Positions 1-64,000 of a stretch of DNA of 64,000 bases are shown here, one piece after another (positions within the stretch are counted from its first letter, which is position 1; each line of letters opens with the position of its first letter). This stretch comes from Myxococcales bacterium (GTDB lineage: Bacteria; Myxococcota; Myxococcia; Myxococcales; JAKAPL01): assembly GCA_021783235.1 (NCBI GenBank), contig JAJXUD010000003.1, positions 1-64,000 of the forward strand, given 5' to 3'. The notes beneath the pieces were generated by a model. The model had not been told where the DNA came from and did no database searches. It was given only the letters and a program-made list of their open reading frames with translations. Made by a program: the position numbers and the translations under genes.

Positions 1-1
1 C

Positions 2-1189
2 GCCGGCCGCCGGCCGCGGGGCGCCGCCTGCCTCGACCGGCTCGAGGTCGCGGCCGCGCACCTCGGCGAGCCGCCGTTCGAGGCGGCGGAGCCCGCGCTC
101 GCCGCCGAGGTCCGGGAGCTCCGGGAGCGCGAGCGTTCGAGGCGCGAGGCGATCCGGGCGCGCCGCGCGGCCCCGACGAACGGGCGGCTCGCCGATCCCG
201 CGCTCCGCGAGCCGCTCGCGCGGCTGCTCGCCTTCCCGCCCGAGAAGCCGCTGTCGGCCTCGACGCTCGACCGGCTCGCCGCCTGCGGCTTCCGCGCCTT
301 CGCCGAGAAGCTCCTGCGCGTCCTGCCGCCGACCGAACGGGGCGACGAGCTCGAGGCGCGCGAGGCGGGATCCGTGCGCCACCGGGCGCTGCGGGCGGCG
401 TTCGAGGCGCTGCGGCGGGAGCGGCTCTTGCCGCTGCAGGGCGGCGCGCGGCGCGGGCGGGAGCTCGACGTGATGCTGGCCGCGGCGCGGGCCGAGCTGG
501 ATCTCGCCGAGCGCGAGGCCCCGACCGGCCACCCGGTCGCCTGGCGCGCCGAGCGGGCGTCCTTCGAGCGGCGCCTCGTCCGGATCCACGACCGGGAGCT
601 CGGCGACCCCGGCTGGTTGCCCGAGCGCTTCGAACTCTCCTTCGGGGCGGGGCCACCCCGCGAGGGAGCGCCTTCGCCGAGCGAGCCCGCGCTGCCGCCG
701 CTGCCGCTCGAGCTCGAGTCGGGCCCGGCGGCGCTCGGCGGCGCGATCGATCGGGTCGACGTCCAACCGGGCGCCTTGCGGGTCATCGACTACAAGAGCG
801 GCCGGGCCGACGGCTACCAGAAGCGGCTCCTCCGTGGGCTCGGCGAGACGCAGCTGCAGCTCCTGGTCTACGCGCTCCTCGCCCGCGAGCGGCTCGCCCC
901 CGGGGCTAAGGTCGACGCCGCCTACCTGTCGATCGAGGACGGCGAGCTGACGAAGGGCGTCGAGGAGATCTGCGGGGCGCAGCGGCTCGAGCTCGGTCTG
1001 CTCCTCTCGCTCGATCCGCGGGAGCGGGCGCGCGCGCGGGCCGAGGGGCGGCCGAACCTGCTCGCGCGCATCGAGGAGCTCGTCGGCGCGGCGCGGCGCG
1101 GCGAGCTGCCGGCGACGCCCGGCCACTGCCGCGGCTGCGACTACGTGGCCGCCTGCCGGGTGGGCCCCGACTACGCGGAGGAGGCGTGA
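2..1189 (+). CDS. AddB-like Fe-S exonuclease subunit (C-terminal part, 5' end outside window)
   Basis: The frame is open from base 2, so this is the 3' end of a longer gene. The C-terminal half has the hallmarks of a PD-(D/E)XK nuclease of the RecB/AddB type. A segment LSASTLDRLAACGF ends in the first cluster cysteine; GxIDRVD and VIDYKSG follow as the nuclease core; CRGCDYVAAC near the end is a C-X2-C-X5-C motif. Together the four cysteines match the 4Fe-4S staple of AddB, Cas4 and Dna2 nucleases. The gene ends in a 4-bp GTGA overlap with an AddA-like helicase, so the two almost certainly form one ATP-dependent helicase-nuclease that resects double-strand breaks for RecA recombination. Family assignment is firm; the missing N-terminus prevents checking whether the helicase-like part of AddB is present. 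Confidence 0.85.
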   Translation, partial: AGRRPRGAACLDRLEVAAAHLGEPPFEAAEPALAAEVRELRERERSRREAIRARRAAPTNGRLADPALREPLARLLAFPPEKPLSASTLDRLAACGFRAFAEKLLRVLPPTERGDELEAREAGSVRHRALRAAFEALRRERLLPLQGGARRGRELDVMLAAARAELDLAEREAPTGHPVAWRAERASFERRLVRIHDRELGDPGWLPERFELSFGAGPPREGAPSPSEPALPPLPLELESGPAALGGAIDRVDVQPGALRVIDYKSGRADGYQKRLLRGLGETQLQLLVYALLARERLAPGAKVDAAYLSIEDGELTKGVEEICGAQRLELGLLLSLDPRERARARAEGRPNLLARIEELVGAARRGELPATPGHCRGCDYVAACRVGPDYAEEA

Positions 1190-4100
1190 CCGATCCGCTC
1201 CTGCCGCCGCTCGACCAGAACCTGTTGCTGCGCGCCGGAGCGGGGACGGGCAAGACCCACGCGCTCGTGACGCTCGCGCTCCAGCTGCTCGCCGGGCTGC
1301 GGCGGGGCGGGGCGACGCCGGCCGACCGGCTCTGGCTCGCGACCTTCACGGAGAAGGCGGCGGGCGAGCTGCGCGGGCGGCTTCGCGAGCGGCTGCGCGG
1401 CCTCGCCCAGGGCGGCGGCCCGGCGGCCGAGCGCGATCTCGCCGAGGCGGCCGAGCAGCTGGGGCGGCCGTTTCCCCCCGCCGAGCGCTGGGCGCGGCTC
1501 TGGGACGAGGTGGCGGCCTGCCGCGTCACGACGCTCCACGGCGTCGGGGCGGCGCTCCTGCGCGAGCTGCCGGGCGCGGGGCCGATCGGCGGCCTCGAGA
1601 CCTGGGACGAGGCCCGGGCCCGCGAGGCGCTCCGCGAGGCCGCGCGCGAGGTGGTCCTCGCGCCGGGCGCTCCGGTCGGCGAGCTCTTGCTCGATCTTCC
1701 CCTCGCCGGGCGGGGCGACTTCGGGCAGGGGCTCCTCGACGTTCTCGTCGGGCTGCACGAGCGGATGGCCGAGGACGGCGTTTCGCTCGACGACCTCGGC
1801 GCGCCTCCGCCTCCGCCGCCGCTCGCGGGGCCGCTCGCCGCCTGGCGGGCCGCCTTCGAGCGGGTGGCGCGCTCGGGCGGCCCGAGGGTGGACGTCGCGG
1901 CGGTGCGCGCCGGCCTCGCGGCGCTGCCGGCGGCGGCCGATCCCGAGGCGATCGCCGCCCGCTTTGGCGACCTCTCGCGGGCCGAGCGGGCCTTCCAGAA
2001 GACGCGCGGCGCCGGCGAAGAGGAGCGGCGCGAGGCGAAGGCCGCACACGAGGCGCTGATCGCGGCGTTCGTCGAGGCGCGCTCGTCGCTCCACTGGCGC
2101 TCGCTCGTGGATCTCGCCCGCGCGACGCGCGAACGCTACGAGCGGCGCAAGCGCGCCGAAGGGGCGGTGGACTTCGCGGACCTCTGCCGCCGGGCGCGCG
2201 ACCTCCTGCGCGACGATCCTGCCGCCCGGCGCGCGGCCAAGGAGCGGGTCGGCGCGCTCCTGCTCGACGAGACGCAGGACACGAACGGCCTGCAGCTCGA
2301 CCTCTGCCTCTTGCTCTGCGAGCGGCGCGGCCGCGAGGCCCGCTTCGCTCCGGGCGAGCGGATCGACCTCTCGATCGATCTCGAGCCGGGCAGCCTCTGC
2401 GCGGTGGGCGATCGCAAGCAGTCGATCTACGACTTCCGCGGCGCCGACGTGGCGGTGTTCGAGCGGCTCTCCGAGCGGATCCGCGCCACGGGCGGCCGCG
2501 AGATCGCGCTGCGCCGATCGCGCCGCAGCCGCCCGGAGCTCGTCCGGCTCTCGAACGGCCTCTTCCGCCGCGTCCTCGCCGGGGGCGAGCGCGACTTCGA
2601 GGTTCGCTTCGGGGACGAGGACGCGCTCGAGCCGGAGCGCCCCGAGGCCGGCGAGCCGCTCGCGCTCTTGCTCGAGCTGCCCGAGGGGCTCCCGGAGCCC
2701 CGCGAGGCCGAGGCCCGCGCGCTCGCCCGCTTCGTCGGGGGGCTCCTGCGGGAGCCCCCGGCCTCCGTGCGCGAGGCGCTGCCCCAGGGGCTCCGTCCCG
2801 GCCACGTGGCGCTCCTCTTTCGGCGGCTCTCGAACGCCGACGTCTTCCGCGAGGCCTTCGCCGGGCTGGGGCTCCCCACCGCGGTCGGCGGCGGCTCGGG
2901 CTTCTACGAGGCGCAGGAGATCCGGGACGCCTCTGCGCTGCTCTCCGCCTGCGCGGACGGCGAGGACGGGCTCGCGACGTTGACGCTCCTCCGCTCGCCC
3001 TGGGCGGGGCTCCTGGATCAGTCGGTGGCGCGGCTCTCGTTCGCGCGCGGCGAGCGGCGCGGCCTCTCCCTCAGAGAGCTCCTCGCCAAGCCGCCGCCGG
3101 CGCTGGCCGAAGGGGAGGCTGGGCGGCTCGCGCGGCTTCTCGAGGCGCTGCGCCCCTGGCAGGAGGCCGGCGAGGCGCTCGGGCCGGCTCGGCTCCTCGG
3201 CCTCGCGCTCTCACGGCTTCCCTACGCGGCCTCCCTGGAGGATCCCCAGGCGGTCGCGAACCTCGCGAAGCTGCGCGGAGTCCTCGCGGCCTTCGAGGCG
3301 CAGGGGCTCGGTCTCGCCGCGGCGGCCGACCGGCTCGCCCGCCTCTGCCGCGGGGAGGGGGAGGAGCGGCGCGAGCCGCCCGCGGCCTCCGCCGACGATG
3401 GGGCGCTCGAGGCGGTCCGGCTCCTCTCGATCCACGAGGCCAAGGGGCTCGAGTTCCCGGTCGTCGTCGTCCCCGAGTGCGGCGCGACGGGCTTCCCCGA
3501 TCGGTCGGCGGCCATCTACGTGCGCGGCGCGGGGCTCGGGGTGAAGGCGCGCGGCCCGGGCGGCTCCTGGGGCAAGGCCCTCGCGCACGAGGCGGCGCGG
3601 GAGCTCGGGGAGGCGCGCGAACGGGCGCAGGCGCTGCGGCTGCTCTACGTCGCGGCCACGCGGGCGCGCGAGCTGCTCGTCTTCTCGGGCGAGCTGCCGC
3701 GAAACCACGCGAAGGGGAGCTGGCGCGAGCTGCTCGACGCCGAGGAGGGGCTCGCCCGGCTCGACGGCGGCGCGATCCTCGCGGCGCCAGAGCCGCTGCC
3801 CTTCGCGCCGGCCGCGGTCGAGCCCGGGCTCGCCGAGGCGGCGCTCGCGGCCACCTCGCCGCGGCCGCCGCGGCTCGAGCGGCTGAGGGTCGCCGCGACC
3901 GCGGCAGCCGATCTCGTCCTCTGTCCGCGCCGCTACCAGCTCCGGCAGCTCTGGCGGCTCCCCGAGCGCGAGATCGGTGCCGAGCCCACGGTGGAGCTTC
4001 CGCGCGACGACGACCCACGCGCCCGCGGCAGCCGCGCCCACGAGCTGCTCGAGATCGTCGACCTCGGGCTCGCGGCCCGGGAGCCGGCGCGCGCCGTGGC

Positions 4101-4659
4101 GGAGGCCGCCGAAAGGCTGGGCGCTCCGGCGAGCGAGGACCGCGAGGTGACGGGCGAGGTGGAGACGCTGCTCGCCTCCCCCTTCGGCCGCAGGCTCTGC
4201 GCGCTGCCGCCCGAGCGGATCCTGCGCGAGCGGCCGTTCGTCCTGCGGGTGGGGCCGCTCGTCGTCCGGGGATCCATCGATCTCTGCTGCGTCCTCGACG
4301 AAGGGCTGCTCGTCGTCGACTACAAGCGCGGCCCGCCGCGCGAGACGGCCGGCTACCGCGCCCAGGTCGAGCTCTACGCCCTCGCGGCGTCGCGGCTGAT
4401 CGCGGGGGGACTCTCCATCGAGGGCGCGCTCTGGTTTCTCGGCGAGGCCGAGCGCGGGCCGCGCCGCTTCGCCGTGACGCCGGGACGGCTCGTGGCGCTG
4501 GAGTCCGAGCTGCGCGCGGCGGCGGCGGCGGCCCTCTCGCAGTCGCCTGGCTTTTCGCCCTGGACGGGTCTCGACCCCGCGGGCTGCCGAGCGATCGGCT
4601 GCGACTACCTGGGCCGTTGCCACCCGGCGGCCGCCGCCGCGGCGCGGGGCGCCGCGTGA
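1186..4659 (+). CDS. addA: AddA/RecB-like UvrD-family helicase-nuclease
   Basis: This 1157-residue protein is a superfamily 1 helicase with a C-terminal RecB-type nuclease, close in length to AddA. Walker A GAGTGKT lies at residues 18-24, the Walker B/motif II DETQD near 361, and [10 protein letters not shown] (motif V region) near 747. The nuclease core LLVVDYKRG is near residue 1045. The GTG start overlaps the upstream AddB-like stop (GTGA), implying translational coupling and a heterodimer acting in recombinational repair. Oddly, the nuclease domain also carries Cys913 in an LCPRRY segment and Cys1134, 1139 and 1145 (C-X4-C-X5-C) at the C-terminus. This resembles the Fe-S arrangement expected only in the partner subunit. 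The helicase-nuclease role is certain; the gene symbol is by similarity. Confidence 0.9.
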
Positions 4660-4666
4660 GGTCGCC

Positions 4667-5116
4667 TTGAGGGCCGTCGTCCAGCGCGTCTCGCGCGCCC
4701 GGGTGCGCGTCGCCCAAGAGACCGTGGGCGAGATCGGCCAAGGTCTCTTGGTCCTCGTCGGCGTCGGCCGCGAGGACGGACCGGAGGACGTCGCCTGGAC
4801 CGCGGAGAAGCTCCTCGCGCTGCGCGTCTTCGAGGACGCCGCCGGCAAGATGAACCTCGCCGTGAAGGACGTCTCGGGATCGCTGCTCGTCGTCTCGCAG
4901 TTCACCCTCCATGGCGACGCGCGGAAAGGCTCGCGGCCGGGCTTCTCGGCGGCGATGGCGCCCGAGGCCGCCGAGCCGATCTACCGGGCGCTCGTCGAGC
5001 GCTGCCGGGCGGGCGGCGTACCGGTGGCGGAGGGACGCTTCCGGGCGACGATGGAGGTGGAGCTGGTGAACGACGGGCCGGTCACGATCCTGCTCGACTC
5101 GAAGAGGCTGTTCTGA
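4667..5116 (+). CDS. dtd: D-aminoacyl-tRNA deacylase
   Basis: A 149-residue protein, the usual length for Dtd. It begins [13 protein letters not shown] and carries the two signature motifs: SQFTLHGD in the middle (catalytic region) and NDGPVT near the C-terminus, whose Gly-cisPro pair excludes L-amino acids from the active site. It hydrolyses D-aminoacyl esters, and glycine mischarged on tRNA-Ala, so that they do not enter translation. The start is TTG, seven bases after the addA stop codon, so it is probably co-transcribed with the helicase-nuclease pair; no functional link is known. Identification is secure. Confidence 0.95.
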
Positions 5117-5191
5117 GCCGGTTCGGCAAGGGGGTCCCGGTGGGGTCTCGCCTCGACGGTCGGCGCGCGCGCGTGGTAGATCCCGGCGGCC

Positions 5192-6394
5192 ATGTCGCGC
5201 GTCCTCTCGCTCGCCCTCTCGCTCGCCCTCCTCCTCCCGCTGCCCGCCCTCGCCGCGGCGCGAGTCGCGGTCCTCGCCTTCGCGCCGCTCTCCGGCGACC
5301 TGCCGGTGGGCGCCGGCGACAAGGCCGCGGACATCCTCGCGAACGAGCTCAAGACCATCGCGAGCCTCGACGTCGTCCCCCGCGCGAAGCGGGACGAGGG
5401 GGCGCCCAAGGCGGCGCTCGACCTCGCGGAGAAGGATCTGGCCGAGGCCCGGGCGGAGCTCTCGGCCCGCAAGCCGAAGGCGGCGCAGGCGGCCTACGAG
5501 GCGGCGCTCGCGGCGTTCCAGAAGGCGCTCCCGGCGCTCGCGTCGTTCCACGATCTCCTCGAGTGCGAGGCCGAGCTCGGGGCGCTCCACTACCGGCGAG
5601 GCGACGACGCCGGCGGCCGGGCGCTGCTCTTCGACGCGGTTCGGCTGGCCGCTGGCCGGCCGATCCAGGCCATCGCCCAGGCGCCGAGCTACGCGCCCAT
5701 CGCGAAGCGGCTCGCGGCCGAGGCCGCGAAGCTCGCAAAGGGGAGCTTGCGCATCGACTCCACCCCCGAGGGGGCCGAGGTCTTCGTGGACGGCGAGGAC
5801 GCGGGCAAGGCGCCCGTGGTCATCCGGGAGCTGCCGAAAGGGGCCCACTACCTGCGCGCGGTCCTCCCCTCCGGCGAGCAGTGGGGTGCGCTCGCGCGGG
5901 TGGAGGGCGACGGCGGCCGGATGCGCGCCCAGAGCGGCGCCGAGGGGCCCGCCGCCGAGATCGACGCCGAGCTCGCCGAGAATCGGCTCGAGCCGCGAGC
6001 GCTCGAATCGGTGAAGCAGGTGGCGGCGACGACCGGGGCAGCGCTCGTCGTCTTCGGCGCGCTCCACCGGACCATCGACGGGCTCGGGCTCGACGCCTTC
6101 CTCTTTCAGTCGCAGGGCGGGCACCTCGTGCGGCTGGGCCGCGTGGCCTTCGACAACGAGCTGCTCGACGCGGGGCTGCAGATGGACAAGCTCGTGAGCC
6201 AGATCCAGTCGCGGCTCTCGGATCCCGGCCAGGAGCTCCGCCTTCCGGCCAAGGTGGCGGAAGACCAGATTCCCGAGGGCGGCCTCGCGAGCGACTACCG
6301 CTTTGGCGGGGAGCAGGGCGCCGACGCCTCCCCCGACGCGCCGCCGCCCCCGGAGCAGCGCCGGGTGATCGTCCACGGCGGCGGCGGCGACTGA
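5192..6394 (+). CDS. PEGA-domain secreted protein
   Basis: A 400-residue protein with an N-terminal signal peptide (MSRVLSLALSLALLLPLPALAA, cleavage probably after the final Ala). An Ala/Glu/Lys-rich helical region follows. Around residues 184-230 lies a PEGA domain, recognisable by STPEGAEVFVDGEDAGKAP and the following short beta strands; PEGA domains are surface-layer-like beta sandwiches. The C-terminus is proline-rich and ends in a short Gly run. It begins 75 bases after dtd and reads alone. The substrate or partner is unknown; it is probably a periplasmic or cell-surface structural protein. Similar PEGA proteins with TPR-like helices are common in Myxococcota. Confidence 0.75.
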   Translation: MSRVLSLALSLALLLPLPALAAARVAVLAFAPLSGDLPVGAGDKAADILANELKTIASLDVVPRAKRDEGAPKAALDLAEKDLAEARAELSARKPKAAQAAYEAALAAFQKALPALASFHDLLECEAELGALHYRRGDDAGGRALLFDAVRLAAGRPIQAIAQAPSYAPIAKRLAAEAAKLAKGSLRIDSTPEGAEVFVDGEDAGKAPVVIRELPKGAHYLRAVLPSGEQWGALARVEGDGGRMRAQSGAEGPAAEIDAELAENRLEPRALESVKQVAATTGAALVVFGALHRTIDGLGLDAFLFQSQGGHLVRLGRVAFDNELLDAGLQMDKLVSQIQSRLSDPGQELRLPAKVAEDQIPEGGLASDYRFGGEQGADASPDAPPPPEQRRVIVHGGGGD

Positions 6395-6456
6395 GAGCGC
6401 GCCGGAGTCTTCCTCGACCCGCTCGGAGTCAGCGAGCGGCTCGGGATGACGAGCGC

Positions 6457-7047
6457 TCACTCCCCGGCCGCGCGATCCTCCCAGCGGCGGTTCTCCGCGC
6501 TGGCCTCGCCGTACGCCGTCGCGATGTCGAGCGCGGAGAGGACCCCGAGGCCGGCTCCACCTCCGAGCAGGGAGAGGTCGAGGATCGCGGACGCGTTCGC
6601 GAGGCCGCCCACCGAGGCGCGCCCCGGCGCGGCGGCGAGCGCGAACTGCAGGGCGGCGGCGCCGATGCCGATGAGGATGAGCGCCCGCAGGGAGCTCGTC
6701 GTGATCGCCTGCGCGAAGTGGCCCGCGTAGAGCTGCCCGGCCGCGGGGCCGATCGTCAAGAGCGGCGGGAAGAGAAGCCCGACGAGCGTCCCCTCGCACG
6801 AGAGGGCGACGGCTCGCCAGGGATCCTTCGGGCCCGGCCCGAGCCGCAGCCCGTCGCCCGCGGCCTCGCGCGCCTCTAGCAGCCGGAGCTCCCGCCGCTC
6901 GAGATCCGTCGGCGCTGCCGGCGGCTGAAGTTCGGGCGGGAGCCTGGCTGGCCCCTCCTCCCCTTGGGGGACGAGCTGACTGCTCGGCTCGAACGGCTGC
7001 GACGGCTGCGCGGCCAGCATCGAGAGCAGCGCGACGAACGAGAGCAC
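6457..7047 (-). CDS. small multi-pass membrane protein, function unknown
   Basis: The open frame reaches 7197, but I prefer the GTG at 7047. It gives a clean signal-like start (VLSFVALLSMLAAQ) and leaves the opposite gene at 7121 its own upstream DNA. The roughly 196-residue product has a proline-rich linker, then several hydrophobic segments in its second half. These include a GPAAGQLYAGH turn between helices that is reminiscent of small membrane proteins with a PGxGQ-Y motif (DUF5683-like); that resemblance is weak. It is divergent from the dimethylformamidase/NHL gene, with a gap of about 70 bases. No function can be given. Confidence 0.55.
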   Translation of the reverse strand: MLSFVALLSMLAAQPSQPFEPSSQLVPQGEEGPARLPPELQPPAAPTDLERRELRLLEAREAAGDGLRLGPGPKDPWRAVALSCEGTLVGLLFPPLLTIGPAAGQLYAGHFAQAITTSSLRALILIGIGAAALQFALAAAPGRASVGGLANASAILDLSLLGGGAGLGVLSALDIATAYGEASAENRRWEDRAAGE

Positions 7048-7120
7048 GTCCCGAAAGCTACCATGCGGCGGGCCCGCCGGCCGCTTCCGGAGCGGTCGCC
7101 CGGTGCACACCCTTGGCGCC

Positions 7121-9769
7121 ATGGACGGCAGGCGGCTACTCGGAGTGGCGCTCGCTCCCCTCGCGGCCCTGCTGGGCTGCGGCGGGGGGAGCGGCAAGGT
7201 CCCGGCGGGCTCGGGGATCGACCTCGGCTCGCGCTACGGTGACCTGGTTCGGCTCGGCCCGCACGGCTTCGTGCCCTCGACGGCGTTCCCGTCCGAGGAC
7301 TACGGGCGGGTGGCGTCGCCGAGCCCCATCGTGCAGGAGAACGCGCTCGCGGGCGACCCTTCCTGGCCGATCTCGAACGAGGCGACCGACCACGAGGTCG
7401 AGGGCTACGCCTCCGAGGAGAGCGCCGAGGCCGGCGACACGGTCGGCTTCTCGGTGAACGCCGAGCCCTCCGGGGGAAGCTTCGTCTGGACCCTCTACCG
7501 GCTCGGCTGGTACGGCGGGGCGCTCGCGCGCAAGGTGGCCTCGGGCGGGCCGCTCTGGGCCCCCGCCCAGCCCGCCTGCCCGCTCGACGAGACGACGGGG
7601 CTCATCGAGTGCGGCTGGCCGCCCACGTTCACGCTGACCGTCGGGTCCAACTGGACGAGCGGCGCCTACGTCGTGAAGCTTCACCGGGAGGACAGCGGCC
7701 TCGAGAGGTACGTGCCGCTGGTGGTGCGCGACCATCGGATCGCCGATTTCGTCGCCGTCCTCCCGACCAACACCTGGCAGGCCTACAACCCCTGGGGCGG
7801 CGAGAGCCTCTACCAGGACGCGGCCGGCGTGAGTCCGAGCGGCATGGCGATGCGGGCGAGCTACGACCGCCCCTATGCGGAAGGGCAGGGGGCGGAGCAT
7901 CTGCTCTGGTGGCAGGCGCCGCTCATCGAGTACCTCGAGCGCTACGGCTTCGACGTCACCTACGGCACGAACCCGGACCTCTCGCGCTTCTCGGGCTTCC
8001 TCTCGGGGGCGGCCGCCTTCATCGGCGGCGGTGGGCACGACGAATACTGGGCGCAGACCGAGCGCGACCAGCTCGACCAGTCGCTCGCGGCCGGCGAGCT
8101 GAGCCTCGACTACTTCGGCGCGAACGGCGGCTACTGGAGGGTGCGGCTCGAGCCCGCGCTGCACGACGGCGCGCCCTTTCGGACGGTCACCTGCTACAAG
8201 GACCTCGCGGCGATGGACCCGCTCGGGGCAACCGAGCCGACGACGCGTTACCGCGATCCGCCGAACCCCGAGCCCGAGAACGCGCTCTTCGGTTCGATGT
8301 ACCTCGACTGGCAGCTCTTCGGGGCGCCGCTGCGGGTCGCGGATCCGTCGCACTGGGTCTTCGCGGGCACCGGCGTCTCGGCGGGCGAGCTCTTCCCGGG
8401 GCTCGTCGGCTACGAGTTCGACGGAGTCTTCGAGAACGGGGCGCAGCCGCAGGTCGACCTGCTCGCGACGTCGCCGGTGGCGACGGCCGAGGGGACTCCG
8501 GGCGTTTCGAACGCGGTGGTGCGGACCCTCCCGGGCGGCCAGATCGTCTTCTCGGCCGGGAGCATCTACTTTACGCAAGGGCTCGGACCCAGCAACGGCT
8601 CGGGGGACCCGAGGATCTACCGGATGTCCTGGAACGTGCTCGAGCGGTCGGCCGCCTGGAAGCGCCCCGTTCGGCCGCCGCCGGACTTCTCGGCCATCGC
8701 GCCGCCGCCCGCACCGACGACGATCGGCCAATGGGGCGGCGCGGTCACGACGATCGCCGGTACGGGGACGCCGGGCACGAAGGACGGGCCGGCCGCGCAG
8801 GCGCAGTTCGCTGGTCCCGCGGGCGTCTTCAAGGCGGCTTCGGGGCTCCTCGTCGTCGCCGACACGCTCGCGAACTCGGTCCGGACGGTGGGGACGGACG
8901 CGGCGCACACCGTCACGACCATCGCGGGAAACGGGCTGCCGGGCGAGATCGACGGGCCGGGCGCGCAGGCCGAGTTCCGCTGGCCGCTCTCGCCGGTGGT
9001 CTCTGCCGACGGCAGCGTCTTCGTGGCCGACTCGGACAACCACGTCATTCGCCGGATCGCGAACGACGCGGCCCACACGGTCTCGACCATCGCCGGGCAG
9101 CTTGGGACCCGGTCGGGCGGCTTCGCCGACGGCCCGGGCGCGCAGGCTCAGTTCAACCGGCCCGCCGGCCTCTCCATCGACGCGGCCGGGAATCTGTACG
9201 TGGCCGACATGGCGAACTGCCGCGTCCGCCGGATCGCGAACGACGGTCAGTGGACCGTCTCGACGCTCGCGGGGAGCAGCATCGGCGACCAGGACGGTCC
9301 GGGCGCCGCGGCGCAGTTCGACTACCCGACCGCGCTGGTCGCCGACAGCCACGGCCAGGTCTGGGTCCTCGACAGCTTCAACGGGAAGGTGAAGCTCATC
9401 GCCGCGGACGCCGCCCACACGGTGACGACGATCGCCGGCGGGCTGCCCGAGGACGCGAACCTCCAGGGCTACGCGGACGGAAGCGGAGACGTCGCGCAGT
9501 TCCGGCCCCAGAACGGCCTCGTCATCCGGCCGGACGGCACGCTGCTCGTCGCCGACAGCTCGAACGACCGGATCCGGCTGGTCGTCCCGGGCGCGGTCCC
9601 GCAGACGACCAGGGTCTACACCTACGCTGGCAACGGCCTCGAGGAGCCGCTCGACGGGCCGGCCTCGCAGGCGGAGATCGCGAACCCGATGGGCATCGAC
9701 CTCGGGCTGGACGGGACCCTGTACGTGACCGACCCGTTTCACGGGACGATCCGGGCGATCGCGCCCTAG
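7121..9769 (+). CDS. lipoprotein: N,N-dimethylformamidase beta-like domain fused to NHL beta-propeller
   Basis: From the ATG at 7121 the product has 882 residues and starts with a lipoprotein signal (LLGVALAPLAALLGC). An in-frame GTG at 7103 is an alternative start. The middle region has TNTWQAYNPWGGESLY and IGGGGHDEYW, typical of the large C-terminal domain of the N,N-dimethylformamidase beta subunit. The last 330 residues form six NHL-type blades, each starting VTTIAG or similar, with a DGPGAQAxF turn and a VADxxNxxxR strand. The fusion of an amidase-like domain to an extracellular propeller suggests a cell-surface protein that binds a ligand or polymer. Whether the amidase-like part is catalytic cannot be told. 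The next gene is convergent. Confidence 0.75.
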   Translation: MDGRRLLGVALAPLAALLGCGGGSGKVPAGSGIDLGSRYGDLVRLGPHGFVPSTAFPSEDYGRVASPSPIVQENALAGDPSWPISNEATDHEVEGYASEESAEAGDTVGFSVNAEPSGGSFVWTLYRLGWYGGALARKVASGGPLWAPAQPACPLDETTGLIECGWPPTFTLTVGSNWTSGAYVVKLHREDSGLERYVPLVVRDHRIADFVAVLPTNTWQAYNPWGGESLYQDAAGVSPSGMAMRASYDRPYAEGQGAEHLLWWQAPLIEYLERYGFDVTYGTNPDLSRFSGFLSGAAAFIGGGGHDEYWAQTERDQLDQSLAAGELSLDYFGANGGYWRVRLEPALHDGAPFRTVTCYKDLAAMDPLGATEPTTRYRDPPNPEPENALFGSMYLDWQLFGAPLRVADPSHWVFAGTGVSAGELFPGLVGYEFDGVFENGAQPQVDLLATSPVATAEGTPGVSNAVVRTLPGGQIVFSAGSIYFTQGLGPSNGSGDPRIYRMSWNVLERSAAWKRPVRPPPDFSAIAPPPAPTTIGQWGGAVTTIAGTGTPGTKDGPAAQAQFAGPAGVFKAASGLLVVADTLANSVRTVGTDAAHTVTTIAGNGLPGEIDGPGAQAEFRWPLSPVVSADGSVFVADSDNHVIRRIANDAAHTVSTIAGQLGTRSGGFADGPGAQAQFNRPAGLSIDAAGNLYVADMANCRVRRIANDGQWTVSTLAGSSIGDQDGPGAAAQFDYPTALVADSHGQVWVLDSFNGKVKLIAADAAHTVTTIAGGLPEDANLQGYADGSGDVAQFRPQNGLVIRPDGTLLVADSSNDRIRLVVPGAVPQTTRVYTYAGNGLEEPLDGPASQAEIANPMGIDLGLDGTLYVTDPFHGTIRAIAP

Positions 9770-9772
9770 GCG

Positions 9773-9808
9773 GGGCTGGCCGGCCGGTTCGCCCCCGAAA
9801 GCCAGCCC
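9773..9808. terminator. candidate bidirectional hairpin between convergent genes
   Basis: GGGCTGGC (9773-9780) and GCCAGCCC (9801-9808) are perfect 8-bp inverted repeats around a 20-base loop, in the 38-base gap between two convergent genes. There is no T-run, so this is at best a weak or Rho-assisted terminator. The right arm reaches the stop codon of the leftward gene. Confidence 0.4.
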
Positions 9809-11043
9809 TACGCCGCCTCCAGCACGAGCCGCGTGATCTCCGCGGGCGCGCCGAGTCTGAGCGGGGGGCCCCAGAAGCCCGTGCCGCGGCTCACGTAGAG
9901 CTGGCTCCGGTCCTTGCGGTAGAGGCCCGCGACGTAGGGCTGGAAGAGGTGGACGAGGAGGTGGAAAGGGAAGATCTGGCCGCCGTGGGTGTGGCCGGAG
10001 AGCTGCAGCGCCACCCCCAGGCCAGCGGCTCGGTCGAACTGGCCTGGCTGGTGGGCGAGGAGCACCACCGGCCGGCCCTCGGGACGACCCGACAGCGCTC
10101 GCTCGAGATCGGGGCCGCCGGTGCCGAGCCAGCGGGCAGCCGGGTCGTCGACGCCCGCGAGGACGATCTCGGCCTCGCCCGCGCTTCCCGCGCGCACGAG
10201 CGTCCAGCGGTTCTGTAGGACCTCGACGCCCAGCTCCCCGAGCCGCCGCAGCCAGCCTGGCAGCCCCGCGTAGTGGTCGTGGTTGCCTGGGACGAAGTAG
10301 ACGCCGTGCCGAGCCCGCAGCTCCCGCAGCGGCTCGATCGCCTCCCCGAGCCGCTCGACCGGCCCGTCGACGAGGTCGCCCGTGATGGCGACGAGATCCG
10401 GCTCGAGGGCGTTGACGCGCCGGACGATCCGCTCGAGGAACGGCCGGCCGAGGGTCGGGCCGATGTGGAGATCCGAGAGCTGGACGATTGTGAGCCCGCG
10501 CGCGCCGCTCGGAAGAGCCGGCAGCCGGACCTCGACTTCCCGCAGCTGCGGGGGCCCAAGGGCTCCGAAGAGGGCGGCGAGCGAGGCGGCTGCCCCTGCC
10601 GCGGCGCCCGCGAGCGTGAAGATCTCCCGCGCCTCGACCCGCGAGAGGCCGCTCAGCCCGGCCGACCGGCCCAGGCCGAGGAGGCCGAGCGCGAGATCGG
10701 CCGCGAGCAGGCCGACGATGAGGAGGAAGCCGACGCCGAGCCAGGCGAGCAGCACGGTCTGGAGCCCGGCCGCGAGCCCGCGCCGCCGCGCTCGGCGCAG
10801 GACGAACGAGAGCAGAACGCCCGCCGCGAGCGCGAAAAGAAGACCGCTGAAGAGGAGCCGGGCGGGCTCCGGCCAGGGCAGGTCGCGGACCAGCCGGGCC
10901 CAGACGTAGTAATGGCCGAGACCCAGGATGCCGAGGGCCACGGCGAGGAAGGGTGCGAAGGCCCAGCGGGAACGCTCTCGGGTCGGCCCCGCCGCCTCTC
11001 CAGGGCCGAGCGAGCGGGGGGGCGCCTCTTGTTCGGATTGCAC
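9808..11043 (-). CDS. membrane-anchored calcineurin-like metallophosphoesterase
   Basis: From the GTG at 11043 the product has 411 residues. The N-terminal third holds about four hydrophobic helices. The C-terminal two thirds is a metallophosphoesterase with the full metal-site set: SDLHIG, TGDLVDG, GNHDHY, AHQPGQ and SGHTHGGQ. This matches the YkuE/YaeI group, whose known members hydrolyse phosphodiester bonds such as UDP-diacylglucosamine at the membrane; the exact substrate here is unknown. It is divergent from the APS kinase gene, with only 24 bases between start codons, and the two share a symmetrical -10 element. No Shine-Dalgarno sequence precedes the GTG. Confidence 0.85.
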   Translation of the reverse strand: MQSEQEAPPRSLGPGEAAGPTRERSRWAFAPFLAVALGILGLGHYYVWARLVRDLPWPEPARLLFSGLLFALAAGVLLSFVLRRARRRGLAAGLQTVLLAWLGVGFLLIVGLLAADLALGLLGLGRSAGLSGLSRVEAREIFTLAGAAAGAAASLAALFGALGPPQLREVEVRLPALPSGARGLTIVQLSDLHIGPTLGRPFLERIVRRVNALEPDLVAITGDLVDGPVERLGEAIEPLRELRARHGVYFVPGNHDHYAGLPGWLRRLGELGVEVLQNRWTLVRAGSAGEAEIVLAGVDDPAARWLGTGGPDLERALSGRPEGRPVVLLAHQPGQFDRAAGLGVALQLSGHTHGGQIFPFHLLVHLFQPYVAGLYRKDRSQLYVSRGTGFWGPPLRLGAPAEITRLVLEAA

Positions 11044-11057
11044 GTCTGGGGTATAAG
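11029..11057 (+). promoter_or_regulatory. sigma70-type promoter of the APS kinase gene, with a symmetrical -10
   Basis: TTGTTC (11029-11034), a 17-base spacer and TATAAG (11052-11057) form a good housekeeping promoter. The predicted start (about 11064) is only 3-4 bases before the ATG at 11068, and no Shine-Dalgarno sequence is present. The same bases read on the other strand give TTATAC (11056-11051), placed to start transcription at about 11044, next to the GTG at 11043 of the divergent phosphoesterase gene. Confidence 0.6.
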
Positions 11058-11067
11058 CCCCGGCGCC

Positions 11068-11784
11068 ATGGGGACGCCAATCGAAAAGGCAGGGTTCACG
11101 CTCTGGCTGACCGGGATGCGGGGCGCCGGGAAGTCGACGCTCGCAGGCTACGTCGGCCAGCGGCTCAAGTCGGTCGGCCGGCAGGTCGAGGTTCTCGACG
11201 GCGACGAGCTCGAAAAGTCTGCAATCTCGGCTGGTTTCGAGACGAAGGAGGCCCGCCAGAGCGAGGTTCGCCGGCTCGGCTTCCTCGCGAGGCTGCTCTC
11301 GCGAAACAACGTCGTCGCCATCGCCGCGTCTCTCTCCCCCTACCGCGACAACCGCGATCAGAACCGGCGGGAGATCGGCCGCTACGTCGAGGTCTTCGTC
11401 GACTGCCCGGTCGAGACGCTGATGCAGCGGGATGCCAAGGGACTCTACAAGAAGGCGCTCGCGGGCGAGCTGACCGATTTCATCGGCGTCACCGCCCCCT
11501 ACGAGCCGCCGGCGAACGCCGAGGTGGTGATCCGCACGCACGAGGAGCGGGTCGAGGAGAGCGCGCAGAAGATCTTTCAGGCGCTGCTCGATCTCGGCTA
11601 CCTCAAACCGGCGGAGGTCTCGGCGATCATCGGCCAGAAGGCGCGCCGCCGGCCGCTGCCCGCGAAGCGCCCCGCGCGTCCCGCCCGCGCCGCCCGTCGC
11701 GACGGAGCGCGGCCCAAGCAGCGTCCCGCCGAGCGCAAGGCGGTCCGGCCCGCGAAGCAGACGCGCCGCCGGGCCCGTCGTTAG
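11068..11784 (+). CDS. cysC: adenylylsulfate (APS) kinase with basic C-terminal tail
   Basis: A 238-residue P-loop kinase that phosphorylates adenosine 5'-phosphosulfate to PAPS, the sulfate donor. It has GMRGAGKST (P-loop, from residue 14), VLDGDELEK, and the family stretch DAKGLYKKALAGELTDFIG followed by APYEPPANAE, all at the expected spacing. APS kinases are usually near 200 residues; here about 45 extra residues form an Arg/Lys/Ala/Pro-rich tail ending RRRARR, which may bind nucleic acid or a partner, or may simply be disordered. No cysD, cysN or cysH is adjacent, so the gene stands alone. Transcription probably starts almost at the ATG. Confidence 0.9.
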   Translation: MGTPIEKAGFTLWLTGMRGAGKSTLAGYVGQRLKSVGRQVEVLDGDELEKSAISAGFETKEARQSEVRRLGFLARLLSRNNVVAIAASLSPYRDNRDQNRREIGRYVEVFVDCPVETLMQRDAKGLYKKALAGELTDFIGVTAPYEPPANAEVVIRTHEERVEESAQKIFQALLDLGYLKPAEVSAIIGQKARRRPLPAKRPARPARAARRDGARPKQRPAERKAVRPAKQTRRRARR

Positions 11785-11883
11785 TCTGGCGTTGGGCTGG
11801 CGTTTTTGCCTCGACGGCTCTAAGGAATCAGCAGGGCCGGGAGTCTTCTCGCCCCAGCTTTCTCCTCGAGAGATCATCCCTTG

Positions 11884-12708
11884 ATGCTCGATCCCGACGT
11901 CCAAGGAAAGCTCGAGCGGCTGCGAGGGTTCGTCCGTGGTCTCCCGGGCGCACTGGTCGCCTTCTCCGGGGGCGCGGACAGCGCGCTCGTCCTCGCGGTC
12001 GCGGCCCTGGAGCTGCGCGAGCGGGCGGTGGCGTTGACGGTCAGCTCGCCGAGCCTGCCGCCGCGAGAGCTCGATGCCGCGCGCGCCTTTGCGGCGGCGC
12101 AAGGGGTGCGCCACCTCGTCGTCGAGGGTCGCGAGCTCGAGGATCCACGCTACGCGGCCAACCCCGCCGATCGCTGCTACTACTGCAAGGCCGAGCTCTA
12201 CGCGCTCTGCGAGCGGGCCGCCCGCGAGCTGTCGCTCGGCGCGATCGTCGACGGCTTCAACGCCGATGACCGGCGGGACGTGCGTCCGGGACAGCGGGCG
12301 GCCCAGGAGCGTGGCGTCGTCTCGCCCCTCGCCCTCGCCGGTCTCTCCAAAGAGGAGGTCCGCGCCTGCTCGCGGGCGCTCGGCCTCTCGACCTGGGACA
12401 AGCCCCAGGCCGCCTGCCTCTCCTCGAGGCTCCCGACGGGGACCCCGGTGACCGTGGAGCGGCTCGCCGCGGTGGGGGGCGCCGAGGAGGAGCTCGCGGA
12501 GCTCGGCTTTCGACGGTTCCGCGTGCGGCACCACGGCGAGGTGGCGCGCATCGAACTCGGGGCGGACGAGCTCGGGCGGCTCGCGGACGCGGCCCTGCGC
12601 GAGCGGCTGGTGGAGGCGATCAAGCGGCGCGGTTTCCGTTTCGTCGCCGTCGACCTCGAGCCCTTCGAGAGCGGGCGCTTCGCCCGGCTCGTCGCCCAGC
12701 GGGTCTGA
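11884..12708 (+). CDS. larE: ATP-dependent sulfur transferase LarE
   Basis: A 274-residue PP-loop ATP pyrophosphatase of the LarE family, which installs sulfur on the nicotinate-derived nickel-pincer cofactor of lactate racemase and relatives. SGGADS is the PP-loop. Cysteines occur at 98 and 101 (CYYC) and at 178 (AACLSSR), the last at the place of the sacrificial cysteine of the Lactobacillus enzyme. A three-cysteine set is associated with LarE proteins that use a 4Fe-4S cluster, so this one may be catalytic rather than self-consuming (inference). I chose the ATG over the adjacent TTG. larB, larC and larA are not in the window. Confidence 0.88.
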   Translation: MLDPDVQGKLERLRGFVRGLPGALVAFSGGADSALVLAVAALELRERAVALTVSSPSLPPRELDAARAFAAAQGVRHLVVEGRELEDPRYAANPADRCYYCKAELYALCERAARELSLGAIVDGFNADDRRDVRPGQRAAQERGVVSPLALAGLSKEEVRACSRALGLSTWDKPQAACLSSRLPTGTPVTVERLAAVGGAEEELAELGFRRFRVRHHGEVARIELGADELGRLADAALRERLVEAIKRRGFRFVAVDLEPFESGRFARLVAQRV

Positions 12709-12709
12709 G

Positions 12710-12973
12710 GTGGTCTGGCTTCGCATCCTGGGAGCCCTGGCGGGCGCGGTCGGCGCGCTGCTCTGGACCCCGGTCATCGTCTTCTTGTTCTGGCTCCCGC
12801 GCCTCCATGCGCCGGACCTCTTGGCTTACGGCTGCGCGGCCGCCTTCGTGCTGGCCCTCGCGACGGTGGGCGCCCGCCGTCCTCGCTGGGGGGCGGCGAT
12901 GCTCGCCGTGGTGGCGGTCTCCTGGCTCGGCCTCGCGATCCTGCTCTGGATGCGGATCATCGAGCTCGCCTGA
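12710..12973 (+). CDS. small three-helix membrane protein
   Basis: An 87-residue protein starting with GTG one base after the larE stop. It is almost entirely hydrophobic, with three predicted transmembrane helices (about residues 5-30, 37-54 and 61-83) separated by short Arg-containing turns. The tight spacing suggests co-translation with larE, but no role in nickel cofactor synthesis is known for such proteins. I do not recognise the family. Confidence 0.6.
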   Translation: MVWLRILGALAGAVGALLWTPVIVFLFWLPRLHAPDLLAYGCAAAFVLALATVGARRPRWGAAMLAVVAVSWLGLAILLWMRIIELA

Positions 12974-13049
12974 CCTGCGGTTCGCGGGCGGCGCCCGCGC
13001 GCCGAGCCTACTCGCCGCGGCGCGTCGGCGAGTTCGGGGCAGCCGATGG

Positions 13050-13079
13050 TTGACCGAGCGGCCGTCCGGCCGATAGATC
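13050..13079 (+). promoter_or_regulatory. candidate promoter of the MYXO-CTERM lipoprotein gene
   Basis: TTGACC (13050-13055) followed after 18 bases by TAGATC (13074-13079). The -35 is near perfect and the -10 is weak. A purine-rich ribosome site (GGGGAGAGGAG, near 13101-13111) precedes the GTG start at 13119. Confidence 0.4.
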
Positions 13080-13118
13080 AAGGTATCTCCGGAAGCCGTC
13101 GGGGAGAGGAGCGGCGCC

Positions 13119-15755
13119 GTGATCCGAACCCTTGTGAGGCCCGCGCCGAGAATCGCCTTCGCGGTGCTCGTTTTGGCGAGCTGCGCGAAGACGAGCTCGT
13201 GCGGCTGTCTCGGCACCCTTGCCCCGCTGGCGGCGCCGCTCGATCCGGGCCACTCGACGCAGTCGGGCGCGCAGGCCTACCTGACCCCGGGCGCCTTCAG
13301 CTACCTCGACAACAACTTCCAGAACCTCCTCCCGACCCTGCTGCCGAGCGGGCTCACCTTCTGGATCCCCGAGATGACGAAGTCGGTCTCGTACGCCGGC
13401 ATCGGCGCGACCGCCTACGTCTGCCGGCAGAACGAGTGCCCCTACTCGGGCTACGACAACGGCGACTGCTACGCGCCGGGAGGCGGCGCCGCCTGCCCGG
13501 TCGCCATCGTCCTCGACGGCCTTCAGACCGCGACGGTGGCGCCGAACCAGATCTCGGCCACCCTGACCTTCGACATCGACTACAGGGAATGGAACTTCGG
13601 CGGAGGAAAGTGCTCGGAGGCAGGCGGCGGCGCCACCTGCCGCAACGACATCTGGGTCGGAACGGATCTCTGCCTCCCGGGCTGGCTCGGCGGCGGCTGC
13701 GTGAGCTGCAGCCAGGTGCAGCTCACGATGGATCGGAAGCCGCTGCAGCTTCCGCTCACGCTCACGATCGACCCGATTAGCCAGGCGCTCTCGATCTCGA
13801 TTGGGAACGTCGGGGCGAACATCCAATCGTCCGACTTCAGCTTCAACTGCGGGGTCCTCGGCGACATCGCGAACCTCTTCTCGGGGACGGTCGCGAGCCT
13901 GATGAACAGCCAGATCCAGTCGATGCTCTCCTCGCAGCTCGGGCAGCAGCTGGACAAGCAGCTCTGCATGACCCCGAGCTTCTACACGGGCGGCTGCCCC
14001 ACGGGGAGCGTGGTGGGCCAGGACCGGAGCGGCGAGGCCGCCTGCTGCGCGCCCGGGACGCCCTGCGCCGGCGGCGGGGGTGACGGCTGCATCGCGAAGC
14101 CGCTGGGGCTCGTCGGCACGCTGAACGCGGGCAGCTTCCTCGGGAAGTTCGGCGCGCCCCCCGCGCCGCTGCAGCTCGAGCTCTTCCCGGGCCAGAACCA
14201 GAGCGCCTCGGCGGAGCCGCTCATCTCGCAGAACGGGGGAGGCCTGACGGTGCGCCTGGTCACCGGGGCCGAGGCGGCGAGCCCCTCCTCGTGCGTTCCG
14301 GCCCGGCCGGCGCCTCCGCCGGCCACCCCGTCGCCGATCGACTTCGACCAGGAGGCGCAGAAGCTCGGCCTCGCCTCGTACATGGTGGGGGTCGGCCTCT
14401 CGCAGTCGTTCCTCGGCCAGGCGGCCTACCAGGCCTACGCCGCCGGCGCCCTCTGCCTCGACATCGACAGCTACAACGAGAGCATCCTCAGCACCTCGGT
14501 CTTGACGACCGTCCTGCCGTCGCTCGGCAACATCGCGCCGGACGCTCCCGCCTACGCCGTGCTGCGACCACAGAACCCGCCCACGATCACCGTCGGGAAG
14601 GGGACCATCCAGAACGGGCAGATCGTCGACCCGCTCCTCACGGTCGACATGAAGGATCTGCGGATCGACCTATTCGCCACGGTCGATGAGCGGCCGGTTC
14701 GTCTCTTCGCCATCTCGGCGGACGTCTCCCTTCCCCTCGCGCTCGGCGTCGGCCCGAACGGCACGTCCCTCGAGGTCCTGATGGGCGATCCCTCGAAGAT
14801 CCTCGCCAACCTGAACGGGATGGACGGCAAGATCCTCGCCGAGGGGCCGAGCCAGATCTTGAAGCTCATCCCGCTCGTGCTGCAGATGGCCGGGCCGAAG
14901 CTCGCTTCGCTGCCCAACTTCAACCTTCCGTCGCTCGCCGGCTTCGGCGTCACGATCGACGGCATCGGCGGCATCGTCGCCGAGGGGGACGGCGGCTACC
15001 AGGACGTTGGGCTCTTCGCGGACCTGACCACCGGTCCGGCCGGCGCTTGGCTGCCGGGCGGGGAGGGCCCCTCGATCCGGATCGAGCAGAACGTCGAGCC
15101 GCTGCTCGCCGACGTGGCCCCCGGCGGGACCTTGACCCGTTGGCCGACCGCGCTGCTCGCGGTGGACGAGAAGGAGGGGCCCTCCGAGACGAGCTACAGC
15201 GTCGATCAGGGGCTCTGGTCGCCGTACGTGCGCGGCGGCCGCGTGGCCGTCACCGCGCCGCTCTTCCTCCTCCAAGGTCACCACACCATCGACCTGCGGA
15301 CCCGGCCCGTGGGGAGCCGAGCCGACGGGTTCGCTCGGACGCTCGACTTCCTCGCGGACTACACGCCTCCCACCATCGCGCTGACGCGTGGCGACAGCGG
15401 CCGCTTCGAGCTCTCGGCGACCGACAACCTGACACCTCCCGATCAGATCGAGTGGGCCACCTCCGTGGCGGGAGCGCCGTTCTCCGCCTTCGAGGTCGGC
15501 GTGCCCGATCCGAATGCGCTCGCGGCACGGGGGCCGTTCCGCGTCGAGGCGCGGGATTCGGTGGGCAACGTCGCCTCGGCCGACTCGAGCGGTCTCGCCC
15601 CGGTCGGAGGCGGCGCCGCGGAGGGCGGTTCGCCCGCGGAGGCCAGGGCCGCGGTCCGGCCCTCGGGAGGCTGCGGCACGGCCCCCGGCGCGGCGTCCTG
15701 GATGGCCTTCGCGGCGCTCGGCCTCGGGCTCTTGCGGCGCCGCCGCCGCGAGTGA
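13119..15755 (+). CDS. large surface lipoprotein with MYXO-CTERM-like C-terminus
   Basis: An 878-residue protein from a GTG start with a good ribosome site. The N-terminus is a lipoprotein signal (FAVLVLASC). The body is Gly/Pro-rich with scattered cysteine pairs (SSCGCLG, CCAPGTPC), suggesting an extracellular disulfide-bonded fold. No known domain is recognised, although the run of beta-rich segments around residues 480-640 looks like a lipid-binding or beta-sandwich region. The last 30 residues follow the MYXO-CTERM pattern: a GGCG motif, one hydrophobic helix (ASWMAFAALGLGLL) and a final RRRRRE. In Myxococcota this signal marks proteins for processing and surface display. Having both an N-terminal lipobox and a C-terminal sorting signal is notable. 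It overlaps the next gene by 4 bases. Confidence 0.75.
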   Translation: MIRTLVRPAPRIAFAVLVLASCAKTSSCGCLGTLAPLAAPLDPGHSTQSGAQAYLTPGAFSYLDNNFQNLLPTLLPSGLTFWIPEMTKSVSYAGIGATAYVCRQNECPYSGYDNGDCYAPGGGAACPVAIVLDGLQTATVAPNQISATLTFDIDYREWNFGGGKCSEAGGGATCRNDIWVGTDLCLPGWLGGGCVSCSQVQLTMDRKPLQLPLTLTIDPISQALSISIGNVGANIQSSDFSFNCGVLGDIANLFSGTVASLMNSQIQSMLSSQLGQQLDKQLCMTPSFYTGGCPTGSVVGQDRSGEAACCAPGTPCAGGGGDGCIAKPLGLVGTLNAGSFLGKFGAPPAPLQLELFPGQNQSASAEPLISQNGGGLTVRLVTGAEAASPSSCVPARPAPPPATPSPIDFDQEAQKLGLASYMVGVGLSQSFLGQAAYQAYAAGALCLDIDSYNESILSTSVLTTVLPSLGNIAPDAPAYAVLRPQNPPTITVGKGTIQNGQIVDPLLTVDMKDLRIDLFATVDERPVRLFAISADVSLPLALGVGPNGTSLEVLMGDPSKILANLNGMDGKILAEGPSQILKLIPLVLQMAGPKLASLPNFNLPSLAGFGVTIDGIGGIVAEGDGGYQDVGLFADLTTGPAGAWLPGGEGPSIRIEQNVEPLLADVAPGGTLTRWPTALLAVDEKEGPSETSYSVDQGLWSPYVRGGRVAVTAPLFLLQGHHTIDLRTRPVGSRADGFARTLDFLADYTPPTIALTRGDSGRFELSATDNLTPPDQIEWATSVAGAPFSAFEVGVPDPNALAARGPFRVEARDSVGNVASADSSGLAPVGGGAAEGGSPAEARAAVRPSGGCGTAPGAASWMAFAALGLGLLRRRRRE

Positions 15756-16267
15756 GCTGGGGGCTCTCCCTCGGGGCGCTCGTTCTCGCAGCCGTCGCCT
15801 TCGCCCCGCGGGCGGGGGCGCTTGAGCCAATCGAGGATCACCGCGACCAGTGGGGGCTCACGGCGTCACTCGGAACGGAGTGGGACTTCGCGGCTCCGCT
15901 CGCCCGAAACGTCTTCGGGGAGACCTTCTCGCCGGCGCTCGAGGTGGGCGGCACGGTGGCCGTGACGGACACCGGCGACGAGCTGACCCTACGCCTGCGG
16001 CTCCTCGACTCTCCGGGCGTCTGGCCGATGGTCCTCGCCGGCTGGCGCAGCTACTTCGGCGAGGACGAACTCAAGAGCTTCGCCGCCGCTGAGCTCTTCG
16101 GCCTGACGGCGCCGTTCTGGGCCCTCGGCGCTCACGGCGGCGTCGGCGGGCAGTACGACTTCAGCCGGTCGTTCGGCCTCTTCGTCGAGATCGGCGTCGG
16201 CGTGGCGGTGGGCGGAGTCCTCTACCGGAGCCTCGACGGCAACCTCGGGGCACAGGCGCGGTTTTGA
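15752..16267 (+). CDS. small outer-membrane-barrel-like protein
   Basis: Starting at the GTG in a GTGA overlap with the upstream stop, the product has 171 residues. A signal peptide runs to about residue 25 (ending RAGA). The rest alternates hydrophobic and polar residues in short strands rich in Gly and aromatic residues, and ends in QARF. A terminal Phe with alternating strands is typical of small outer-membrane beta barrels. Coupling to the MYXO-CTERM lipoprotein suggests that the two act together at the cell surface. The family is not recognised. Confidence 0.6.
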   Translation: MSWGLSLGALVLAAVAFAPRAGALEPIEDHRDQWGLTASLGTEWDFAAPLARNVFGETFSPALEVGGTVAVTDTGDELTLRLRLLDSPGVWPMVLAGWRSYFGEDELKSFAAAELFGLTAPFWALGAHGGVGGQYDFSRSFGLFVEIGVGVAVGGVLYRSLDGNLGAQARF

Positions 16268-16285
16268 TCGACGACGGCCTCGGCC

Positions 16286-17071
16286 CTACCCGCGAGACGG
16301 CTCGAAGGGATCGTCGGGGTAGCGCACGTTCCAGAGGACGAGTCCTCGCCCAGGAGCGCGCGGGCCGCGCCAGCCCCGCTCCGTCGCGAGCGCCGAGAGA
16401 TCGAGCGGCTGACCCGCGCCGCGCGCAGCCGCCGCGAAGGTCCAGTGGCGCACGAGGTGCCGCGTGAAGCCGGTGGCGACGAAGCGGAGCTCGTAGCCGC
16501 TGCCGCCCGGCCGAGCGCGCTCCCGCACGTCGGCTTCGAGCAGCTCGGTGACGTGCGGGCCGTGGGGACCCGTGCTGAACGGCGCCCGATCGCGCCGTCC
16601 GAGCTGCTCGGCCAGGAAGGCGCGCATCGGCTCGAGGTCGAGCCGGCCGGACGGGGGAAGCGCGGGGATGCTTCGAGGGTCGGGGAGGCGCCAGGCGGCG
16701 CGCGGGGAGGGGCCGGGACCCACGATGATTCGGTAGCGGTACTCGCGCGCCGTGGCGCTCGCGCGAGCGTGGAACGATGGGCCCGCCCGCGCGATTCGCA
16801 GCGGTCGAATCGCCCGAGGCAGCGCGCCGCGGAGCGAGCCGAGCGCCGCCTCGAGGTCGAGCGCGAGCCGGATTCGAAATGAGACGACCTGTCTTCGGGC
16901 ATGGACGCCCGCGTCGGTGCGACCGGCGGCGGCGAGCGCCGCCTCGATCCCAAGCCCCTCGAGCGCCGCCGCGAGCGTCTCCTGCACGGTCGCGCGCCCG
17001 GCTTGCCGCTGCCAGCCGGCGAAAGGGCTGCCGCAGTAAGCGATCTCGAGGGCGTAGGCGACGCGTTCCAC
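16286..17071 (-). CDS. truA: tRNA pseudouridine(38-40) synthase TruA
   Basis: A 261-residue TruA, standard length. The catalytic motif AAGRTDAGVHA holds the nucleophilic aspartate; YCGSPFAGWQRQ near the N-terminus is the conserved substrate-binding start. It converts U38, U39 and U40 of tRNA anticodon arms to pseudouridine. The GTG start leaves 56 bases to the divergent GYF gene. It is convergent with the barrel-like gene. Confidence 0.95.
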   Translation of the reverse strand: MERVAYALEIAYCGSPFAGWQRQAGRATVQETLAAALEGLGIEAALAAAGRTDAGVHARRQVVSFRIRLALDLEAALGSLRGALPRAIRPLRIARAGPSFHARASATAREYRYRIIVGPGPSPRAAWRLPDPRSIPALPPSGRLDLEPMRAFLAEQLGRRDRAPFSTGPHGPHVTELLEADVRERARPGGSGYELRFVATGFTRHLVRHWTFAAAARGAGQPLDLSALATERGWRGPRAPGRGLVLWNVRYPDDPFEPSRG

Positions 17072-17110
17072 GGCGGGGGCGAATCTACCTCGGAGCGAAG
17101 GTCTCCACCC

Positions 17111-17116
17111 TATGAT
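17111..17116 (+). promoter_or_regulatory. -10 element upstream of the GYF-domain gene
   Basis: TATGAT lies 11 bases before the ATG at 17128. No recognisable -35 stands 16-18 bases upstream, and no Shine-Dalgarno sequence lies between. If used, the transcript would begin about 5 bases before the start codon. Confidence 0.35.
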
Positions 17117-17127
17117 AACCTGGACGC

Positions 17128-18024
17128 ATGGTCGAAGGCGCCTCCTCAGCGTTCCCCAGGTCGTCCGGAGAAGAGCCCGGATCGAACTCCCGCGTCGAAC
17201 TCGGCACGACCGGCGGCAACTGGGTCTTCAAGCAGGAGGGCATGCTCTTCGGTCCGGTGCCGGCCCGGGTCGTCATCGAGAAGCTCTACGCGGGCGAGAT
17301 CGGTCGCGACACGCAGGTGGCCCGTGAGGAGGAAGAGGGTTTTCGCGACCTGAAGGACGTCGCCTTTTTCACGATCCACCTCGCGAAGGCCGAGGCGAAG
17401 CTCCGGGTCGAGCGCGACGAGGGCGCCATCGCCGCCGTCGAGCAGCGGAATCGGCGCGCCCGAGTGGCGGTCGGGGCGGTGGTCATCGTGCTCGCCGTGG
17501 CCGCCGCCGCGGGCGGCGCCGGCTTCCTCGTCGTGCAGCGGCAGCAGCGGCTACAGCGCGAGATCGAGGACATTCCGATCGTCTCGAACCCGCCCGAACT
17601 CGCCGCGGCCGGCGCGAGGCCTCAGGCCGAGGCCGACGTGGCGCTCCCGTCCGCGGCCGGAGGGGGAGCGGGAGCCCGTCGCGGCCGGCGCGCGTCAGCC
17701 CCGGCGGCGCGGAGTGGCGGGGAGGAGATCACCCAGTCGAAGTTCGACAAGAGCTCGATCATCTCCGCCGAGGTGCGTCAGAAGTCCTCGCTGGTCCCGT
17801 GCATCAAGGCCGAGCTCGGGCGGCAGCCCGATTTCCGCGGAGACATCCGTTTCACGGTGGCGGTCGGCAACGAGGGGCGCGTGGCGAAGCTCTGGATGGA
17901 CGACGCCCAGTTCAAGGACGGCCCCCTTCAGGCCTGCTTCTGGAGGTCGATGCAGCAATGGCACTTCGTGTCGTACGAAGGCGAGCGCGCCACCCTCTCG
18001 GACTCCTTCCGCGTCGGCCGATGA
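17128..18024 (+). CDS. GYF-like domain / TonB-AgmX-like C-terminal membrane protein
   Basis: A 298-residue single-pass protein. After an unstructured start, residues about 30-90 form a GYF-like domain (NWVFKQEGMLFGPV and the GEIGRDTQV turn), a peptide-binding module. One transmembrane helix follows near residues 113-133, then a low-complexity linker. The C-terminal 80 residues (VRQKSSLVPCIKAELGR to DSFRVGR) resemble the AgmX/PglI and TonB-type C-terminal domain found in Myxococcota motility and envelope proteins. The architecture implies a bridge between a cytoplasmic partner and the periplasm. The exact role is unknown. Confidence 0.65.
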   Translation: MVEGASSAFPRSSGEEPGSNSRVELGTTGGNWVFKQEGMLFGPVPARVVIEKLYAGEIGRDTQVAREEEEGFRDLKDVAFFTIHLAKAEAKLRVERDEGAIAAVEQRNRRARVAVGAVVIVLAVAAAAGGAGFLVVQRQQRLQREIEDIPIVSNPPELAAAGARPQAEADVALPSAAGGGAGARRGRRASAPAARSGGEEITQSKFDKSSIISAEVRQKSSLVPCIKAELGRQPDFRGDIRFTVAVGNEGRVAKLWMDDAQFKDGPLQACFWRSMQQWHFVSYEGERATLSDSFRVGR

Positions 18025-18118
18025 CTTCGCCTCGGGGACAGGAAGGCTGGGGAAGGCGCGTGCGGGGGGCGCGGTTTGAGGCTATATTCGCCCTGAAGGG
18101 CTCCGTTGGAGGGCCGCC

Positions 18119-19402
18119 TTGAGCAGGAAAGATCATCCCACCAATTTGGCGTGCTCCTTCTGCGGGAAGGGGCAGCGGGAGGTCCGCAAGCTGATCGCGG
18201 GCCCGACGGTCTACATCTGCGACGAGTGCATCCACCTCTGCAACGACATCATCGCCGAGGACAACGAGAAGGAGGAGACTCGGCCCCAGGTCCGGCTTCC
18301 CACCCCGCAAGAGATCAAGGCGTTCCTCGACGACTACGTCGTCGGCCAGGACCAGGCGAAGAAGGTTCTCTCCGTCGCGGTCTACAACCACTACAAGCGG
18401 ATCTACCCCCGTCGCACGTCCCAGCCTCGGCCGCGCCCTGGCGCGGTGCGGCAGCCGGTCGAGGAGATCGAGCTCGCGAAGAGCAACATTCTCCTGCTCG
18501 GTCCGACGGGATCCGGCAAGACGCTCCTCGCCCAGTCGCTCGCCCGCTTCCTCAACGTCCCATTCACCATCGCGGACGCCACGAGCCTCACCGAAGCCGG
18601 CTACGTCGGGGAGGACGTCGAGAACATCATCCAGAACCTGCTCCATGCGGCCGACTACGACGTCGAGAAGGCCTCGCGCGGCATCGTCTACATCGACGAG
18701 ATCGACAAGATCGCCCGCAAGGGCGACACGCCGTCCGTGACGCGCGACGTCGGCGGCGAGGGAGTCCAGCAGGCGCTGCTCAAGATCATCGAGGGGACCC
18801 GCGCAAACGTCACCCCCCGCGGCGGCAAGAAGTACAACCAGCAGGAGTACATCCAGGTCGACACCTCGAACGTCCTCTTCATCTGCGGGGGGGCCTTCCA
18901 CGGGCTCGAGCACACCATCCAGCGGCGCGTCGGGGTCAAGGCCCTCGGCTTCGGCGCGAAGGTCGAGAAGCAGGACGATCTGCGGATCGGCGAGCTGCTC
19001 TCGCGCGTCGAGCCGCAGGACCTCGTGAAGTTCGGGATGATCCCCGAGTTCGTCGGCCGGCTGCCGGTCATCGCGACGCTCTTCGATCTGACCGAGGACG
19101 ATCTCGTCACCATCCTCACCCAGCCGAAGAACGCCCTGGTCAAGCAGTACCAGCGGCTCTTCGAGCTCGAGAAGGTGAAGCTCTCGTTCACGAAGGAGGC
19201 CTTGCGCGCCATCGCTCACGAGGCCATGGCGCGCAACGCCGGGGCCCGCGGCCTGCGCGCCATCATCGAGGACGCGATGCTCGACATCATGTACGAGGTC
19301 CCCTTCAAGGAAGGCGTCAAGGAGTGCAAGATCACCGAGGGCGTGGTGGTCCGGCACGAAGAGCCGCTCCTCTACTTCGAGAAGGAAAAGAAGTCGGCCT
19401 GA
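18119..19402 (+). CDS. clpX: ClpX, AAA+ unfoldase of the ClpXP protease
   Basis: 427 residues, matching ClpX. The N-terminal zinc finger has two CxxC pairs (CSFCGKG and CDECIHLC). GPTGSGKT is Walker A, YIDEIDK Walker B, and EFVGRLP is characteristic. The ClpP-docking tripeptide reads LGF (in GVKALGFGA), within the accepted [LIV]-G-[FL] pattern. The start is TTG, preceded at the right distance by GGAGGG (18108-18113); a -10-like TATATT lies at 18083-18088. clpP and tig, the usual upstream partners, are not adjacent, so clpX stands alone here. Confidence 0.95.
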
Positions 19403-19486
19403 GTCTCGCCCAATCCCTCGCTTGGCGGTAGAATAGCCCCCGCGGTCCGGCCGTCTGATGGTCGTGAGCTTGCCGAGGGTGACGCC

Positions 19487-21481
19487 ATGCAGACACGCGG
19501 TCGGGTCGCTCGGGTCGTCGCTGTCCTCGCCGTTCTCGCCGTTCTGACGGCCGCTCCGGCGGCCCTCGCCCAGTACGATTCGGATTTCGACGAGGGGACT
19601 CCTGCCGCGGCGCAGGTGCCGCCGGATGCAGCGGACTTCCAGACGTTCCACGACGCGCTCGCGCCCTATGGCTCGTGGATCTACAGCCCGGAGTACGGAT
19701 GGGTCTGGGCGCCGAACGAGCCTCCGGGCTGGCGTCCCTACTCGGACGGCCAGTGGAGCTGGACCGCCTACGGCTGGACCTGGGTGGGCAACGAGCCCTG
19801 GGCCTGGGCGCCCTACCACTACGGACGCTGGGTCGTCCTCCCGGAGATCGGCTGGTGCTGGGTGCCGGGCTACACCTGGGGGCCCGCCTGGGTCTCGTGG
19901 CGGTATGGTGGCGACTACGTCGGCTGGACGCCGCTGCAGCCGGGTTGGGACTACGGAGGAGACTGGCTCGACAGCTACCCGGTCAATTACGACCAGTGGT
20001 GCTTCGTGCCCTCGGGCGGTTTCTACGGTGGTCCGGTCGGATCCTACCTCCTCGGGCCAGGGATGGTCGCGGGCGCCTGGGGGATGACGCGACCCGGCGG
20101 GGCCTTCTACCAGGGCGGCGCCACCTACGTCGGCCCGTCACAGGCCTGGGTCTCCCAGAGCGTCGGTCACCCTGTGGTTCCGGTGGCGATCCACCCGGTC
20201 GGATCGGTCACGCAGTGCGGGCAGCCGAGCGGCGGCCAGCTGAACGTGTTCGCCCCCACGTTCAACCATGCGCCGAGCCCCTTCAGAGGAGCGGGAGGCC
20301 AGGCTCCCTCGATCGTCCCGCCAAACCGGCCGGTGGGCGTCGGTCCGCTCGTCCCACCCTCCGCCGGCGGCTCGGCTGGGTTCCATGGACCGTTCGGCGG
20401 CGCGGGCGGGCTGGGCGGCGGGGGATTCTCGGGAGGCGGCGTACAGCGTCCGGGCGGCGGCTTCACGCCCTACCGTGGGCCGCTGCCGGGCGCGAGCGGC
20501 TGGGCGAACGGCAACCACTTCGGCGGTGGCGGCGCGGGCACGGCCAGCCCTTCGGCGGGCCTCGGCTGGAACGGCAACCGGCCTGGCGGAGGCTTCGGCA
20601 ACCAGTTCGGCCCCTCGGGACCGGCTGCGGGAGCGGGCGGGCTGGGAGGCCCCTCGGCGGGCCTCGGCTGGAACGGCAACCGGCCCGGCGAAGGCCTCGG
20701 CAACCACTTTGGTCCCTCGGGATCGGCCGCGGGAGCGGGCGGACTGGGAGGCCCCTCGGCGGGCCTCGGCTGGAACGGCAGCCGGCCCGGCGAAGGCTTC
20801 GGCAACCACTTTGGCCCCTCGGGATCGGCCGCGGGAGCGGGCGGGCCGGGAGCTCCCTCGGCGGGCCTCGGCTGGAGCGGAAACCAGCCGAACCGCGGCT
20901 TCGGCCAGCCATGGGGGGGTGGGGGCGGTGGAACGGTCAGCCCGGGCGGGCTCGGCGGGCAGCCCTGGCGAGGCCCGGTCGCCGGCGGGCAGCCGGGCTG
21001 GAACGCCCCTCACGGCCAGGGCGGGGGCGTACAGATGCCACCGCCTCGTCCCTACCACCCGAACGTGGGAACGGTCGATTTCCACGGCCGTGGTTACGGC
21101 GTCTCCAGTGGGCAAGGGGGCTTCCGCTCGCCGGGCGGTTGGCCGGTGAGCAGCTACCACGCGCCGGTCTCCACGAGCTATCAGCCGAGCTCCGGCGACG
21201 GCTACCACCCGTCATTTGGTGGCGGCGTCCACTCGAGCTTCGGCGGTGGCGGCTACCACTCCTCCTCGAGCTTTGGCGGAGGAGGGTTTCACCCGTCGTT
21301 TGGCGGCGGCTACCACCCGAGCTTCGGCGGCGGCGGCTACCACCCGTCGTTCGGCGGCGGCTACCATCCGAGCTTCGGCGGCGGCGGCTTCCACCCCTCC
21401 TCGAGCTTCAGCGGGGGAGGCTTTCATCCGTCCTTCCACTCGGGCGGTGGCTTCCGCGGCGGGGGCGGTCGGCGGCGCTGA
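19487..21481 (+). CDS. secreted YXWGXW-type (DUF6600-like) protein with Gly/His-rich repeat tail
   Basis: A 664-residue exported protein with signal peptide (VLAVLAVLTAAPAALAQ). Residues about 45-140 are packed with Trp/Tyr in the pattern typical of DUF6600 proteins (APYGSWIY, YGWVWAPN, WVGNEPWAWAPYHYGRW), with no known enzymatic role. The region near residues 355-475 carries tandem 34-residue repeats. The last 120 residues are a Gly/His/Tyr/Ser repeat (YHPSFGGG) ending in Arg. Such tails suggest a structural, adhesive or metal-binding surface protein. A GAGGGTG ribosome site precedes the ATG. Confidence 0.65.
   Translation: MQTRGRVARVVAVLAVLAVLTAAPAALAQYDSDFDEGTPAAAQVPPDAADFQTFHDALAPYGSWIYSPEYGWVWAPNEPPGWRPYSDGQWSWTAYGWTWVGNEPWAWAPYHYGRWVVLPEIGWCWVPGYTWGPAWVSWRYGGDYVGWTPLQPGWDYGGDWLDSYPVNYDQWCFVPSGGFYGGPVGSYLLGPGMVAGAWGMTRPGGAFYQGGATYVGPSQAWVSQSVGHPVVPVAIHPVGSVTQCGQPSGGQLNVFAPTFNHAPSPFRGAGGQAPSIVPPNRPVGVGPLVPPSAGGSAGFHGPFGGAGGLGGGGFSGGGVQRPGGGFTPYRGPLPGASGWANGNHFGGGGAGTASPSAGLGWNGNRPGGGFGNQFGPSGPAAGAGGLGGPSAGLGWNGNRPGEGLGNHFGPSGSAAGAGGLGGPSAGLGWNGSRPGEGFGNHFGPSGSAAGAGGPGAPSAGLGWSGNQPNRGFGQPWGGGGGGTVSPGGLGGQPWRGPVAGGQPGWNAPHGQGGGVQMPPPRPYHPNVGTVDFHGRGYGVSSGQGGFRSPGGWPVSSYHAPVSTSYQPSSGDGYHPSFGGGVHSSFGGGGYHSSSSFGGGGFHPSFGGGYHPSFGGGGYHPSFGGGYHPSFGGGGFHPSSSFSGGGFHPSFHSGGGFRGGGGRRR
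20547..20910 (+). repeat. 102-bp tandem repeat within the YXWGXW protein gene
   Basis: Copies begin at 20547, 20649, 20751 and 20853 (the last one partial), spaced by exactly 102 bases, encoding 34-residue units of the form PSAGLGWNGNRPG...FG. Copies 2 and 3 are nearly identical, implying recent expansion. Confidence 0.85.
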
Positions 21482-21502
21482 ACGGCTCCACCGACGACGC
21501 GC

Positions 21503-23020
21503 TCAGCTCTGGGTCACGCGAATGGTCGTCTTCATCTGGCGGCCGGTCGCGGGGTCTTGCGCGCTCATGGTGAGGATGCCCTCGACGCTCACGTCGAAGG
21601 TGACCTGCACCTGGGCCGCTCCCCTGGGCCCCGTCTTGATGCCCGAGAAGAGGAAGTCGCCGAGGAGCTCGTTCTCGGTCACGTCGTCGTGATCGCCCTG
21701 GTAGATGCGCATCGCGAGCTCGGTCTGCCCGTCGAAGCTCGTCGTGGCGGTGATGGCCTTGGCGTTCGGGATGGCCGCGTTGCGTTGGAACACCACGTGG
21801 AACTTGCCGTCGGCCTTCTCGATGCCGATGGCCATCGGGATGACGTCCAGGAGCTGGAGCTTGAGGCTGGTGTTGGTCTCGAGGGAGTGGGCGTAGAGGG
21901 CGGCGCCGATGGCCACGGCCTCGTCGGGGTGGACGCCCTTCGAGGGCGGTTTGCCGAAGAACTTCGTGAGCCGCTCCTGCACGACGGGCATGCGCGTCTG
22001 GCCGCCGACGAGCATCACCTCTTCGATGTCCTTCGTCGCGAGTCCGGCGTCCGCGAGGACCCGGTGCACGACCTCGATGGTCCGGTCGACGAGCTTCGAC
22101 GTCAGCTGCTCGAGCAGCTTGCGCGTGAAGGTCATCTCGATGTTGAGCGGCTGCCCCTGTGGGGTCATCGAGACGAACGGGATGTGGAAGGGGGCCTCGA
22201 TGCGCGCCGACAGGTCGATCTTCGTCCGTTCGGCGAGATCCTTGATGCGCTGCATCGCCACCGGGTCGGTCGACAGATCGATGCCGTGCTTCTGCTTGAA
22301 GTCCTCGATGACGTGCAGAATCATCGCGTTGTCGAAGTCGATGCCGCCGAGGAAGATGTCGCCGCCGGTGGCCTTCACCTCGAAGACGCGGTCGCGGATC
22401 TCGATGATCGAGACGTCGAACGTCCCGCCGCCGAGGTCGTAGATGATGACCCGCTCGTTCAGATTCTTGCCGACCCCGTAGGCGAGGGATGCGCTCGTCG
22501 GCTCGTTGATGATCCGGACCACCTCGAGGCCGATGAGCTTGCCAGCGTCCTTGACGGCTTGCCGCTGCCGATCGGTGAAGTAGGCCGGAACCGTGACGAC
22601 GGCGCGGTCGACCTTCTGCTGCAAGTAGTCCTGGGCGACGTCGCGAATCTTGTTCAGGATCCGGGACGAGATCTCCGCCATCGCGAGCTTCTGCTTGCCC
22701 ACCTTGATGACGACGTCGTTCTTGGTGCCCTCGTCCATCTCGTAGGCGACCACCTTCTTCATGGTGTCGACCACGTCGGACTTGAAGGTTCTCCCGATGA
22801 GCCGCTTCGCCGCGTAGACGGTGTTCCGCGGGTTCAGCTGCCACTGCCGCTTGGCCTCGTGGCCGATGAGTTCGCGGCCTTTGTCGTCGATCGCGAAGAT
22901 CGACGGGATCGTGAAGTCGCCGCCCTTGTACGGGATGAGCTTGACCTGGCCGTTGGCCTCGACCACGGCGGCGCACGAGTTCGTCGTCCCTAGGTCGATG
23001 CCGATGATGGGTGCGGGCAT
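21503..23020 (-). CDS. DnaK-like Hsp70 paralogue lacking the lid domain
   Basis: 505 residues. The ATPase domain is complete: IGIDLGTTNS at the start, VPAYFTDRQRQA, YDLGGGTFDVS and VGGQTRMP. The beta substrate-binding domain follows (LLDVIPMAIGIE onward), and the protein stops right after it (TTIRVTQS). The helical lid and the EEVD-like tail found in full-length DnaK of about 610-640 residues are missing. SAYFTDRQR keeps the Hsp70 hinge. It is probably a specialised chaperone with weaker substrate trapping; Myxococcota often carry several DnaK paralogues. No dnaJ or grpE is adjacent. The ATG has a strong ribosome site (GAGGAG). Confidence 0.88.
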   Translation of the reverse strand: MPAPIIGIDLGTTNSCAAVVEANGQVKLIPYKGGDFTIPSIFAIDDKGRELIGHEAKRQWQLNPRNTVYAAKRLIGRTFKSDVVDTMKKVVAYEMDEGTKNDVVIKVGKQKLAMAEISSRILNKIRDVAQDYLQQKVDRAVVTVPAYFTDRQRQAVKDAGKLIGLEVVRIINEPTSASLAYGVGKNLNERVIIYDLGGGTFDVSIIEIRDRVFEVKATGGDIFLGGIDFDNAMILHVIEDFKQKHGIDLSTDPVAMQRIKDLAERTKIDLSARIEAPFHIPFVSMTPQGQPLNIEMTFTRKLLEQLTSKLVDRTIEVVHRVLADAGLATKDIEEVMLVGGQTRMPVVQERLTKFFGKPPSKGVHPDEAVAIGAALYAHSLETNTSLKLQLLDVIPMAIGIEKADGKFHVVFQRNAAIPNAKAITATTSFDGQTELAMRIYQGDHDDVTENELLGDFLFSGIKTGPRGAAQVQVTFDVSVEGILTMSAQDPATGRQMKTTIRVTQS

Positions 23021-23139
23021 GGCTCCTCGTTCCCCCTGAGCGAGAAAATGATCCAGGACAGTAGTACCTCAGTTTCAGCCGCTCGCCAACTGGCCGGCCA
23101 AATCGCCTTCGTGACGGAGCGCGGTCGCGGGCAGGTGGC

Positions 23140-23169
23140 TTGTGGCGGACGATCCGGGCATGCTAGAGA
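23140..23169 (+). promoter_or_regulatory. candidate promoter of prkA
   Basis: TTGTGG (23140-23145) and TAGAGA (23164-23169), 18 bases apart, with a TG dinucleotide one base before the -10 (extended -10). The predicted transcript would start near 23176, leaving a leader of about 35 bases that contains GGAG just before the TTG at 23211. This supports the TTG as start over the upstream GTG (23142) and ATG (23160). Confidence 0.45.
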
Positions 23170-23210
23170 AAATTCAACCTTGCGCGAGGCGCGCGCACCC
23201 CGGAGAAAGC

Positions 23211-25490
23211 TTGGAAGCCAGGCGTTTCCTCAGCTCGTTGGGCTCGGACGTCAAGGACAACTTCGTCCAGAGCCGTACCATCCTGTCGTTCGAGCAGTAC
23301 CTCGACCTCGTGGCGCAGGAGCCGATGCGGCACGCGCGCAACGCCGCCCAGTACCTGCGCGACGTCTTCGACCACTACGGTTTCGACGACCTCGAGACGC
23401 CGGTCGGCCGGCTGCGCCGCTTCCGGCTCTTCGACTGTCCCTTCTCCGACGGGGAAGGGCGGGTCGCCGGCCAGGAGGAGGTCCAGGCCTCCATCTACCG
23501 GATCCTCGGCAACTTCGTCCGGACGGGCCGGATCGACAAGCTGGTCCTGCTCCACGGTCCGAACGGCTCGGCGAAGTCGAGCCTCGTCGCCGCCATCCAG
23601 GGAGCCGTCGAGGCCTACAGCCAGAAGCCCGAAGGGGCGCTCTACCGCTTCAACTGGGTCTTCCCGAGCGAGAAGCTCTCGAAGGGCTCGATCGGCTTCG
23701 GAGACCGGCTCCCGGGCGAGCCCGCTGGCGAGGTCCCCTCCTTCGCCCACCTGGAGGGCCAGGCCATCGACGCGCGCCTCTCGTGCGACGTGAAGGACCA
23801 CCCGCTCTTTCTCTTGCCGCGTCCCGAACGGAGGCGGCTCCTCGAGAAGCTGCTCGGGCCGGGCGCGCTGCGAGGGGCGGGCGACGCGGGGAAGCGTCCC
23901 GCGGGCCAGGTCGAGGGCTTCCTCCTCTCCGACTACCTGCAGAGCGGCGATCTCTGCCAGAAGTGCCGGCAGATCTACCAGGCGCTGCTCGGCGCCTACC
24001 AGGGCGACTACCTGCGCGTCCTGCGCCACGTCCAGGTGGAGCGGTTCCACGCCTCGCCGCGCTACCAGGTGGCGCTCTCGACCATCGAGCCGCAGCTCTC
24101 GGTCGACGCCTCGTTCCGGCAGGTCACCGCCGACCGGAGCCACGGGAGCCTGCCACCCGCGCTGCAGAGCGTCTCGCTCTTCGAACCGTCGGGGCCGCTC
24201 GTCTCGGGTAACCGCGGCGTCGTCGCCTACAGCGATCTGCTCAAGCGGCCGCTCGAGCACTTCAAGTACCTGCTCGGACTCTCCGAGACCGCGCAGGTGT
24301 CGCTCGATCACTTCAGCCTCTACCTCGATACCGTCCTCCTCGCGTCCTCGAACGAGAAGCACCTCGCCGCGTTCAAGGAGACGCCCGACTTCGCGAGCTT
24401 CAAGGGTCGGATCGAGCTGGTGCGGGTGCCCTACCTCCGCCGCCGGCGCCTCGAGCAGGAGATCTACGACCAGCAGCTCGCGCGCTCGAGCCCAGGCCGC
24501 CACGTCGCGCCGCACGCGACCGAGGTGGCGGCCACCTGGGGCGTCCTGACACGGCTCAAGAAGCCGATTCCGGAGCGTTACGGGGGCGATCTGCGGGACG
24601 TCGTCGACGATCTCTCGCCGATCGAGAAGCTCGAGCTCTACGACGACGGCGAGGCCCCGGACCGGCTCGCGACCACCCAGGCGAAGGAGCTGCGCAAGAG
24701 CGCCGAGGCGATCTGGCGCGAGAGCGACGCCTACCCGAACTACGAGGGGCGCGCCGGCGCGAGCCCGCGCGAGCTCAAGACGGCGATCTCGAACGCGCTG
24801 CAGCACCCGGCGTACAAGTGCCTCACCCCGCAGGCGGTGCTCGAAGAGGTCGCCGCCATCTGCCGCGACAAGTCGGTCTACGACTTCCTCCAGCAGGAGG
24901 TGGTGGACGGCTTCCACGACCACGAGGAGTTCGTGCGGGTCGCGGAGCAGCGGATCCTCGCGGCGGTGGACGACGAGATCCGCGATTCGATGGGCCTCGT
25001 CAGCGAGGCGCAGTACCGGGAGCTCTTCGAGCGCTACGTGCTCCACGTCTCGAACTGGGTGAAGGGCGAGAAGCTTCGCAACCGGGTGACGGGCGAGTTC
25101 GAGCCGCCGGACGAGGCGCGGATGGCGGATCTCGAGGGGATCGTGATGCCGGAGGACGAGGACCGCGGCGACTTCCGGCGCGGGCTCATCGCCGCCATCG
25201 GCGCCTTCCGGCTCGACCACCCGGGCAGCGAGGCCATCGAGTACGCCCGCATCTTCCCCGACCAGTTCCGGCGGCTGCGCGATCACTACTTCGAGGAGCA
25301 CGAGAAGCTGCTCCGGCGGAACAAGGAAAACGTCCTCAAGTACCTCGCGGGCGATCGCTCCGGCATGTCGCCGCGCGAGGTGGCGCAGGTCGAGAAGATG
25401 CTCGCGACGATGACCGAGCGCTACGGCTACTGCCAGGAGTGCGCCAAGGACGCGATCCTCTTCCTGCTTCGCAAGCGCTACGCCGACTGA
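23211..25490 (+). CDS. prkA: PrkA-family AAA/serine protein kinase
   Basis: From the TTG at 23211 the product has 759 residues and begins EARRFLSSLGSDVKDNF, as PrkA proteins do. CGGAG five bases before the TTG is the ribosome site; in-frame GTG (23142) and ATG (23160) are alternatives. Walker A is HGPNGSAKSS. The C-terminal part (VLKYLAGDRSGMSPREV and nearby) matches the PrkA C-terminal kinase-like domain. PrkA (YeaG) has been reported as a protein kinase and as an AAA protease in stress and stationary phase. The usual partners, a DUF444 VWA protein and a SpoVR protein, are not next to it. Confidence 0.88.
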   Translation: MEARRFLSSLGSDVKDNFVQSRTILSFEQYLDLVAQEPMRHARNAAQYLRDVFDHYGFDDLETPVGRLRRFRLFDCPFSDGEGRVAGQEEVQASIYRILGNFVRTGRIDKLVLLHGPNGSAKSSLVAAIQGAVEAYSQKPEGALYRFNWVFPSEKLSKGSIGFGDRLPGEPAGEVPSFAHLEGQAIDARLSCDVKDHPLFLLPRPERRRLLEKLLGPGALRGAGDAGKRPAGQVEGFLLSDYLQSGDLCQKCRQIYQALLGAYQGDYLRVLRHVQVERFHASPRYQVALSTIEPQLSVDASFRQVTADRSHGSLPPALQSVSLFEPSGPLVSGNRGVVAYSDLLKRPLEHFKYLLGLSETAQVSLDHFSLYLDTVLLASSNEKHLAAFKETPDFASFKGRIELVRVPYLRRRRLEQEIYDQQLARSSPGRHVAPHATEVAATWGVLTRLKKPIPERYGGDLRDVVDDLSPIEKLELYDDGEAPDRLATTQAKELRKSAEAIWRESDAYPNYEGRAGASPRELKTAISNALQHPAYKCLTPQAVLEEVAAICRDKSVYDFLQQEVVDGFHDHEEFVRVAEQRILAAVDDEIRDSMGLVSEAQYRELFERYVLHVSNWVKGEKLRNRVTGEFEPPDEARMADLEGIVMPEDEDRGDFRRGLIAAIGAFRLDHPGSEAIEYARIFPDQFRRLRDHYFEEHEKLLRRNKENVLKYLAGDRSGMSPREVAQVEKMLATMTERYGYCQECAKDAILFLLRKRYAD

Positions 25491-25595
25491 CGGGGCGGCG
25501 CGGCCCCGGGCGCGGAATCTCTTGCGCCCGTGGCTGTTGGGGGGGAACGGGTGCACGAGCTGAAGAGCCCCCCACTCTCGTCCTGGAGGTCGCCC

Positions 25596-26438
25596 TTGTC
25601 CCGCCGCCGCACCGCCCGCCGCGCCACGGTCCTCGCCCTCGGCGCCAGCCTCGGCCTGATGGCCGCCTGCGCGGCCCCGCGGGCCACCGGCGGCCTCGCG
25701 ACCGGCGGCTCGCCCGGTCACTCGGAGGCCGTGCGCCGCGCGCTGCCGACCAGCGTGCGGGTCCACGTCCTCGCCCAGGGAAAGCTCGCGCGGACGGCCT
25801 CGGGAGTCTGCCTGCTCGGCGACGCCGGGGCCCGGCGGAGCTTCGTGCTGACGAACGAGCACGTGGTCGAGCGGGGGGAGCTGCCGGCCGCGCCCAGCTT
25901 CGCGGTGGTGGTCGAGGAGCCCCGCGGCGGCTCGCGCGAGCTTCCGGCGCGCGTCGTCGCGCAGGGCTCGGTGCCGAACGAGGATCTGGCGCTGCTCGAG
26001 GTCGACGGGGTCGCCTTGCCGGCCGCACGGCTCGCCGAGGCCGATTCGCCCGAGGTGGGGGACGACGTGGTGGTCGTGGGTGCGCCCTTCGGCCGAAACC
26101 TGACGGTCTCGAGCGGCCTCGTCTCGTCGCTCGATTGGGGTGGTGAGGGGCGGGGTCGCCAGCAGGTTTCGCTCAAGACCGACGCGCCCATCGGCTACGG
26201 CACGAGCGGCGGCGGAATCTTCCGCGTCGGCGACGGCCGGCTGCTCGGCGTCATCGAGGGGTACCGGACGGCGCGCGTCGAGTTCCCCGTGCAGAGGGAG
26301 ACGTACGGCTTCGACGTCCCCATGCCGGGGGAGACCTTCGCCGCGCCGGCCGCCAAGATCCGCCGCTTCCTCTTCGTCCACGGCCTGACCGCGATCCTCG
26401 AGGGCCGCGACCCCGCCAAGGTCGCGACCAGCCGCTGA
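25596..26438 (+). CDS. trypsin-like serine protease lipoprotein
   Basis: A perfect GGAGGT (25585-25590) stands five bases before a TTG at 25596, which I take as the start; the product has 280 residues. A lipobox (LGLMAAC) follows basic residues. The trypsin/HtrA-type triad is visible: His in LTNEHVV, Asp in NEDLALLEV, and Ser in GYGTSGGGIF. No PDZ domain follows, unlike DegP. It is probably a membrane-anchored periplasmic protease. An in-frame upstream start at 25530 exists but has no better ribosome site. Confidence 0.8.
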   Translation: MSRRRTARRATVLALGASLGLMAACAAPRATGGLATGGSPGHSEAVRRALPTSVRVHVLAQGKLARTASGVCLLGDAGARRSFVLTNEHVVERGELPAAPSFAVVVEEPRGGSRELPARVVAQGSVPNEDLALLEVDGVALPAARLAEADSPEVGDDVVVVGAPFGRNLTVSSGLVSSLDWGGEGRGRQQVSLKTDAPIGYGTSGGGIFRVGDGRLLGVIEGYRTARVEFPVQRETYGFDVPMPGETFAAPAAKIRRFLFVHGLTAILEGRDPAKVATSR

Positions 26439-26443
26439 TCGCT

Positions 26444-26887
26444 TCAGCGCCCGGGCGTTCGCGCGTCGAGGTGGTCGGCGATCACCGTCGAGCGCTCCTG
26501 CGTAAAGCTCGCCTCGACGTTCATTCCAGGCCTGAGCTCCCGGAAGCTCGCCTTCCTGCCGTTCAGGGTCACCCGGGTCACGGGGCCCACGAACATCGTC
26601 ACGGCCGCGAACGGACCCGCGAGCGGCTTGCCCCCGACTTCGATCTTGTTCGCGGTGACGTCCAGCACCTTGCCGCGGATGACGCCGATGCGCGGGGTGT
26701 GGGCGAGGGGCATGGTCTCCGGCTGCCGCTCCTGGAACGAGTGGAGCGGCTCGGCGTTCGTCGTGGCAAACGGCGCCTCGGACGTGGCGGGTGGAAGGTG
26801 GCTCGTGGTGCCGGCCTCGTCCCGGCCGTGGGCGCAGCCCGCGGCCGAGAGAAAGGCCGCAGACGCGAGGGCGACGAAGCGCTTCAT
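26444..26887 (-). CDS. small lipoprotein, function unknown
   Basis: 147 residues from the ATG at 26887, which has an excellent GGAGGAGG ribosome site. The signal ends in a lipobox (AAFLSAAGC). The C-terminal half is a small beta-rich domain with paired short strands (VIRGKVLDVTANKIEVGG, then MNVEASFTQERS), resembling an OB-like or DUF5666-type fold. It converges with the protease gene, 5 bases away. No function is known. Confidence 0.65.
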   Translation of the reverse strand: MKRFVALASAAFLSAAGCAHGRDEAGTTSHLPPATSEAPFATTNAEPLHSFQERQPETMPLAHTPRIGVIRGKVLDVTANKIEVGGKPLAGPFAAVTMFVGPVTRVTLNGRKASFRELRPGMNVEASFTQERSTVIADHLDARTPGR

Positions 26888-27032
26888 GGGTGGTCTCCTC
26901 CTCCAGAAAGGTGAGCACTCGACCCGGCCTGGGCCAGCCGGGCCGCGCCGCGGCGTGGCGCTCACGTCCGCGGCCGGCGCCCCGGCGGTCACGGGAATGG
27001 GCTGTCGGGGCCGGGTGGTAGGAGTCGGGGCC

Positions 27033-27458
27033 ATGCACGCGCGCTCGGATTGGGACACCTACTTCATGGAGATCGCCCGCGTGGTCGCTTCGCGGGCCAC
27101 CTGCGACCGCAAGCACGTGGGCGCGGTGCTCGTGCGGGACCGGACCATCCTCTCCACCGGCTACAACGGGAGCATCCGCGGAATGCCCCACTGCGACGAG
27201 GTCGGGCACCTGATGGAGGGAGGCCACTGCGTCGCGACGATCCACGCCGAGGCGAACGCCATCCTCCAGGCGGCCCGCAACGGGGTCCGGATCGGCGAGG
27301 CGGACTGCTACATCACCGCGAGCCCCTGCTGGCCCTGCTTCAAGCTGCTCGCGAACGCGGGGATCCAGCGGATCGTCTACGGCGAGTTCTACCGCGACGA
27401 CCGGATCTTCTCGGTGGCCGAGAAGCTCGGGATCGCCCTCGTCGGCCCCACCGCCTGA
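27033..27458 (+). CDS. dCMP deaminase-like zinc cytidine/deoxycytidylate deaminase
   Basis: 141 residues from the ATG at 27033, with AGGAG at 27020-27024. The zinc site is complete: HAEANAI (His ligand plus proton-shuttling Glu) and PCWPC (two Cys ligands). GSIRGMPHCDEVGH is the ComEB/dCMP deaminase signature. It deaminates dCMP to dUMP for dTMP synthesis. A deoxynucleoside kinase lies 3 kb downstream, so deoxynucleotide salvage genes occur nearby but not in one operon. Confidence 0.88.
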   Translation: MHARSDWDTYFMEIARVVASRATCDRKHVGAVLVRDRTILSTGYNGSIRGMPHCDEVGHLMEGGHCVATIHAEANAILQAARNGVRIGEADCYITASPCWPCFKLLANAGIQRIVYGEFYRDDRIFSVAEKLGIALVGPTA

Positions 27459-27473
27459 CCCCGCGGCCGTCGG

Positions 27474-27851
27474 TCAACCGCCGGCGAGCTTCTCGCGGAC
27501 GATCTCGACGAGCTCGGCGTTGTCGAAGGGCTTGCGGACGAAGAGATCCGCGCCGGCCGCCAGCGCCTCGGCCTCCGCCTGCTGGCCGGGCCGCGCGGAG
27601 AGGACGACCACCGGCAGCGCGCGAGTCCGGTCGGCGCCCTTGATTCGGCGGCAGAGCTCCAGGCCGTCGACCCCCGGCATCGCGATGTCGACGAGGACGA
27701 GCCCGACGTCGCGGCCTTCGAGCGCCCTCTCGGCCGCCGCGGCGTCGTCGGCGCGGACGGTCGAGACGCCCTCGACGGAGAGGAGCAGCTCGAGGAAGTC
27801 GAGCACCTCGTGGTCGTCGTCGACGAGCAGCACCTCGCGGTGGCCGCTCAT
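27474..27851 (-). CDS. stand-alone response regulator receiver
   Basis: 125 residues, a single CheY-like receiver. VDDD near the N-terminus binds Mg; the phospho-acceptor Asp is in VLVDIAMPG; LSARPG supplies the Ser switch; the conserved Lys is in VRKPFD. There is no output domain. It overlaps the upstream membrane protein gene by 4 bases (ATGA), implying co-translation. The cognate kinase is not adjacent; the orphan kinases at 40.4-43.4 kb are candidates only by co-occurrence. Confidence 0.9.
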   Translation of the reverse strand: MSGHREVLLVDDDHEVLDFLELLLSVEGVSTVRADDAAAAERALEGRDVGLVLVDIAMPGVDGLELCRRIKGADRTRALPVVVLSARPGQQAEAEALAAGADLFVRKPFDNAELVEIVREKLAGG

Positions 27852-28321
27852 TCGTTCTTGACCATCCGGTCGATCGGCAAGAGCGCCTGACCCTCCTCGC
27901 AGGAGATCTCGAGCCGCCTGGGCTCGAGATCTCGGGGCGCGCGCTTCCCCGCGGCGCCGCCCTTGCGGAAGCGGCCGACCGGCAGCGTGGCGTGGTCGCC
28001 CGGTGCGAGCGTCGCCTGCCGGTAGACGTAGTCGCCGTTGAGCCGGTAGGTGACGTCGGTCCAGGCGGTGGAGCCGCCATTCATCACGAGGAGAACCGGG
28101 CCGCCGATGGCGAGATCGGCCCGGACCTGCGCGCCGAGGTGGTTCCCCTCGGACGGGCCGCCGAGCGCGACGGCCGCGACGGTGGTGACCGAGACGGCGA
28201 GCCAGCCGGCGACCAGCGCCGCCTGCAGCTTGAAGTAGCGGTCCTGGGCGCGAAAGGCCGAGAGGCCGTCGGCGAGCGCCGCGCGGAGGCGCTCCTTCAA
28301 GGTGGCGGGCTTTCCCGGCAT
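27848..28321 (-). CDS. single-pass membrane protein coupled to a response regulator
   Basis: 157 residues: a cytoplasmic, basic-amphipathic start (LKERLRAALADGLSAFRAQDRY), one transmembrane helix (about residues 33-53), and an extracytoplasmic beta-rich domain with YRLNGDYVYRQATLAPGDHATL. This soluble half resembles immunoglobulin-like modules but no family is recognised. The 4-bp overlap with the receiver gene suggests a functional pair. Confidence 0.65.
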   Translation of the reverse strand: MPGKPATLKERLRAALADGLSAFRAQDRYFKLQAALVAGWLAVSVTTVAAVALGGPSEGNHLGAQVRADLAIGGPVLLVMNGGSTAWTDVTYRLNGDYVYRQATLAPGDHATLPVGRFRKGGAAGKRAPRDLEPRRLEISCEEGQALLPIDRMVKNE

Positions 28322-28354
28322 CGCTTCCGGGAGGATATCAGATGGGCGGGCCGC

Positions 28355-29707
28355 TTACTTCTTCGCGAGGGTCGCGAGCAGCTGGTTCGCGGCCGCGTTC
28401 TCCGGTTGATCCGCGAGCACCTCGCCGAGCAGCTTCCGGGCCCGGTCGGTGAGCCGGTGGCGATCCTCCGGCGAGGCGGCGTTCATCGATCGCTTCACGT
28501 CGATGGCCGCGAGGTCGATCTTCGCCTGCAGGTTCTTCGGATCGCTCTCGAGGATGGCGTGGAGCTGCGCCTCCGCCCCCTCGAGATCGCCGGCCAGCGC
28601 GAGCGCGCGGGTCAGCAAGAGCCGAGCCATTGGCTTGCCGCCGAGCAGCCCCACGAGCGCCTGCGATTGGGCGATGGCCGTCTGGACGTCGCCGGCGTCG
28701 ACGGCGAGCTCCTCGAGCTTGGCGCGCGCCTCCTCGAGAAAGGGATCGCCGGCGATGGCCGCCCGCAGCTCCTGCGCCGCCTCCCGGTGGCGCCGCAGCC
28801 CGAGGTAGAGCTCGCCCAGGTAGAGGTGCGGCTCGGGCAGGCTCGGGTCGAGCTCCGCGGCCCGCTCGAAGTGGGCCACCGCCTGCGCGGCGTCGCCGAG
28901 CTGCTGGTAGGCGAGGCCGAGCGCGGCCTGGAGCGGCGCGAGCTGGGGGTAGTCCGACTGGAGCGCCTCGAAGACCTCGACGGCCCGCTGGCCGGCCTCG
29001 TGACGGTCGAGCCAGGACATCCCCTCCTCGAAGCGCGGCCGCGCGGGCAGGGGGATGCCGCGCTCGGGGTCGTGGAGGAGCCGCACGAGCTTGCGGCCCG
29101 CCTCGAGATCCTTGTCGGTGGGGAGCAGGGGTACCGCCGCCGCCAGCGACGCGAGCGCCTCGTGGTCGTGGCCCGTCCGGTGCAGCGCGAGCGACAGCGG
29201 AAAGCGCGGGTGCGGATCGGCGGGGGCGAGCGCGACCGCCCGCTCGAGCGGCTCGACCGCCTCGGACCACTTCTCGGATTCGAGCAGCGCGATGCCGAGT
29301 CGGAGCGCGAGCTCGGGATCGTTCGGCGCGAGCGCCCGGGCCTTCTGCAGCTCCGCGAGCCCCTCGCGCTCGCCGCCCGGTCCGGCGAGCAGGCAGAGGC
29401 CGAGGAGGTAGTGGCCGAGCGGCTCCTCGGGCCGGTGGGCCACCCGGGAGCGGGCGCTCTCGAGCAGTCGGTCGAGCCCGCCGCAGCGGCGCGTCGCGAG
29501 CACCTCGTGGCGCAGCGGCGCCCAGGCGCCGGGTTCGACGGCGAGGGCGTCGTGGAACTCGGAGAGCGCCTCGCACGGCTTGTCGGACGAGAGGTCGTCC
29601 AGCCCCTTCGCGTCGTCGCGGAGCGCCGCCTGGTGCGGCGGCAGCGTGGCGCAGCCCGCGGCGAACGCGAGCCACAGTCCAAAGCTCTTCACGAGGGGGC
29701 GGCGCAA
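28355..29707 (-). CDS. TPR-repeat lipoprotein
   Basis: 450 residues from the TTG at 29707; the GTG at 29692 is an equally possible start. A lipobox (LWLAFAAGC) follows basic residues. The remainder is Ala/Leu-rich TPR helices throughout, for example HFERAAELDPSLPEPHLYLGE. It lies 3 bases downstream of another TPR lipoprotein gene. TPR lipoproteins act as scaffolds in envelope assembly, secretion or motility; the partner here is unknown. Confidence 0.8.
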   Translation of the reverse strand: MRRPLVKSFGLWLAFAAGCATLPPHQAALRDDAKGLDDLSSDKPCEALSEFHDALAVEPGAWAPLRHEVLATRRCGGLDRLLESARSRVAHRPEEPLGHYLLGLCLLAGPGGEREGLAELQKARALAPNDPELALRLGIALLESEKWSEAVEPLERAVALAPADPHPRFPLSLALHRTGHDHEALASLAAAVPLLPTDKDLEAGRKLVRLLHDPERGIPLPARPRFEEGMSWLDRHEAGQRAVEVFEALQSDYPQLAPLQAALGLAYQQLGDAAQAVAHFERAAELDPSLPEPHLYLGELYLGLRRHREAAQELRAAIAGDPFLEEARAKLEELAVDAGDVQTAIAQSQALVGLLGGKPMARLLLTRALALAGDLEGAEAQLHAILESDPKNLQAKIDLAAIDVKRSMNAASPEDRHRLTDRARKLLGEVLADQPENAAANQLLATLAKK

Positions 29708-29710
29708 CGC

Positions 29711-30502
29711 TCAGCCGCCCGAGGGCGCCGACGACGGCGCCGCGGCCGCGGGGGAGCCGGGGAGGAGCAGCCGTTCGAAGCCGGGGTCGCCGCGCAGGGA
29801 GGCGAGCGCGGGGTCCTTGCGCAGCTCGGCGCGCTGCTCGGGCGCGAGCGCAAGCGCGTGGCCGAGCGCCTCGAGCGCTCCCGCCTTGTCGCCCTTCGCG
29901 AGCCGCAGCCTCGCGCGGCCGTAGTCGGGGAGCGGGCTCTTCGGGTCGAGCGCCTGGATCCGGTCGAAGGCGGCGCGCGCGCCGGCCTCGTCGCCGGTGG
30001 CCGCCATGGCCGAGCCGTAGACGAAGAGGACCTGCGGGTCCTTGTCGTCGAGCGCCTCGGCCGCCTTCGCGTCCTCGAGGGCGCTCTTGCCGTCGCCGTC
30101 CCGCAACGCGAGCTCGGCGCGGGAGAGGCGCGCGTAGAGGTTCTTCGGCCGGACGGCCAGCGCGCGCGCGAGGGAGGCGCGCGCGTCCCGGTCGTCGCCG
30201 GTGTCGCTCTCGATCCGCGCGATCCCAATCCAGGCCTCGATCTGCGCGGGATTGCGCGCGACCGCCTGTCGATAAGCCGCCGTCGCGGCCTGGCGCTCGC
30301 CCTTCTGGGAGTAGAGATCTCCCATCCGCAGCCAGGGAGCCGACAGCGTCGCGTTCTCCTGCGCCGCCGCCCGGTACTCGGCGATCGCCTCGTCCACCTT
30401 GCCCTGGTTCTGGAAGACGTTTCCGCGGGCGAGGTGGGTCTGGCCCGCCTGGTGGCAGGCCGGGAGGGCGAGGGCTGCGCAGAGGAGCATGGTGCGGCGC
30501 AT
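29711..30502 (-). CDS. TPR-repeat lipoprotein
   Basis: 263 residues. Signal and lipobox MLLCAALALPAC, then about five TPR motifs starting at LARGNVFQNQGKVDEAIAEY, with the typical Ala8/Gly/Tyr pattern, and a proline/alanine-rich C-terminus. It is first of a two-gene unit with the following TPR lipoprotein. It resembles PilF/PilW-type and other pilotin-like TPR proteins in layout, but no specific role can be assigned. Confidence 0.8.
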   Translation of the reverse strand: MRRTMLLCAALALPACHQAGQTHLARGNVFQNQGKVDEAIAEYRAAAQENATLSAPWLRMGDLYSQKGERQAATAAYRQAVARNPAQIEAWIGIARIESDTGDDRDARASLARALAVRPKNLYARLSRAELALRDGDGKSALEDAKAAEALDDKDPQVLFVYGSAMAATGDEAGARAAFDRIQALDPKSPLPDYGRARLRLAKGDKAGALEALGHALALAPEQRAELRKDPALASLRGDPGFERLLLPGSPAAAAPSSAPSGG

Positions 30503-30552
30503 GGAGGTCCCTGCTTAACCGAGACGCCCGGACGATTCAACAGCGGCGGCGA

Positions 30553-30582
30553 TTGACCCCTCCCCGGCGCGGAGGGTAGGAC
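30553..30582 (+). promoter_or_regulatory. candidate promoter of the deoxynucleoside kinase gene
   Basis: TTGACC (30553-30558), 18 bases, TAGGAC (30577-30582). The -10 ends 6 bases before the ATG at 30589, so transcription would start at the start codon itself. GGAGGG (30571-30576) could instead be a ribosome site for a longer transcript. Confidence 0.35.
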
Positions 30583-30588
30583 GCCCCC

Positions 30589-31200
30589 ATGTCGAGGCGT
30601 TTCATCGCGCTCGCCGGCAACATCGGCGCGGGAAAGACGGAGCTCTGCCAGTTCCTCTGCCGCCGCTACGGGCTGCGGCCGTTCTACGAGCCGAACGACG
30701 CGAATCCGTACCTCGCCGACTTCTACGCGGACATGAAGGCCCACGCGTTCAAGTCGCAGATCTGGTTCCTCACCCACAAGTTTCGCCTCCACCGGGAGCT
30801 CGAGCGGGAGGAGGGGGCCGCGGTGCAGGACCGGACCATCTACGAGGACGCCGAGATCTTCGCGCAGAACCTCCACCTGCGGCGCGCCATCGACGAGCGC
30901 GATTGGGCGGTCTACCAGGACCTCTACCGCGTCGTCTCCCAGGCGCTCCGGCCCCCCGACCTCCTCATCTACCTCAGGGCGCCGGTGCGGACCCTCAGGC
31001 AGCGGATCCGGCAGCGCAACCGCGACTTCGAGCAGGGGGTCCCCGCCGCCTACCTGCGCCGGCTGAACGAGCTCTACGAGGACTGGATGGCGCGCTGGAA
31101 GCTCTCGCCCATCGTCACCATCGAATCCGACCGGCTCGACTACCTGACCGACCTCGTCGACCGGATCGACGTCCTCGAGCAGGTGGAGAGGTATCTCTAG
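30589..31200 (+). CDS. deoxynucleoside kinase (deoxyadenosine/deoxyguanosine type)
   Basis: 203 residues with the dNK fold: P-loop AGNIGAGKTEL, EPNDANPYL (substrate-binding Glu region), QDRTIYEDAEIFAQNL (the DR[ST] motif), and a lid with RQRIRQRNRDFE. It phosphorylates deoxynucleosides for salvage. Substrate preference cannot be read from these motifs; the family groups with dAK/dGK. It is monocistronic between divergent TPR genes and the cellulase. Confidence 0.88.
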   Translation: MSRRFIALAGNIGAGKTELCQFLCRRYGLRPFYEPNDANPYLADFYADMKAHAFKSQIWFLTHKFRLHRELEREEGAAVQDRTIYEDAEIFAQNLHLRRAIDERDWAVYQDLYRVVSQALRPPDLLIYLRAPVRTLRQRIRQRNRDFEQGVPAAYLRRLNELYEDWMARWKLSPIVTIESDRLDYLTDLVDRIDVLEQVERYL

Positions 31201-31389
31201 AATAACTGGACTTCCATGGCCGAACGCTCTACGCGACGCGACGATCGCCGCGGGCTTCGCCTTCAGCGCGGGCGCGTGGCTTGGGAGACGGGGGAAGAGC
31301 GAGCTCAGCCGAGAGCAACTCTGGCCCTGGCTTGCCTACGGCCTGGGTGCCATCGTGCCGGGCGGTGTCCAGACGAGAGGAGAGTTCCA

Positions 31390-32898
31390 ATGAGGTCGAG
31401 GGGTTGGCGTCTGCTCGAGGTCGCTGCTGCCATCCAGCTCGCGGCCTGCTCTCAGGCGCAGACGTGCGCGCCCGGTGCCAGTGACGCTTGCAGTTGCGCC
31501 GATGGCTCCACGGGCGCGCAGGTCTGCCAAGTGGACGGCAGCTTGGGTGCGTGCGTCTGCACGCGGGGCGCGACGACCGGGGGCTCAGGAGGTTCGACCG
31601 GCGCCGCGGCTTCTTCCTCTTCGGGCGGCTCGCAGAACTCCACTGGCAGCGCCTCGACCGGCGCGCAGGCCTCCTCGACCGGCGGCTCTGGGTCGGGCGG
31701 AAGCTCCAGCGGGGGCGCCGGCAGCTCAGGCGGAGCGCTTCCCACCGGGCTTCACGTCGTCAACGGGAGCGGCAGCGGCGCGGGACACATCGTCGACGGT
31801 TCGGGGAACATCGTCCAGATCCACGGCGCCGACCGCTCCGGCACTGAATTCGCCTGTTCCTTCCAGGCCGGCGGCAGCGCAGCCGCGGGCTTTCCGGGCT
31901 TCTTCGATGGCCCGAACGATCAGGCCGGCATCGACCAGATGCTCGCTTGGCACATCAACGCCGTCCGGGTGCCGCTCAACGAAGACTGCTGGCTCGGGAT
32001 CAACGGCCTTCCCGTCAACGACACCGCGGCCAACTACCAGGCGGCGATCGTCGCCTGGGTGAAGCTGCTCGAGGCGAACGGTCTCCTCGCCATCGTCGAT
32101 CTGCACTGGGCGGCCCCGGGCAGCGAGGTGACCGACAGCAGCATCGGCCAGCTCCCGATGGCCGATGCGGATCACGCCCCAGCTTTCTGGAGCTCGGTGG
32201 CCGCGACCTTCGCCGGCGATGGCTCGGTGATCTTCGACCTCTTCAACGAGCCAAACATCACCGGCTGGAACTGCTGGACCTCCGGCGCCCCGGCCAGCGC
32301 CGGCTGCGCCCATGACAAGAGCGGGGTGAGCTACGCGGTGGCCGGGATGGCGAGCCTGTTGCAGGCGGTGCGCAACGCGGGGGCTCAGAACGTCGTGATC
32401 CTCGGCGGGCTCGCGTACTCGAGTGACCTGTCGCAATGGGTCTCGTCGGTTCAGAGCATTCCGAGCCTTCCTCCGCCTCTGAACGGCCTCTCCCTCGCCA
32501 ACGTCGCTGCCTCTTGGCACGCCTACGACTTCAACTCGATTGATTCGGGGTGCCCGAGCCAGTTCAACGGCTACTCGGCGACCTGCGACACCGGCCAGCA
32601 GACCGCCGCAAACTCGGGCGTCACCGGCGTACTCGCCGCAGGCTTCCCCGTGGTGATCGGCGAGATGGGCATCTCGGCCTATTCCGCGTCGACCGCCGCC
32701 CCCTTTTCTCCCGCCCAGATCACCGAGCTCGACGGCTGGCTCGACGGACTGATGACTTACATGGAAGGGCAGGGCCAGGGCTACATCGCATGGTCGTGGA
32801 ACACGGACACCCCGCCGCTTCTCATCACCGACTATGCCACCGGGACGCCCACGCCCGACTTCGGAGCGACTTACCAAGCCCACCTGAAGCCATTGTGA
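31390..32898 (+). CDS. GH5 family cellulase-like lipoprotein
   Basis: 502 residues from the ATG at 31390 (GGAG ribosome site). A lipobox (AAIQLAAC) is followed by a short Cys-rich segment (CSCADGSTGAQVC) and a Gly/Ser/Thr linker of about 75 residues. The catalytic domain begins LHVVNGSGSGAGHIVDG. FDLFNEPN holds the acid/base Glu and VVIGEMGIS the nucleophile Glu of glycoside hydrolase family 5. It probably cleaves beta-1,4-glucan (or mannan/xylan) at the outer surface. The preceding 189 bases (31201-31389) hold no gene I can see. Confidence 0.85.
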   Translation: MRSRGWRLLEVAAAIQLAACSQAQTCAPGASDACSCADGSTGAQVCQVDGSLGACVCTRGATTGGSGGSTGAAASSSSGGSQNSTGSASTGAQASSTGGSGSGGSSSGGAGSSGGALPTGLHVVNGSGSGAGHIVDGSGNIVQIHGADRSGTEFACSFQAGGSAAAGFPGFFDGPNDQAGIDQMLAWHINAVRVPLNEDCWLGINGLPVNDTAANYQAAIVAWVKLLEANGLLAIVDLHWAAPGSEVTDSSIGQLPMADADHAPAFWSSVAATFAGDGSVIFDLFNEPNITGWNCWTSGAPASAGCAHDKSGVSYAVAGMASLLQAVRNAGAQNVVILGGLAYSSDLSQWVSSVQSIPSLPPPLNGLSLANVAASWHAYDFNSIDSGCPSQFNGYSATCDTGQQTAANSGVTGVLAAGFPVVIGEMGISAYSASTAAPFSPAQITELDGWLDGLMTYMEGQGQGYIAWSWNTDTPPLLITDYATGTPTPDFGATYQAHLKPL

Positions 32899-32932
32899 GG
32901 GTCGTGATCGTCGTGGTTCTCGGCAGGAACAA

Positions 32933-33580
32933 CTAGGGCGCGAGCAGGAGCCGCCGCTCGAGGACGAAGTGGCAGGCGCTCGCCGCGATGACGAGCGCGT
33001 GGAAGATCTCGTGGTAGCCGAAGACCTTCGGGGCGGGGTCGGGCCGCCGCAGGGCGTAGATGACGGCCCCCGCGACGTAGAGCAGCCCGCCGCCGAGGAG
33101 GAGGGAGAGGCCGCTGACGCCGAGCGCCGCCGAGAGCTTCGGCAGGGCGATGGTGACCGCCCAGCCGAGCGCCACGTAGCCCGCCGCCGAGACGAGCCGC
33201 GGGGCCTGCACCCAGAGGATCGACTGGACGATCCCGAGGGCGGCGCCACCCCAGGCGACCCAGAGGAGCGCGACGGCCCAAGGGTGCGGCAGCGCGAGCA
33301 GGCAGACCGGCGTGTAGGTGCCGGCGATGAAGAGGTAGATGGTCGCGTGGTCGAGCCGCCGCATGAAGCGGCGCGCCGTGGGGCCCCAGGTGGGGCGGTG
33401 GTAGAGGGTGCTGATGCCGAACATCGCCGCGAGGCTCGCGCCGTAGACCGCCGCTGCCGTCGTCGCCCGCGCGCCGTGCGCCGACGCGACGAGGGCGATG
33501 GCGCCGGCGGTGGCGACGACGAAGGCGATTTCGTGAGAGACGCCGCGCAGGAGCGGCTTCGGACGCGCGCTGGGAGGCAT
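32933..33580 (-). CDS. hemolysin III / PAQR family membrane protein
   Basis: About 215 residues from the ATG at 33580; longer in-frame starts exist at 33592 and 33628. Seven hydrophobic segments with the family metal-site residues: LSHE-like GVSHEIAF, GISTLYHRP, RRLDHATIYLFIAGTYTP, and GYHEIFHALV near the C-terminus. These His/Asp/Ser residues form the zinc site in PAQR proteins. Despite the name, haemolytic activity is not established for most members; a role in membrane fluidity or lipid sensing is more likely. Confidence 0.88.
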   Translation of the reverse strand: MPPSARPKPLLRGVSHEIAFVVATAGAIALVASAHGARATTAAAVYGASLAAMFGISTLYHRPTWGPTARRFMRRLDHATIYLFIAGTYTPVCLLALPHPWAVALLWVAWGGAALGIVQSILWVQAPRLVSAAGYVALGWAVTIALPKLSAALGVSGLSLLLGGGLLYVAGAVIYALRRPDPAPKVFGYHEIFHALVIAASACHFVLERRLLLAP

Positions 33581-33653
33581 GCGCTTCACGCTAATTCCGC
33601 GAACGGTCGGCGCCTTGACGGCGATCAAAGCCGAGCCCTCGCGACGCGGCTGG

Positions 33654-34280
33654 TCAGATGTCGATGAGGTGGCCGTGCCGCCGCTTCTTCGCCGTGAGGT
33701 AGGCGTGGTTGTGCGGCGTCACCGCGCCCGGGGCCGGGACGCGGCTGCGGATCGACAGGCCGTGGGCCCGCAGCTCCTCGACCTTGCGCGGGTTGTTCGT
33801 CATCAGGTCGATGGGGCCGACCTCGAGCTGGCAGAGGATCTCGGCGGCCACGTCGTAGCGGCGCAGGTCGTCCGGGAAGCCGAGCCGCCGGTTCGCCTCG
33901 AAGGTGTCCGCGCCCTGCGCCTGGAGCGCATAGGCGCGGACCTTGTTTCCGAGGCCGATCCCGCGCCCCTCCTGCCGCAGGTAGACCAGCACGCCCGCGC
34001 CCGCCTCGGCGATCCGGTCGAGCGCGAGGTCGAGCTGATCGCGGCAGTCGCACTTGAGGCTGCCGAAGACCTCGCTCGTCAGGCACTCCGAGTGGACGCG
34101 CGCGAGGATCCCCTCCGGGCGCCGCACGTCGCCGAGGGTCAGGGCGAGGTGCTCCAGCCCGCTCCCGGGCTCCCGGAAGACCCGGATCTGGAACGTGCCG
34201 CGCCGCGTCGGCAGGGGCGCGTCGGCGTAAGCCTCTACGATGACAGACTTTTTCTCTTGCGCGGAGGCGCACTTCGCCAT
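33654..34280 (-). CDS. ribA: GTP cyclohydrolase II
   Basis: 208 residues from the ATG at 34280 (AGAGGTGG ribosome site; an in-frame start at 34331 lies within the promoter). Zinc ligands are in HSECLTSEVFGSLKCDC, and RQEGRGIGL and MTNNPRK are the GTP-binding and catalytic motifs. It converts GTP to the first pyrimidine intermediate of riboflavin. Unlike many bacteria it is not fused to DHBP synthase (RibB), which is absent from the window. Confidence 0.95.
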   Translation of the reverse strand: MAKCASAQEKKSVIVEAYADAPLPTRRGTFQIRVFREPGSGLEHLALTLGDVRRPEGILARVHSECLTSEVFGSLKCDCRDQLDLALDRIAEAGAGVLVYLRQEGRGIGLGNKVRAYALQAQGADTFEANRRLGFPDDLRRYDVAAEILCQLEVGPIDLMTNNPRKVEELRAHGLSIRSRVPAPGAVTPHNHAYLTAKKRRHGHLIDI

Positions 34281-34302
34281 GAGCCACCTCTCCCTCCCGG
34301 AC

Positions 34303-34331
34303 TCTATAGGAGCCGGGCTGCGAGGCGTCAA
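34303..34331 (-). promoter_or_regulatory. strong sigma70-type promoter of ribA
   Basis: On the minus strand TTGACG (34331-34326), a 17-base spacer and TATAGA (34308-34303). The predicted start is near 34296, leaving a leader of about 16 bases with the ribosome site. The leader is too short for an FMN riboswitch. Confidence 0.7.
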
Positions 34332-34356
34332 CCGAACCCGCCGTTTGGAGCAGGCC

Positions 34357-34605
34357 CCGGCTCAGGGCAGCTCGAGCCCGAGGTTCGAGTTCAGGACCCA
34401 GCCGCCGCTCGCGCGGGTGAGCGGCTGGCCCAGGCCGAAGTTCAGCTCGACCTTGGGCCAGCGGTAGACGTCGAGGGTGTAGACGAGCAGATGCTGCTGG
34501 GCGGCGAGCGGCTCGAGCGGCTGGACGTCCGGCGGGATTCGGTCCCAGGCGTCCTTCTTCACCACCGTCGCCCCGGTGAGCATGCCCCAGTCGAGGTTCA
34601 GCATG
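34357..34605 (-). pseudogene. chimeric fragment: outer membrane protein 3' end joined to a dctP internal piece
   Basis: Bases 34357-34519 are identical to 35786-35948 (C-terminal 53 codons and stop of the outer membrane protein gene), and 34520-34605 are identical to 36787-36872 (codons inside dctP encoding LNLDWGMLTGATVVKKDAWD and neighbours). Order and orientation are as in the intact locus, but the 838 bases between (35949-36786) are missing. The join keeps an open frame, so a hybrid peptide is possible, but it lacks any signal peptide or complete domain. It looks like a duplication with an internal deletion. Confidence 0.9.
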
Positions 34606-34616
34606 CAGGGCGTGGT

Positions 34617-34755
34617 GACGGACATCTGGATGCGCCCGTAAGCACAGGAGGTTGCGCGCGATCTCGACGCGCCTCGTGCGGCCTCCGGCGTATCATCTTG
34701 GACGCGGCGCACGGTGGCACGGGGAGGCGGGGTCGTCCGTCACCGGCCGCGCTTC
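34617..34755. repeat. left copy of a diverged direct repeat flanking the toxin-antitoxin pair
   Basis: About 139 bases aligning, with few gaps and roughly 80-85 percent identity by eye, to 35451-35589 (offset 834). The best conserved block is GCGCGATCTCGACGCGCCTCG. It begins 12 bases after the end of the dctP fragment. Bases 34756-34847, down to the toxin stop, hold nothing recognisable. Confidence 0.75.
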
Positions 34756-34847
34756 CCTGATGCGGAGAGAGCCGAGCAGCGATGGCCAGGGAGTCCGACG
34801 CGCCGTGGTCCCGACGACGAGATCCTCATCGAGACGGGCCGTGGGGA

Positions 34848-35129
34848 TCACTCGAAAAGTTCGGCGTGCGATCCCAGACGAACGAGTTGGAGCACGTCGG
34901 CGGTCGGCTTCCGGTAGATCAGCACGAGGTCGGGGCGCAGGTGGCAATCACGGTGGTCCCGCCACTCGCCCATCAACGGATGGTCACGGTTCGATGCCTG
35001 CAGCGCCTGGTCGCCTGCCAACCGCCCGACCACCTCGGCCAGCAGCCGGTCCAGCACCTTGCCGTGTCGCCCCGCCTTCTCTCTCTTGTGGTCCCGGCGG
35101 AAGGCCGTGGTGTGCTCAATCCTTCGCAT
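34848..35129 (-). CDS. yafQ: YafQ-family mRNA interferase toxin
   Basis: 93 residues, the length of YafQ/RelE-type toxins. It starts IEHTTAFRRDHKRE, as these proteins do. The active-site region has NRDHPLMGEWRDHRDCHL and PDLVLIYR, and the end GSHAELF matches the conserved His and Phe of E. coli YafQ. Such toxins cut mRNA on the ribosome when the antitoxin is lost. It overlaps the antitoxin gene by 14 bases, the usual antitoxin-first order. Confidence 0.9.
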   Translation of the reverse strand: MRRIEHTTAFRRDHKREKAGRHGKVLDRLLAEVVGRLAGDQALQASNRDHPLMGEWRDHRDCHLRPDLVLIYRKPTADVLQLVRLGSHAELFE

Positions 35130-35379
35130 TCAGATCCGCGAGCAGGCCGGACACCGAACGGGACGCGCGCAGCTTGCCCTTGCGCGCCTCCTCCATCGCC
35201 GCTCGGGTCTTCGCGTTGGGGACTCTGAGCTCGAAGGGCAGTGCCTGCTCGGCGGCCACCCGCGTGAGCAGGACGCGCACGGCGTCGGACACGGAGAGCC
35301 CCATCGCCGCGAGCGCCTTCTCTGCACGCGCCTTGACGCGCTCGTCGAGCCGGACGTGAACCATGGTGCTGGTGGCCAT
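35116..35379 (-). CDS. dinJ: DinJ/RelB-family antitoxin
   Basis: From the ATG at 35379 the product has 87 residues; a TTG three codons upstream is also in frame. VHVRLDERVKARAEKAL begins the ribbon-helix-helix DNA-binding half, MGLSVSDAVRVLLTRVA the helix pair, and ALPFELRVPN is the DinJ signature that leads into the toxin-wrapping tail. It should neutralise YafQ and repress its own promoter. Confidence 0.92.
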   Translation of the reverse strand: MATSTMVHVRLDERVKARAEKALAAMGLSVSDAVRVLLTRVAAEQALPFELRVPNAKTRAAMEEARKGKLRASRSVSGLLADLNAKD

Positions 35380-35381
35380 GC

Positions 35382-35415
35382 GAGACAATGTATCTCAGGG
35401 CCCAGGTGCCCGCAA
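35382..35415 (-). promoter_or_regulatory. toxin-antitoxin promoter with overlapping palindromic operator
   Basis: Minus-strand TTGCGG (35415-35410), 17 bases, TACATT (35392-35387). The predicted start is 0-2 bases before the antitoxin ATG. An imperfect palindrome, GAGACAATGTATCTC (35382-35396), covers the -10 and the start, where an autorepressing ribbon-helix-helix antitoxin would be expected to bind. Confidence 0.55.
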
Positions 35416-35450
35416 CCACCGCGAAGCCTCCGCGCGGGCGCGTCGAGGGT

Positions 35451-35589
35451 GTCGGACATCTGGAATCTACGGTGAGCACAGCAGGTCGCGCGCGATCTCG
35501 ACGCGCCTCGCGCGGACTCCGGCGTCTCGTCCTCGGACGCGGCGGACGGTGGCACCGGGATGCGGGGTTGTCCGTCGCCGGCCGCGTTT
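35451..35589. repeat. right copy of the diverged direct repeat flanking the toxin-antitoxin pair
   Basis: Pairs with 34617-34755 in direct orientation. Between it and the outer membrane protein gene (35590-35785) there is about 200 bases without a gene or recognisable signal. Neither copy shows the inverted core sites of an integron attC. Confidence 0.75.
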
Positions 35590-35785
35590 CACACGCAGCG
35601 GGGTGACCATTCGGTCGATCCGACGCCAGAGGCGGCCGATTGCGTGGCAGCTCCGGCGCTCGGCCGTTCAGGGGTTGGTCAATCGGGCGTAGAGCGCCTC
35701 TTGTGAGGGAGCCATGCCTTCTCGTCGGCTGCCCCGATGAGAAGGCGTCGTCGCTCACCGCGTTCACCAGCCGAGCGAGAGCCGG

Positions 35786-35948
35786 CCGGCTCAGGGCAGC
35801 TCGAGCCCGAGGTTCGAGTTCAGGACCCAGCCGCCGCTCGCGCGGGTGAGCGGCTGGCCCAGGCCGAAGTTCAGCTCGACCTTGGGCCAGCGGTAGACGT
35901 CGAGGGTGTAGACGAGCAGATGCTGCTGGGCGGCGAGCGGCTCGAGCG
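35786..35948. repeat. 163-bp exact direct repeat (intact-locus copy)
   Basis: Identical to 34357-34519. The two copies flank a 1.27-kb segment containing the dctP fragment and the toxin-antitoxin pair. Homologous recombination between them would delete 1429 bases and leave the outer membrane protein gene intact. Confidence 0.92.
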
Positions 35949-36435
35949 ACGGGAAGAGGCCCAGGTCGGAGTAGTACTCGAGGCCGAGGGCGCTGTCCCA
36001 GGCCACGACGCAGTTCGCCTTGGCGGCGGGCTCGAAGCTCGGCGCCGCGAAGGGCGAGAGCGCGAGCCCGATGATGGGGTTCAAGATGGCTCGGCAGCGG
36101 CCGAACTCCTTGAACAGGATCGGTCGGATCTCGCCCGCCCAGGGCGGCTCGCCGGAGCGCGGGTCGCTGCGCCCGACCTCGATGTTGAGCGCCGCCTCGA
36201 ACGGCCAGGCGCCGGGGGCGATGCGCCCCTTGAGCCGCAGCTTCGCGCCCTCGAAGAGGTAGCTGCCGTTCGGCCAGAGGGAGCTCTCGAGGTAGGCGCC
36301 GAGCTCGACCTGCTTCCAGAGGCCGACCTGCGGCTCGAGCGTGGCGTGGAAGAGGCTCGGGTCGAGCGCCCCGGACGACGGGGAGAGGCCGCTGCCCGCC
36401 GCTCCCGGGTGGGCGATGAGGTGCCCCTCGATCAT
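35791..36435 (-). CDS. TRAP-locus outer membrane protein (start codon unclear)
   Basis: The ATG at 36435 gives 214 residues, but the frame is coding further upstream. Codons up to about 36540 spell a clear signal peptide (VALAALALCATGSARA, then LDPFELQVYDAE), yet no ATG, GTG or TTG occurs before a TGA. The start is therefore non-canonical, or the frame joins dctP by a +1 shift at its stop. The mature protein alternates short strands with aromatic residues, like a barrel, and ends NSNLGLELP. It follows dctP directly and probably passes the TRAP substrate through the outer membrane. Confidence 0.75.
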   Translation of the reverse strand: MIEGHLIAHPGAAGSGLSPSSGALDPSLFHATLEPQVGLWKQVELGAYLESSLWPNGSYLFEGAKLRLKGRIAPGAWPFEAALNIEVGRSDPRSGEPPWAGEIRPILFKEFGRCRAILNPIIGLALSPFAAPSFEPAAKANCVVAWDSALGLEYYSDLGLFPSLEPLAAQQHLLVYTLDVYRWPKVELNFGLGQPLTRASGGWVLNSNLGLELP

Positions 36436-36541
36436 CGTCTCGCCCGGGGGGAGGGTCTCGGCGTCGTAGACCTGCAGCTCGAACGGATCGAGCGCGCGGG
36501 CGCTTCCGGTCGCGCAGAGCGCGAGCGCCGCGAGGGCGACT

Positions 36542-37543
36542 CTACTGGTGTTGCGCGCGGTACTCCTCCACCAGCCGCTTCACCTCGTCGAAGAGGTCGG
36601 CGGGGACGACCTTGCCGCGGACGACGCTCCAGCTCCGCCGCGCGGCGGCCTTCCAGCCGGCGACGTCCTCGGGCTGATCGATGACGAGGCCCTGGGCCTT
36701 CATCTGCTTTTCGGCGTCGTCGTTCATCTTGCGGACCTCGTCCGAGAGCTTCTTGCCGCTCTCCGCGGCGATGGCGAGGAGCTTCTGCTGGACGTCCGGC
36801 GGGATTCGGTCCCAGGCGTCCTTCTTCACCACCGTCGCCCCGGTGAGCATGCCCCAGTCGAGGTTCAGCATGTGGTTCGCCCGGTCGAAGAGGCGCGAGG
36901 CGAAGGCGTAGAGCGCCGGCATCGAGACCGTGTTGATCATCCCCGTCGAGAGCGAGGGGATGATGTCCGTCGAGGAGAGGACCACCGGCTGAAAGCCGAT
37001 CTTGATCCAGGCGTCGGCCGCCGACGGATCGCCCTGCCACGACCAGATCTTGGCCTTGGCGGCGTCGGAGGGCTTTTTCAGCGGGAAGGTGGAGAAGAAG
37101 CGGATGACGCCCACGTTCGCCCAGTTGACGGCGACGAAGCCCTTCGCCTCGAGCGCCCGCTCGAGCCGAGGCCGGATCTTCGCGAGGACGTAGTCGAGCT
37201 CGGCCTCGCTCTGGAACAACATCGGCGCGTCGAGCGTCTGCGGCTCGGGCGTGATGTCGTGCATGCCGACCGTGGTCAGCGAGGCCGCCTGGAGCTGGCC
37301 CACGCCGATCTTGCGGACCATGTCGCCCTCGTTGCCGGCGACGCCGCCCGGGTAGATGCGGACCTTGACGAGGCCGCCCGAGGCCTCCGTCCAGCGCCGC
37401 CCCATCTCCTGCAGGAGGACGTCGTACGGCGACCCCTGGGGCGCGACGGTGCCGAGCTTGATGAGGACGGTCGCACGGGCCGGGGCGGCGGAGAGCAGGG
37501 CTCCGGCGAGGGAGACGACGAGAGGCCAGGCGATGCGCTTCAT
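36542..37543 (-). CDS. dctP: TRAP transporter substrate-binding protein DctP
   Basis: 333 residues from the ATG at 37543 (AAGGAG ribosome site). Signal peptide ends SAAPARA. The mature protein begins TVLIKLGTVAPQGSPYDVLL, as DctP proteins do, with RIYPGGVAGNEGDMVRKIGVGQ in the middle. It is a periplasmic binding protein for a carboxylate or related solute. The usual Arg contacting a carboxylate is not certain here, so the substrate is open. It lies between tatT and the outer membrane protein gene in a three-gene leftward unit. Confidence 0.92.
   Translation of the reverse strand: MKRIAWPLVVSLAGALLSAAPARATVLIKLGTVAPQGSPYDVLLQEMGRRWTEASGGLVKVRIYPGGVAGNEGDMVRKIGVGQLQAASLTTVGMHDITPEPQTLDAPMLFQSEAELDYVLAKIRPRLERALEAKGFVAVNWANVGVIRFFSTFPLKKPSDAAKAKIWSWQGDPSAADAWIKIGFQPVVLSSTDIIPSLSTGMINTVSMPALYAFASRLFDRANHMLNLDWGMLTGATVVKKDAWDRIPPDVQQKLLAIAAESGKKLSDEVRKMNDDAEKQMKAQGLVIDQPEDVAGWKAAARRSWSVVRGKVVPADLFDEVKRLVEEYRAQHQ
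36787..36872. repeat. 86-bp segment of dctP copied at 34520-34605
   Basis: Exact copy of the second half of the chimeric fragment. The junction shows no microhomology: the base after the first segment and the base before the second segment both differ from the chimera. Confidence 0.9.
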
Positions 37544-37566
37544 TCCCACTCCTTCTGCGTTGGGTC

Positions 37567-38472
37567 CTACAAGAACAGGTCGTCGACGCGTCCGAGCAGC
37601 CACTTCGCTCGTCGTTGGGCGAGCACGTTCTCGAGCCGGTTCGGGCGGGCGTCCGGGCGGTCGACGTCGAACTCGAGGACCCGGTCGAGGAGCTTCACGA
37701 AGCCCACCCTGTCCTGCGCCGGGACGAGGAGGTTCTCGGCATACGAGACCTGCAGCCCGAGCCGGGTGCCGTGGTCGAGCGCGAGGGCGCGCTCGTAGTG
37801 CTTCTTCGCGTCGTCGGCCTTGCCGCGGGCGGCGTCGAAGGAGACGAAGAACTCGTGGAGCGTGCCGCCGTCCCAGTCGGGGTCGAGCGCGAGCGCCCGC
37901 TCGGCCAGGTCGGCGACCGCCGGGAGCTGGCCGATCATGGCGACGTCGGACTTCGAGTCGGAGATCGCGAGCCCCCAGGCGGCGGCGGTCCAGTACAGGT
38001 CGGGCACGTCCGCGGCCACCGTGCCCGCGAGCGCCTTGCGGCGCGCCTGGGCGTCGGCCGCGAGGAGCGCTTCGCGGAGCCCCGCGTGGTCGACGTCGAG
38101 CGCCCGCAGCCCGTAGCCGCGCGCGCGGAGGAAGAGCTTGCGCGCCCGCTCGTGGAGCGCCTGCGCGCGGGCCGGATCCCCGGCTTCGTCGCCGGGCTCC
38201 TGCACGAAGGCGTAGGCGTAGCCCGTGAAGCCCGAGTCGAGGGCGCGCAACAGCTTCTCGTGGCGCGGTAGGTCGGCCGCGAGGCTCTCCATCAGCTTGA
38301 GCGCGAAGGGGAGCGCCTCGCCGACGAGCTCCGGGTCGTCGTCCGACTGGAAGGTCCCGCCCGTGCCGGTCGCGAGCGAGCTCGCGAGCGAGTTCTCCGC
38401 GAGGTTGGTCGGCGAGCAGGCGGAGAGCGAGGCCGCGAGGCCCGCTGCCAGGCCAATCGCGATCTGTTTCAT
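37567..38472 (-). CDS. tatT: TRAP-associated TatT-type lipoprotein
   Basis: 301 residues from the ATG at 38472 (GTG at 38481 also in frame). Lipobox LAASLSAC. The rest is all-helical with TPR-like pairs (ALPFALKLMESL, YGLRALDVDHAG, HYERALALDHG). This matches the T component of TRAP-associated systems, described in Treponema as a TPR trimer that docks the substrate-binding protein. Its position just before dctP supports this. Confidence 0.85.
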   Translation of the reverse strand: MKQIAIGLAAGLAASLSACSPTNLAENSLASSLATGTGGTFQSDDDPELVGEALPFALKLMESLAADLPRHEKLLRALDSGFTGYAYAFVQEPGDEAGDPARAQALHERARKLFLRARGYGLRALDVDHAGLREALLAADAQARRKALAGTVAADVPDLYWTAAAWGLAISDSKSDVAMIGQLPAVADLAERALALDPDWDGGTLHEFFVSFDAARGKADDAKKHYERALALDHGTRLGLQVSYAENLLVPAQDRVGFVKLLDRVLEFDVDRPDARPNRLENVLAQRRAKWLLGRVDDLFL

Positions 38473-38490
38473 CGACGGCACGGGGCGGTG

Positions 38491-38519
38491 CTATAAGGGA
38501 CGGCCCCGAAGCTGGTCAA
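38491..38519 (-). promoter_or_regulatory. promoter of the tatT-dctP-omp unit
   Basis: Minus-strand TTGACC (38519-38514), 17 bases, TTATAG (38496-38491). It lies in the 73-base gap to the divergent dctQM. Predicted start near 38484. No equally good promoter is seen for dctQM. Confidence 0.65.
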
Positions 38520-38545
38520 CCAATTCTTCCGAGCGCTTGCCCACC

Positions 38546-40423
38546 GTGACCGCGACCCTCGACCCCCAGCCGCCGGACCTCGCCGACTCCGCTGGTCCCC
38601 AGAGATCCGACGGAGGCCACGGCACGCGGGCCGAGGGGCTCCTCGTCACGGCGATCCTCCTCTGCATGACGGCGCTGCCGGTCGCCCAGGCGCTCGCCCG
38701 CAAGCTCTTCCACGCGGACCTCGCCGGGGCGGCGGTCTACGTGCAGCACGGCACGCTCTGGGTCGGCTTCTTCGGCGCGCTGCTCGCGACGGGGCAGGGC
38801 AAGCACCTCGGCCTCTCGGTGGCCGAGCTTCTCCCGGCCGGCAAGCCGCGGCTCTTTGCCCGCGTCTTCTCGGCCATGGTGACGACGGCGGTCCTCGCGC
38901 TCCTCTGCTACGCGGCCGTCGAGCTCGTGAACGCCGACCGCGTCCGGCAGGACGTGCTCGCGGGCGGCATCCCCGAGTGGTGGAGCGAGCTCGTGATGCC
39001 CGCGGTCTTCGCGGCCATGGCGCTGCGGACGGCCTGGCTCGCCCCCGGGGGCTGGCTCGGCCGCGCGCTCGCGCTCCTCGCGGTGCCGCTCGCCTTCGCC
39101 ATCGGCCTCGCCGCGAATCACCCGGATCCCTTCGTCTGGCCGGTCGTCGTCGTGCTCCTGCTCTCCTTCCTCGTCGGCGCGCCGGTCTTCGTCGCGATGG
39201 CGGGCGTCGCGATGCTGCTGTTCTTCGCCGAGGGGACGCCCATCGCGGCGGTGCCGACCGAGACCTTCAGGCTCGTCGCCTCGCCGACGCTGCCCGCGAT
39301 CCCGCTGCTCACGCTCGCGGGCTACGTCCTCTCCGAGGGCGGCGCGGCGAAGCGGCTCGTCGCCGCCTACCAGTCGGTCTTCGGCTGGATGCCGGGCGGG
39401 CTCGCCATCATGGCGGTCTCGGTCTGCGCCATCTTCACCACCTTCACGGGAGCCTCCGGCGTCACCATCCTCGCGCTCGGCGGACTGGTCCTGCCGGCCC
39501 TCGTCAAGGAGGGCTACCCGGAGGGCTTCTCGCTCGGGCTCGTCACCGCCTCCGGCTCGCTCGGCCTCCTCTTCCCGCCGTCGCTGCCGGTGATCCTCTA
39601 CGGGGTGGTGGCGGGCGTCGCCATCGAGCGGCTCTTCGTCGGCGGGCTCGTGCCGGGCGCGATCATGATCGTGCTCGTCGCCGCCTACGGCGTGGTCGCG
39701 GGAGTCCGCGCCAAGGTGCCGCGCCACCCCTTCGACGCGAAGAAGGCGCTGCGCGACCTCTGGACCGCCAAGTGGGATCTCGGCTTGCCCTTGCTCGTCA
39801 TCCTCGCCGTGGCGAGCGGCTTCGCGACGATCACCGAGGCCGCCGGCATCGCCTCCGCTTACGCGCTCATCGTCGAGATCTTCGTCTTCCGCGAGCTCGA
39901 TCCCTGGCGGCAGCTCCCGCGCGTCATGGCCGACGCCGCGACGCTCGTCGGCGCGGTGCTCATCCTGCTCGGCGTCGCGCTCGGCCTCACGAGCTACTTC
40001 GTCGACGCCCAGATCCCCGAGGCGCTGCTCGGCTGGGTCACGGCGCACATCCACTCCCCCGAGCTCTTCCTGCTCGCCCTGAACGGGCTCCTCCTCGTCC
40101 TGGGATCGGTGCTCGAGATCTACTCGGCCATCGTGGTGCTCGCGCCCCTGCTCGTGCCGCTCGGAAACGCCTTCCACATCGACCAGATCCACCTCGGCGT
40201 CGTCTTCCTCGCGAACCTCGAGCTCGGCTTCCTCTTCCCGCCGATGGGGCTGAACCTCTTCCTCTCGGCGCAGCGCTTCGAGAAGCCGCTGCCCGTGCTC
40301 TACAAGCGGGCGCTGCCCTTCCTCGCCATCATGGCGTTCGGCGTCCTCGTCATCACCTACGTGCCCGCCGTGACCACCGGAGTCGTCAGCCTCCTGCTGC
40401 CGCACCCGGGCGCGGCTCGCTGA
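38546..40423 (+). CDS. dctM: fused TRAP transporter permease (DctQ-DctM)
   Basis: 625 residues from the GTG at 38546 (an in-frame TTG at 38537 is possible). The first 175 residues are the small four-helix DctQ subunit. The remainder is the large DctM permease, with FTTFTGASGVTILALGGLVLPALVKEGYPEGF and LGLLFPPSLPVILYGVVAGV marking the conserved permease motifs, and NLELGFLFPPMGLNLF near the end. It forms the sodium-driven importer for the solute bound by DctP. It is divergent from tatT-dctP rather than in one operon. Confidence 0.92.
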   Translation: MTATLDPQPPDLADSAGPQRSDGGHGTRAEGLLVTAILLCMTALPVAQALARKLFHADLAGAAVYVQHGTLWVGFFGALLATGQGKHLGLSVAELLPAGKPRLFARVFSAMVTTAVLALLCYAAVELVNADRVRQDVLAGGIPEWWSELVMPAVFAAMALRTAWLAPGGWLGRALALLAVPLAFAIGLAANHPDPFVWPVVVVLLLSFLVGAPVFVAMAGVAMLLFFAEGTPIAAVPTETFRLVASPTLPAIPLLTLAGYVLSEGGAAKRLVAAYQSVFGWMPGGLAIMAVSVCAIFTTFTGASGVTILALGGLVLPALVKEGYPEGFSLGLVTASGSLGLLFPPSLPVILYGVVAGVAIERLFVGGLVPGAIMIVLVAAYGVVAGVRAKVPRHPFDAKKALRDLWTAKWDLGLPLLVILAVASGFATITEAAGIASAYALIVEIFVFRELDPWRQLPRVMADAATLVGAVLILLGVALGLTSYFVDAQIPEALLGWVTAHIHSPELFLLALNGLLLVLGSVLEIYSAIVVLAPLLVPLGNAFHIDQIHLGVVFLANLELGFLFPPMGLNLFLSAQRFEKPLPVLYKRALPFLAIMAFGVLVITYVPAVTTGVVSLLLPHPGAAR

Positions 40424-40437
40424 GCGAACCGTCGCCT

Positions 40438-41856
40438 TCAGGCCGCGACCGGCTCGCTCGCCCAGCGCGGCAGCTCGATCCAGAAGGTCGATCCCACCCC
40501 TTCCTTCGATCGGAAGCCGACCGATCCGTTGTGGGCGAGCGCGAGCCGGCGCACCGTGGCGAGGCCCAATCCGACGCCGGCGGTCTCCGTCGTCGGTCCG
40601 CGGACGTACGGCTCGAAGATCTCGAGCCCGACGCCGGCGGGCAGACCGGGGCCCGTGTCCTCGACCTCGAAGAGGAAGCTCTTCTCCCGCGCCTCGACGC
40701 GGAGGGTCACCTGCCGGACCTTCCGGTCCCCCATGAACTTGAGGGCGTTGCGCACGAGGTTCTCGAGCAGCACCGTGAGGACGCCGGCCGGGCAGGCGAC
40801 CTCGCCTTCGGGAACCGGGCCCGCCGACAGCTCGATCTGCTGCAGCTCGGCCTGCGGGCGGAGCTCGTCCGCGAGCTCCGCCACGAGCGCCGCCACCGCC
40901 GCGTGCGCGCCGACCTCCGGCCGAGCCCCCGAGCGGGCGAACCGCAGGAGAGCCTGGACGACGCCTTGCGATCGCTCGAGGGCGCTGACGCCTCGCTCGG
41001 CCATCCTCCGGATCCGCTCGTCGGTGCCCCGGCGGGCGACGTCGAGCGCCAGGAGGGCCGCCGCGAGCGGGCTCTGGACGTCGTGCGCCATCCGCTGGGA
41101 GAACAGCTCGAGCTCGACGGCCCGGGCCTCGTCGGCGACCGCCTGGCGGTTCACCAGCTTCGCGACCATTCGCATCGAGGCGAGGAGGAGCAGCACCTCG
41201 AGCGCCCCGAGGCAGAGCGCGCCGAGCGTCGCGATCCGCCAGAGGGTCCGGATCCGGGCCGCATGCGCGACGATGCGGCGGACGTGGAAGCTCGAGAGCG
41301 CCCGCAGGTCGTCGTCGAGCGCGTCGCTCGCGGGGCGCCACTCGGTGGCCTCGATCCGGCTCGTCTCCGAGGAATCTCCCCGGTCGATGGCGAGAAGCAG
41401 CCGATCGAGCGCCGAGTCCACGGCGCGGAGGTGGGAGGACTCGTTGGCCTGGAGCGCCAGCTCGCCTCGGTACACCGGCGCGCGCTGCTCCGTGGAGATC
41501 CGCCGGCCGAGCTCAGCGCGGGCCGAGGCGATGCGGTCCTGTGGGGGAGGCCGCCCCTGCCGGAGGGCGAGGAGCGCGTCGTCGAGGCTCCCGTCCAGGC
41601 GGCGCAGGGCGGTCTCGGTCGCCGCGAGCCCTTCGGTGCCGACGGCGCCCATGGTCTCGATCCGCTCCGCCTCGGGGCGGATCTCGCGCAGCGCGAGGCC
41701 GAAGAAGATCGTGAGCCCACAGAGCGAGAGAGCGACCGCGCCGGTGGCCACCTTGAGCGCTCGGATCGGCTGGCGCCAGACGACGGGGCCGACCGAGGCC
41801 TCGCGCTCGGAATCCTGGCCGACCGGGCTGGCCGTCCGCGTGACCGAGGCCGCCAT
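40438..41856 (-). CDS. orphan sensor histidine kinase (paralogue 1)
   Basis: 472 residues from the ATG at 41856. One transmembrane helix near residues 34-57, a helical periplasmic domain of about 145 residues, a second helix (GALEVLLLLASMRMV), then kinase. The phospho-acceptor His is in RMAHDVQSPLAA, the N-box NLVRNALKF, and the G-boxes DTGPGLPAG and GLGLATV. It is very similar in layout and sequence to its upstream neighbour and lacks an adjacent response regulator. The periplasmic part resembles four-helix-bundle sensors but is not assigned. Confidence 0.9.
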   Translation of the reverse strand: MAASVTRTASPVGQDSEREASVGPVVWRQPIRALKVATGAVALSLCGLTIFFGLALREIRPEAERIETMGAVGTEGLAATETALRRLDGSLDDALLALRQGRPPPQDRIASARAELGRRISTEQRAPVYRGELALQANESSHLRAVDSALDRLLLAIDRGDSSETSRIEATEWRPASDALDDDLRALSSFHVRRIVAHAARIRTLWRIATLGALCLGALEVLLLLASMRMVAKLVNRQAVADEARAVELELFSQRMAHDVQSPLAAALLALDVARRGTDERIRRMAERGVSALERSQGVVQALLRFARSGARPEVGAHAAVAALVAELADELRPQAELQQIELSAGPVPEGEVACPAGVLTVLLENLVRNALKFMGDRKVRQVTLRVEAREKSFLFEVEDTGPGLPAGVGLEIFEPYVRGPTTETAGVGLGLATVRRLALAHNGSVGFRSKEGVGSTFWIELPRWASEPVAA

Positions 41857-41905
41857 CGGTTCCCGAGCCTCCAACCGTTCCCCCAATTCCCCCTTCGGTC
41901 GAATG

Positions 41906-41934
41906 CGGTTACTCCCCGCGGCGGGGACGGTCAA
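41906..41934 (-). promoter_or_regulatory. promoter of histidine kinase 1
   Basis: Minus-strand TTGACC (41934-41929), 17 bases, TAACCG (41911-41906). It shares AGCCTTGACCG and GGGGA-TAA with the promoter of the paralogous kinase at 43401-43429. The -35 overlaps the stop codon of that upstream gene. Confidence 0.55.
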
Positions 41935-43367
41935 GGCTCGCCCGTGGGGGAGTGTCCCACCCGTCGGCTCGCCGGCCCCAGCCAGCGCGGGAGCTCCACG
42001 CGGAAGGTCGTGCCTCGCCCCTCCGTCGAGTGGAAGTCCACCGAGCCCCCGTAGGCGACGGCGAGGCGGCGCACGGTCGCGAGGCCGACCCCGGCGCCGC
42101 GAGCCCCCCCGGTGGGGCCGCGGACGTAGAGCTCGAAGATCTCGGGGCCGACGCCGCTCGGCAGGCCGGGCCCCGTGTCCTCGACCTCGAAGACGAAGCT
42201 CCTCGGCCTGGACTCCACTCGAAGGTCGATCCGCCGGGTCGTCCGGTCGCCCATGAACTTGAGGGCGTTGCGGACGAGGTTCGAGAGGATGACCGTGAGG
42301 ACGCCCGCCGGGCAGGCGACCTCGCCCTCGGGAGCCGGGCTCGCGATCAGCTCGATCCCGGCTTCGTCCGCCTGCGGGCGGAGCTCCTCCAGGAGCCCCG
42401 CGACGAGGGGCGCGACGGGAGCGTGGGCGCCGATCTCCGGGCGGGCGCCGGAGCGGGCGAAGTCCAGGAGCGCCTCGACCACGGACTGCGACCGGTGGAG
42501 CGAGGCGATCCCGTGGGCGCACGCCTTTCGGATCCGCTCGTCCTCCGTCCGCTGGGCCAGCTGGAGCGCGATCAGCGTCGCGGCGAGCGGGCTCGAGACG
42601 TCGTGGGCCATCCGCTGCGCGAAGAGCTCGAGCTCGAGGGCTCGCTCCTCGCCGAGGCGCTGCTGCCGCCGGACGACGCTGGCGACGACCCGCATCGAGA
42701 CGAGCACGAGCACGAGGGCAAAGATCCCGATCCCGAGCGCGCCGGCGGTGGCGCTCTGCCAGCGGCCATCGATCTCGTCCGCGTTCTCGAGGATGTGTCC
42801 GATCTGGGCGCTGGTGAGGTCGTGGAAGTCCCCGTCGAGCGCGTCGCTGACGCTGCGCCACTCGCCGTTCTCGATCCGGTTCGACGCCTCGAGATCCCGC
42901 CGGTCGAGGGCGCCGAGGAGGCGCCCGAGCGTCCCGTCGAGCGCCTGGAAGTGGGTCGCCACGGCGGCGTCGAGCTCGGCGTCGCGCGGTTCGTGGTGCG
43001 CCCCGCGATAGGCGGCGATCTGCGCCGCCAGCTCGGCGCGCGCCTTCTGGATCGGGGCCAGGGAGACCGGCCTTCCCTGGATGGCGTTGAGGAGCTGCTC
43101 GTCCAGCGATCCGTCGAGCCGCCGCAGCGCGGCCTCGGCGAGATCGAGCGCCTTCGTCCCTGGCGCGCCCCTGCTCCGGATCGCCTGCGTCGCGGGTCTC
43201 ACCTCGCGGAGCTCGAAGCCGTAGAAGACGATCAGCCCCGCGAGCGAGAGCGCCACGGCGCCCGTCGCGACGGCCAGGGCGACGACGGTTCTTCGCCGAC
43301 CCCCCTCGTCGCCCCCCGCCCCGCCGGTCGTCCGGGCCCGCTTCTCCGCTGAATCCGCCCGCCTCAC
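41931..43367 (-). CDS. orphan sensor histidine kinase (paralogue 2)
   Basis: 478 residues from the GTG at 43367, which has a strong GAGAGGGGG ribosome site; an in-frame TTG at 43388 is nearly on the predicted transcription start. Same architecture as paralogue 1: helix, helical periplasmic sensor of about 150 residues, helix (GIGIFALVLVLVSMRVV), then RMAHDVSSPLAA, NLVRNALKF and DTGPGLPSG. The H-box reads HDVxSPL in both rather than the common HELRTPL. No response regulator is adjacent. Confidence 0.9.
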   Translation of the reverse strand: MRRADSAEKRARTTGGAGGDEGGRRRTVVALAVATGAVALSLAGLIVFYGFELREVRPATQAIRSRGAPGTKALDLAEAALRRLDGSLDEQLLNAIQGRPVSLAPIQKARAELAAQIAAYRGAHHEPRDAELDAAVATHFQALDGTLGRLLGALDRRDLEASNRIENGEWRSVSDALDGDFHDLTSAQIGHILENADEIDGRWQSATAGALGIGIFALVLVLVSMRVVASVVRRQQRLGEERALELELFAQRMAHDVSSPLAATLIALQLAQRTEDERIRKACAHGIASLHRSQSVVEALLDFARSGARPEIGAHAPVAPLVAGLLEELRPQADEAGIELIASPAPEGEVACPAGVLTVILSNLVRNALKFMGDRTTRRIDLRVESRPRSFVFEVEDTGPGLPSGVGPEIFELYVRGPTGGARGAGVGLATVRRLAVAYGGSVDFHSTEGRGTTFRVELPRWLGPASRRVGHSPTGEP

Positions 43368-43400
43368 GGGCCCCCTCTCGGCCGGCAATTCGAGCCGCCC

Positions 43401-43429
43401 CGTTTATCCCCGGCGGCGAGTGCGGTCAA
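43401..43429 (-). promoter_or_regulatory. promoter of histidine kinase 2
   Basis: Minus-strand TTGACC (43429-43424), 17 bases, TAAACG (43406-43401). Predicted start near 43394, giving a 27-base leader to the GTG at 43367. Near-copy of the promoter of paralogue 1. Confidence 0.6.
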
Positions 43430-43448
43430 GGCTGACTAGATCAATCGC

Positions 43449-46178
43449 GTGCCGAAGGTGGCGCAGCCTGCGCGGGAAGCGGTGGCTTGGCACGCCCTCT
43501 CGCCGTTGGAGGCAGTCGACAGAGCGGCCGGCCGGCTGGACGGGCTCCGCATCGAGGAGGCGGCCCGGCGACTCGCCTCCGCGGGCCCCAACCGGATCGA
43601 TCTGGCCGCCGGCCCCCCGTGGATCGCGCGGCTGCTCCGGCAGGTCCTCAGTCCCCTCGTGCTGGTCCTCGCCGCCGCGGCCCTGCTCGCGCTGGTCATG
43701 CGCAAGCCGTTCGACGTCTGGGTGATCCTGGGCGTCATCGCGATCAACACCGCCGTCGGCTTTCTGCTCGAGAACCGGGCGGCTACCGCGCTGGCAGCGT
43801 TGCGGGAGATCTCCCAGCCGCTCGCGCGGCTGCTGCGTGGCGGGGATCCGATCCAGGTGGCGGCGGCGGAGGTCGTCCCAGGAGACGTCCTGCTCCTCCA
43901 AGCCGGAGACCGGGTCGCCGCGGATGCGCGGCTCCTCGAGGCTTACGACCTCCAGGTCGCTCAGGACGAGCTGACCGGGGAATCGGAGCCGGTCCCCAAG
44001 GACACCGCCGCGGTGTCGCCGTCTACGCCGCTCGCCGAGCGCAGCGACCTCGTCTACCAGGGAACCTCGGTGACCGCGGGGCGCGGGAGCGCCATCGTCT
44101 TCGCCACGGGGGCGACGACGGAGGTGGGGCGAATCGCGCTCGCGATCGCCGGTGGCGAGCCGTCGACCCCGCTTCAGCGACGGCTCGTCCGACTGAGCCG
44201 GGGGCTTGGGGCCGCGGCCGTGGCCTCCGTGGCGCTCGTCCTGCTGCTCGCGTTCTGGCGGCGCCTGCCGTTTTGGGAGCTGCTCCAGACGGCGCTGGAC
44301 CTGGGCGTCGCCGTGGTCCCCGAAGGGCTGCCGATCGTGCTGTCCGTGCTGCTCGCCGTGGGCGTTCACCGGATGGCGCGCCGCCACGCGCTCGTGCGAC
44401 GCCTCCCGGCGGTCGAGGCGCTGGGCGGCGCGACGGTCATCTGCGCGGACAAGACCGGGACCTTGACCCGAAACGCGATGGTCGCTTCCCGCCTCTTTGC
44501 GAGCGGGCGGAGCTTCGAGCTCGAGGATCGAGGCTACGCTCCCCACGGAAGCGTCACCGAAGCCGGTCGGCCGGTCTCCGTCGAGGGTCTCGCGAGGCTG
44601 CGTTGGTTGGGGCGCTGCGCCCACCTCTGCAACGACGCCGTCCTCGAGAGGGAGGGGGACCGCTGGAGGGCTCTCGGCGACCCGACCGAGGCCGCGCTCC
44701 AGGCGCTCGCGGGGAAGCTGGGGAGGACGGAGGACTGGCGTCGGATCCAGGAGATCCCCTTCGGTCACGAGCGGCGCTGGATGGCGACGCTGAACGAGGC
44801 GCCGGACGGCGAACTCGTCGCCTTCGTCAAGGGCGCGCCCGATGTCCTGTTGCGCGGGACGGAGGCTGGTCCGGCGCCCGATCCCAGCTACGGTCGTGCG
44901 GTCGCCACCCTCGCCAGGGTGCCGCTGCGCGTCCTCGTGCTCGGACTGGTTCGACACATCGATCACCCCGGGAGCTTCAGCGCCGATCTGGTGGAGGGAG
45001 GGACGCTCGAACTGCTCGGGGTCGTCGGTATCGCCGATCCCCCTCGGTCGGGGGCGGCGAGCGCGATCGCTCGCTGTCGCAGCGCGGGGGTCCGAGTGAT
45101 CATGGTGACGGGGGATCTGCCCGCGACCGCCGAGGCCGTGGCCCGGCAGATCGGCCTCGTGCGAGGGGCCGGCGATCGGCTGGTATCGGGACCGGAGCTC
45201 GACGACATGTCCGACTCGCAGGTCGGCGAGGCGCTCCGGGGGGCGGCGGTGATCGCGCGGGCGACCCCGGCGCACAAGCTCCGGATCGTCTCGTCGCTTC
45301 GCCGCGAGGGTGAGCTGGTGGCGGTCACGGGCGACGGGGTCAACGACGCTCCCGCGCTTGCCCGGGCGGACGTCGGGATCGCCATGGGAAAGAGCGGGAC
45401 GGAGGTGGCAAAGGCCGCCTCGGACATCGTGCTCGCGGACGACGACTTCGCCACCATCGTGGCCGCCATCGAGGAGGGTCGGACGATCTCCAGCAACTTC
45501 CGCCGCGTGCTCGAATACCTGATCACGACCTCCGCCGGGAGCGCGCTCACCATGGCGGCGGCGGTCGCGTTCGGGCTGCCGCTTCCCGTGCGGGCGGTCC
45601 AGCTCCTCTGGCTGAACCTCGTGACCGACGGACTCTTCGACAAGACGTTGGCGCTCGAGCCCGCCGAGCCAGGGGTCATGGACCGGCCGCCGCGGCGCCC
45701 CTCGGCGCCCATCCTGTCGGCACCGGCGGCCCTCCGACTGCTCGCCTCCGGGGCGCTCATGGCGGCGGGAACGCTCGCCGCGTTCGCCTGGGACCTCGGC
45801 CGAGGTGTCGCCGTGGCGCATGCCCGGACCCTGGCGTTCACGACCCTCGTCGCCTTCCAGTGGTTCAGCGCCTTTGCCAACCGATCGACCGAGCGGACGC
45901 TGGCCGAGCTGCCGGGCAACCCCTGGATGGTCGGCGCCTTGATCCTCGCGATGGGCCTCCAGGGCGCCGCGCTCTACGCCCCGCCCCTCCAGCGCCTCCT
46001 GGGGACGGGTCCGCTCACCCCGGGAGAGCTCGGACGAGGGCTCGTGCTGGCCTCGAGCCTTCTGTTCCTCTCCGAGGCCGCCAAGTGGCTTCGCCGGATC
46101 CGCCGCTCTCGGGCCGAGGCGCGCCAGGGCAGGCGGCGCCTCCTCGCTCGGCGGATCGGGGCGGCCCGGTCGAGCTGA
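43449..46178 (+). CDS. P2-type cation-transporting ATPase (calcium-pump-like)
   Basis: 909 residues from a GTG start. The actuator motif is TGES (about 176-179), phosphorylation is at Asp334 in DKTGTLT, and GDGVNDAPAL and the MGKSGTEVAKAASDI hinge follow. The ion-site motif in helix 4 is PEGLP (from 291), as in SERCA. Helix 6 has LWLNLVTDG. In helix 5 the site-I residues of SERCA (Asn768, Glu771) are Ser here, so only one ion site is likely, as in plasma-membrane or PMR1-type pumps. It probably exports Ca or Mn. It is divergent from the histidine kinase genes. Confidence 0.9.
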   Translation: MPKVAQPAREAVAWHALSPLEAVDRAAGRLDGLRIEEAARRLASAGPNRIDLAAGPPWIARLLRQVLSPLVLVLAAAALLALVMRKPFDVWVILGVIAINTAVGFLLENRAATALAALREISQPLARLLRGGDPIQVAAAEVVPGDVLLLQAGDRVAADARLLEAYDLQVAQDELTGESEPVPKDTAAVSPSTPLAERSDLVYQGTSVTAGRGSAIVFATGATTEVGRIALAIAGGEPSTPLQRRLVRLSRGLGAAAVASVALVLLLAFWRRLPFWELLQTALDLGVAVVPEGLPIVLSVLLAVGVHRMARRHALVRRLPAVEALGGATVICADKTGTLTRNAMVASRLFASGRSFELEDRGYAPHGSVTEAGRPVSVEGLARLRWLGRCAHLCNDAVLEREGDRWRALGDPTEAALQALAGKLGRTEDWRRIQEIPFGHERRWMATLNEAPDGELVAFVKGAPDVLLRGTEAGPAPDPSYGRAVATLARVPLRVLVLGLVRHIDHPGSFSADLVEGGTLELLGVVGIADPPRSGAASAIARCRSAGVRVIMVTGDLPATAEAVARQIGLVRGAGDRLVSGPELDDMSDSQVGEALRGAAVIARATPAHKLRIVSSLRREGELVAVTGDGVNDAPALARADVGIAMGKSGTEVAKAASDIVLADDDFATIVAAIEEGRTISSNFRRVLEYLITTSAGSALTMAAAVAFGLPLPVRAVQLLWLNLVTDGLFDKTLALEPAEPGVMDRPPRRPSAPILSAPAALRLLASGALMAAGTLAAFAWDLGRGVAVAHARTLAFTTLVAFQWFSAFANRSTERTLAELPGNPWMVGALILAMGLQGAALYAPPLQRLLGTGPLTPGELGRGLVLASSLLFLSEAAKWLRRIRRSRAEARQGRRRLLARRIGAARSS

Positions 46179-46259
46179 CGGATCCGAGGTCGCTCGGCTG
46201 GGGGGGGGGCGTGGACAATCGGTCGGCAGATCGTATGCTCTCTCGCGCCGGAGGCGACC

Positions 46260-47792
46260 ATGCGCACGACCCTGCTCACCCTTTTCAGCCTGACCTTGGC
46301 GACCGCCTGCGGTCGCTCGATCTTCTACGACGCGGTCGCGGAGTCGGGCTACCCAGCCGGGAGCGGCGGTTCGACGTCGGGGACGAGCGGCTCGGGGACG
46401 AGCGGCAGCGCCGGTCGGGGCAGCGGCACGACCGGCTGGAGTTCGAGCGGCGGCTGGAGCACGAGTTCGAGCGGCGGCTGGAGCACGAGCTCGAGCGGCG
46501 GCTGGAGCACGAGCTCGAGCGGCGGCTGGAGCACGAGCTCGAGCGGCGGCTGGAGCACGGGCTCGAGCGGCGGCTGGAGCACGGGCTCGAGCGGCGGCTC
46601 CAGCTCTGGCGGTGGGAGCAGCAGCGGCTGCAACCCCAACGGCCGCCCCGCGGGTCAGATCCCCCAGACGTGCCGCAGCAGCTCGGACTGCCCCTGCCCG
46701 CTCGGCTGCTTCCCGTCGGGCTATGGGATCTCGCTCTGCGAGCAGCCCTGTCAGAGCACGCAGGACTGCGCCGCGCTCGACACGCTCTGCGACGGCACGA
46801 GCTGTCAGCCGAACCTCTGTGGCGTCTCCTTCCAGGGTCCGCAGAACGGCACGCTCGACGGCCGCTGCAACGCGCTCGGACAGAGCGACGGGAGCTGCGT
46901 GCCGGTGAGCTTCCAGGGCTTCACGGCCGGTCTTTGCTACCAGGGAGGTCAGGCGACCGGCTCCTGCGACCCGCGGGCGACCCGCGGCGATCTCTCTCAG
47001 GCCTGCGTGGCCGGCGACTACTGCGTCCGGCAGGGGAGGGGCGGCGGCGTCTGCGAGCCGCTCTGCAACCCTCAGACGGGCAGTCCCGGCTGCCAGCAGG
47101 GTAGCTGCAGCGCCCCGCGCTCGAGCGACCCGCAGCTCGGCGTCTGCCAGGGCGGCGGCGGCACGAGCGGCGGCTTTGGCGACGGAGGCGTCGGTTCGAG
47201 CGGAGGCGGCAGCGGCGGGAGCAGCGGCGGCGGCACGGGCGGCGGCTGCGCCCCGCCTCCGCCGGGAGCAGCGGCGAACGAGCTTCAGCCGTGCCAGGTC
47301 GACGCGGATTGCTCCTGCCCGCTCGCCTGCCTGCACGACGCGTTCGCGAACGGGTCGCTCTGCGAGTACCCCTGCCAGTCGACCTCCCAGTGCCCCACCG
47401 CCTACACCGTCTGCAGCTCGTTCGGCGGCTGCGCGCTCGACGCCTGCGGGGTCAGCCTGGACGGGCTCACGAACGGCGTGCTCGACGGGATCTGCAACGC
47501 CCAAGGGACGGCCGACGGCACCTGCTTGCCCGTGCAGTTGGACGGCGGCCAGCAGCTCGGCCTCTGCCTCCAGGGGGGCAGCTCCGACGGCGGCTGCGAT
47601 CCGACGGCGACGCGGCCCGACCTCGGGCAGATGTGCCCCCCGGGCGACTTCTGCGCCCAGGGGCCGAACGGGAACGTCTGCTACCAGCTCTGCGACCCGA
47701 CGAGCGGCTCCCCGGCCTGTCCGGCCGGCCAGAGCTGCTTTCAGCCGAGCTCGACGCAGGACGCCGCGTTCGGGATCTGCTTCGCCGGGTAA
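46260..47792 (+). CDS. Cys-rich lipoprotein with Trp/Ser/Gly repeat linker
   Basis: 510 residues. Lipobox FSLTLATAC. Residues 32-125 are a Ser/Gly/Thr/Trp linker containing tandem SSGGWSTS units. Two homologous Cys-rich modules follow (about 125-310 and 340-510), each with CPCPLGCF or CSCPLACL, CQSTQDC or CQSTSQC, LCGVSFQG or ACGVSLDG, and GxLDGxCNAxG, joined by a second Gly/Ser linker. Fourteen or more cysteines per module imply disulfide-stabilised, EGF-like surface repeats. Function unknown; such proteins are numerous in Myxococcota. Confidence 0.75.
   Translation: MRTTLLTLFSLTLATACGRSIFYDAVAESGYPAGSGGSTSGTSGSGTSGSAGRGSGTTGWSSSGGWSTSSSGGWSTSSSGGWSTSSSGGWSTSSSGGWSTGSSGGWSTGSSGGSSSGGGSSSGCNPNGRPAGQIPQTCRSSSDCPCPLGCFPSGYGISLCEQPCQSTQDCAALDTLCDGTSCQPNLCGVSFQGPQNGTLDGRCNALGQSDGSCVPVSFQGFTAGLCYQGGQATGSCDPRATRGDLSQACVAGDYCVRQGRGGGVCEPLCNPQTGSPGCQQGSCSAPRSSDPQLGVCQGGGGTSGGFGDGGVGSSGGGSGGSSGGGTGGGCAPPPPGAAANELQPCQVDADCSCPLACLHDAFANGSLCEYPCQSTSQCPTAYTVCSSFGGCALDACGVSLDGLTNGVLDGICNAQGTADGTCLPVQLDGGQQLGLCLQGGSSDGGCDPTATRPDLGQMCPPGDFCAQGPNGNVCYQLCDPTSGSPACPAGQSCFQPSSTQDAAFGICFAG
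46442..46600 (+). repeat. 24-bp minisatellite encoding SSGGWSTS units
   Basis: About 6.5 head-to-tail copies of a 24-base unit (TTCGAGCGGCGGCTGGAGCA plus CGAG), first copy at 46442-46465. Since 24 is divisible by 3, copy-number change would lengthen or shorten the linker without a frameshift. The other forward frame reads LERRLEHE repeats and is a shadow. Confidence 0.9.
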
Positions 47793-47806
47793 GAGGCCGA
47801 GCTCGC

Positions 47807-49243
47807 TCAGCCCGCCCCGTAGGAATGCAGCCCCTCGCCGGTCAGGCCGAGGTTCACGCCCATGTAGCAGAAGATGACCACCGCGAAGCCGGCGACGGCG
47901 ATGAACGCCCCCGGCTTTCCCGTCCAGCCGAGCGTGATGCGCGTGTGGAGGTAGACCGCGTAGACGAACCAGGTGATGAGGGCCCAGGTCTCCTTCGGGT
48001 CCCAGCCCCAGTAGCGCCCCCACGAGTAGTGGGCCCAGACCGCGCCCATCACGATCCCCACCGAGAGGAACGGGAAGCCGACCGTGATCACCCGGTAGAT
48101 GATGTCGTCGAGCTTCTTGGCCTCGGGCAGCTCGAGCTTCAGGCTGCCGCGGAAGCGGGTGACGGCGAGGAAGACGCCGCTGCAGACGAGGGTGAGGACG
48201 AGCAGCCCCACCGCGTCGGGGTTGCCCGCGAGGGCGAAGCGGTACGGGCCCACGAGGTCCTGCTCGAGCTGGCCCGCGACCTGCGGCAGCTGCACGGCTC
48301 CGCCGAACCAGAGGTGGGCGAAGAGGATCGCGACCCCCACGGCGAGGAGCGCCGTGGCGGCCGAGAGCGCCCCGAAGGCCGCTCCCTTCGCGCCGAGGTC
48401 GCCGCTCTGACCCTTGAGGCGCCGGATCTGCCGGAAGTAGAGCGCGGCCGCGAGCAGGTAGGCCGCCGCCGCCGCGAGCAAGAACGGCCCCACGCCGGGC
48501 ACGTCGACGAAGAGCCGCTGGGCCTTGTCGGCTCCCGGGGCCATCCAGTGGAGCGGAGAGAGGCGGCCGCCCTCGTTCAGGCCCACCGGGCAGAGCTGGA
48601 AGGCGAGGTGGCCGAAGAGCGAGCGGACGCCGCCGGCGAGCAGGACGACCGGCGCCGCGAGCGCGGCGAGAAAGGCGCCGATCTCGTGCGAGGGGGTCTC
48701 GACCTTGAAGAGGAACGCCATGCCGAAGCCGCAGGCGACGAGGAAGCAGGCGTACGCGATGAAGAGGTTCCAGACGTGGATGAGGATCCAGTAGCTCTTG
48801 AGGGCCGGCACGAGCGGCTCGACCTCGGGGTTCGGCACGAGCAGCGCGCGGCCGAGGAGGAGGAGGCCGATTCCCACCGCGACGCAGCCCATCGTGGGGA
48901 AGTGCCACTTCCGCTCCGAGACGAAGTAGATGAAGACCACCATGAACGAGAGGAACGTCAGGCTCTCGTAGAAGTTCGTGTACGGGGGGTGGCCGACCGC
49001 GGTGAGGAACCAGTCGATCCCGTGGAGCGGGTGGCCGAGGGAGCCCTCCATGGCGGCGAGCTCGGCCTTGCCGGCCATCACCCAGCGAGCGACGAGCGCC
49101 CCCGCCTGCATGGCGAGCCCGACGGCGACGGCGGCCGGCCCGAGGATCTTCCAGATTCGCCGGCTCGAGACGAGCGACCAGACGTAGTCGCTGAAGGCGA
49201 AGAGGTAGGTGAAGAACGACAGCTCGAAGAGCGCTCTGGACAT
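47807..49243 (-). CDS. ccsA: CcsA/ResC-type cytochrome c biogenesis protein
   Basis: 478 residues with about ten or more transmembrane helices. The haem-handling WWD motif is present as [17 protein letters not shown], with the flanking conserved His residues (AHYSWG; YLHTR). [11 protein letters not shown] near residue 90 is another family signature. It delivers haem in system II cytochrome c maturation together with ResB/Ccs1, which is not adjacent. It is longer than typical CcsA (about 330) because of an internal stretch around residues 180-330. The 286 bases upstream (49244-49529) hold no gene I can see. Confidence 0.88.
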
Positions 49244-49529
49244 GGGCAGACTCCCGCCCTCGGTGGGCTGGTCGTTGTTCTAAACCCCCGGCATCCCAAG
49301 TCAAGCCGGCCTGCTGCCCGCGCAGGGCTCCCCCTTTGGCCCCGCGGAGGCGGCTCTTTCCGACGGAGACTAAGGTTTTCCCCAATGGACTTCAGCGGCC
49401 GCCGCGCCCGATAGTCCGGCGCTGAGGTTCCGGGGCCAATGCGTTCGTGCCTTGGCGGGGGGTTCGCGGGCCAATGGCCCTGGAACCTCTATCCGTTCAT
49501 CTTCGAAATCCCGAGCGAAGCCGGCGGCT

Positions 49530-50423
49530 TCAGCGCTCGCCGCTCCAGAGCCGCTTCGCCAGCTCGGCCCGCCCGTCCACCGCGGCCTTCTCGAAGATTC
49601 GGCTCAGGTGGGCCTCGATCGTCCCCGGCGCGCAGCCCAGCCGGCCGGCGATCTCCCGGTTCGAGAGCCCCTCGAGCAAGAGCGCCGCCACCTCCGCCTC
49701 GCGCGGCGTCAGGCGAAAGGCCGCCTTGGCGCGGGCGAGGGCGGGCGGGAGCGCTCGGCGACTCTTTTCGATCTCGGCGAGCTCACCGAGCCGGGTCCGA
49801 AGCTCTTCGATCCGCTCGGCCCAGTGCGCCTCGATGGCCCGCAGGATCTCCTCGCCGGGTGCCATCCGCGCGGCGACCGTCCGCGCCGGGGGCATTCGCA
49901 GGGTGAGAACGAGGCGCCGCGGGGTTCGCTCCTCCACGGTGGCCTTCGACTCGGCCAGCCCGAGCGCGCGCGGAACCGAGACGGCCGCGCCCTCGGTGCC
50001 GTGCCAGAACGGCAGCGAGCCGCGGAGCCCGCTCGGGATCTCCCCGACGAGCCGCACGCGATTGCCGGGGAGGAACTCGTGGCGGCAGCGGTTCGCCGGC
50101 CAGAGCCAGGGGGCGATGGAGGTCCCGCAGACGCGGTAGGCGTTCCGCGGGCTGACGACGAGCCGCAGGAGGTCGCTCAGCGGCCGGTGCTCCGCATAGA
50201 AGCGGCGGCCGATCCGCGCGAGCGCTCCGGGGCCGCCCAGCTCGTCGGCGATCCGGTCGAGCAGCTCCGTGAACGGCTCCCAGTCGACCCGGCCGAACGG
50301 CCGCCTCGCGAGCGTCCGCTCGCTGAAGGGCAGGCCGTCCGTCAGCGGCGAGAGGTCGGCGATGCCCTCCTTGCGGCAGGCGAGGAGGATCTGGTGGATC
50401 GCCTGCGCGAGGACCTCGTGCAC
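49530..50423 (-). CDS. LuxR-type regulator with unrecognised N-terminal domain (copy 3)
   Basis: 297 residues from the GTG at 50423 (GAGGGG ribosome site), chosen because both paralogues start at the same motif (xxEVLxQ). The N-terminal domain of about 220 residues has GLPFSERTLARRPFGRVDWEPF, ALARIGRRFY, IAPWLWP and GSLPFWHGTEGA. After a short coiled-coil-like linker (AHWAERIEELRTRLGEL) comes a LuxR helix-turn-helix (LTPREAEVAALLLEGLSNRE). It lies downstream of copies 2 and 1, with 5-base gaps. The N-terminal domain probably senses a ligand, but none can be named. Confidence 0.8.
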   Translation of the reverse strand: MHEVLAQAIHQILLACRKEGIADLSPLTDGLPFSERTLARRPFGRVDWEPFTELLDRIADELGGPGALARIGRRFYAEHRPLSDLLRLVVSPRNAYRVCGTSIAPWLWPANRCRHEFLPGNRVRLVGEIPSGLRGSLPFWHGTEGAAVSVPRALGLAESKATVEERTPRRLVLTLRMPPARTVAARMAPGEEILRAIEAHWAERIEELRTRLGELAEIEKSRRALPPALARAKAAFRLTPREAEVAALLLEGLSNREIAGRLGCAPGTIEAHLSRIFEKAAVDGRAELAKRLWSGER

Positions 50424-50428
50424 TGTGG

Positions 50429-51313
50429 CTACCCCTCCGCCCGCAAGAGCCGCTTCATCAGCTCCAGCCGGCCCTCGAGCTGCGCCTTCGCGAAGACGTG
50501 GCTCAGGTGGGCCTCGACGGTGCCCGGGGCGCAGCCGAGCCGCTGGGCGATCGCGCGGTTCGAGAGCCCCTCGATCGCGAGGGAGACCACCTCCCGCTCG
50601 CGCGGCGTGAGCCGCCAGGCGATCTGCGCCCGCTCGATCCCGAGCGGCGCGCCCCCGCCTTCCGTCCCGAGGTCCGTGAGCCCGGCGAGCAGCTCCTCCC
50701 GCCGCTCGGCCCACTCGAGCTCGAGCGAGCGGAGCAGCGCCCGGGCCGGACGCAGCCGGGCGGCCAGGGTCCGCGACGGCGGCAGGCGAAGCGTCATCAC
50801 CATCCGATGCGGAGTCCGCTCCGCGACCTCGGCCACCGAATGGGGCAGCCCGAGAAAGGCCGGGATCGACTCGTCGGCCCCCTGGGTCCCCCAGAAGAAG
50901 GGGAGCGATCCCCGCGCCCCCGCCGGGAGATCGTACTCGAGCCGGAGCCGATCGCCCGGGAGGAAGGCGTGGCGGTGGCTGTGCGTCGGCCAGAGCCACG
51001 GCACGATCGAGTCGTAGACCAGCCGGTAGAGCTCTTTCGGCCCGGCCACGAGGCGGAGGAGGCCGGCCATCGGGGGATGGCCCTTGTAGAAGTGGTGGGC
51101 CAACCGCCGGAACTCCTCGGGGCCGCCGAGGAGTTCGGCCAGCCGGTCGAGCAGGAGGGTGAACGGCTCCCAGTCGATCCGGCCGAAGGGGCGCCGCGCG
51201 AGGCTCTGCTCGTCGAACGGCAGCCCCGCGAAGAGCGGCGCGAGATCCCGCGCTCCTTCGAGGCGCGCACCGGCCAGGATCTGCTGCGCCACCTGGTTCA
51301 AGACCTCGCGCAC
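50429..51313 (-). CDS. LuxR-type regulator with unrecognised N-terminal domain (copy 2)
   Basis: 294 residues, GTG start. Same layout as its neighbours: GLPFDEQSLARRPFGRIDWEPF, LAHHFYKGHPP, IVPWLWP, GSLPFFWGTQGA, then the LuxR helix-turn-helix LTPREREVVSLAIEGLSNRA. The sequence between the two domains has ELEWAERREELLAGL, likely helical and involved in dimerisation. It starts 6 bases after the stop of copy 1. Confidence 0.8.
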   Translation of the reverse strand: MREVLNQVAQQILAGARLEGARDLAPLFAGLPFDEQSLARRPFGRIDWEPFTLLLDRLAELLGGPEEFRRLAHHFYKGHPPMAGLLRLVAGPKELYRLVYDSIVPWLWPTHSHRHAFLPGDRLRLEYDLPAGARGSLPFFWGTQGADESIPAFLGLPHSVAEVAERTPHRMVMTLRLPPSRTLAARLRPARALLRSLELEWAERREELLAGLTDLGTEGGGAPLGIERAQIAWRLTPREREVVSLAIEGLSNRAIAQRLGCAPGTVEAHLSHVFAKAQLEGRLELMKRLLRAEG

Positions 51314-51319
51314 CGCGCC

Positions 51320-52207
51320 CTATCCCTCCGTTCGCAAGAGCCGCCCCATCAGCTCGACGCGTCCGCCCACCCGGGCCTTCTGAAAGACGTGGCTCAGGTG
51401 GGCCTCGACCGTGCCCCGGTGGCAGCCGAGCCGCTCGGCGATCTCGCGGTTCGAGAGCCCCTCGAGGACGAGCGCGACCACCTCTTCCTCGCGCGCCGTC
51501 AGCCGCCAGAGCACTCGCGCCGCCTCCGAGGGCCGCGGCCGCGCCGGAGCCGGGACGCTCGCCTCGAGCTCCCCGAGCCGGGTTCGCAGCTCGGCCTGCC
51601 GCTCCGACCACTGGAGCTCGAGCGAGCGGATCAGCGCCTCGTCGGGCTGGAGGCGCGAGCGGATGGTCCGCGCCGGCGGCAGCCGCAGCGCCAGAAGGAG
51701 GCGGTGCGGCGTCCGCTCGAGAGGCTCCGCCACCGCGTCGGGGAGGCCGAGGAGAGTCGGAAGCGAGGACATCGACCCTTCCACGACGTACCAGAAGGGG
51801 AGCGACCCGCGGGCGAGCGGCGGCAGCTCGGCCTCGACCCGCAGCCGGTCGCCGGCGAGGAAGGCATGCCCCATTCGCAGCGCCGGCCAGAGCCAGGGGC
51901 CGATCGAGCCGAGGACCAGCCGGTAGAGGTGGCGGGGGCCCACGAGGAGCCGGAGGAGATCGGAGAGCGGGTGGTCGTGGAAGGTGCGCCGGCCGAGCGC
52001 GAGCATCCCCGGCGGGCCACCCCGGGCCTCGGCGACCCGATCGAGCAAGAGGGAGAACGGCTCCCAGTCCACCCGGCCGAGCGGCCGCCGCGCGAGCGAC
52101 CGCTCGTCGAATGGGAGCCCGGCGAAGAGACCCGGGAACTCTCCCATCCCGTCGCGCCGGCAGGCGAGCAGCAGCTCGATGACCGCCTGGTTCAGCACCT
52201 CGCGCAC
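51320..52207 (-). CDS. LuxR-type regulator with unrecognised N-terminal domain (copy 1)
   Basis: 295 residues from the GTG at 52207, matching the start of the paralogues; a TTG at 52228 is also in frame. N-terminal domain with GLPFDERSLARRPLGRVDWEPF, LALGRRTFHDHP, IGPWLWP and GSLPFWYVVEGS; helix-turn-helix LTAREEEVVALVLEGLSNRE. It is first in a tight three-gene unit. The three share the same conserved positions but differ at about half of all residues, so the triplication is old and the copies have probably diverged in ligand or target. Confidence 0.8.
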   Translation of the reverse strand: MREVLNQAVIELLLACRRDGMGEFPGLFAGLPFDERSLARRPLGRVDWEPFSLLLDRVAEARGGPPGMLALGRRTFHDHPLSDLLRLLVGPRHLYRLVLGSIGPWLWPALRMGHAFLAGDRLRVEAELPPLARGSLPFWYVVEGSMSSLPTLLGLPDAVAEPLERTPHRLLLALRLPPARTIRSRLQPDEALIRSLELQWSERQAELRTRLGELEASVPAPARPRPSEAARVLWRLTAREEEVVALVLEGLSNREIAERLGCHRGTVEAHLSHVFQKARVGGRVELMGRLLRTEG

Positions 52208-52284
52208 GGAACCCGACCCGCCGGCCAATTCGGCCGCCTCCCCGGCATTCTACCGCCCACCCACCCCTCCGCGAAAGGCGTCCG

Positions 52285-53316
<1,032 letters not shown>

Positions 53317-53348
53317 GGTCTTTGTCTCCGAAGAGGAAGGATAGGGGA

Positions 53349-55244
<1,896 letters not shown>

Positions 55245-55735
55245 GGTTCCTCGCTGCCCCCGGAATGAGCCGAAAAACTCGCTGCTGCCGCACGCGTCTT
55301 TTCCGCGATGAGCCTATAGTCGATCGCGGGACTTTTGGCCAGCCCGACGCCGAGCCGGGCCCAAGTGGGTAACGCGGCGACGCGACCGTCCCGTCCCCGA
55401 ACGGGGTCCACCCGGCACTTCGCGCCCCCCTTGGCCGGGACCGGCGGTGCTCCCGTGCGCCGAACGCCGTGATCTCCCGGGGAGCAGTTGGCCGGATGGG
55501 CCGAGCAGGGGCTCGCGTTCGCGGGGTTGTTCAGATCGCGAAACGTCAGGACGGCGGGTCCCGTTCGGCGTGGGTTCGGGAAGTTGCGAACGCAGGCTCC
55601 CATGGCGGCGCATGGATCGAGCATGCGAAGCCCATGGCAGAGCGGCGCCGCGGCGCCTCTGGGGGCACTTTCCGCGCCTCGGTGGTGGGACTTGCCGAGG
55701 GCCTTCTCGGCCCCCACCTTTCGGGCACGCCCACC
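55245..55735. other. intergenic region between korA and the first paralogous lipoprotein gene
   Basis: About 490 bases without a convincing gene. The left part holds the presumed korA promoter. Bases 55581-55637 are similar to 56964-57020, and 55674-55735 are the 5' part of the 200-bp block shared with 58356-58556. Both matched blocks lie upstream of paralogous lipoprotein genes. Confidence 0.6.
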
Positions 55736-55874
55736 ATGCGCACGCATTCCAGCCTCGCGGTGTCGCTCCTCCTCGCCGCCTGCGGCCGGTCGGTGGTCTA
55801 CGAACCACTCCCTCCGCCGGAGACGCCGGAGATTCCCTCCGAATTGCCCGAGCAGTGTCCGCCCCCGCCGCCCC
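55674..55874 (+). repeat. 200-bp near-identical block, first paralogue copy
   Basis: Matches 58356-58556 (offset 2682) with only a few differences. It covers about 60 bases upstream of the ATG, the whole signal peptide and the proline-rich segment to the CPPPPP run, then identity ends abruptly. Confidence 0.9.
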
Positions 55875-56956
55875 CGAGCCCATCGCCTCCCCCACCGGGC
55901 TCGCAGCTCACGCAGATCTGGAGCCGCTCGATCGAGCCGTCGACGGCGATCGGCCTCGATGCCGAAGGGCGGATCCTCTCCGTCTCCTCGTCGGGCACCC
56001 TTCGGACGTACGACCCGGATTCGGGCGCGCTCCTCGCCAAGGGCCCGGCCCCCTTCGACGCTCTTCCGCAGTACTCGCCCACCGGCGACGCCATCGTGAT
56101 CTCGGGGGGCCAGGGATCGCCGACCGTCCACCACCGCCGTTGCGGGACCGGCCATTGGACTGACCTACCGATCACGGATGCGGCCTGCGGGTGGTCGGCC
56201 GGCTGCCAGGGATCCATCTCCTCGGATGGCGGTCGCCTGGCGGTCGCCGCATTCGACAGGATCGTCATCGTGGACCTCGGGACCGACGGGGTTGACCGCG
56301 AACTCGTGAGCAGCTCCTGGCCGATCGGTGCGGTCGCATGGGGCTTCGACGGGCGGCTGTTCGCCCTGATCAGCAGCCACGGCGCAGACCAAGTCTTTGC
56401 CGGCCATCCGCTGACCCTTCCCATCGAGCCCGCGGTGACGCTGGTGTCCCTCGATCCGGACTTCAACCTCCAGTGGGCCAGCTCCATGGTCGGCGTCTGG
56501 TTCTCGCCCTTATGGTGGCCAGGAGCCTCCATTCAACCGATCTTCGATGGCTCAATCATCGCTGCGGGGGGCGTCGAGGGGTCGGGCACCTGGGGCTCGA
56601 CCCCCGTTGGTGCCCCGGTTCAGGTCGACAACTGGGGAATCAGGAACACCCTGATCGGCGGTTTCTTGATTGCCGCAGGTTCGAATGGCAGGCCGCTCTG
56701 GGGCAGCCTGAGCGGCGCTCTTGGAACGGGCTCAAATGGGGTGAGCCTCACGGTTGGACCACCATTTTACTACGACGACATCTCGGCGCTCGGATCGGAT
56801 GGCGCCCCATTGGGTGACAGCGTGTCGCTTCCGTTCAAGGCCCTGGGCGGAGCGGCCGCTTTGTTCACCCCCACCGGGCGCGTCTATTTCGAGGCTGTCA
56901 CAGTTGACGGAACTGACAGGCCGGCATTGCTGACCGCCTTTCAGCTAGAACGGTGA
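55736..56956 (+). CDS. propeller-like lipoprotein, paralogue A
   Basis: 406 residues from the ATG at 55736. Lipobox VSLLLAAC, then a Pro/Glu-rich segment (PPPETPEIPSELPEQCPPPP). The mature part looks like a beta propeller: repeated short strands such as DAEGRILSVSSSGTLRTYDPDSG, ISSDGGRLAVAAFDRIVIVDL and LVSLDPDFNLQWAS. RRCGTGHW with other cysteines suggests disulfides. It shares its start, signal and several motifs (HHRRCGT, SSDG) with paralogue B at 58418 but is otherwise diverged. It is unusually rich in A/T for this window towards the 3' end, hinting at a transferred or relaxed gene. Confidence 0.7.
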   Translation: MRTHSSLAVSLLLAACGRSVVYEPLPPPETPEIPSELPEQCPPPPPPSPSPPPPGSQLTQIWSRSIEPSTAIGLDAEGRILSVSSSGTLRTYDPDSGALLAKGPAPFDALPQYSPTGDAIVISGGQGSPTVHHRRCGTGHWTDLPITDAACGWSAGCQGSISSDGGRLAVAAFDRIVIVDLGTDGVDRELVSSSWPIGAVAWGFDGRLFALISSHGADQVFAGHPLTLPIEPAVTLVSLDPDFNLQWASSMVGVWFSPLWWPGASIQPIFDGSIIAAGGVEGSGTWGSTPVGAPVQVDNWGIRNTLIGGFLIAAGSNGRPLWGSLSGALGTGSNGVSLTVGPPFYYDDISALGSDGAPLGDSVSLPFKALGGAAALFTPTGRVYFEAVTVDGTDRPALLTAFQLER

Positions 56957-57016
56957 ACTCGAGAAGTTGCGAATGCAGGTTCCCATGGCGGCGCAGGGCT
57001 TGAGCAAGCGCAGCCT

Positions 57017-57330
57017 ATGGACGAAGTCGATCGGGGGGCCTTCGTCGAGAGATCGTTCTGTCCGAGAGGCGCGATCCCGAGCCACCTCGCGGACCCGGGC
57101 AGCGACCACGGCGCCTTCGTGGACGACTTCGCGCGGGTGGCGCCGGGGCAGCCGAGCGCATCGGGCCGGGGAACGTGCTCCACTTCTCGCGCAACCTCGC
57201 GGTGCCGCGGGTGGAGCTGCTCTCGGCGCACGCCTTCCGCGACTCGCCGCCGGGCGACGACGTGCTCGCGATGCGGGTGGGCGAGGGCGAGGCGCTGCGC
57301 GCGGCGCGGCGGCTCATCGAGCGGGTGGGA
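57017..57330 (+). pseudogene. remnant of an unrecognised gene, probably frameshifted
   Basis: Codon-position composition is gene-like first in the frame starting at 57017 (SHLADPGSDHGAFVDDFA), then from about 57160 in the next frame (IGPGNVLHFSRNLAVPRVEL, then DDVLAMRVGEGEALRAARRL). The switch without a stop suggests a lost base in an old coding sequence. It then runs into the tandem repeat. I do not recognise the family. It lies inside the extra DNA upstream of paralogue B. Confidence 0.4.
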
Positions 57331-58070
57331 GAGCCGACACGGCTGCGAGCGCTGCCGCTCCTACTCGTGCCGCTGCCGACACGGCTGCGAGCGCTGCCGC
57401 TTCTGGTCGTGCCGCTGCCGCCACGGCTGCGAGCGCTGCCGCTTCTGGTCGTATCACTGCCGATACGGCTGCAAGCGCTGCTGCTCCTACTCGTGTCGCC
57501 GCCGCCACGGCTGCGAGCGCTGCCGCTTCTACTCGCGTCGCTGCCGGCACGGCTGCAAGCGCTGCCGCTTCTGGTCGTAGCACTGCCGATACGGCTGCAA
57601 GCGCTGCCGCTCCTACTCGTGTCGCCGCCGCCACGGCTGCGAGCGCTGCCGCTTCTGGTCGTATCACTGCCGATACGGCTGCAAGCGCTGCCGCTCCTAC
57701 TCGTGTCGCCGCCGCCACGGCTGCAAGCGCTGCCGCTTCTACTCATGTCGCTGCCGCCACGGCTGCAAGCGCTGCCGCTTCTGGTCGTAGCACTGCCGAT
57801 ACGGCTGCAAGCGCTGCCGCTCCTACTCGTGTCGCCGCCGCCACGGCTGCGAGCGCTGCCGCTCCTACTCGTGCCGCTGCCGACACGGCTGCGAGCGCTG
57901 TCGCTCCTACTCGTGTCGCTGCCGATACGTCTGCGAGCGCTGCCGCTCCTGCTCGTGTCGCTGCCGATACGTCTGCGAGCGCTGCCGCTCCTGCTTGTAT
58001 CGCTGCCGACACGGCTGCGAGCGCTGCCGCTTCTACTCGTGTCGCTGCCGATACGTCCGCGAGCGCTGCC
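57331..58070. repeat. 42-bp minisatellite, about 17.5 copies
   Basis: Imperfect head-to-tail copies of a 42-base unit, each containing GGCTGCGAGCGCTGCCG or a close variant. Because the period is divisible by 3 and stops are rare, long open frames occur on both strands; one forward frame reads ADTAASAAAPTRVA units and another LRALPLLLVPLP units. None has a credible start and signal, so I treat it as a non-coding or uncertain repeat. Confidence 0.85.
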
Positions 58071-58152
58071 GAGCTCTCGGAGGAGGCCGCCGCTCGCGCG
58101 CAGGGCGGCGCTGCTTGCGCTCGTGCCGCCGCCGCGCTCGCGGCCTCCTCCG

Positions 58153-58350
58153 CTGATCGGCGGAGTCGCGCGGCCGATCGGTCGAGTGGGGCTGCTGATC
58201 CGCCGAGTCGCGCGGCTAATCGGTCGAGTGGGGCCGCTGATCGGCGGAGTCGCGCGGCTGATCGGTCGGGTGGGGCCGCTGATCGGTGGAGTCACGCGGC
58301 TGATCGGCCGAGTGAGGCCGCTGATCGGCGGAGTCACGCGGCTGATCGGC
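58153..58350. repeat. 21-bp tandem repeat, about nine copies
   Basis: Alternating 21-base half-units CTGATCGGCGGAGTCGCGCG(G) and CTGATCGGTCGAGTGGGGCC(G) make a 42-base higher-order period, the same length as in the array 80 bases to the left. It ends six bases before the block shared by the two paralogous lipoprotein genes. Confidence 0.85.
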
Positions 58351-58355
58351 CGCCC

Positions 58356-58556
58356 GCGCCTCGGTGGTGGGACTTGCCGAGGGCCTTCTCGGCCTCCAGC
58401 TTTCGGGCACGCCCACCATGCGCACGCGTTTCTGCCTCGCGGTGTCGCTCCTCCTCGCCGCCTGCGGCCGGTCGGTGGTCTACGAGCCACTCCCTCCGCC
58501 GGAGACGCCGGAGATTCCCTCCGAATTGCCCGAGCAGTGTCCGCCCCCGCCGCCCC
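58356..58556 (+). repeat. 200-bp near-identical block, second paralogue copy
   Basis: Copy of 55674-55874. In this copy the upstream matching stretch (56964-57020) is separated by about 1335 bases of repeats and gene remnant, instead of 37 bases as in the first copy. Confidence 0.9.
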
Positions 58557-59710
58557 ATCCGCCGTCGTCGCCTCTGTCGCCTACCTGGCAGCCCAGCAGC
58601 GGCTCGACGATAGGAAAGATTTGGGAGCGCGCGCTCGATGCCCTTCCGGACGACCTCGGGCTCGACGCAGAGGGCGACGTGCTCGCCTATTTCACACCCG
58701 GGGGCGGGAACCAAGCTGCGAGAAAAGCGCGATCGATCGTCGAGACCCTCGATCGATTGAGCGGCCGGATCCTCTCTTCTGCGCCGGCGCCCTTTGGTGC
58801 GCTGCCGCAGTTCGGCCCGAACGGTGACGAGGTGGTGTTGGAAACGAGTGCCGACGGGGGCTTTTCCGGGCCGGCCGTCCTGCATCACCGACGCTGTGGA
58901 ACTCACGGTTGGGTCGACATCGATGTTCCCGGCGGAGGTTGCCTGGTCTCGGGATGCCGCACCTCGTTCTCATCAGATGGGGCGCGCCTTCTGATTGGCG
59001 AGGACGAACTGGTCACGATTGTCGATCTGACGAATGACGAGATCCTCGCCGACCTTGGGTCTCCTCCCCTTCAAGCGGCTGCCTGGGACGGTCGCGGAGG
59101 CGTGCTACTACTGCTCGCTCCCTGGGGACCCGAATCCTTCGCGGGGTCGGTGATAGGGGGCGCGGCCGGCTATTCACTCGTGCTGGTCGATCTCGATCCG
59201 ACCCTTCAGTTCAGCTGGTCGATGACGGTGGCTGGAGTTGCTTCGGCCTGGGGGGCCTTCGTGGGTGAGAACTTCATCCAAGCGACTTGGGACGGGACCG
59301 TTCTCCTCCACTCGTCGATCACCGGTCAAGGGCGCTGGGGAGCGATGGAGGTGGGCCTTGCTCGTCCTCCCGGCTGCACCTGCGATGCGCCGGGGGACGG
59401 CTTCCTGGGCGCCGCATCAATCGATGGCTCGCCGACCTGGGCGTTGGACGACGCGAGGGACGACGCCTTGTTCTCCACGGTTGGGAGCGAAGGAATCATC
59501 TTTCGCCTCGTAGACCGTTGGGCCTCGCCCACCCTGGAGGTCATCCGCGACGACGGCTCGGTGCTCGCAAAGGCGGCTCTCCCAAGGGAGCGGATTGGTC
59601 TGCCGCCCCTCGCGGATCGCGGTGGCGTGCTCGTCTTGGCAGCCGGGGGCCAGACGCCATCGGAGTCTCCGCTCTTGGCCGCATATCAACTCCTGCCGTC
59701 TGCTCAGTGA
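58418..59710 (+). CDS. propeller-like lipoprotein, paralogue B
   Basis: 430 residues from the ATG at 58418. Its signal, lipobox and proline-rich stretch are nearly identical to paralogue A, while the mature part is related but diverged: LDAEGDVLAYFTPGGG, HHRRCGTHGWVDI, FSSDGARLLIGEDELVTIVDL and SLVLVDLDPTLQFSWS correspond in order to strands of paralogue A. It probably folds as the same beta propeller at the cell surface. The immediate upstream DNA, where regulation would lie, contains the 21-bp array. The 110 bases after it (59711-59820) hold no gene. Confidence 0.7.
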   Translation: MRTRFCLAVSLLLAACGRSVVYEPLPPPETPEIPSELPEQCPPPPPHPPSSPLSPTWQPSSGSTIGKIWERALDALPDDLGLDAEGDVLAYFTPGGGNQAARKARSIVETLDRLSGRILSSAPAPFGALPQFGPNGDEVVLETSADGGFSGPAVLHHRRCGTHGWVDIDVPGGGCLVSGCRTSFSSDGARLLIGEDELVTIVDLTNDEILADLGSPPLQAAAWDGRGGVLLLLAPWGPESFAGSVIGGAAGYSLVLVDLDPTLQFSWSMTVAGVASAWGAFVGENFIQATWDGTVLLHSSITGQGRWGAMEVGLARPPGCTCDAPGDGFLGAASIDGSPTWALDDARDDALFSTVGSEGIIFRLVDRWASPTLEVIRDDGSVLAKAALPRERIGLPPLADRGGVLVLAAGGQTPSESPLLAAYQLLPSAQ

Positions 59711-59820
59711 AATTTGCGGGCGCATTTTCGTTCAGCGGCGCAAGGAAGCAGCACTCGGAGGTTGTCCTGGAAGTCGATGATGGCTCGTCCTCCTTGCTGA
59801 AAACCAAGCCGCTCCGGCCA

Positions 59821-60804
59821 TCAGCGGAGCGGCCGATCCGGCGGCCGGAGCGGCGTGGGGCCGCTTTGGGAGACTTGGGGGTCGAAGAGCACTGCGCCGA
59901 AGCCGTGCATGCCGCGATCGTCGAACACGTCCAGACGATAGAGCCCTCGCCCCGGTGGCCTCAGTTCGAGGAGGGCGCCATGGCCGAGGCTCGTCCATCG
60001 CTGCTTTCCATTGCCGCCCTCGGCACCGAGCGGCTCGAAGGACCAGAGAAAGCTCACCAGCTTGGACGGGACGTCCCCGGCCGGTGAGGGTGGATGGAGG
60101 CTCCTCGTCCCGTCGAGGAGGAGGTCGTTCCCGGCGCGGGTCACCGTCACCCTCGCTACGGGACGCGCGAGGAAGGATTCACGAATCGCGTGCAGATCCA
60201 TCGACGCCCACCGTCGATCGGTCAGCGAGATCCGGCCCTCGAGCCGAAGATCGCCGCGCGCGCGGTCGATGGACCCGAGCAGGGGCGAGTCCGTTGGAGC
60301 GGGCGGGAAGTGGCCGGGCAGATCGAAGAGGTCCGTCGTCGCGCCGCTCCCGGCTCCGGTCGAGCCCCCATGGCGCACGACGCCCTCCGCGAAGACCCGT
60401 AGGGCGCCGGCGGCGATGGCGACGGTTCCGTCGTCGCGGACGAAGGCCGCCGCGCCGTCGGTTGCCAGGTGGACGACTTGAAGGTCGAGTGTGCCGTCGG
60501 GCGAGCAGGCGGCCGGGACCGGCCCGGTGATCGCGTCGAAATCGCGTGGAACCGCCGGCCCCCCACGAAACGCCACGCGGGCCCGAGCACGCCTCCCGCC
60601 TGGCTCGAACTCGAGGTGAACGATGCCACGGACAGGCGTCATGCACACTCGATCCCCGAGGTGTACCCGAGCCATCGAATCCCCTTGCAGGACGTAGGCG
60701 TCGGGAGAGGCGGCAAGGGGTGCCCCCAGCCCCTCGAAGCGACTTCCGAGGGGACCGGCCAGCGCGCCGAGGCCGAGTGCGACCGCGAAGAGCTCGGGCT
60801 TCAC
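59821..60804 (-). CDS. secreted protein, function unknown
   Basis: 327 residues from a GTG at 60804 that overlaps the upstream stop by 4 bases (GTGA). Signal-like start MKPELFAVALGLGALAG. The rest is beta-rich with no recognised catalytic motif. The C-terminal part, with SKLVSFLWSFEPLGAEGG and GLYRLDVFDDRGMHG, resembles a PKD-like domain (FxWxF...YxLxVxDxxG pattern). It is coupled to the small lipoprotein gene upstream and probably exported. Confidence 0.6.
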   Translation of the reverse strand: MKPELFAVALGLGALAGPLGSRFEGLGAPLAASPDAYVLQGDSMARVHLGDRVCMTPVRGIVHLEFEPGGRRARARVAFRGGPAVPRDFDAITGPVPAACSPDGTLDLQVVHLATDGAAAFVRDDGTVAIAAGALRVFAEGVVRHGGSTGAGSGATTDLFDLPGHFPPAPTDSPLLGSIDRARGDLRLEGRISLTDRRWASMDLHAIRESFLARPVARVTVTRAGNDLLLDGTRSLHPPSPAGDVPSKLVSFLWSFEPLGAEGGNGKQRWTSLGHGALLELRPPGRGLYRLDVFDDRGMHGFGAVLFDPQVSQSGPTPLRPPDRPLR

Positions 60805-61232
60805 TGGAGCGCAGCGCTGGGCAAGGCGGCCGGATCGCCCACGGTCCACGTGGCTCCACCGGCGCTCCTCATCGACCCGTCCTGGAGGCAGCGGAACCCG
60901 AGAACCCGGTCCGGCGCGCCGGGCAGCGGGAGCAGCAGATTCGCGCCTCGTGTGCGCCACCCCGCCGACGAAACTTTCCACACGAGGCGGCTAGCGTCAC
61001 CACTCGAGAGGAAGGCGCCCTCGACGAGTCGCCCGTTGGGCCCGAGCCAGCGGTAGCCTCGCGCCCGACAGGCCGGCGCCTCGCAGATCGAGTCGTGCGC
61101 ATGCGCGCAGACGGCCGCGCAAGATGTCGGCGTCGAGAGGTACAGGCCCGACGGACAACGCGGCCCCTGACACGCGAGCACGAGCGGAAGGAGAAACGAA
61201 AAGCGTCTCGAGCGGCACCTCCATCGATGCAC
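60801..61232 (-). CDS. small Cys-rich lipoprotein
   Basis: From the GTG at 61232 the product has 143 residues: basic start RWRCRSRRF, hydrophobic core and lipobox LLPLVLAC. It then has six or more cysteines (TSCAAVC, ICEAPAC) and a C-terminal beta-rich part. The frame is open much further upstream, but that part reads through DNA coding for other proteins. It is coupled by GTGA to the next gene. Function unknown. Confidence 0.5.
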   Translation of the reverse strand: MHRWRCRSRRFSFLLPLVLACQGPRCPSGLYLSTPTSCAAVCAHAHDSICEAPACRARGYRWLGPNGRLVEGAFLSSGDASRLVWKVSSAGWRTRGANLLLPLPGAPDRVLGFRCLQDGSMRSAGGATWTVGDPAALPSAALQ

Positions 61233-61480
61233 TCGATCGGCAGCGTGATCGAGAGGGCCGCATTCGAGCTCGGGCAGCGTTCCGGCGGCCGATCGTCGTG
61301 GGGAACGACCACGTCCGTGGTCGAGACCGCCAGGTTGCCGGCGTGATCCTGGGCCTGGAGCTCGATCGAATGGGTCCACCCCGTGCCGCTCCCTTCCCTC
61401 GCCGAAAGCACGCAGACGTCCGTCCCGTCGATCGAATGGGCCCCCTCGGGCTGCCCCACGTCGTCGACCTGCACGCTCTC
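61233..61480 (-). other. coding-like extension of the PKD lipoprotein beyond an in-frame TAG
   Basis: Directly after the TAG at 61483-61481 the same frame continues with plausible protein sequence: ESVQVDDVGQPEGAHSIDG, EGSGTGWTHSIELQAQDHAG, NLAVSTTDVVVPHDDRPPE, ALSITLPIECIDGG. The HSIELQAQDHAGNLAVSTTDVVV part has the pattern of a second Ig/PKD-like domain. This suggests the gene was once longer and was cut by a nonsense change. Confidence 0.5.
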
Positions 61481-61906
61481 CTACGGCGAAACCGTGACGG
61501 TGGAGCAGGAGATCGAGCCGGTCTGCCCCACCGAATCGGTGGCGGTGAGCGTCGCGACGAAGCTGCCGGCATCGGCGTAGGCGTGGGAGGTGAGGGCGCC
61601 CTGTCCCGAGGCGCCGTCGCCGAAGGTCCAGCTCCAGGCGACCACCTCGGCGCCGGGGGAGCCCTGCGAGCTCTGGCCGTCGAAGGTGACGGGCGTTCCG
61701 GCGCTGGTCTGGAGCGGGCTCACCTGGCAGACGGGCTCGACGAGGCTCTGGGCGACGCCGCCGTCGGGGAGGACGTAGCCCGTCCCGCCGTCGGCGAGGG
61801 TGACCGGCTGGGTGATCCCGGCGTCGCCGCCGGGGGCCTCGAGGGGCAGGACGAAGACGAAGCAGCCGGGGAGGAGGGCGACGGCGAGGAGGAGCGCGAG
61901 CCGCAT
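61481..61906 (-). CDS. PKD-domain lipoprotein, probably truncated by a nonsense codon
   Basis: 141 residues from the ATG at 61906: signal and lipobox LLAVALLPGC, then one PKD domain (SAGTPVTFDGQSS, VVAWSWTFGDGASG, LTSHAYADAGSFVATLTATD). PKD domains are extracellular Ig-like spacers. The TAG stop comes right after the final strand STVTVSP and the frame continues as coding-like sequence. Either the domain boundary is a true end or the gene is a recent pseudogene; the similarity of the continuation to a second domain favours truncation. Confidence 0.6.
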   Translation of the reverse strand: MRLALLLAVALLPGCFVFVLPLEAPGGDAGITQPVTLADGGTGYVLPDGGVAQSLVEPVCQVSPLQTSAGTPVTFDGQSSQGSPGAEVVAWSWTFGDGASGQGALTSHAYADAGSFVATLTATDSVGQTGSISCSTVTVSP

Positions 61907-62149
61907 GGCTTTGGAGTAGCAGCAAGGGGGGACGGGGTGCAACCGCCCGTTCGCTGCGCTGGCACCGGGGTGGCAGGGGCCGCGACTGCCGACCGCGATG
62001 GCCGACGCCTTCTTCGACGGATCGCCGCTCTCGCTCACCGGGTGGCCCCCCCCCGAGCGAGCCTACCGGCCCTCCGAGGGCGGCCACGAGCTCTCCGAGC
62101 GCGGACGGGACCTCTTCCCAGTCGTCCGAGCGCTTCGGCGAGCGAAGAG

Positions 62150-62520
62150 GGGCCATTCCCTCGAAGACGACGAGCTCTCCCTCGGAGGAAGAGTGCTTTG
62201 CCTCGAAGGGAACGACCATTTCCTCCGAGGAAAAGTGCTTTGCCTCGGAGGGAACGACCATTTCCTCCGAGGAAAAGTGCTTTGCCTCGGAGGGAACGAC
62301 CATTCCCTCGGAGGAAAAGTGCTTTGCCTCGAAGGGAACGACCATTTCCTCGGAGGAAAAGTGCTTTGCCTCGGAGGGAACGACCATTTCCTCCGAGGAA
62401 AAGTGCTTTGCCTCGGAGGGAACGACCATTTCCTCGGAGGGAAAGTGCTTTGCCTCGGAGGGAACGACCATTCCCTCGAAGGAAAAGTGCTTTGCCTCGG
62501 AGGGAATGGTCGATGGGGAC
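62150..62520. repeat. 42-bp hairpin-forming tandem repeat, eight copies
   Basis: The core GTGCTTT recurs at 62193, 62235, 62277, 62319, 62361, 62403, 62445 and 62487, exactly 42 bases apart. In several units CCTCCGAGG and CCTCGGAGG flank a 12-base loop (perfect 9-bp stem), and GGAGGGAA pairs with TTCCCTCC or TTTCCTCC around CGACCA. Minus-strand units read MVVPSEAKHFSSEE, but no credible gene start or signal is present. The rest of the gap 61907-62813 holds no gene that I can support. Confidence 0.88.
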
Positions 62521-62750
62521 GAAGGAGAGCGCTTCGTCTCCGAGGGAGAGGAGGGCCGCGTCGCCCCCGCTGTCACGGATCTCGACCCTCTGACCCATCT
62601 ACAGAAGCAGAGGGCAGGAGAGGCCCGCGGGCGGTCCGGTGGGGAGGGTAGGGAAGCGCGAGCGACCGATCCGAACCGCGGGGGGCTCGAAAGCGAATGC
62701 TCCGCCCGGCGGCGGTCGGGAGGCCGCCCTGGCGCCTGGGCAGCTTTCCG

Positions 62751-62780
62751 TTGACACGGGGGCCCGCCGGACGGAAGTTA
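62751..62780 (+). promoter_or_regulatory. possible promoter of acnA
   Basis: TTGACA (62751-62756) is a consensus -35. The best -10 at 18 bases is AAGTTA (62775-62780), which is poor. It lies 34 bases before the ATG at 62814, a reasonable distance. Confidence 0.35.
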
Positions 62781-62813
62781 CCCGGCCGATCGCACCCCCG
62801 GGAGACGCGTTCC

Positions 62814-64000
<1,187 letters not shown>

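Follow-up and report, generated by a model that had tools for sequence, protein, structure and literature searches.

A dinJ-yafQ toxin-antitoxin pair between ribA and dctP in an uncultured Myxococcales bacterium, at a locus resembling the scar of a DNA-repair accident

The interval between ribA and dctP

In the genome of this uncultured bacterium a dinJ-yafQ toxin-antitoxin pair is placed between a vitamin-synthesis gene (ribA) and a transporter region (omp/dctP), within the 64,000-nucleotide stretch of DNA that was analysed (hereafter, the window). Two direct repeats bracket the pair, one of 163 bp and 100% identity (X'/X) and, inside it, one of 143 bp and 85% identity (R1/R2), the latter being the older. 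The features are as follows:

33654..34331, minus strand: ribA, GTP cyclohydrolase II (Pfam PF00925, 8.8e-62; NCBIfam ribA)
34357..34519, no strand assigned: X', an exact copy of 35786-35948, i.e., of the omp end plus 5 bp
34520..34605, no strand assigned: Y', an exact copy of 36787-36872 (internal to dctP), abutting X'
34362..34712, minus strand: open frame of 116 aa, running in frame from R1 through the dctP piece to the omp end
34606..35785, no strand assigned: P, a 1180-bp segment holding R1, yafQ, dinJ, R2 and a 195-bp tail
34614..34756, plus strand: R1, the left-hand member of a diverged pair of 143-bp direct repeats
34848..35129, minus strand: yafQ-type toxin, RelE/YafQ family (Pfam YafQ_toxin, 1.4e-26)
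35116..35388, minus strand: dinJ-type antitoxin, RelB/DinJ (Pfam RelB, 1.1e-18)
35448..35590, plus strand: R2, the right-hand member of that pair (85% identity to R1)
35786..35948, no strand assigned: X, the 163-bp source
35791..36540, minus strand: "omp", a protein without a named family
36542..37543, minus strand: dctP, TRAP transporter solute-binding protein, full-length (Pfam DctP, 5.4e-36; NCBIfam TRAP_S1, 1.7e-84)
36787..36872, no strand assigned: Y, the 86-bp source

An alternative start codon of ribA may lie inward, at 34279. Scans of 34200-35900 found neither a promoter nor a terminator, and no matches were returned by Rfam (over 33500-37700) or by PADLOC. The open frame at 34362..34712, the TRAP_S1 match of which is weak and under the NCBIfam cut-off, is probably not a gene. 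For the gene at 35791-36540 an earlier note on this DNA had used the label "outer-membrane", which finds no support in Pfam or NCBIfam (zero matches in both); that its product is secreted or resides in the outer membrane would be a guess.

The same note had described bases 34357-34605 as an exact join of 35786-35948 and 36787-36872, with 838 bp missing between the two and no microhomology at the junction, and an exact-match scan confirms this throughout: the first 163 bp recur at a spacing of 1429 and the following 86 bp at a spacing of 2267, the missing piece being 35949-36786. At the inner join the omp source goes on with A and the copy with G, while the base just before the dctP source is T, against G in the copy, and since both sources thus differ from the copy at the adjoining base, X' and Y' meet without a shared base. 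A separate repeat search found the same sites, with the first piece stretching to 169 nt at 99%. The 249-bp patchwork shows 0/249 mismatches to its sources, i.e., a divergence of at most 1.2%, and it is only in this sense that the event can be called recent, as had been claimed, gene conversion being another process that could preserve such identity.

The window and 40 stretches (738,226 bases, ~16% of 4,576,448, with repeat words of at least 30 copies left out) were scanned for pairs of exact direct pieces that abut, both being 40 bp or longer and more than 300 bp away from their sources. Such two-piece chimeras emerged at this locus and at two others, both of the latter within tandem-repeat arrays. 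Single local exact repeats, on the other hand, are not rare in the exact-match scan.

Surroundings of ribA and dctP in relatives

In each of the two genomes of the same family that were searched (G001 and G002) dctP comes directly next to ribA, the gap between the matched stretches amounting to 130 and 275 bp in the two. The ribA flank aligns with G002 until ~34350, a few bases short of the join at 34357, in an alignment that is short and GC-rich near the join and to a genome that is only 69% complete; TATAG and GTCAACC blocks (~34303-34334) are common to this genome, G001 and G002. Because ribA stands beside dctP in both relatives and the ribA flank aligns almost to the join, the old junction was probably ribA|omp, with 34357-35785 (1429 bp) as a new insert. 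The same two observations lend support, short of proof, to the earlier suggestion that losing this segment would restore the locus.

No match to omp was found anywhere in G001 or G002, and matches to it occur in 21 of the 147 genomes of the class, this one included. There was no dctP near omp at any of the 27 omp loci of other genomes (L081-L108 minus L101, with flanks of up to ~1.5 kb), nor was omp seen at E 1e-4 in loci L005-L040 or at anything better than E 0.28 in L196-L203. Scanning named genomes yielded 8 relatives with dctP and, with omp, 11 candidate stretches, none of which was confirmed. The searches of relative genomes matched none of the same genus, hence an empty site in another strain was not available for comparison.

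Segment P and its toxin-antitoxin pair

dinJ lies directly upstream of yafQ, with a 14-bp overlap, and the family matches of toxin and antitoxin are nearly full-length (Pfam, NCBIfam), RelB_DinJ and RelE_StbE both scoring above the NCBIfam cut-off. Gene order, overlap and family matches are those of the YafQ-DinJ family, so that the 34848-35388 pair can be classed as a putative type II system of this kind, although the toxin is unlike the family in falling below the TIGR00053 YafQ cut-off (62.1 versus 87.25 bits). The toxin has relatives among the YafQ structures in the PDB, and its blocks DHPL, RDCHLRPD and RLGSHAELF recur with changes in these solved relatives (RECH in 4 of the 5 chains compared, GSQSDLF in 9lew); any catalytic roles of these blocks are presumed.

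P looks imported, as relatives of the R1 edge recur in G001 and the dinJ DNA is 93% identical to contig C11 of that genome, against 74-76% for dctP. The left edge of R1 begins 4 to 9 bases past the end of Y', has weak relatives at 5 places in G001, and reaches 29.8 when scored with a matrix from 20 G001 sites, the next best score within the 64 kb being 10.3; R2, with 3.9, does not fit the same matrix, and the dinJ locus of G001 shows no match to R1 or R2 longer than 20 bases. With a GC content of 69.2%, P does not stand out, since 24% of windows of its length (1180 bp) are equally low or lower. Searches of relative genomes, plasmids and phages found no donor for the entire P, and a second copy was not found in its own genome. 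As plasmid cargo P was rejected: its matches in 140 plasmid records are of 60-80% identity, and among the 20 listed at most 42% of P is covered and the annotated features are toxin-antitoxin genes. A phage origin fared no better, with 1 weak phage record, 2 distant antitoxin relatives in viral contigs, and no occurrence in viral contigs of an exact 34-base piece of X. The P tail may have a relative at locus L061, which it matches (83% over 54 bases, E 3e-7) more strongly than it does L199 (below), and it has no other match in its own genome (best E 0.13).

Two more specific identities for R1 and R2 were discarded. They do not form a repeat family of this genome, their other matches being only internal pieces of 26 and 22 bases (E 0.001 and 0.007), nor a structured RNA, their folding showing no excess (z between -1.38 and +1.03). 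A block, GGTNGCGCGCGATCTCG, is common to R1, R2 and some G001 repeats; by itself it is an unspecific marker, occurring with up to 2 mismatches 188 times in this genome versus 49 for the control, and likewise 106 versus 23 times in G001 and 119 versus 48 in G002. Where P ends on the right, a resemblance to the inverted terminus of the G001 repeat caught the eye, but it scored 23, within background (636 windows, maximum 24). The R1 end motif (GGTGACGGAC / GTCCGTCACC) has nine matches in the 64 kb, four of them at the ends of R1 and R2, which are presumably unlike the 38-bp Tn3 ends, and 15-mer inverted pairing at the R1 level (at least 11) was also seen in 91 of 300 random spots. Up to 8 bases away from the ends of P, the longest direct match is 6 bases (CAGGGC), a length reached or exceeded at 44 of 300 random places, and that around R1-R2 is 4 bases.

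Possible origins of the arrangement

We lean, with moderate confidence, towards 34357-35785 being a recent 1429-bp insertion at the old boundary of the ribA upstream region and the omp end, brought about by faulty break repair, an ordinary type of genome rearrangement whose scar the locus resembles. A break at this boundary would have been repaired wrongly: synthesis from the ribA side would have copied 163 bases of omp on the sister copy, switched template to 36787 in dctP, copied 86 bases there, and then continued into, or been ligated to, a foreign P carrying dinJ-yafQ and the older repeats, whose far end would have been attached by end joining to the omp side of the break, at 35786. The outcome of the events in the order we infer would be an exact two-piece patchwork together with the toxin-antitoxin pair, and a direct repeat of 163 bp through which the insert could be lost again by homologous recombination. 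Such a scheme would explain why the copy starts exactly at the point where P and omp meet, and genes for Ku and the LigD polymerase lie adjacent to each other on contig C72. In favour of a repair scar are the exact pieces, the microhomology-free join, the ribA-dctP adjacency in relatives, the alignment of the ribA flank with G002, the dinJ identity, the G001 affinities of the R1 edge and Ku/LigD; against it speak the lack of an empty site in a second strain, the shortness of the flank alignment and the incompleteness of G002, the absence of omp from both relatives, by which the ancestral ribA|omp join becomes one that we infer, as well as the ordinary GC content of P, the missing whole-P donor, the misfit of R2 to the G001 matrix and a G001 dinJ locus devoid of R1/R2. 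The internally deleted copy that the earlier note had proposed implies duplication followed by deletion, which requires more coincidences than one template-switching repair event. There is also a likeness to homology-facilitated illegitimate recombination, where one end of an insert is placed by homology and the other joined without it (PMC3240628); by itself this would not yield a two-piece copy of recipient DNA.

It is conceivable, if doubtful, that X'-Y'-P was made first as a 1429-bp circle and then integrated by homologous recombination within the 163 bp, both forms perhaps coexisting and being merged by the assembler. Integration would yield exactly the observed order, and, as the contig ends recur over 125-127 bases, which suggests a k=127 short-read assembly, the 163-bp repeat would be a branching node, with an empty site plus circle giving the same graph as the integrated form. 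Three joins would, however, be required before integration, no replication gene was recognised in P, and the assembler presumably used paired-read support through the repeat. We regard with similar doubt a history in which P already lay between ribA and omp and only the 249-bp patchwork was added later, at ribA|P, as repair filler: the sequence is also consistent with this, and a hairpin in the P tail (~35717-35747) could be part of an old omp downstream region, yet the terminator search there came back empty, and the filler would by chance have started 5 bp past the omp stop codon and by chance met a ribA flank ending about where that of G002 does. Nor does a weak match to L199 across the tail|omp join (80% over 49 bases) help, not lying at an omp gene and being taken as noise (of 100 pieces of 310 bp drawn at random from the window, 24 match the fetched loci with an E of 2e-4 or better).

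That the patchwork is an assembly or library artefact, absent from the organism, is improbable. The assembly is a draft of 133 contigs, but three false joins would be required, no other two-piece join was seen outside tandem arrays in the bases scanned, and with a k of 127, if that was the value, the 86-bp piece would fall short of k, meaning that a path through X'-Y'-P calls for reads over each join. Least probable is X'-Y'-P as a small mobile unit, i.e., a pair between two miniature repeats, with a captured patchwork of host DNA, which would leave and re-enter the chromosome as a 1429-bp circle, the toxin enforcing its retention. TIME-COMP elements, which are composite transposons with a miniature element at either boundary (PMC4133298), are similar in having two direct short non-coding repeats around a short core without a transposase, and dissimilar in that the identity between R1 and R2 is no more than 85% and a clear target duplication is not seen.

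Retention of the pair

Recombination between the 163-bp repeats would, as the earlier note had pointed out, delete 1429 bp including the toxin-antitoxin pair, a prediction supported by their 100% identity and spacing, and such repeats should indeed be able to recombine. It is improbable, in our view, that the arrangement is kept by selection, with the pair killing or halting cells that lose the segment. The nearly full-length family matches of both proteins favour this, as does the principle seen in the MvpAT case on Shigella pINV, where a toxin-antitoxin positional effect protects a large region between insertion sequences (PMC5629016). The 1429-bp segment, however, holds no other recognised gene, and therefore the pair would protect only itself; the identity of the copies would, moreover, follow just as well from a recent event in the absence of selection. 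The locus is like MvpAT/pINV in having a toxin-antitoxin pair between direct repeats whose recombination would remove it, and unlike it in that the repeat is a patchwork scar and not a pair of insertion sequences, and that only the toxin-antitoxin genes, not a large region, would be protected (PMC5629016).

If it did arise by faulty break repair, the locus would be a clean recent example of a toxin-antitoxin pair entering the chromosome together with scrambled pieces of neighbouring genes as the repair scar, in a host that encodes Ku and LigD. The general principles are already known, that of toxin-antitoxin protection having been published (PMC5629016). A pair without other recognised cargo, naturally enclosed by a direct repeat of 163 bp, nonetheless offers a minimal setting for asking: can such a pair alone prevent its own deletion? 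Chromosomal toxin-antitoxin loci and genome reduction were reportedly the subject of work by Szekeres in 2007.

The patchwork copy between ribA and omp

Sequence comparison confirms the patchwork locus, which represents a known type of rearrangement scar: as the earlier note had it, bases 34357-34605 reproduce 35786-35948 (163 bases) followed by 36787-36872 (86 bases), each at 100% identity, with 838 bases skipped between the two source pieces and no base common to both sources at the inner join. The features of the locus are as follows:

33654-34331, minus strand: ribA
34357-34519: X', copy of X (35786-35948)
34520-34605: Y', copy of Y (36787-36872)
34606-35785: P, 1180-bp segment enclosing the next four features
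34614-34756: R1, left copy of a 143-bp direct repeat, 85% identical to R2
34848-35129: yafQ, YafQ match over nearly its full length
35116-35388: dinJ, RelB/DinJ match over nearly its full length
35448-35590: R2, right copy of the 143-bp direct repeat
35791-36540, minus strand: omp, protein of no named family
36542-37543, minus strand: dctP, TRAP solute-binding protein

That the event was recent, as also claimed, holds in part: the 249 bases contain no mismatch, placing divergence at no more than 1.2% (95%), although gene conversion could yield the same identity. Local exact direct repeats of at least 60 bases are not rare in the scanned sample (the window plus 40 stretches, 738,226 of the genome's 4,576,448 bases); abutting exact two-piece direct copies, each piece being at least 40 bases long and more than 300 bases away from its source, were found there only at this locus and in two tandem-repeat arrays. 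The longest exact direct repeat of the sample measures 1054 bases and lies on contig C15 (L170 3455 and 6090, 2635 bases apart). The window also carries short tandem arrays with spacings in multiples of 42 bases (57338-58010 and 62192-62442), as well as exact direct repeats of 41-70 bases at a constant 2682-base spacing (55672-58556), which are perhaps duplicated genes.

The comparative part adds a modest story to this scar. Among the 60 related genomes compared, none belonged to the same genus and two to the same family (G001, 94% complete; G002, 69% complete); in both of these ribA and dctP are direct neighbours, the gap between their matched stretches being 275 bp and 130 bp, respectively, and no omp match was found in either. 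The ribA flank of the window tracks that of G002 until a few bases short of the join at 34356, with TATAG and GTCAACC blocks in common, an alignment to be taken as support rather than proof, as the stretch beside the join is short and GC-rich. On the other side of dctP lies a TRAP T-component gene (37567-38481, minus strand, within 37567-40423), adjoined by a plus-strand open frame in which DctQ and DctM are fused and which points away from dctP and omp.

Assembly and formation of the joins

In three pairs the start of one contig is found again in another over 125-127 bases, and a further 127-base match lies at a contig end; these ends, though few, suggest that the assembler built a de Bruijn graph with k=127. 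At this k the 86-bp piece would be bridged by k-mers, so the path X'-Y'-P needs real reads. The 163-bp repeat would form a branching node, at which the graph could not tell an integrated arrangement from an empty site plus a circle; the printed order would then depend on how the assembler used read pairs.

Three new joins need explanation (X'/Y', Y'/P and P/omp), and the copy begins exactly at the point where P meets omp, which a break at the ribA/omp boundary would directly explain. Synthesis off the ribA end would then have entered omp, making X', switched to dctP, making Y', and continued to P, whose end would have been end-joined to that of omp; the join without microhomology fits end joining, and Ku and LigD genes lie side by side on contig C72. 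Had a duplication been followed by a deletion, P would have had to insert exactly at the duplication border. Integration of a 1429-bp circle (34357-35785) would give the same sequence as the break followed by template switching.

The dinJ-yafQ pair, its flanking repeat and the origin of P

The two genes overlap by 14 bases, and the toxin, scoring 62.1 bits against the NCBIfam YafQ subfamily (below the 87.25 cut-off), clears the NCBIfam RelE/StbE cut-off. At the DNA level the antitoxin shares 93% identity with a dinJ relative in G001 (within L036 1990-2480, contig C11), dctP being 74-76% identical in that genome; within the 5 kb fetched around this relative no toxin was detectable beside it, and R1/R2 were absent, with chance-length matches of 17-20 bases only. 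A stretch of ~190 bp, whose inverted ends resemble CCGTCTTATTCACGG, adjoins the end of the relative and is found in further G001 loci too.

R1/R2, absent from the earlier note, form a second direct repeat nested inside the exact one, with a longest exact stretch of 23 bases; being only 85% identical, they should predate the patchwork, unless each copy arrived on its own. No full third copy was found in the window's genome. Queried with R1, G001 gave seven weak matches (best E 7.7e-5), five of them over its left edge, the window's own genome two short internal ones and G002 one. A 20-mer from this edge, with up to 3 mismatches tolerated, occurs at 36 places in G001 versus 8 for its reversed control (13 versus 9 in G002; 11 versus 10 at home). 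On a matrix from 20 G001 sites, themselves scoring 36.7-52.4, R1 reaches 29.8, the next-best score in the 64-kb window being 10.3 and that of R2 only 3.9; uncontrolled alignments to one G001 repeat (L144) span ~75 bases of R1 and ~37 of R2. The aligned sites of this dispersed repeat (20 loci, L134-L153) have the consensus ACGCGGTGACGGACAACCGGATTCGC, and some copies hold GGTTGCGCGCGATCTCG, as does R1, a block that alone is not specific. An R1-like edge motif also stands at the downstream end of a G001 gene pair (L109 2070-2942, contig C45) that looks like one of the HEPN-MNT type.

Given the affinities of R1 with G001 repeats and the failure to find a further full copy at home, P was probably acquired from another lineage, although the GC content of the segment is ordinary. 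A DNA search of 195 phylum genomes returned matches in 48, its own counted, the longest being toxin-antitoxin genes in G001, G006, G046 and G120 and most others short; none among the matches listed covers P. The last 50 bases of P (35735-35786) are 83% identical over 54 bases to part of an open frame in G158 (L061) that by eye resembles a metallo-hydrolase, and nothing similar was found in the window's own genome.

Retention and composite elements

The principle behind the earlier note's proposal, that cells deleting a toxin-antitoxin pair by recombination of its flanking repeats can be selected against, is already published: in PMC5629016, MvpAT relocated beside the pathogenicity island of Shigella pINV reduced loss of that region, which its authors put down to "post-recombinational killing". 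The present pair is a predicted one, and no other gene was recognised in its segment. Composite elements with a miniature element at either end are likewise known from the literature (PMC4133298, PMC13367494), and the layout of R1, the pair and R2 resembles them. Neither target duplications at P or R1/R2 nor, in a generic test, inverted pairing at the R1 ends rose above background, although of the nine places in the window that match the end motif R1 and R2 contribute four, one at each of their ends.

Follow-up and report, generated by a model that had tools for sequence, protein, structure and literature searches.

Three tandem LuxR-type regulators of a Myxococcales bacterium carry a sensor domain with a predicted haem-less H-NOX/VirS-like fold

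Three adjacent genes for LuxR-type regulators in a contig of a Myxococcales bacterium raise the question of what their common N-terminal domain could sense, and what the three copies are for. The genes (R1, R2 and R3) lie on the same strand of the window, by which we mean the whole analysed stretch of 64,000 nucleotides, with 6 bases between R1 and R2 and 5 bases between R2 and R3. Their pairwise overall identities are 58, 56 and 57%, in agreement with the original prediction of three neighbours sharing one N-terminal domain. Each of them starts with GTG, all reading frames are intact, the GC3 of 93-94% is as expected of real genes here, and the copies match one another in tblastn at E of about 1e-100, which is far beyond chance. 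Of the motifs named in that prediction, GLPFxExxLARRPxGRxDWEPF, the Phe/His-rich segment, PWLWP and RGSLPF are present in the trio, whereas GTxGA occurs only in R2 and R3 and is replaced by VVEGS in R1. Translational coupling of R1-R3 is suggested by the sequence, because the GGAGG sites of R2 and R3 sit inside the last codons of the preceding gene (Table 1).

Table 1. Features of the regulator trio and its upstream neighbours (positions in the window)
Feature	Positions	Strand	Basis or remark
R1, LuxR-type regulator, 295 aa (sensor, helical linker, GerE HTH)	51320..52207	-	
R2, LuxR-type regulator, 294 aa	50429..51313	-	residues 1-225 modelled with AlphaFold2
R3, LuxR-type regulator, 297 aa	49530..50423	-	full-length AlphaFold2 model
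R1 sensor domain (about residues 1-182), H-NOX/VirS-like fold by homology	51662..52207	-	
R2 sensor domain (about residues 1-183); pocket candidates Trp48, Phe51, Phe140	50765..51313	-	AlphaFold2 model, Foldseek, profile alignment
R3 sensor domain (about residues 1-183)	49875..50423	-	AlphaFold2 model, Foldseek
R1 GerE/LuxR HTH (residues 236-286)	51350..51502	-	Pfam
R2 GerE/LuxR HTH (residues 235-286)	50456..50611	-	Pfam
R3 GerE/LuxR HTH (residues 238-289)	49557..49712	-	Pfam
GGAGG ribosome-binding-like site of R2, within last codons of R1	51325..51329	-	sequence
GGAGG ribosome-binding-like site of R3, within last codons of R2	50434..50438	-	sequence
korB, 2-oxoacid:ferredoxin oxidoreductase beta-like	52285..53316	-	77 bases upstream of R1
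korA, 2-oxoacid:ferredoxin oxidoreductase alpha/gamma-like	53349..55244	-	POR_N, POR, PFOR_II

By sequence the domain is unrecognised, as had been proposed. Residues 1-215 of R1-R3 match nothing in Pfam or NCBIfam, a 13-member profile of the sensor domain found nothing among the PDB sequences, and the PF12625 Pfam model matched 0 of the 13 members at E<=10. The sensor family was not described in the open-licence PMC literature on PF12625, DUF2378 or V4R with LuxR. A profile search detected the domain in 34 of 195 Myxococcota genomes, and the source genome holds two further copies, one in a LuxR-like protein (C64:16360) and one in a hybrid histidine kinase (C6:101389). When ten further members were checked with Pfam, nine were HisKA/HATPase_c kinases with the sensor domain at the N-terminus, and in none of the ten did that domain carry a Pfam label. 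The family also includes LuxR proteins 296-490 aa long, among them some in Myxococcus, as well as proteins that stop directly after the sensor domain; W48, P151-G155 and PPxRT are strongly conserved marks of the family. Judged from these sequences, the domain is a recurrent input module of Myxococcota, often placed on histidine kinases. Close relatives of the trio were not found by conserved patterns in 84,980 GTDB genomes or viral contigs, a scan with the Myxococcus LuxR subset gave two Myxococcus loci and no others, and among the plasmid matches listed only the HTH was covered. Tandem pairs of the sensor domain adjoin in two other Myxococcota genomes but are not of the trio's subfamily: in one pair (L063:3614-6083, minus strand; G105:C132) both proteins end directly after the domain and have no HTH, and the second pair (L067:2741-4359, minus strand; G149:C125) combines a protein with a LuxR-like tail and a short one.

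The LuxR-type output of the original prediction was confirmed, and its helical linker is borne out by a predicted structure. The GerE HTH (PF00196) scores 52-55 bits in all three proteins against a curated cut-off of 23.5, and in the full-length AlphaFold2 model of R3 a long helix (residues 183-221) runs between the sensor and the HTH. Within the trio the HTH is the best-conserved part (70-73% identity) and the recognition helices are 65-82% identical; the linkers are only 41-43% identical and segment 61-115 of the sensor 46-56%. In the tree, R1-R3 form one clade with a support of 100/100 and an unresolved splitting order, the distances being nearly equal, so that the trio arose by duplication within its own lineage, and not recently. 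The divergence had earlier been read as a sign of different signals or targets and not of recent amplification; the copies are indeed not recent duplicates, while different targets are the weaker half of that claim considering the similarity of the HTHs. With the HTH and recognition helices conserved and the linker and mid-sensor diverging, the copies are more likely to differ in signal, through other ligands or other affinities at operators that overlap, than in target. That the three copies would be functionally redundant, as a matter of dosage or partial decay, and not specialised, is unlikely in our opinion. The near-equal distances with their unresolved branching, the very similar recognition helices and the three intact frames would agree with redundancy, yet about 43% of the amino acids differ while all copies are intact and have kept the family motifs, which speaks for the retention of distinct roles; the NG86 dN/dS of 0.62-0.65, distorted by the 93-94% GC3, is not decisive in this respect.

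The predicted structures place the sensor domain among known folds. The AlphaFold2 model of R2 residues 1-225 (pLDDT 82.3, pTM 0.75) has an alpha/beta fold with the element order E112-118, E122-128, H137-154, E160-167, E170-176. When compared to the PDB with Foldseek, H-NOX proteins came on top (E 1.9e-5, TM up to 0.69 by target), followed by VirS 8rcw (TMq 0.53, rmsd 3.8), TRAPP/Bet3 subunits and CdpR 5chh. The full-length R3 model agrees on the fold, and for the two predicted models the H-NOX matches have E of 1.9e-5 and 4.1e-5 and TM by target of 0.5-0.69, which is likeness at fold level and not a close one; the models share an AlphaFold2 input of five sequences only, of two types, and are not fully independent. 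No match under E 0.001 was obtained from a viral structure library. Among the results that would speak against it, the original prediction had listed confident assignment to an established domain such as a haem-NO family, and the H-NOX/VirS-like predicted fold largely amounts to this.

Profile comparisons with hhalign, in which reversed and column-shuffled decoys gave E of at least 0.067, lead in the same direction. A 38-member profile of the sensor family matched a PF12625-type profile at E 1.5e-8 (probability 95.5%; decoys at least 0.12) and DUF2378 at E 3.7e-6 (probability 87%). Since VirS (at 7e-16) and, weakly, CdpR match the PF12625-type profile, sequence and structure indicate the same relatives. 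Compared directly, the sensor-family profile did not match H-NOX sequences significantly (E 0.022) and did not match the V4R set (E 0.49). A hybrid histidine kinase of another genome (L193:423-3344, minus strand; G058:C128) has one N-terminal domain that bridges the families, as the same stretch matches the sensor family at E 2.9e-12, H-NOX at 2.7e-5, PF12625 at 6.6e-4 and V4R at 1e-4. Predicted structure and profile comparison both support the reading of the sensor domain as a haem-less representative of a ligand-binding fold that occurs in H-NOX, in V4R/Bet3 and at the N-terminus of the AraC-type regulators VirS and CdpR. The fold is known, and it is the haem-less branch fused to LuxR that Pfam does not model; with this predicted fold, the profile kinship to PF12625 and DUF2378 and the recurrence in Myxococcota, the view of the domain as a new kind finds no support.

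The VirS cavity that holds alpibectir is fully enclosed and mainly hydrophobic, with Leu49, Phe52, Val53 and Ser146 among the lining residues (PMC13234193). In a remote alignment of sequence profiles, Trp48 of the sensor family pairs with VirS Leu49, Phe51 with Phe52, Thr52 with Val53, and Phe140, a conserved aromatic, with Ser146. Trp48 is near-invariant, being present in 37 of 38 family members. The ligand pocket that had been read from the invariant residues is therefore plausible, by inference from the remote alignment of Trp48 and Phe51 with residues of the VirS pocket, and the trio are most likely one-component regulators for a probably hydrophobic small ligand in an enclosed pocket.

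The same fold is also found in TRAPP Bet3-type subunits. Bet3-type proteins assemble complexes, and the sensor domain could likewise be a module for protein-protein interaction or dimerisation that senses no small molecule, in line with those family members that stop directly after the domain. We find this quite unlikely, as the conserved aromatics map onto the VirS drug pocket and the domain heads many histidine kinases and LuxR proteins, the usual place of an input domain.

A divergent H-NOX that truly senses NO, O2 or CO through haem would account for H-NOX proteins as the top structural matches and could make use of the trio's own shared histidines at about positions 79 and 115. However, the YxSxR motif occurs in 3 of 38 sensor-family members versus 23 of 23 H-NOX proteins of the same phylum, and the best His column reaches 8/38 versus 21/23. 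Going by sequence, the H-NOX proximal His would fall on the Tyr96 column, which holds Tyr, Leu, Phe or Met and His in 0 of 38 members, and the direct profile comparison with H-NOX gave no significant match. Because neither YxSxR nor a His, at the proximal position or elsewhere, is conserved, H-NOX-type haem sensing by the trio was rejected and has only a very slight chance of being right; with its own shared histidines the trio might still bind a metal or haem in some other way. We likewise rejected, as hardly credible, that the trio are acyl-homoserine-lactone LuxR receptors (quorum-sensing solos), for although the one-component layout with a LuxR HTH is suitable and RhlR and LasR are among the weak Foldseek matches of the full-length model, Autoind_bind does not match at E<=10 and those matches, with rmsd over 25 A and TM of about 0.2, show no overall fold agreement.

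Overall, we consider it likely that R1-R3 are one-component regulators in which a ligand sensor of haem-less H-NOX/V4R/VirS fold is relayed via a helix to the GerE HTH. The sensor would close round a small, mostly hydrophobic intracellular ligand, with Trp48, Phe51 and Phe140 as the walls suggested by the alignment with the VirS drug pocket, and the binding would be passed to the HTH through the long helix 183-221, a probable coiled coil of the dimer, the regulators presumably binding DNA as dimers. Coupled translation would produce R1-R3 side by side, so that they could pair as homo- and as heterodimers. At overlapping operators the copies probably respond to different ligands, or to one ligand with different affinities.

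The korB and korA genes lie upstream of the trio, with no terminator-like site in the 77 bases that separate korB from R1; on the downstream side follows a gene for cytochrome c assembly. In the korB-R1 gap (window 52208-52284, minus strand) there is an imperfect GC-rich inverted repeat, GGCCGAATTGGCC, as a candidate operator. No sigma-70-type promoters were found in 47700-55400, and the promoters of this host may differ. From the place downstream of korAB one might guess, weakly, that the trio controls 2-oxoacid or anaerobic carbon metabolism; kor genes were absent near the other sensor-family members checked, and the korAB adjacency is that of one genome. At window 46260-47792 (plus strand) we also observed a gene for a 510-aa Cys-rich protein, probably exported, with a GGWSTSSS-type tandem repeat, two similar Cys-rich units and no Pfam match.

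With this analysis, an input domain that heads many Myxococcota signalling proteins but escapes Pfam and NCBIfam gains a fold and a likely mode of sensing. The analysis also ties the sensor domain, DUF2378 and the AraC-type N-terminal domains (VirS, CdpR) to H-NOX and Bet3. The ligand becomes testable by thermal shift, an approach that was successful for VirS. In a bolder extension, for which we see a rather small probability, the Pfam-unmodelled haem-free H-NOX/V4R/VirS branch would be a general input module of Myxococcota, in LuxR proteins, hybrid kinases and solos, and the trio a combinatorial array of homo- and heterodimers through which several metabolites act on one set of operators beside korAB.

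Compared to known systems, the trio share the C-terminal HTH with LuxR/NarL (GerE) one-component regulators but have neither a receiver nor an AHL-binding domain in front of it. The likeness to V4R/TRAPP Bet3 is found in fold-level matches, in contrast to the direct profile comparison, which gave no match to the sensor family. DUF2378 (PF09536), a myxobacterial domain of unknown function, comes from the same phylum, likewise consists of one domain of roughly 180 aa and matches by profile, although there is no Pfam match between it and the sensor family; it was not detected in the source genome. H-NOX (HNOB, PF07700) is the top PDB fold match for both models and agrees in helix order and in the four-stranded sheet, but the trio's family is without the conserved proximal His, YxSxR or a significant direct profile match. 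The N-terminal region of CdpR has been described as novel in fold within the AraC proteins and as elusive in function (PMC4847859), and here CdpR 5chh groups, as a weak match, with VirS and the H-NOX-like fold. The Arabinose_bd/PF12625 domains (VirS 8rcw/8rcx, CdpR 5chh) differ from the trio's family in preceding an AraC HTH instead of a LuxR/GerE HTH or a histidine kinase, and W48, P151-G155 and PPxRT distinguish the family from them, but like the trio's sensor they stand before a DNA-binding output, are related to it by profile and align with it at the hydrophobic pocket positions.
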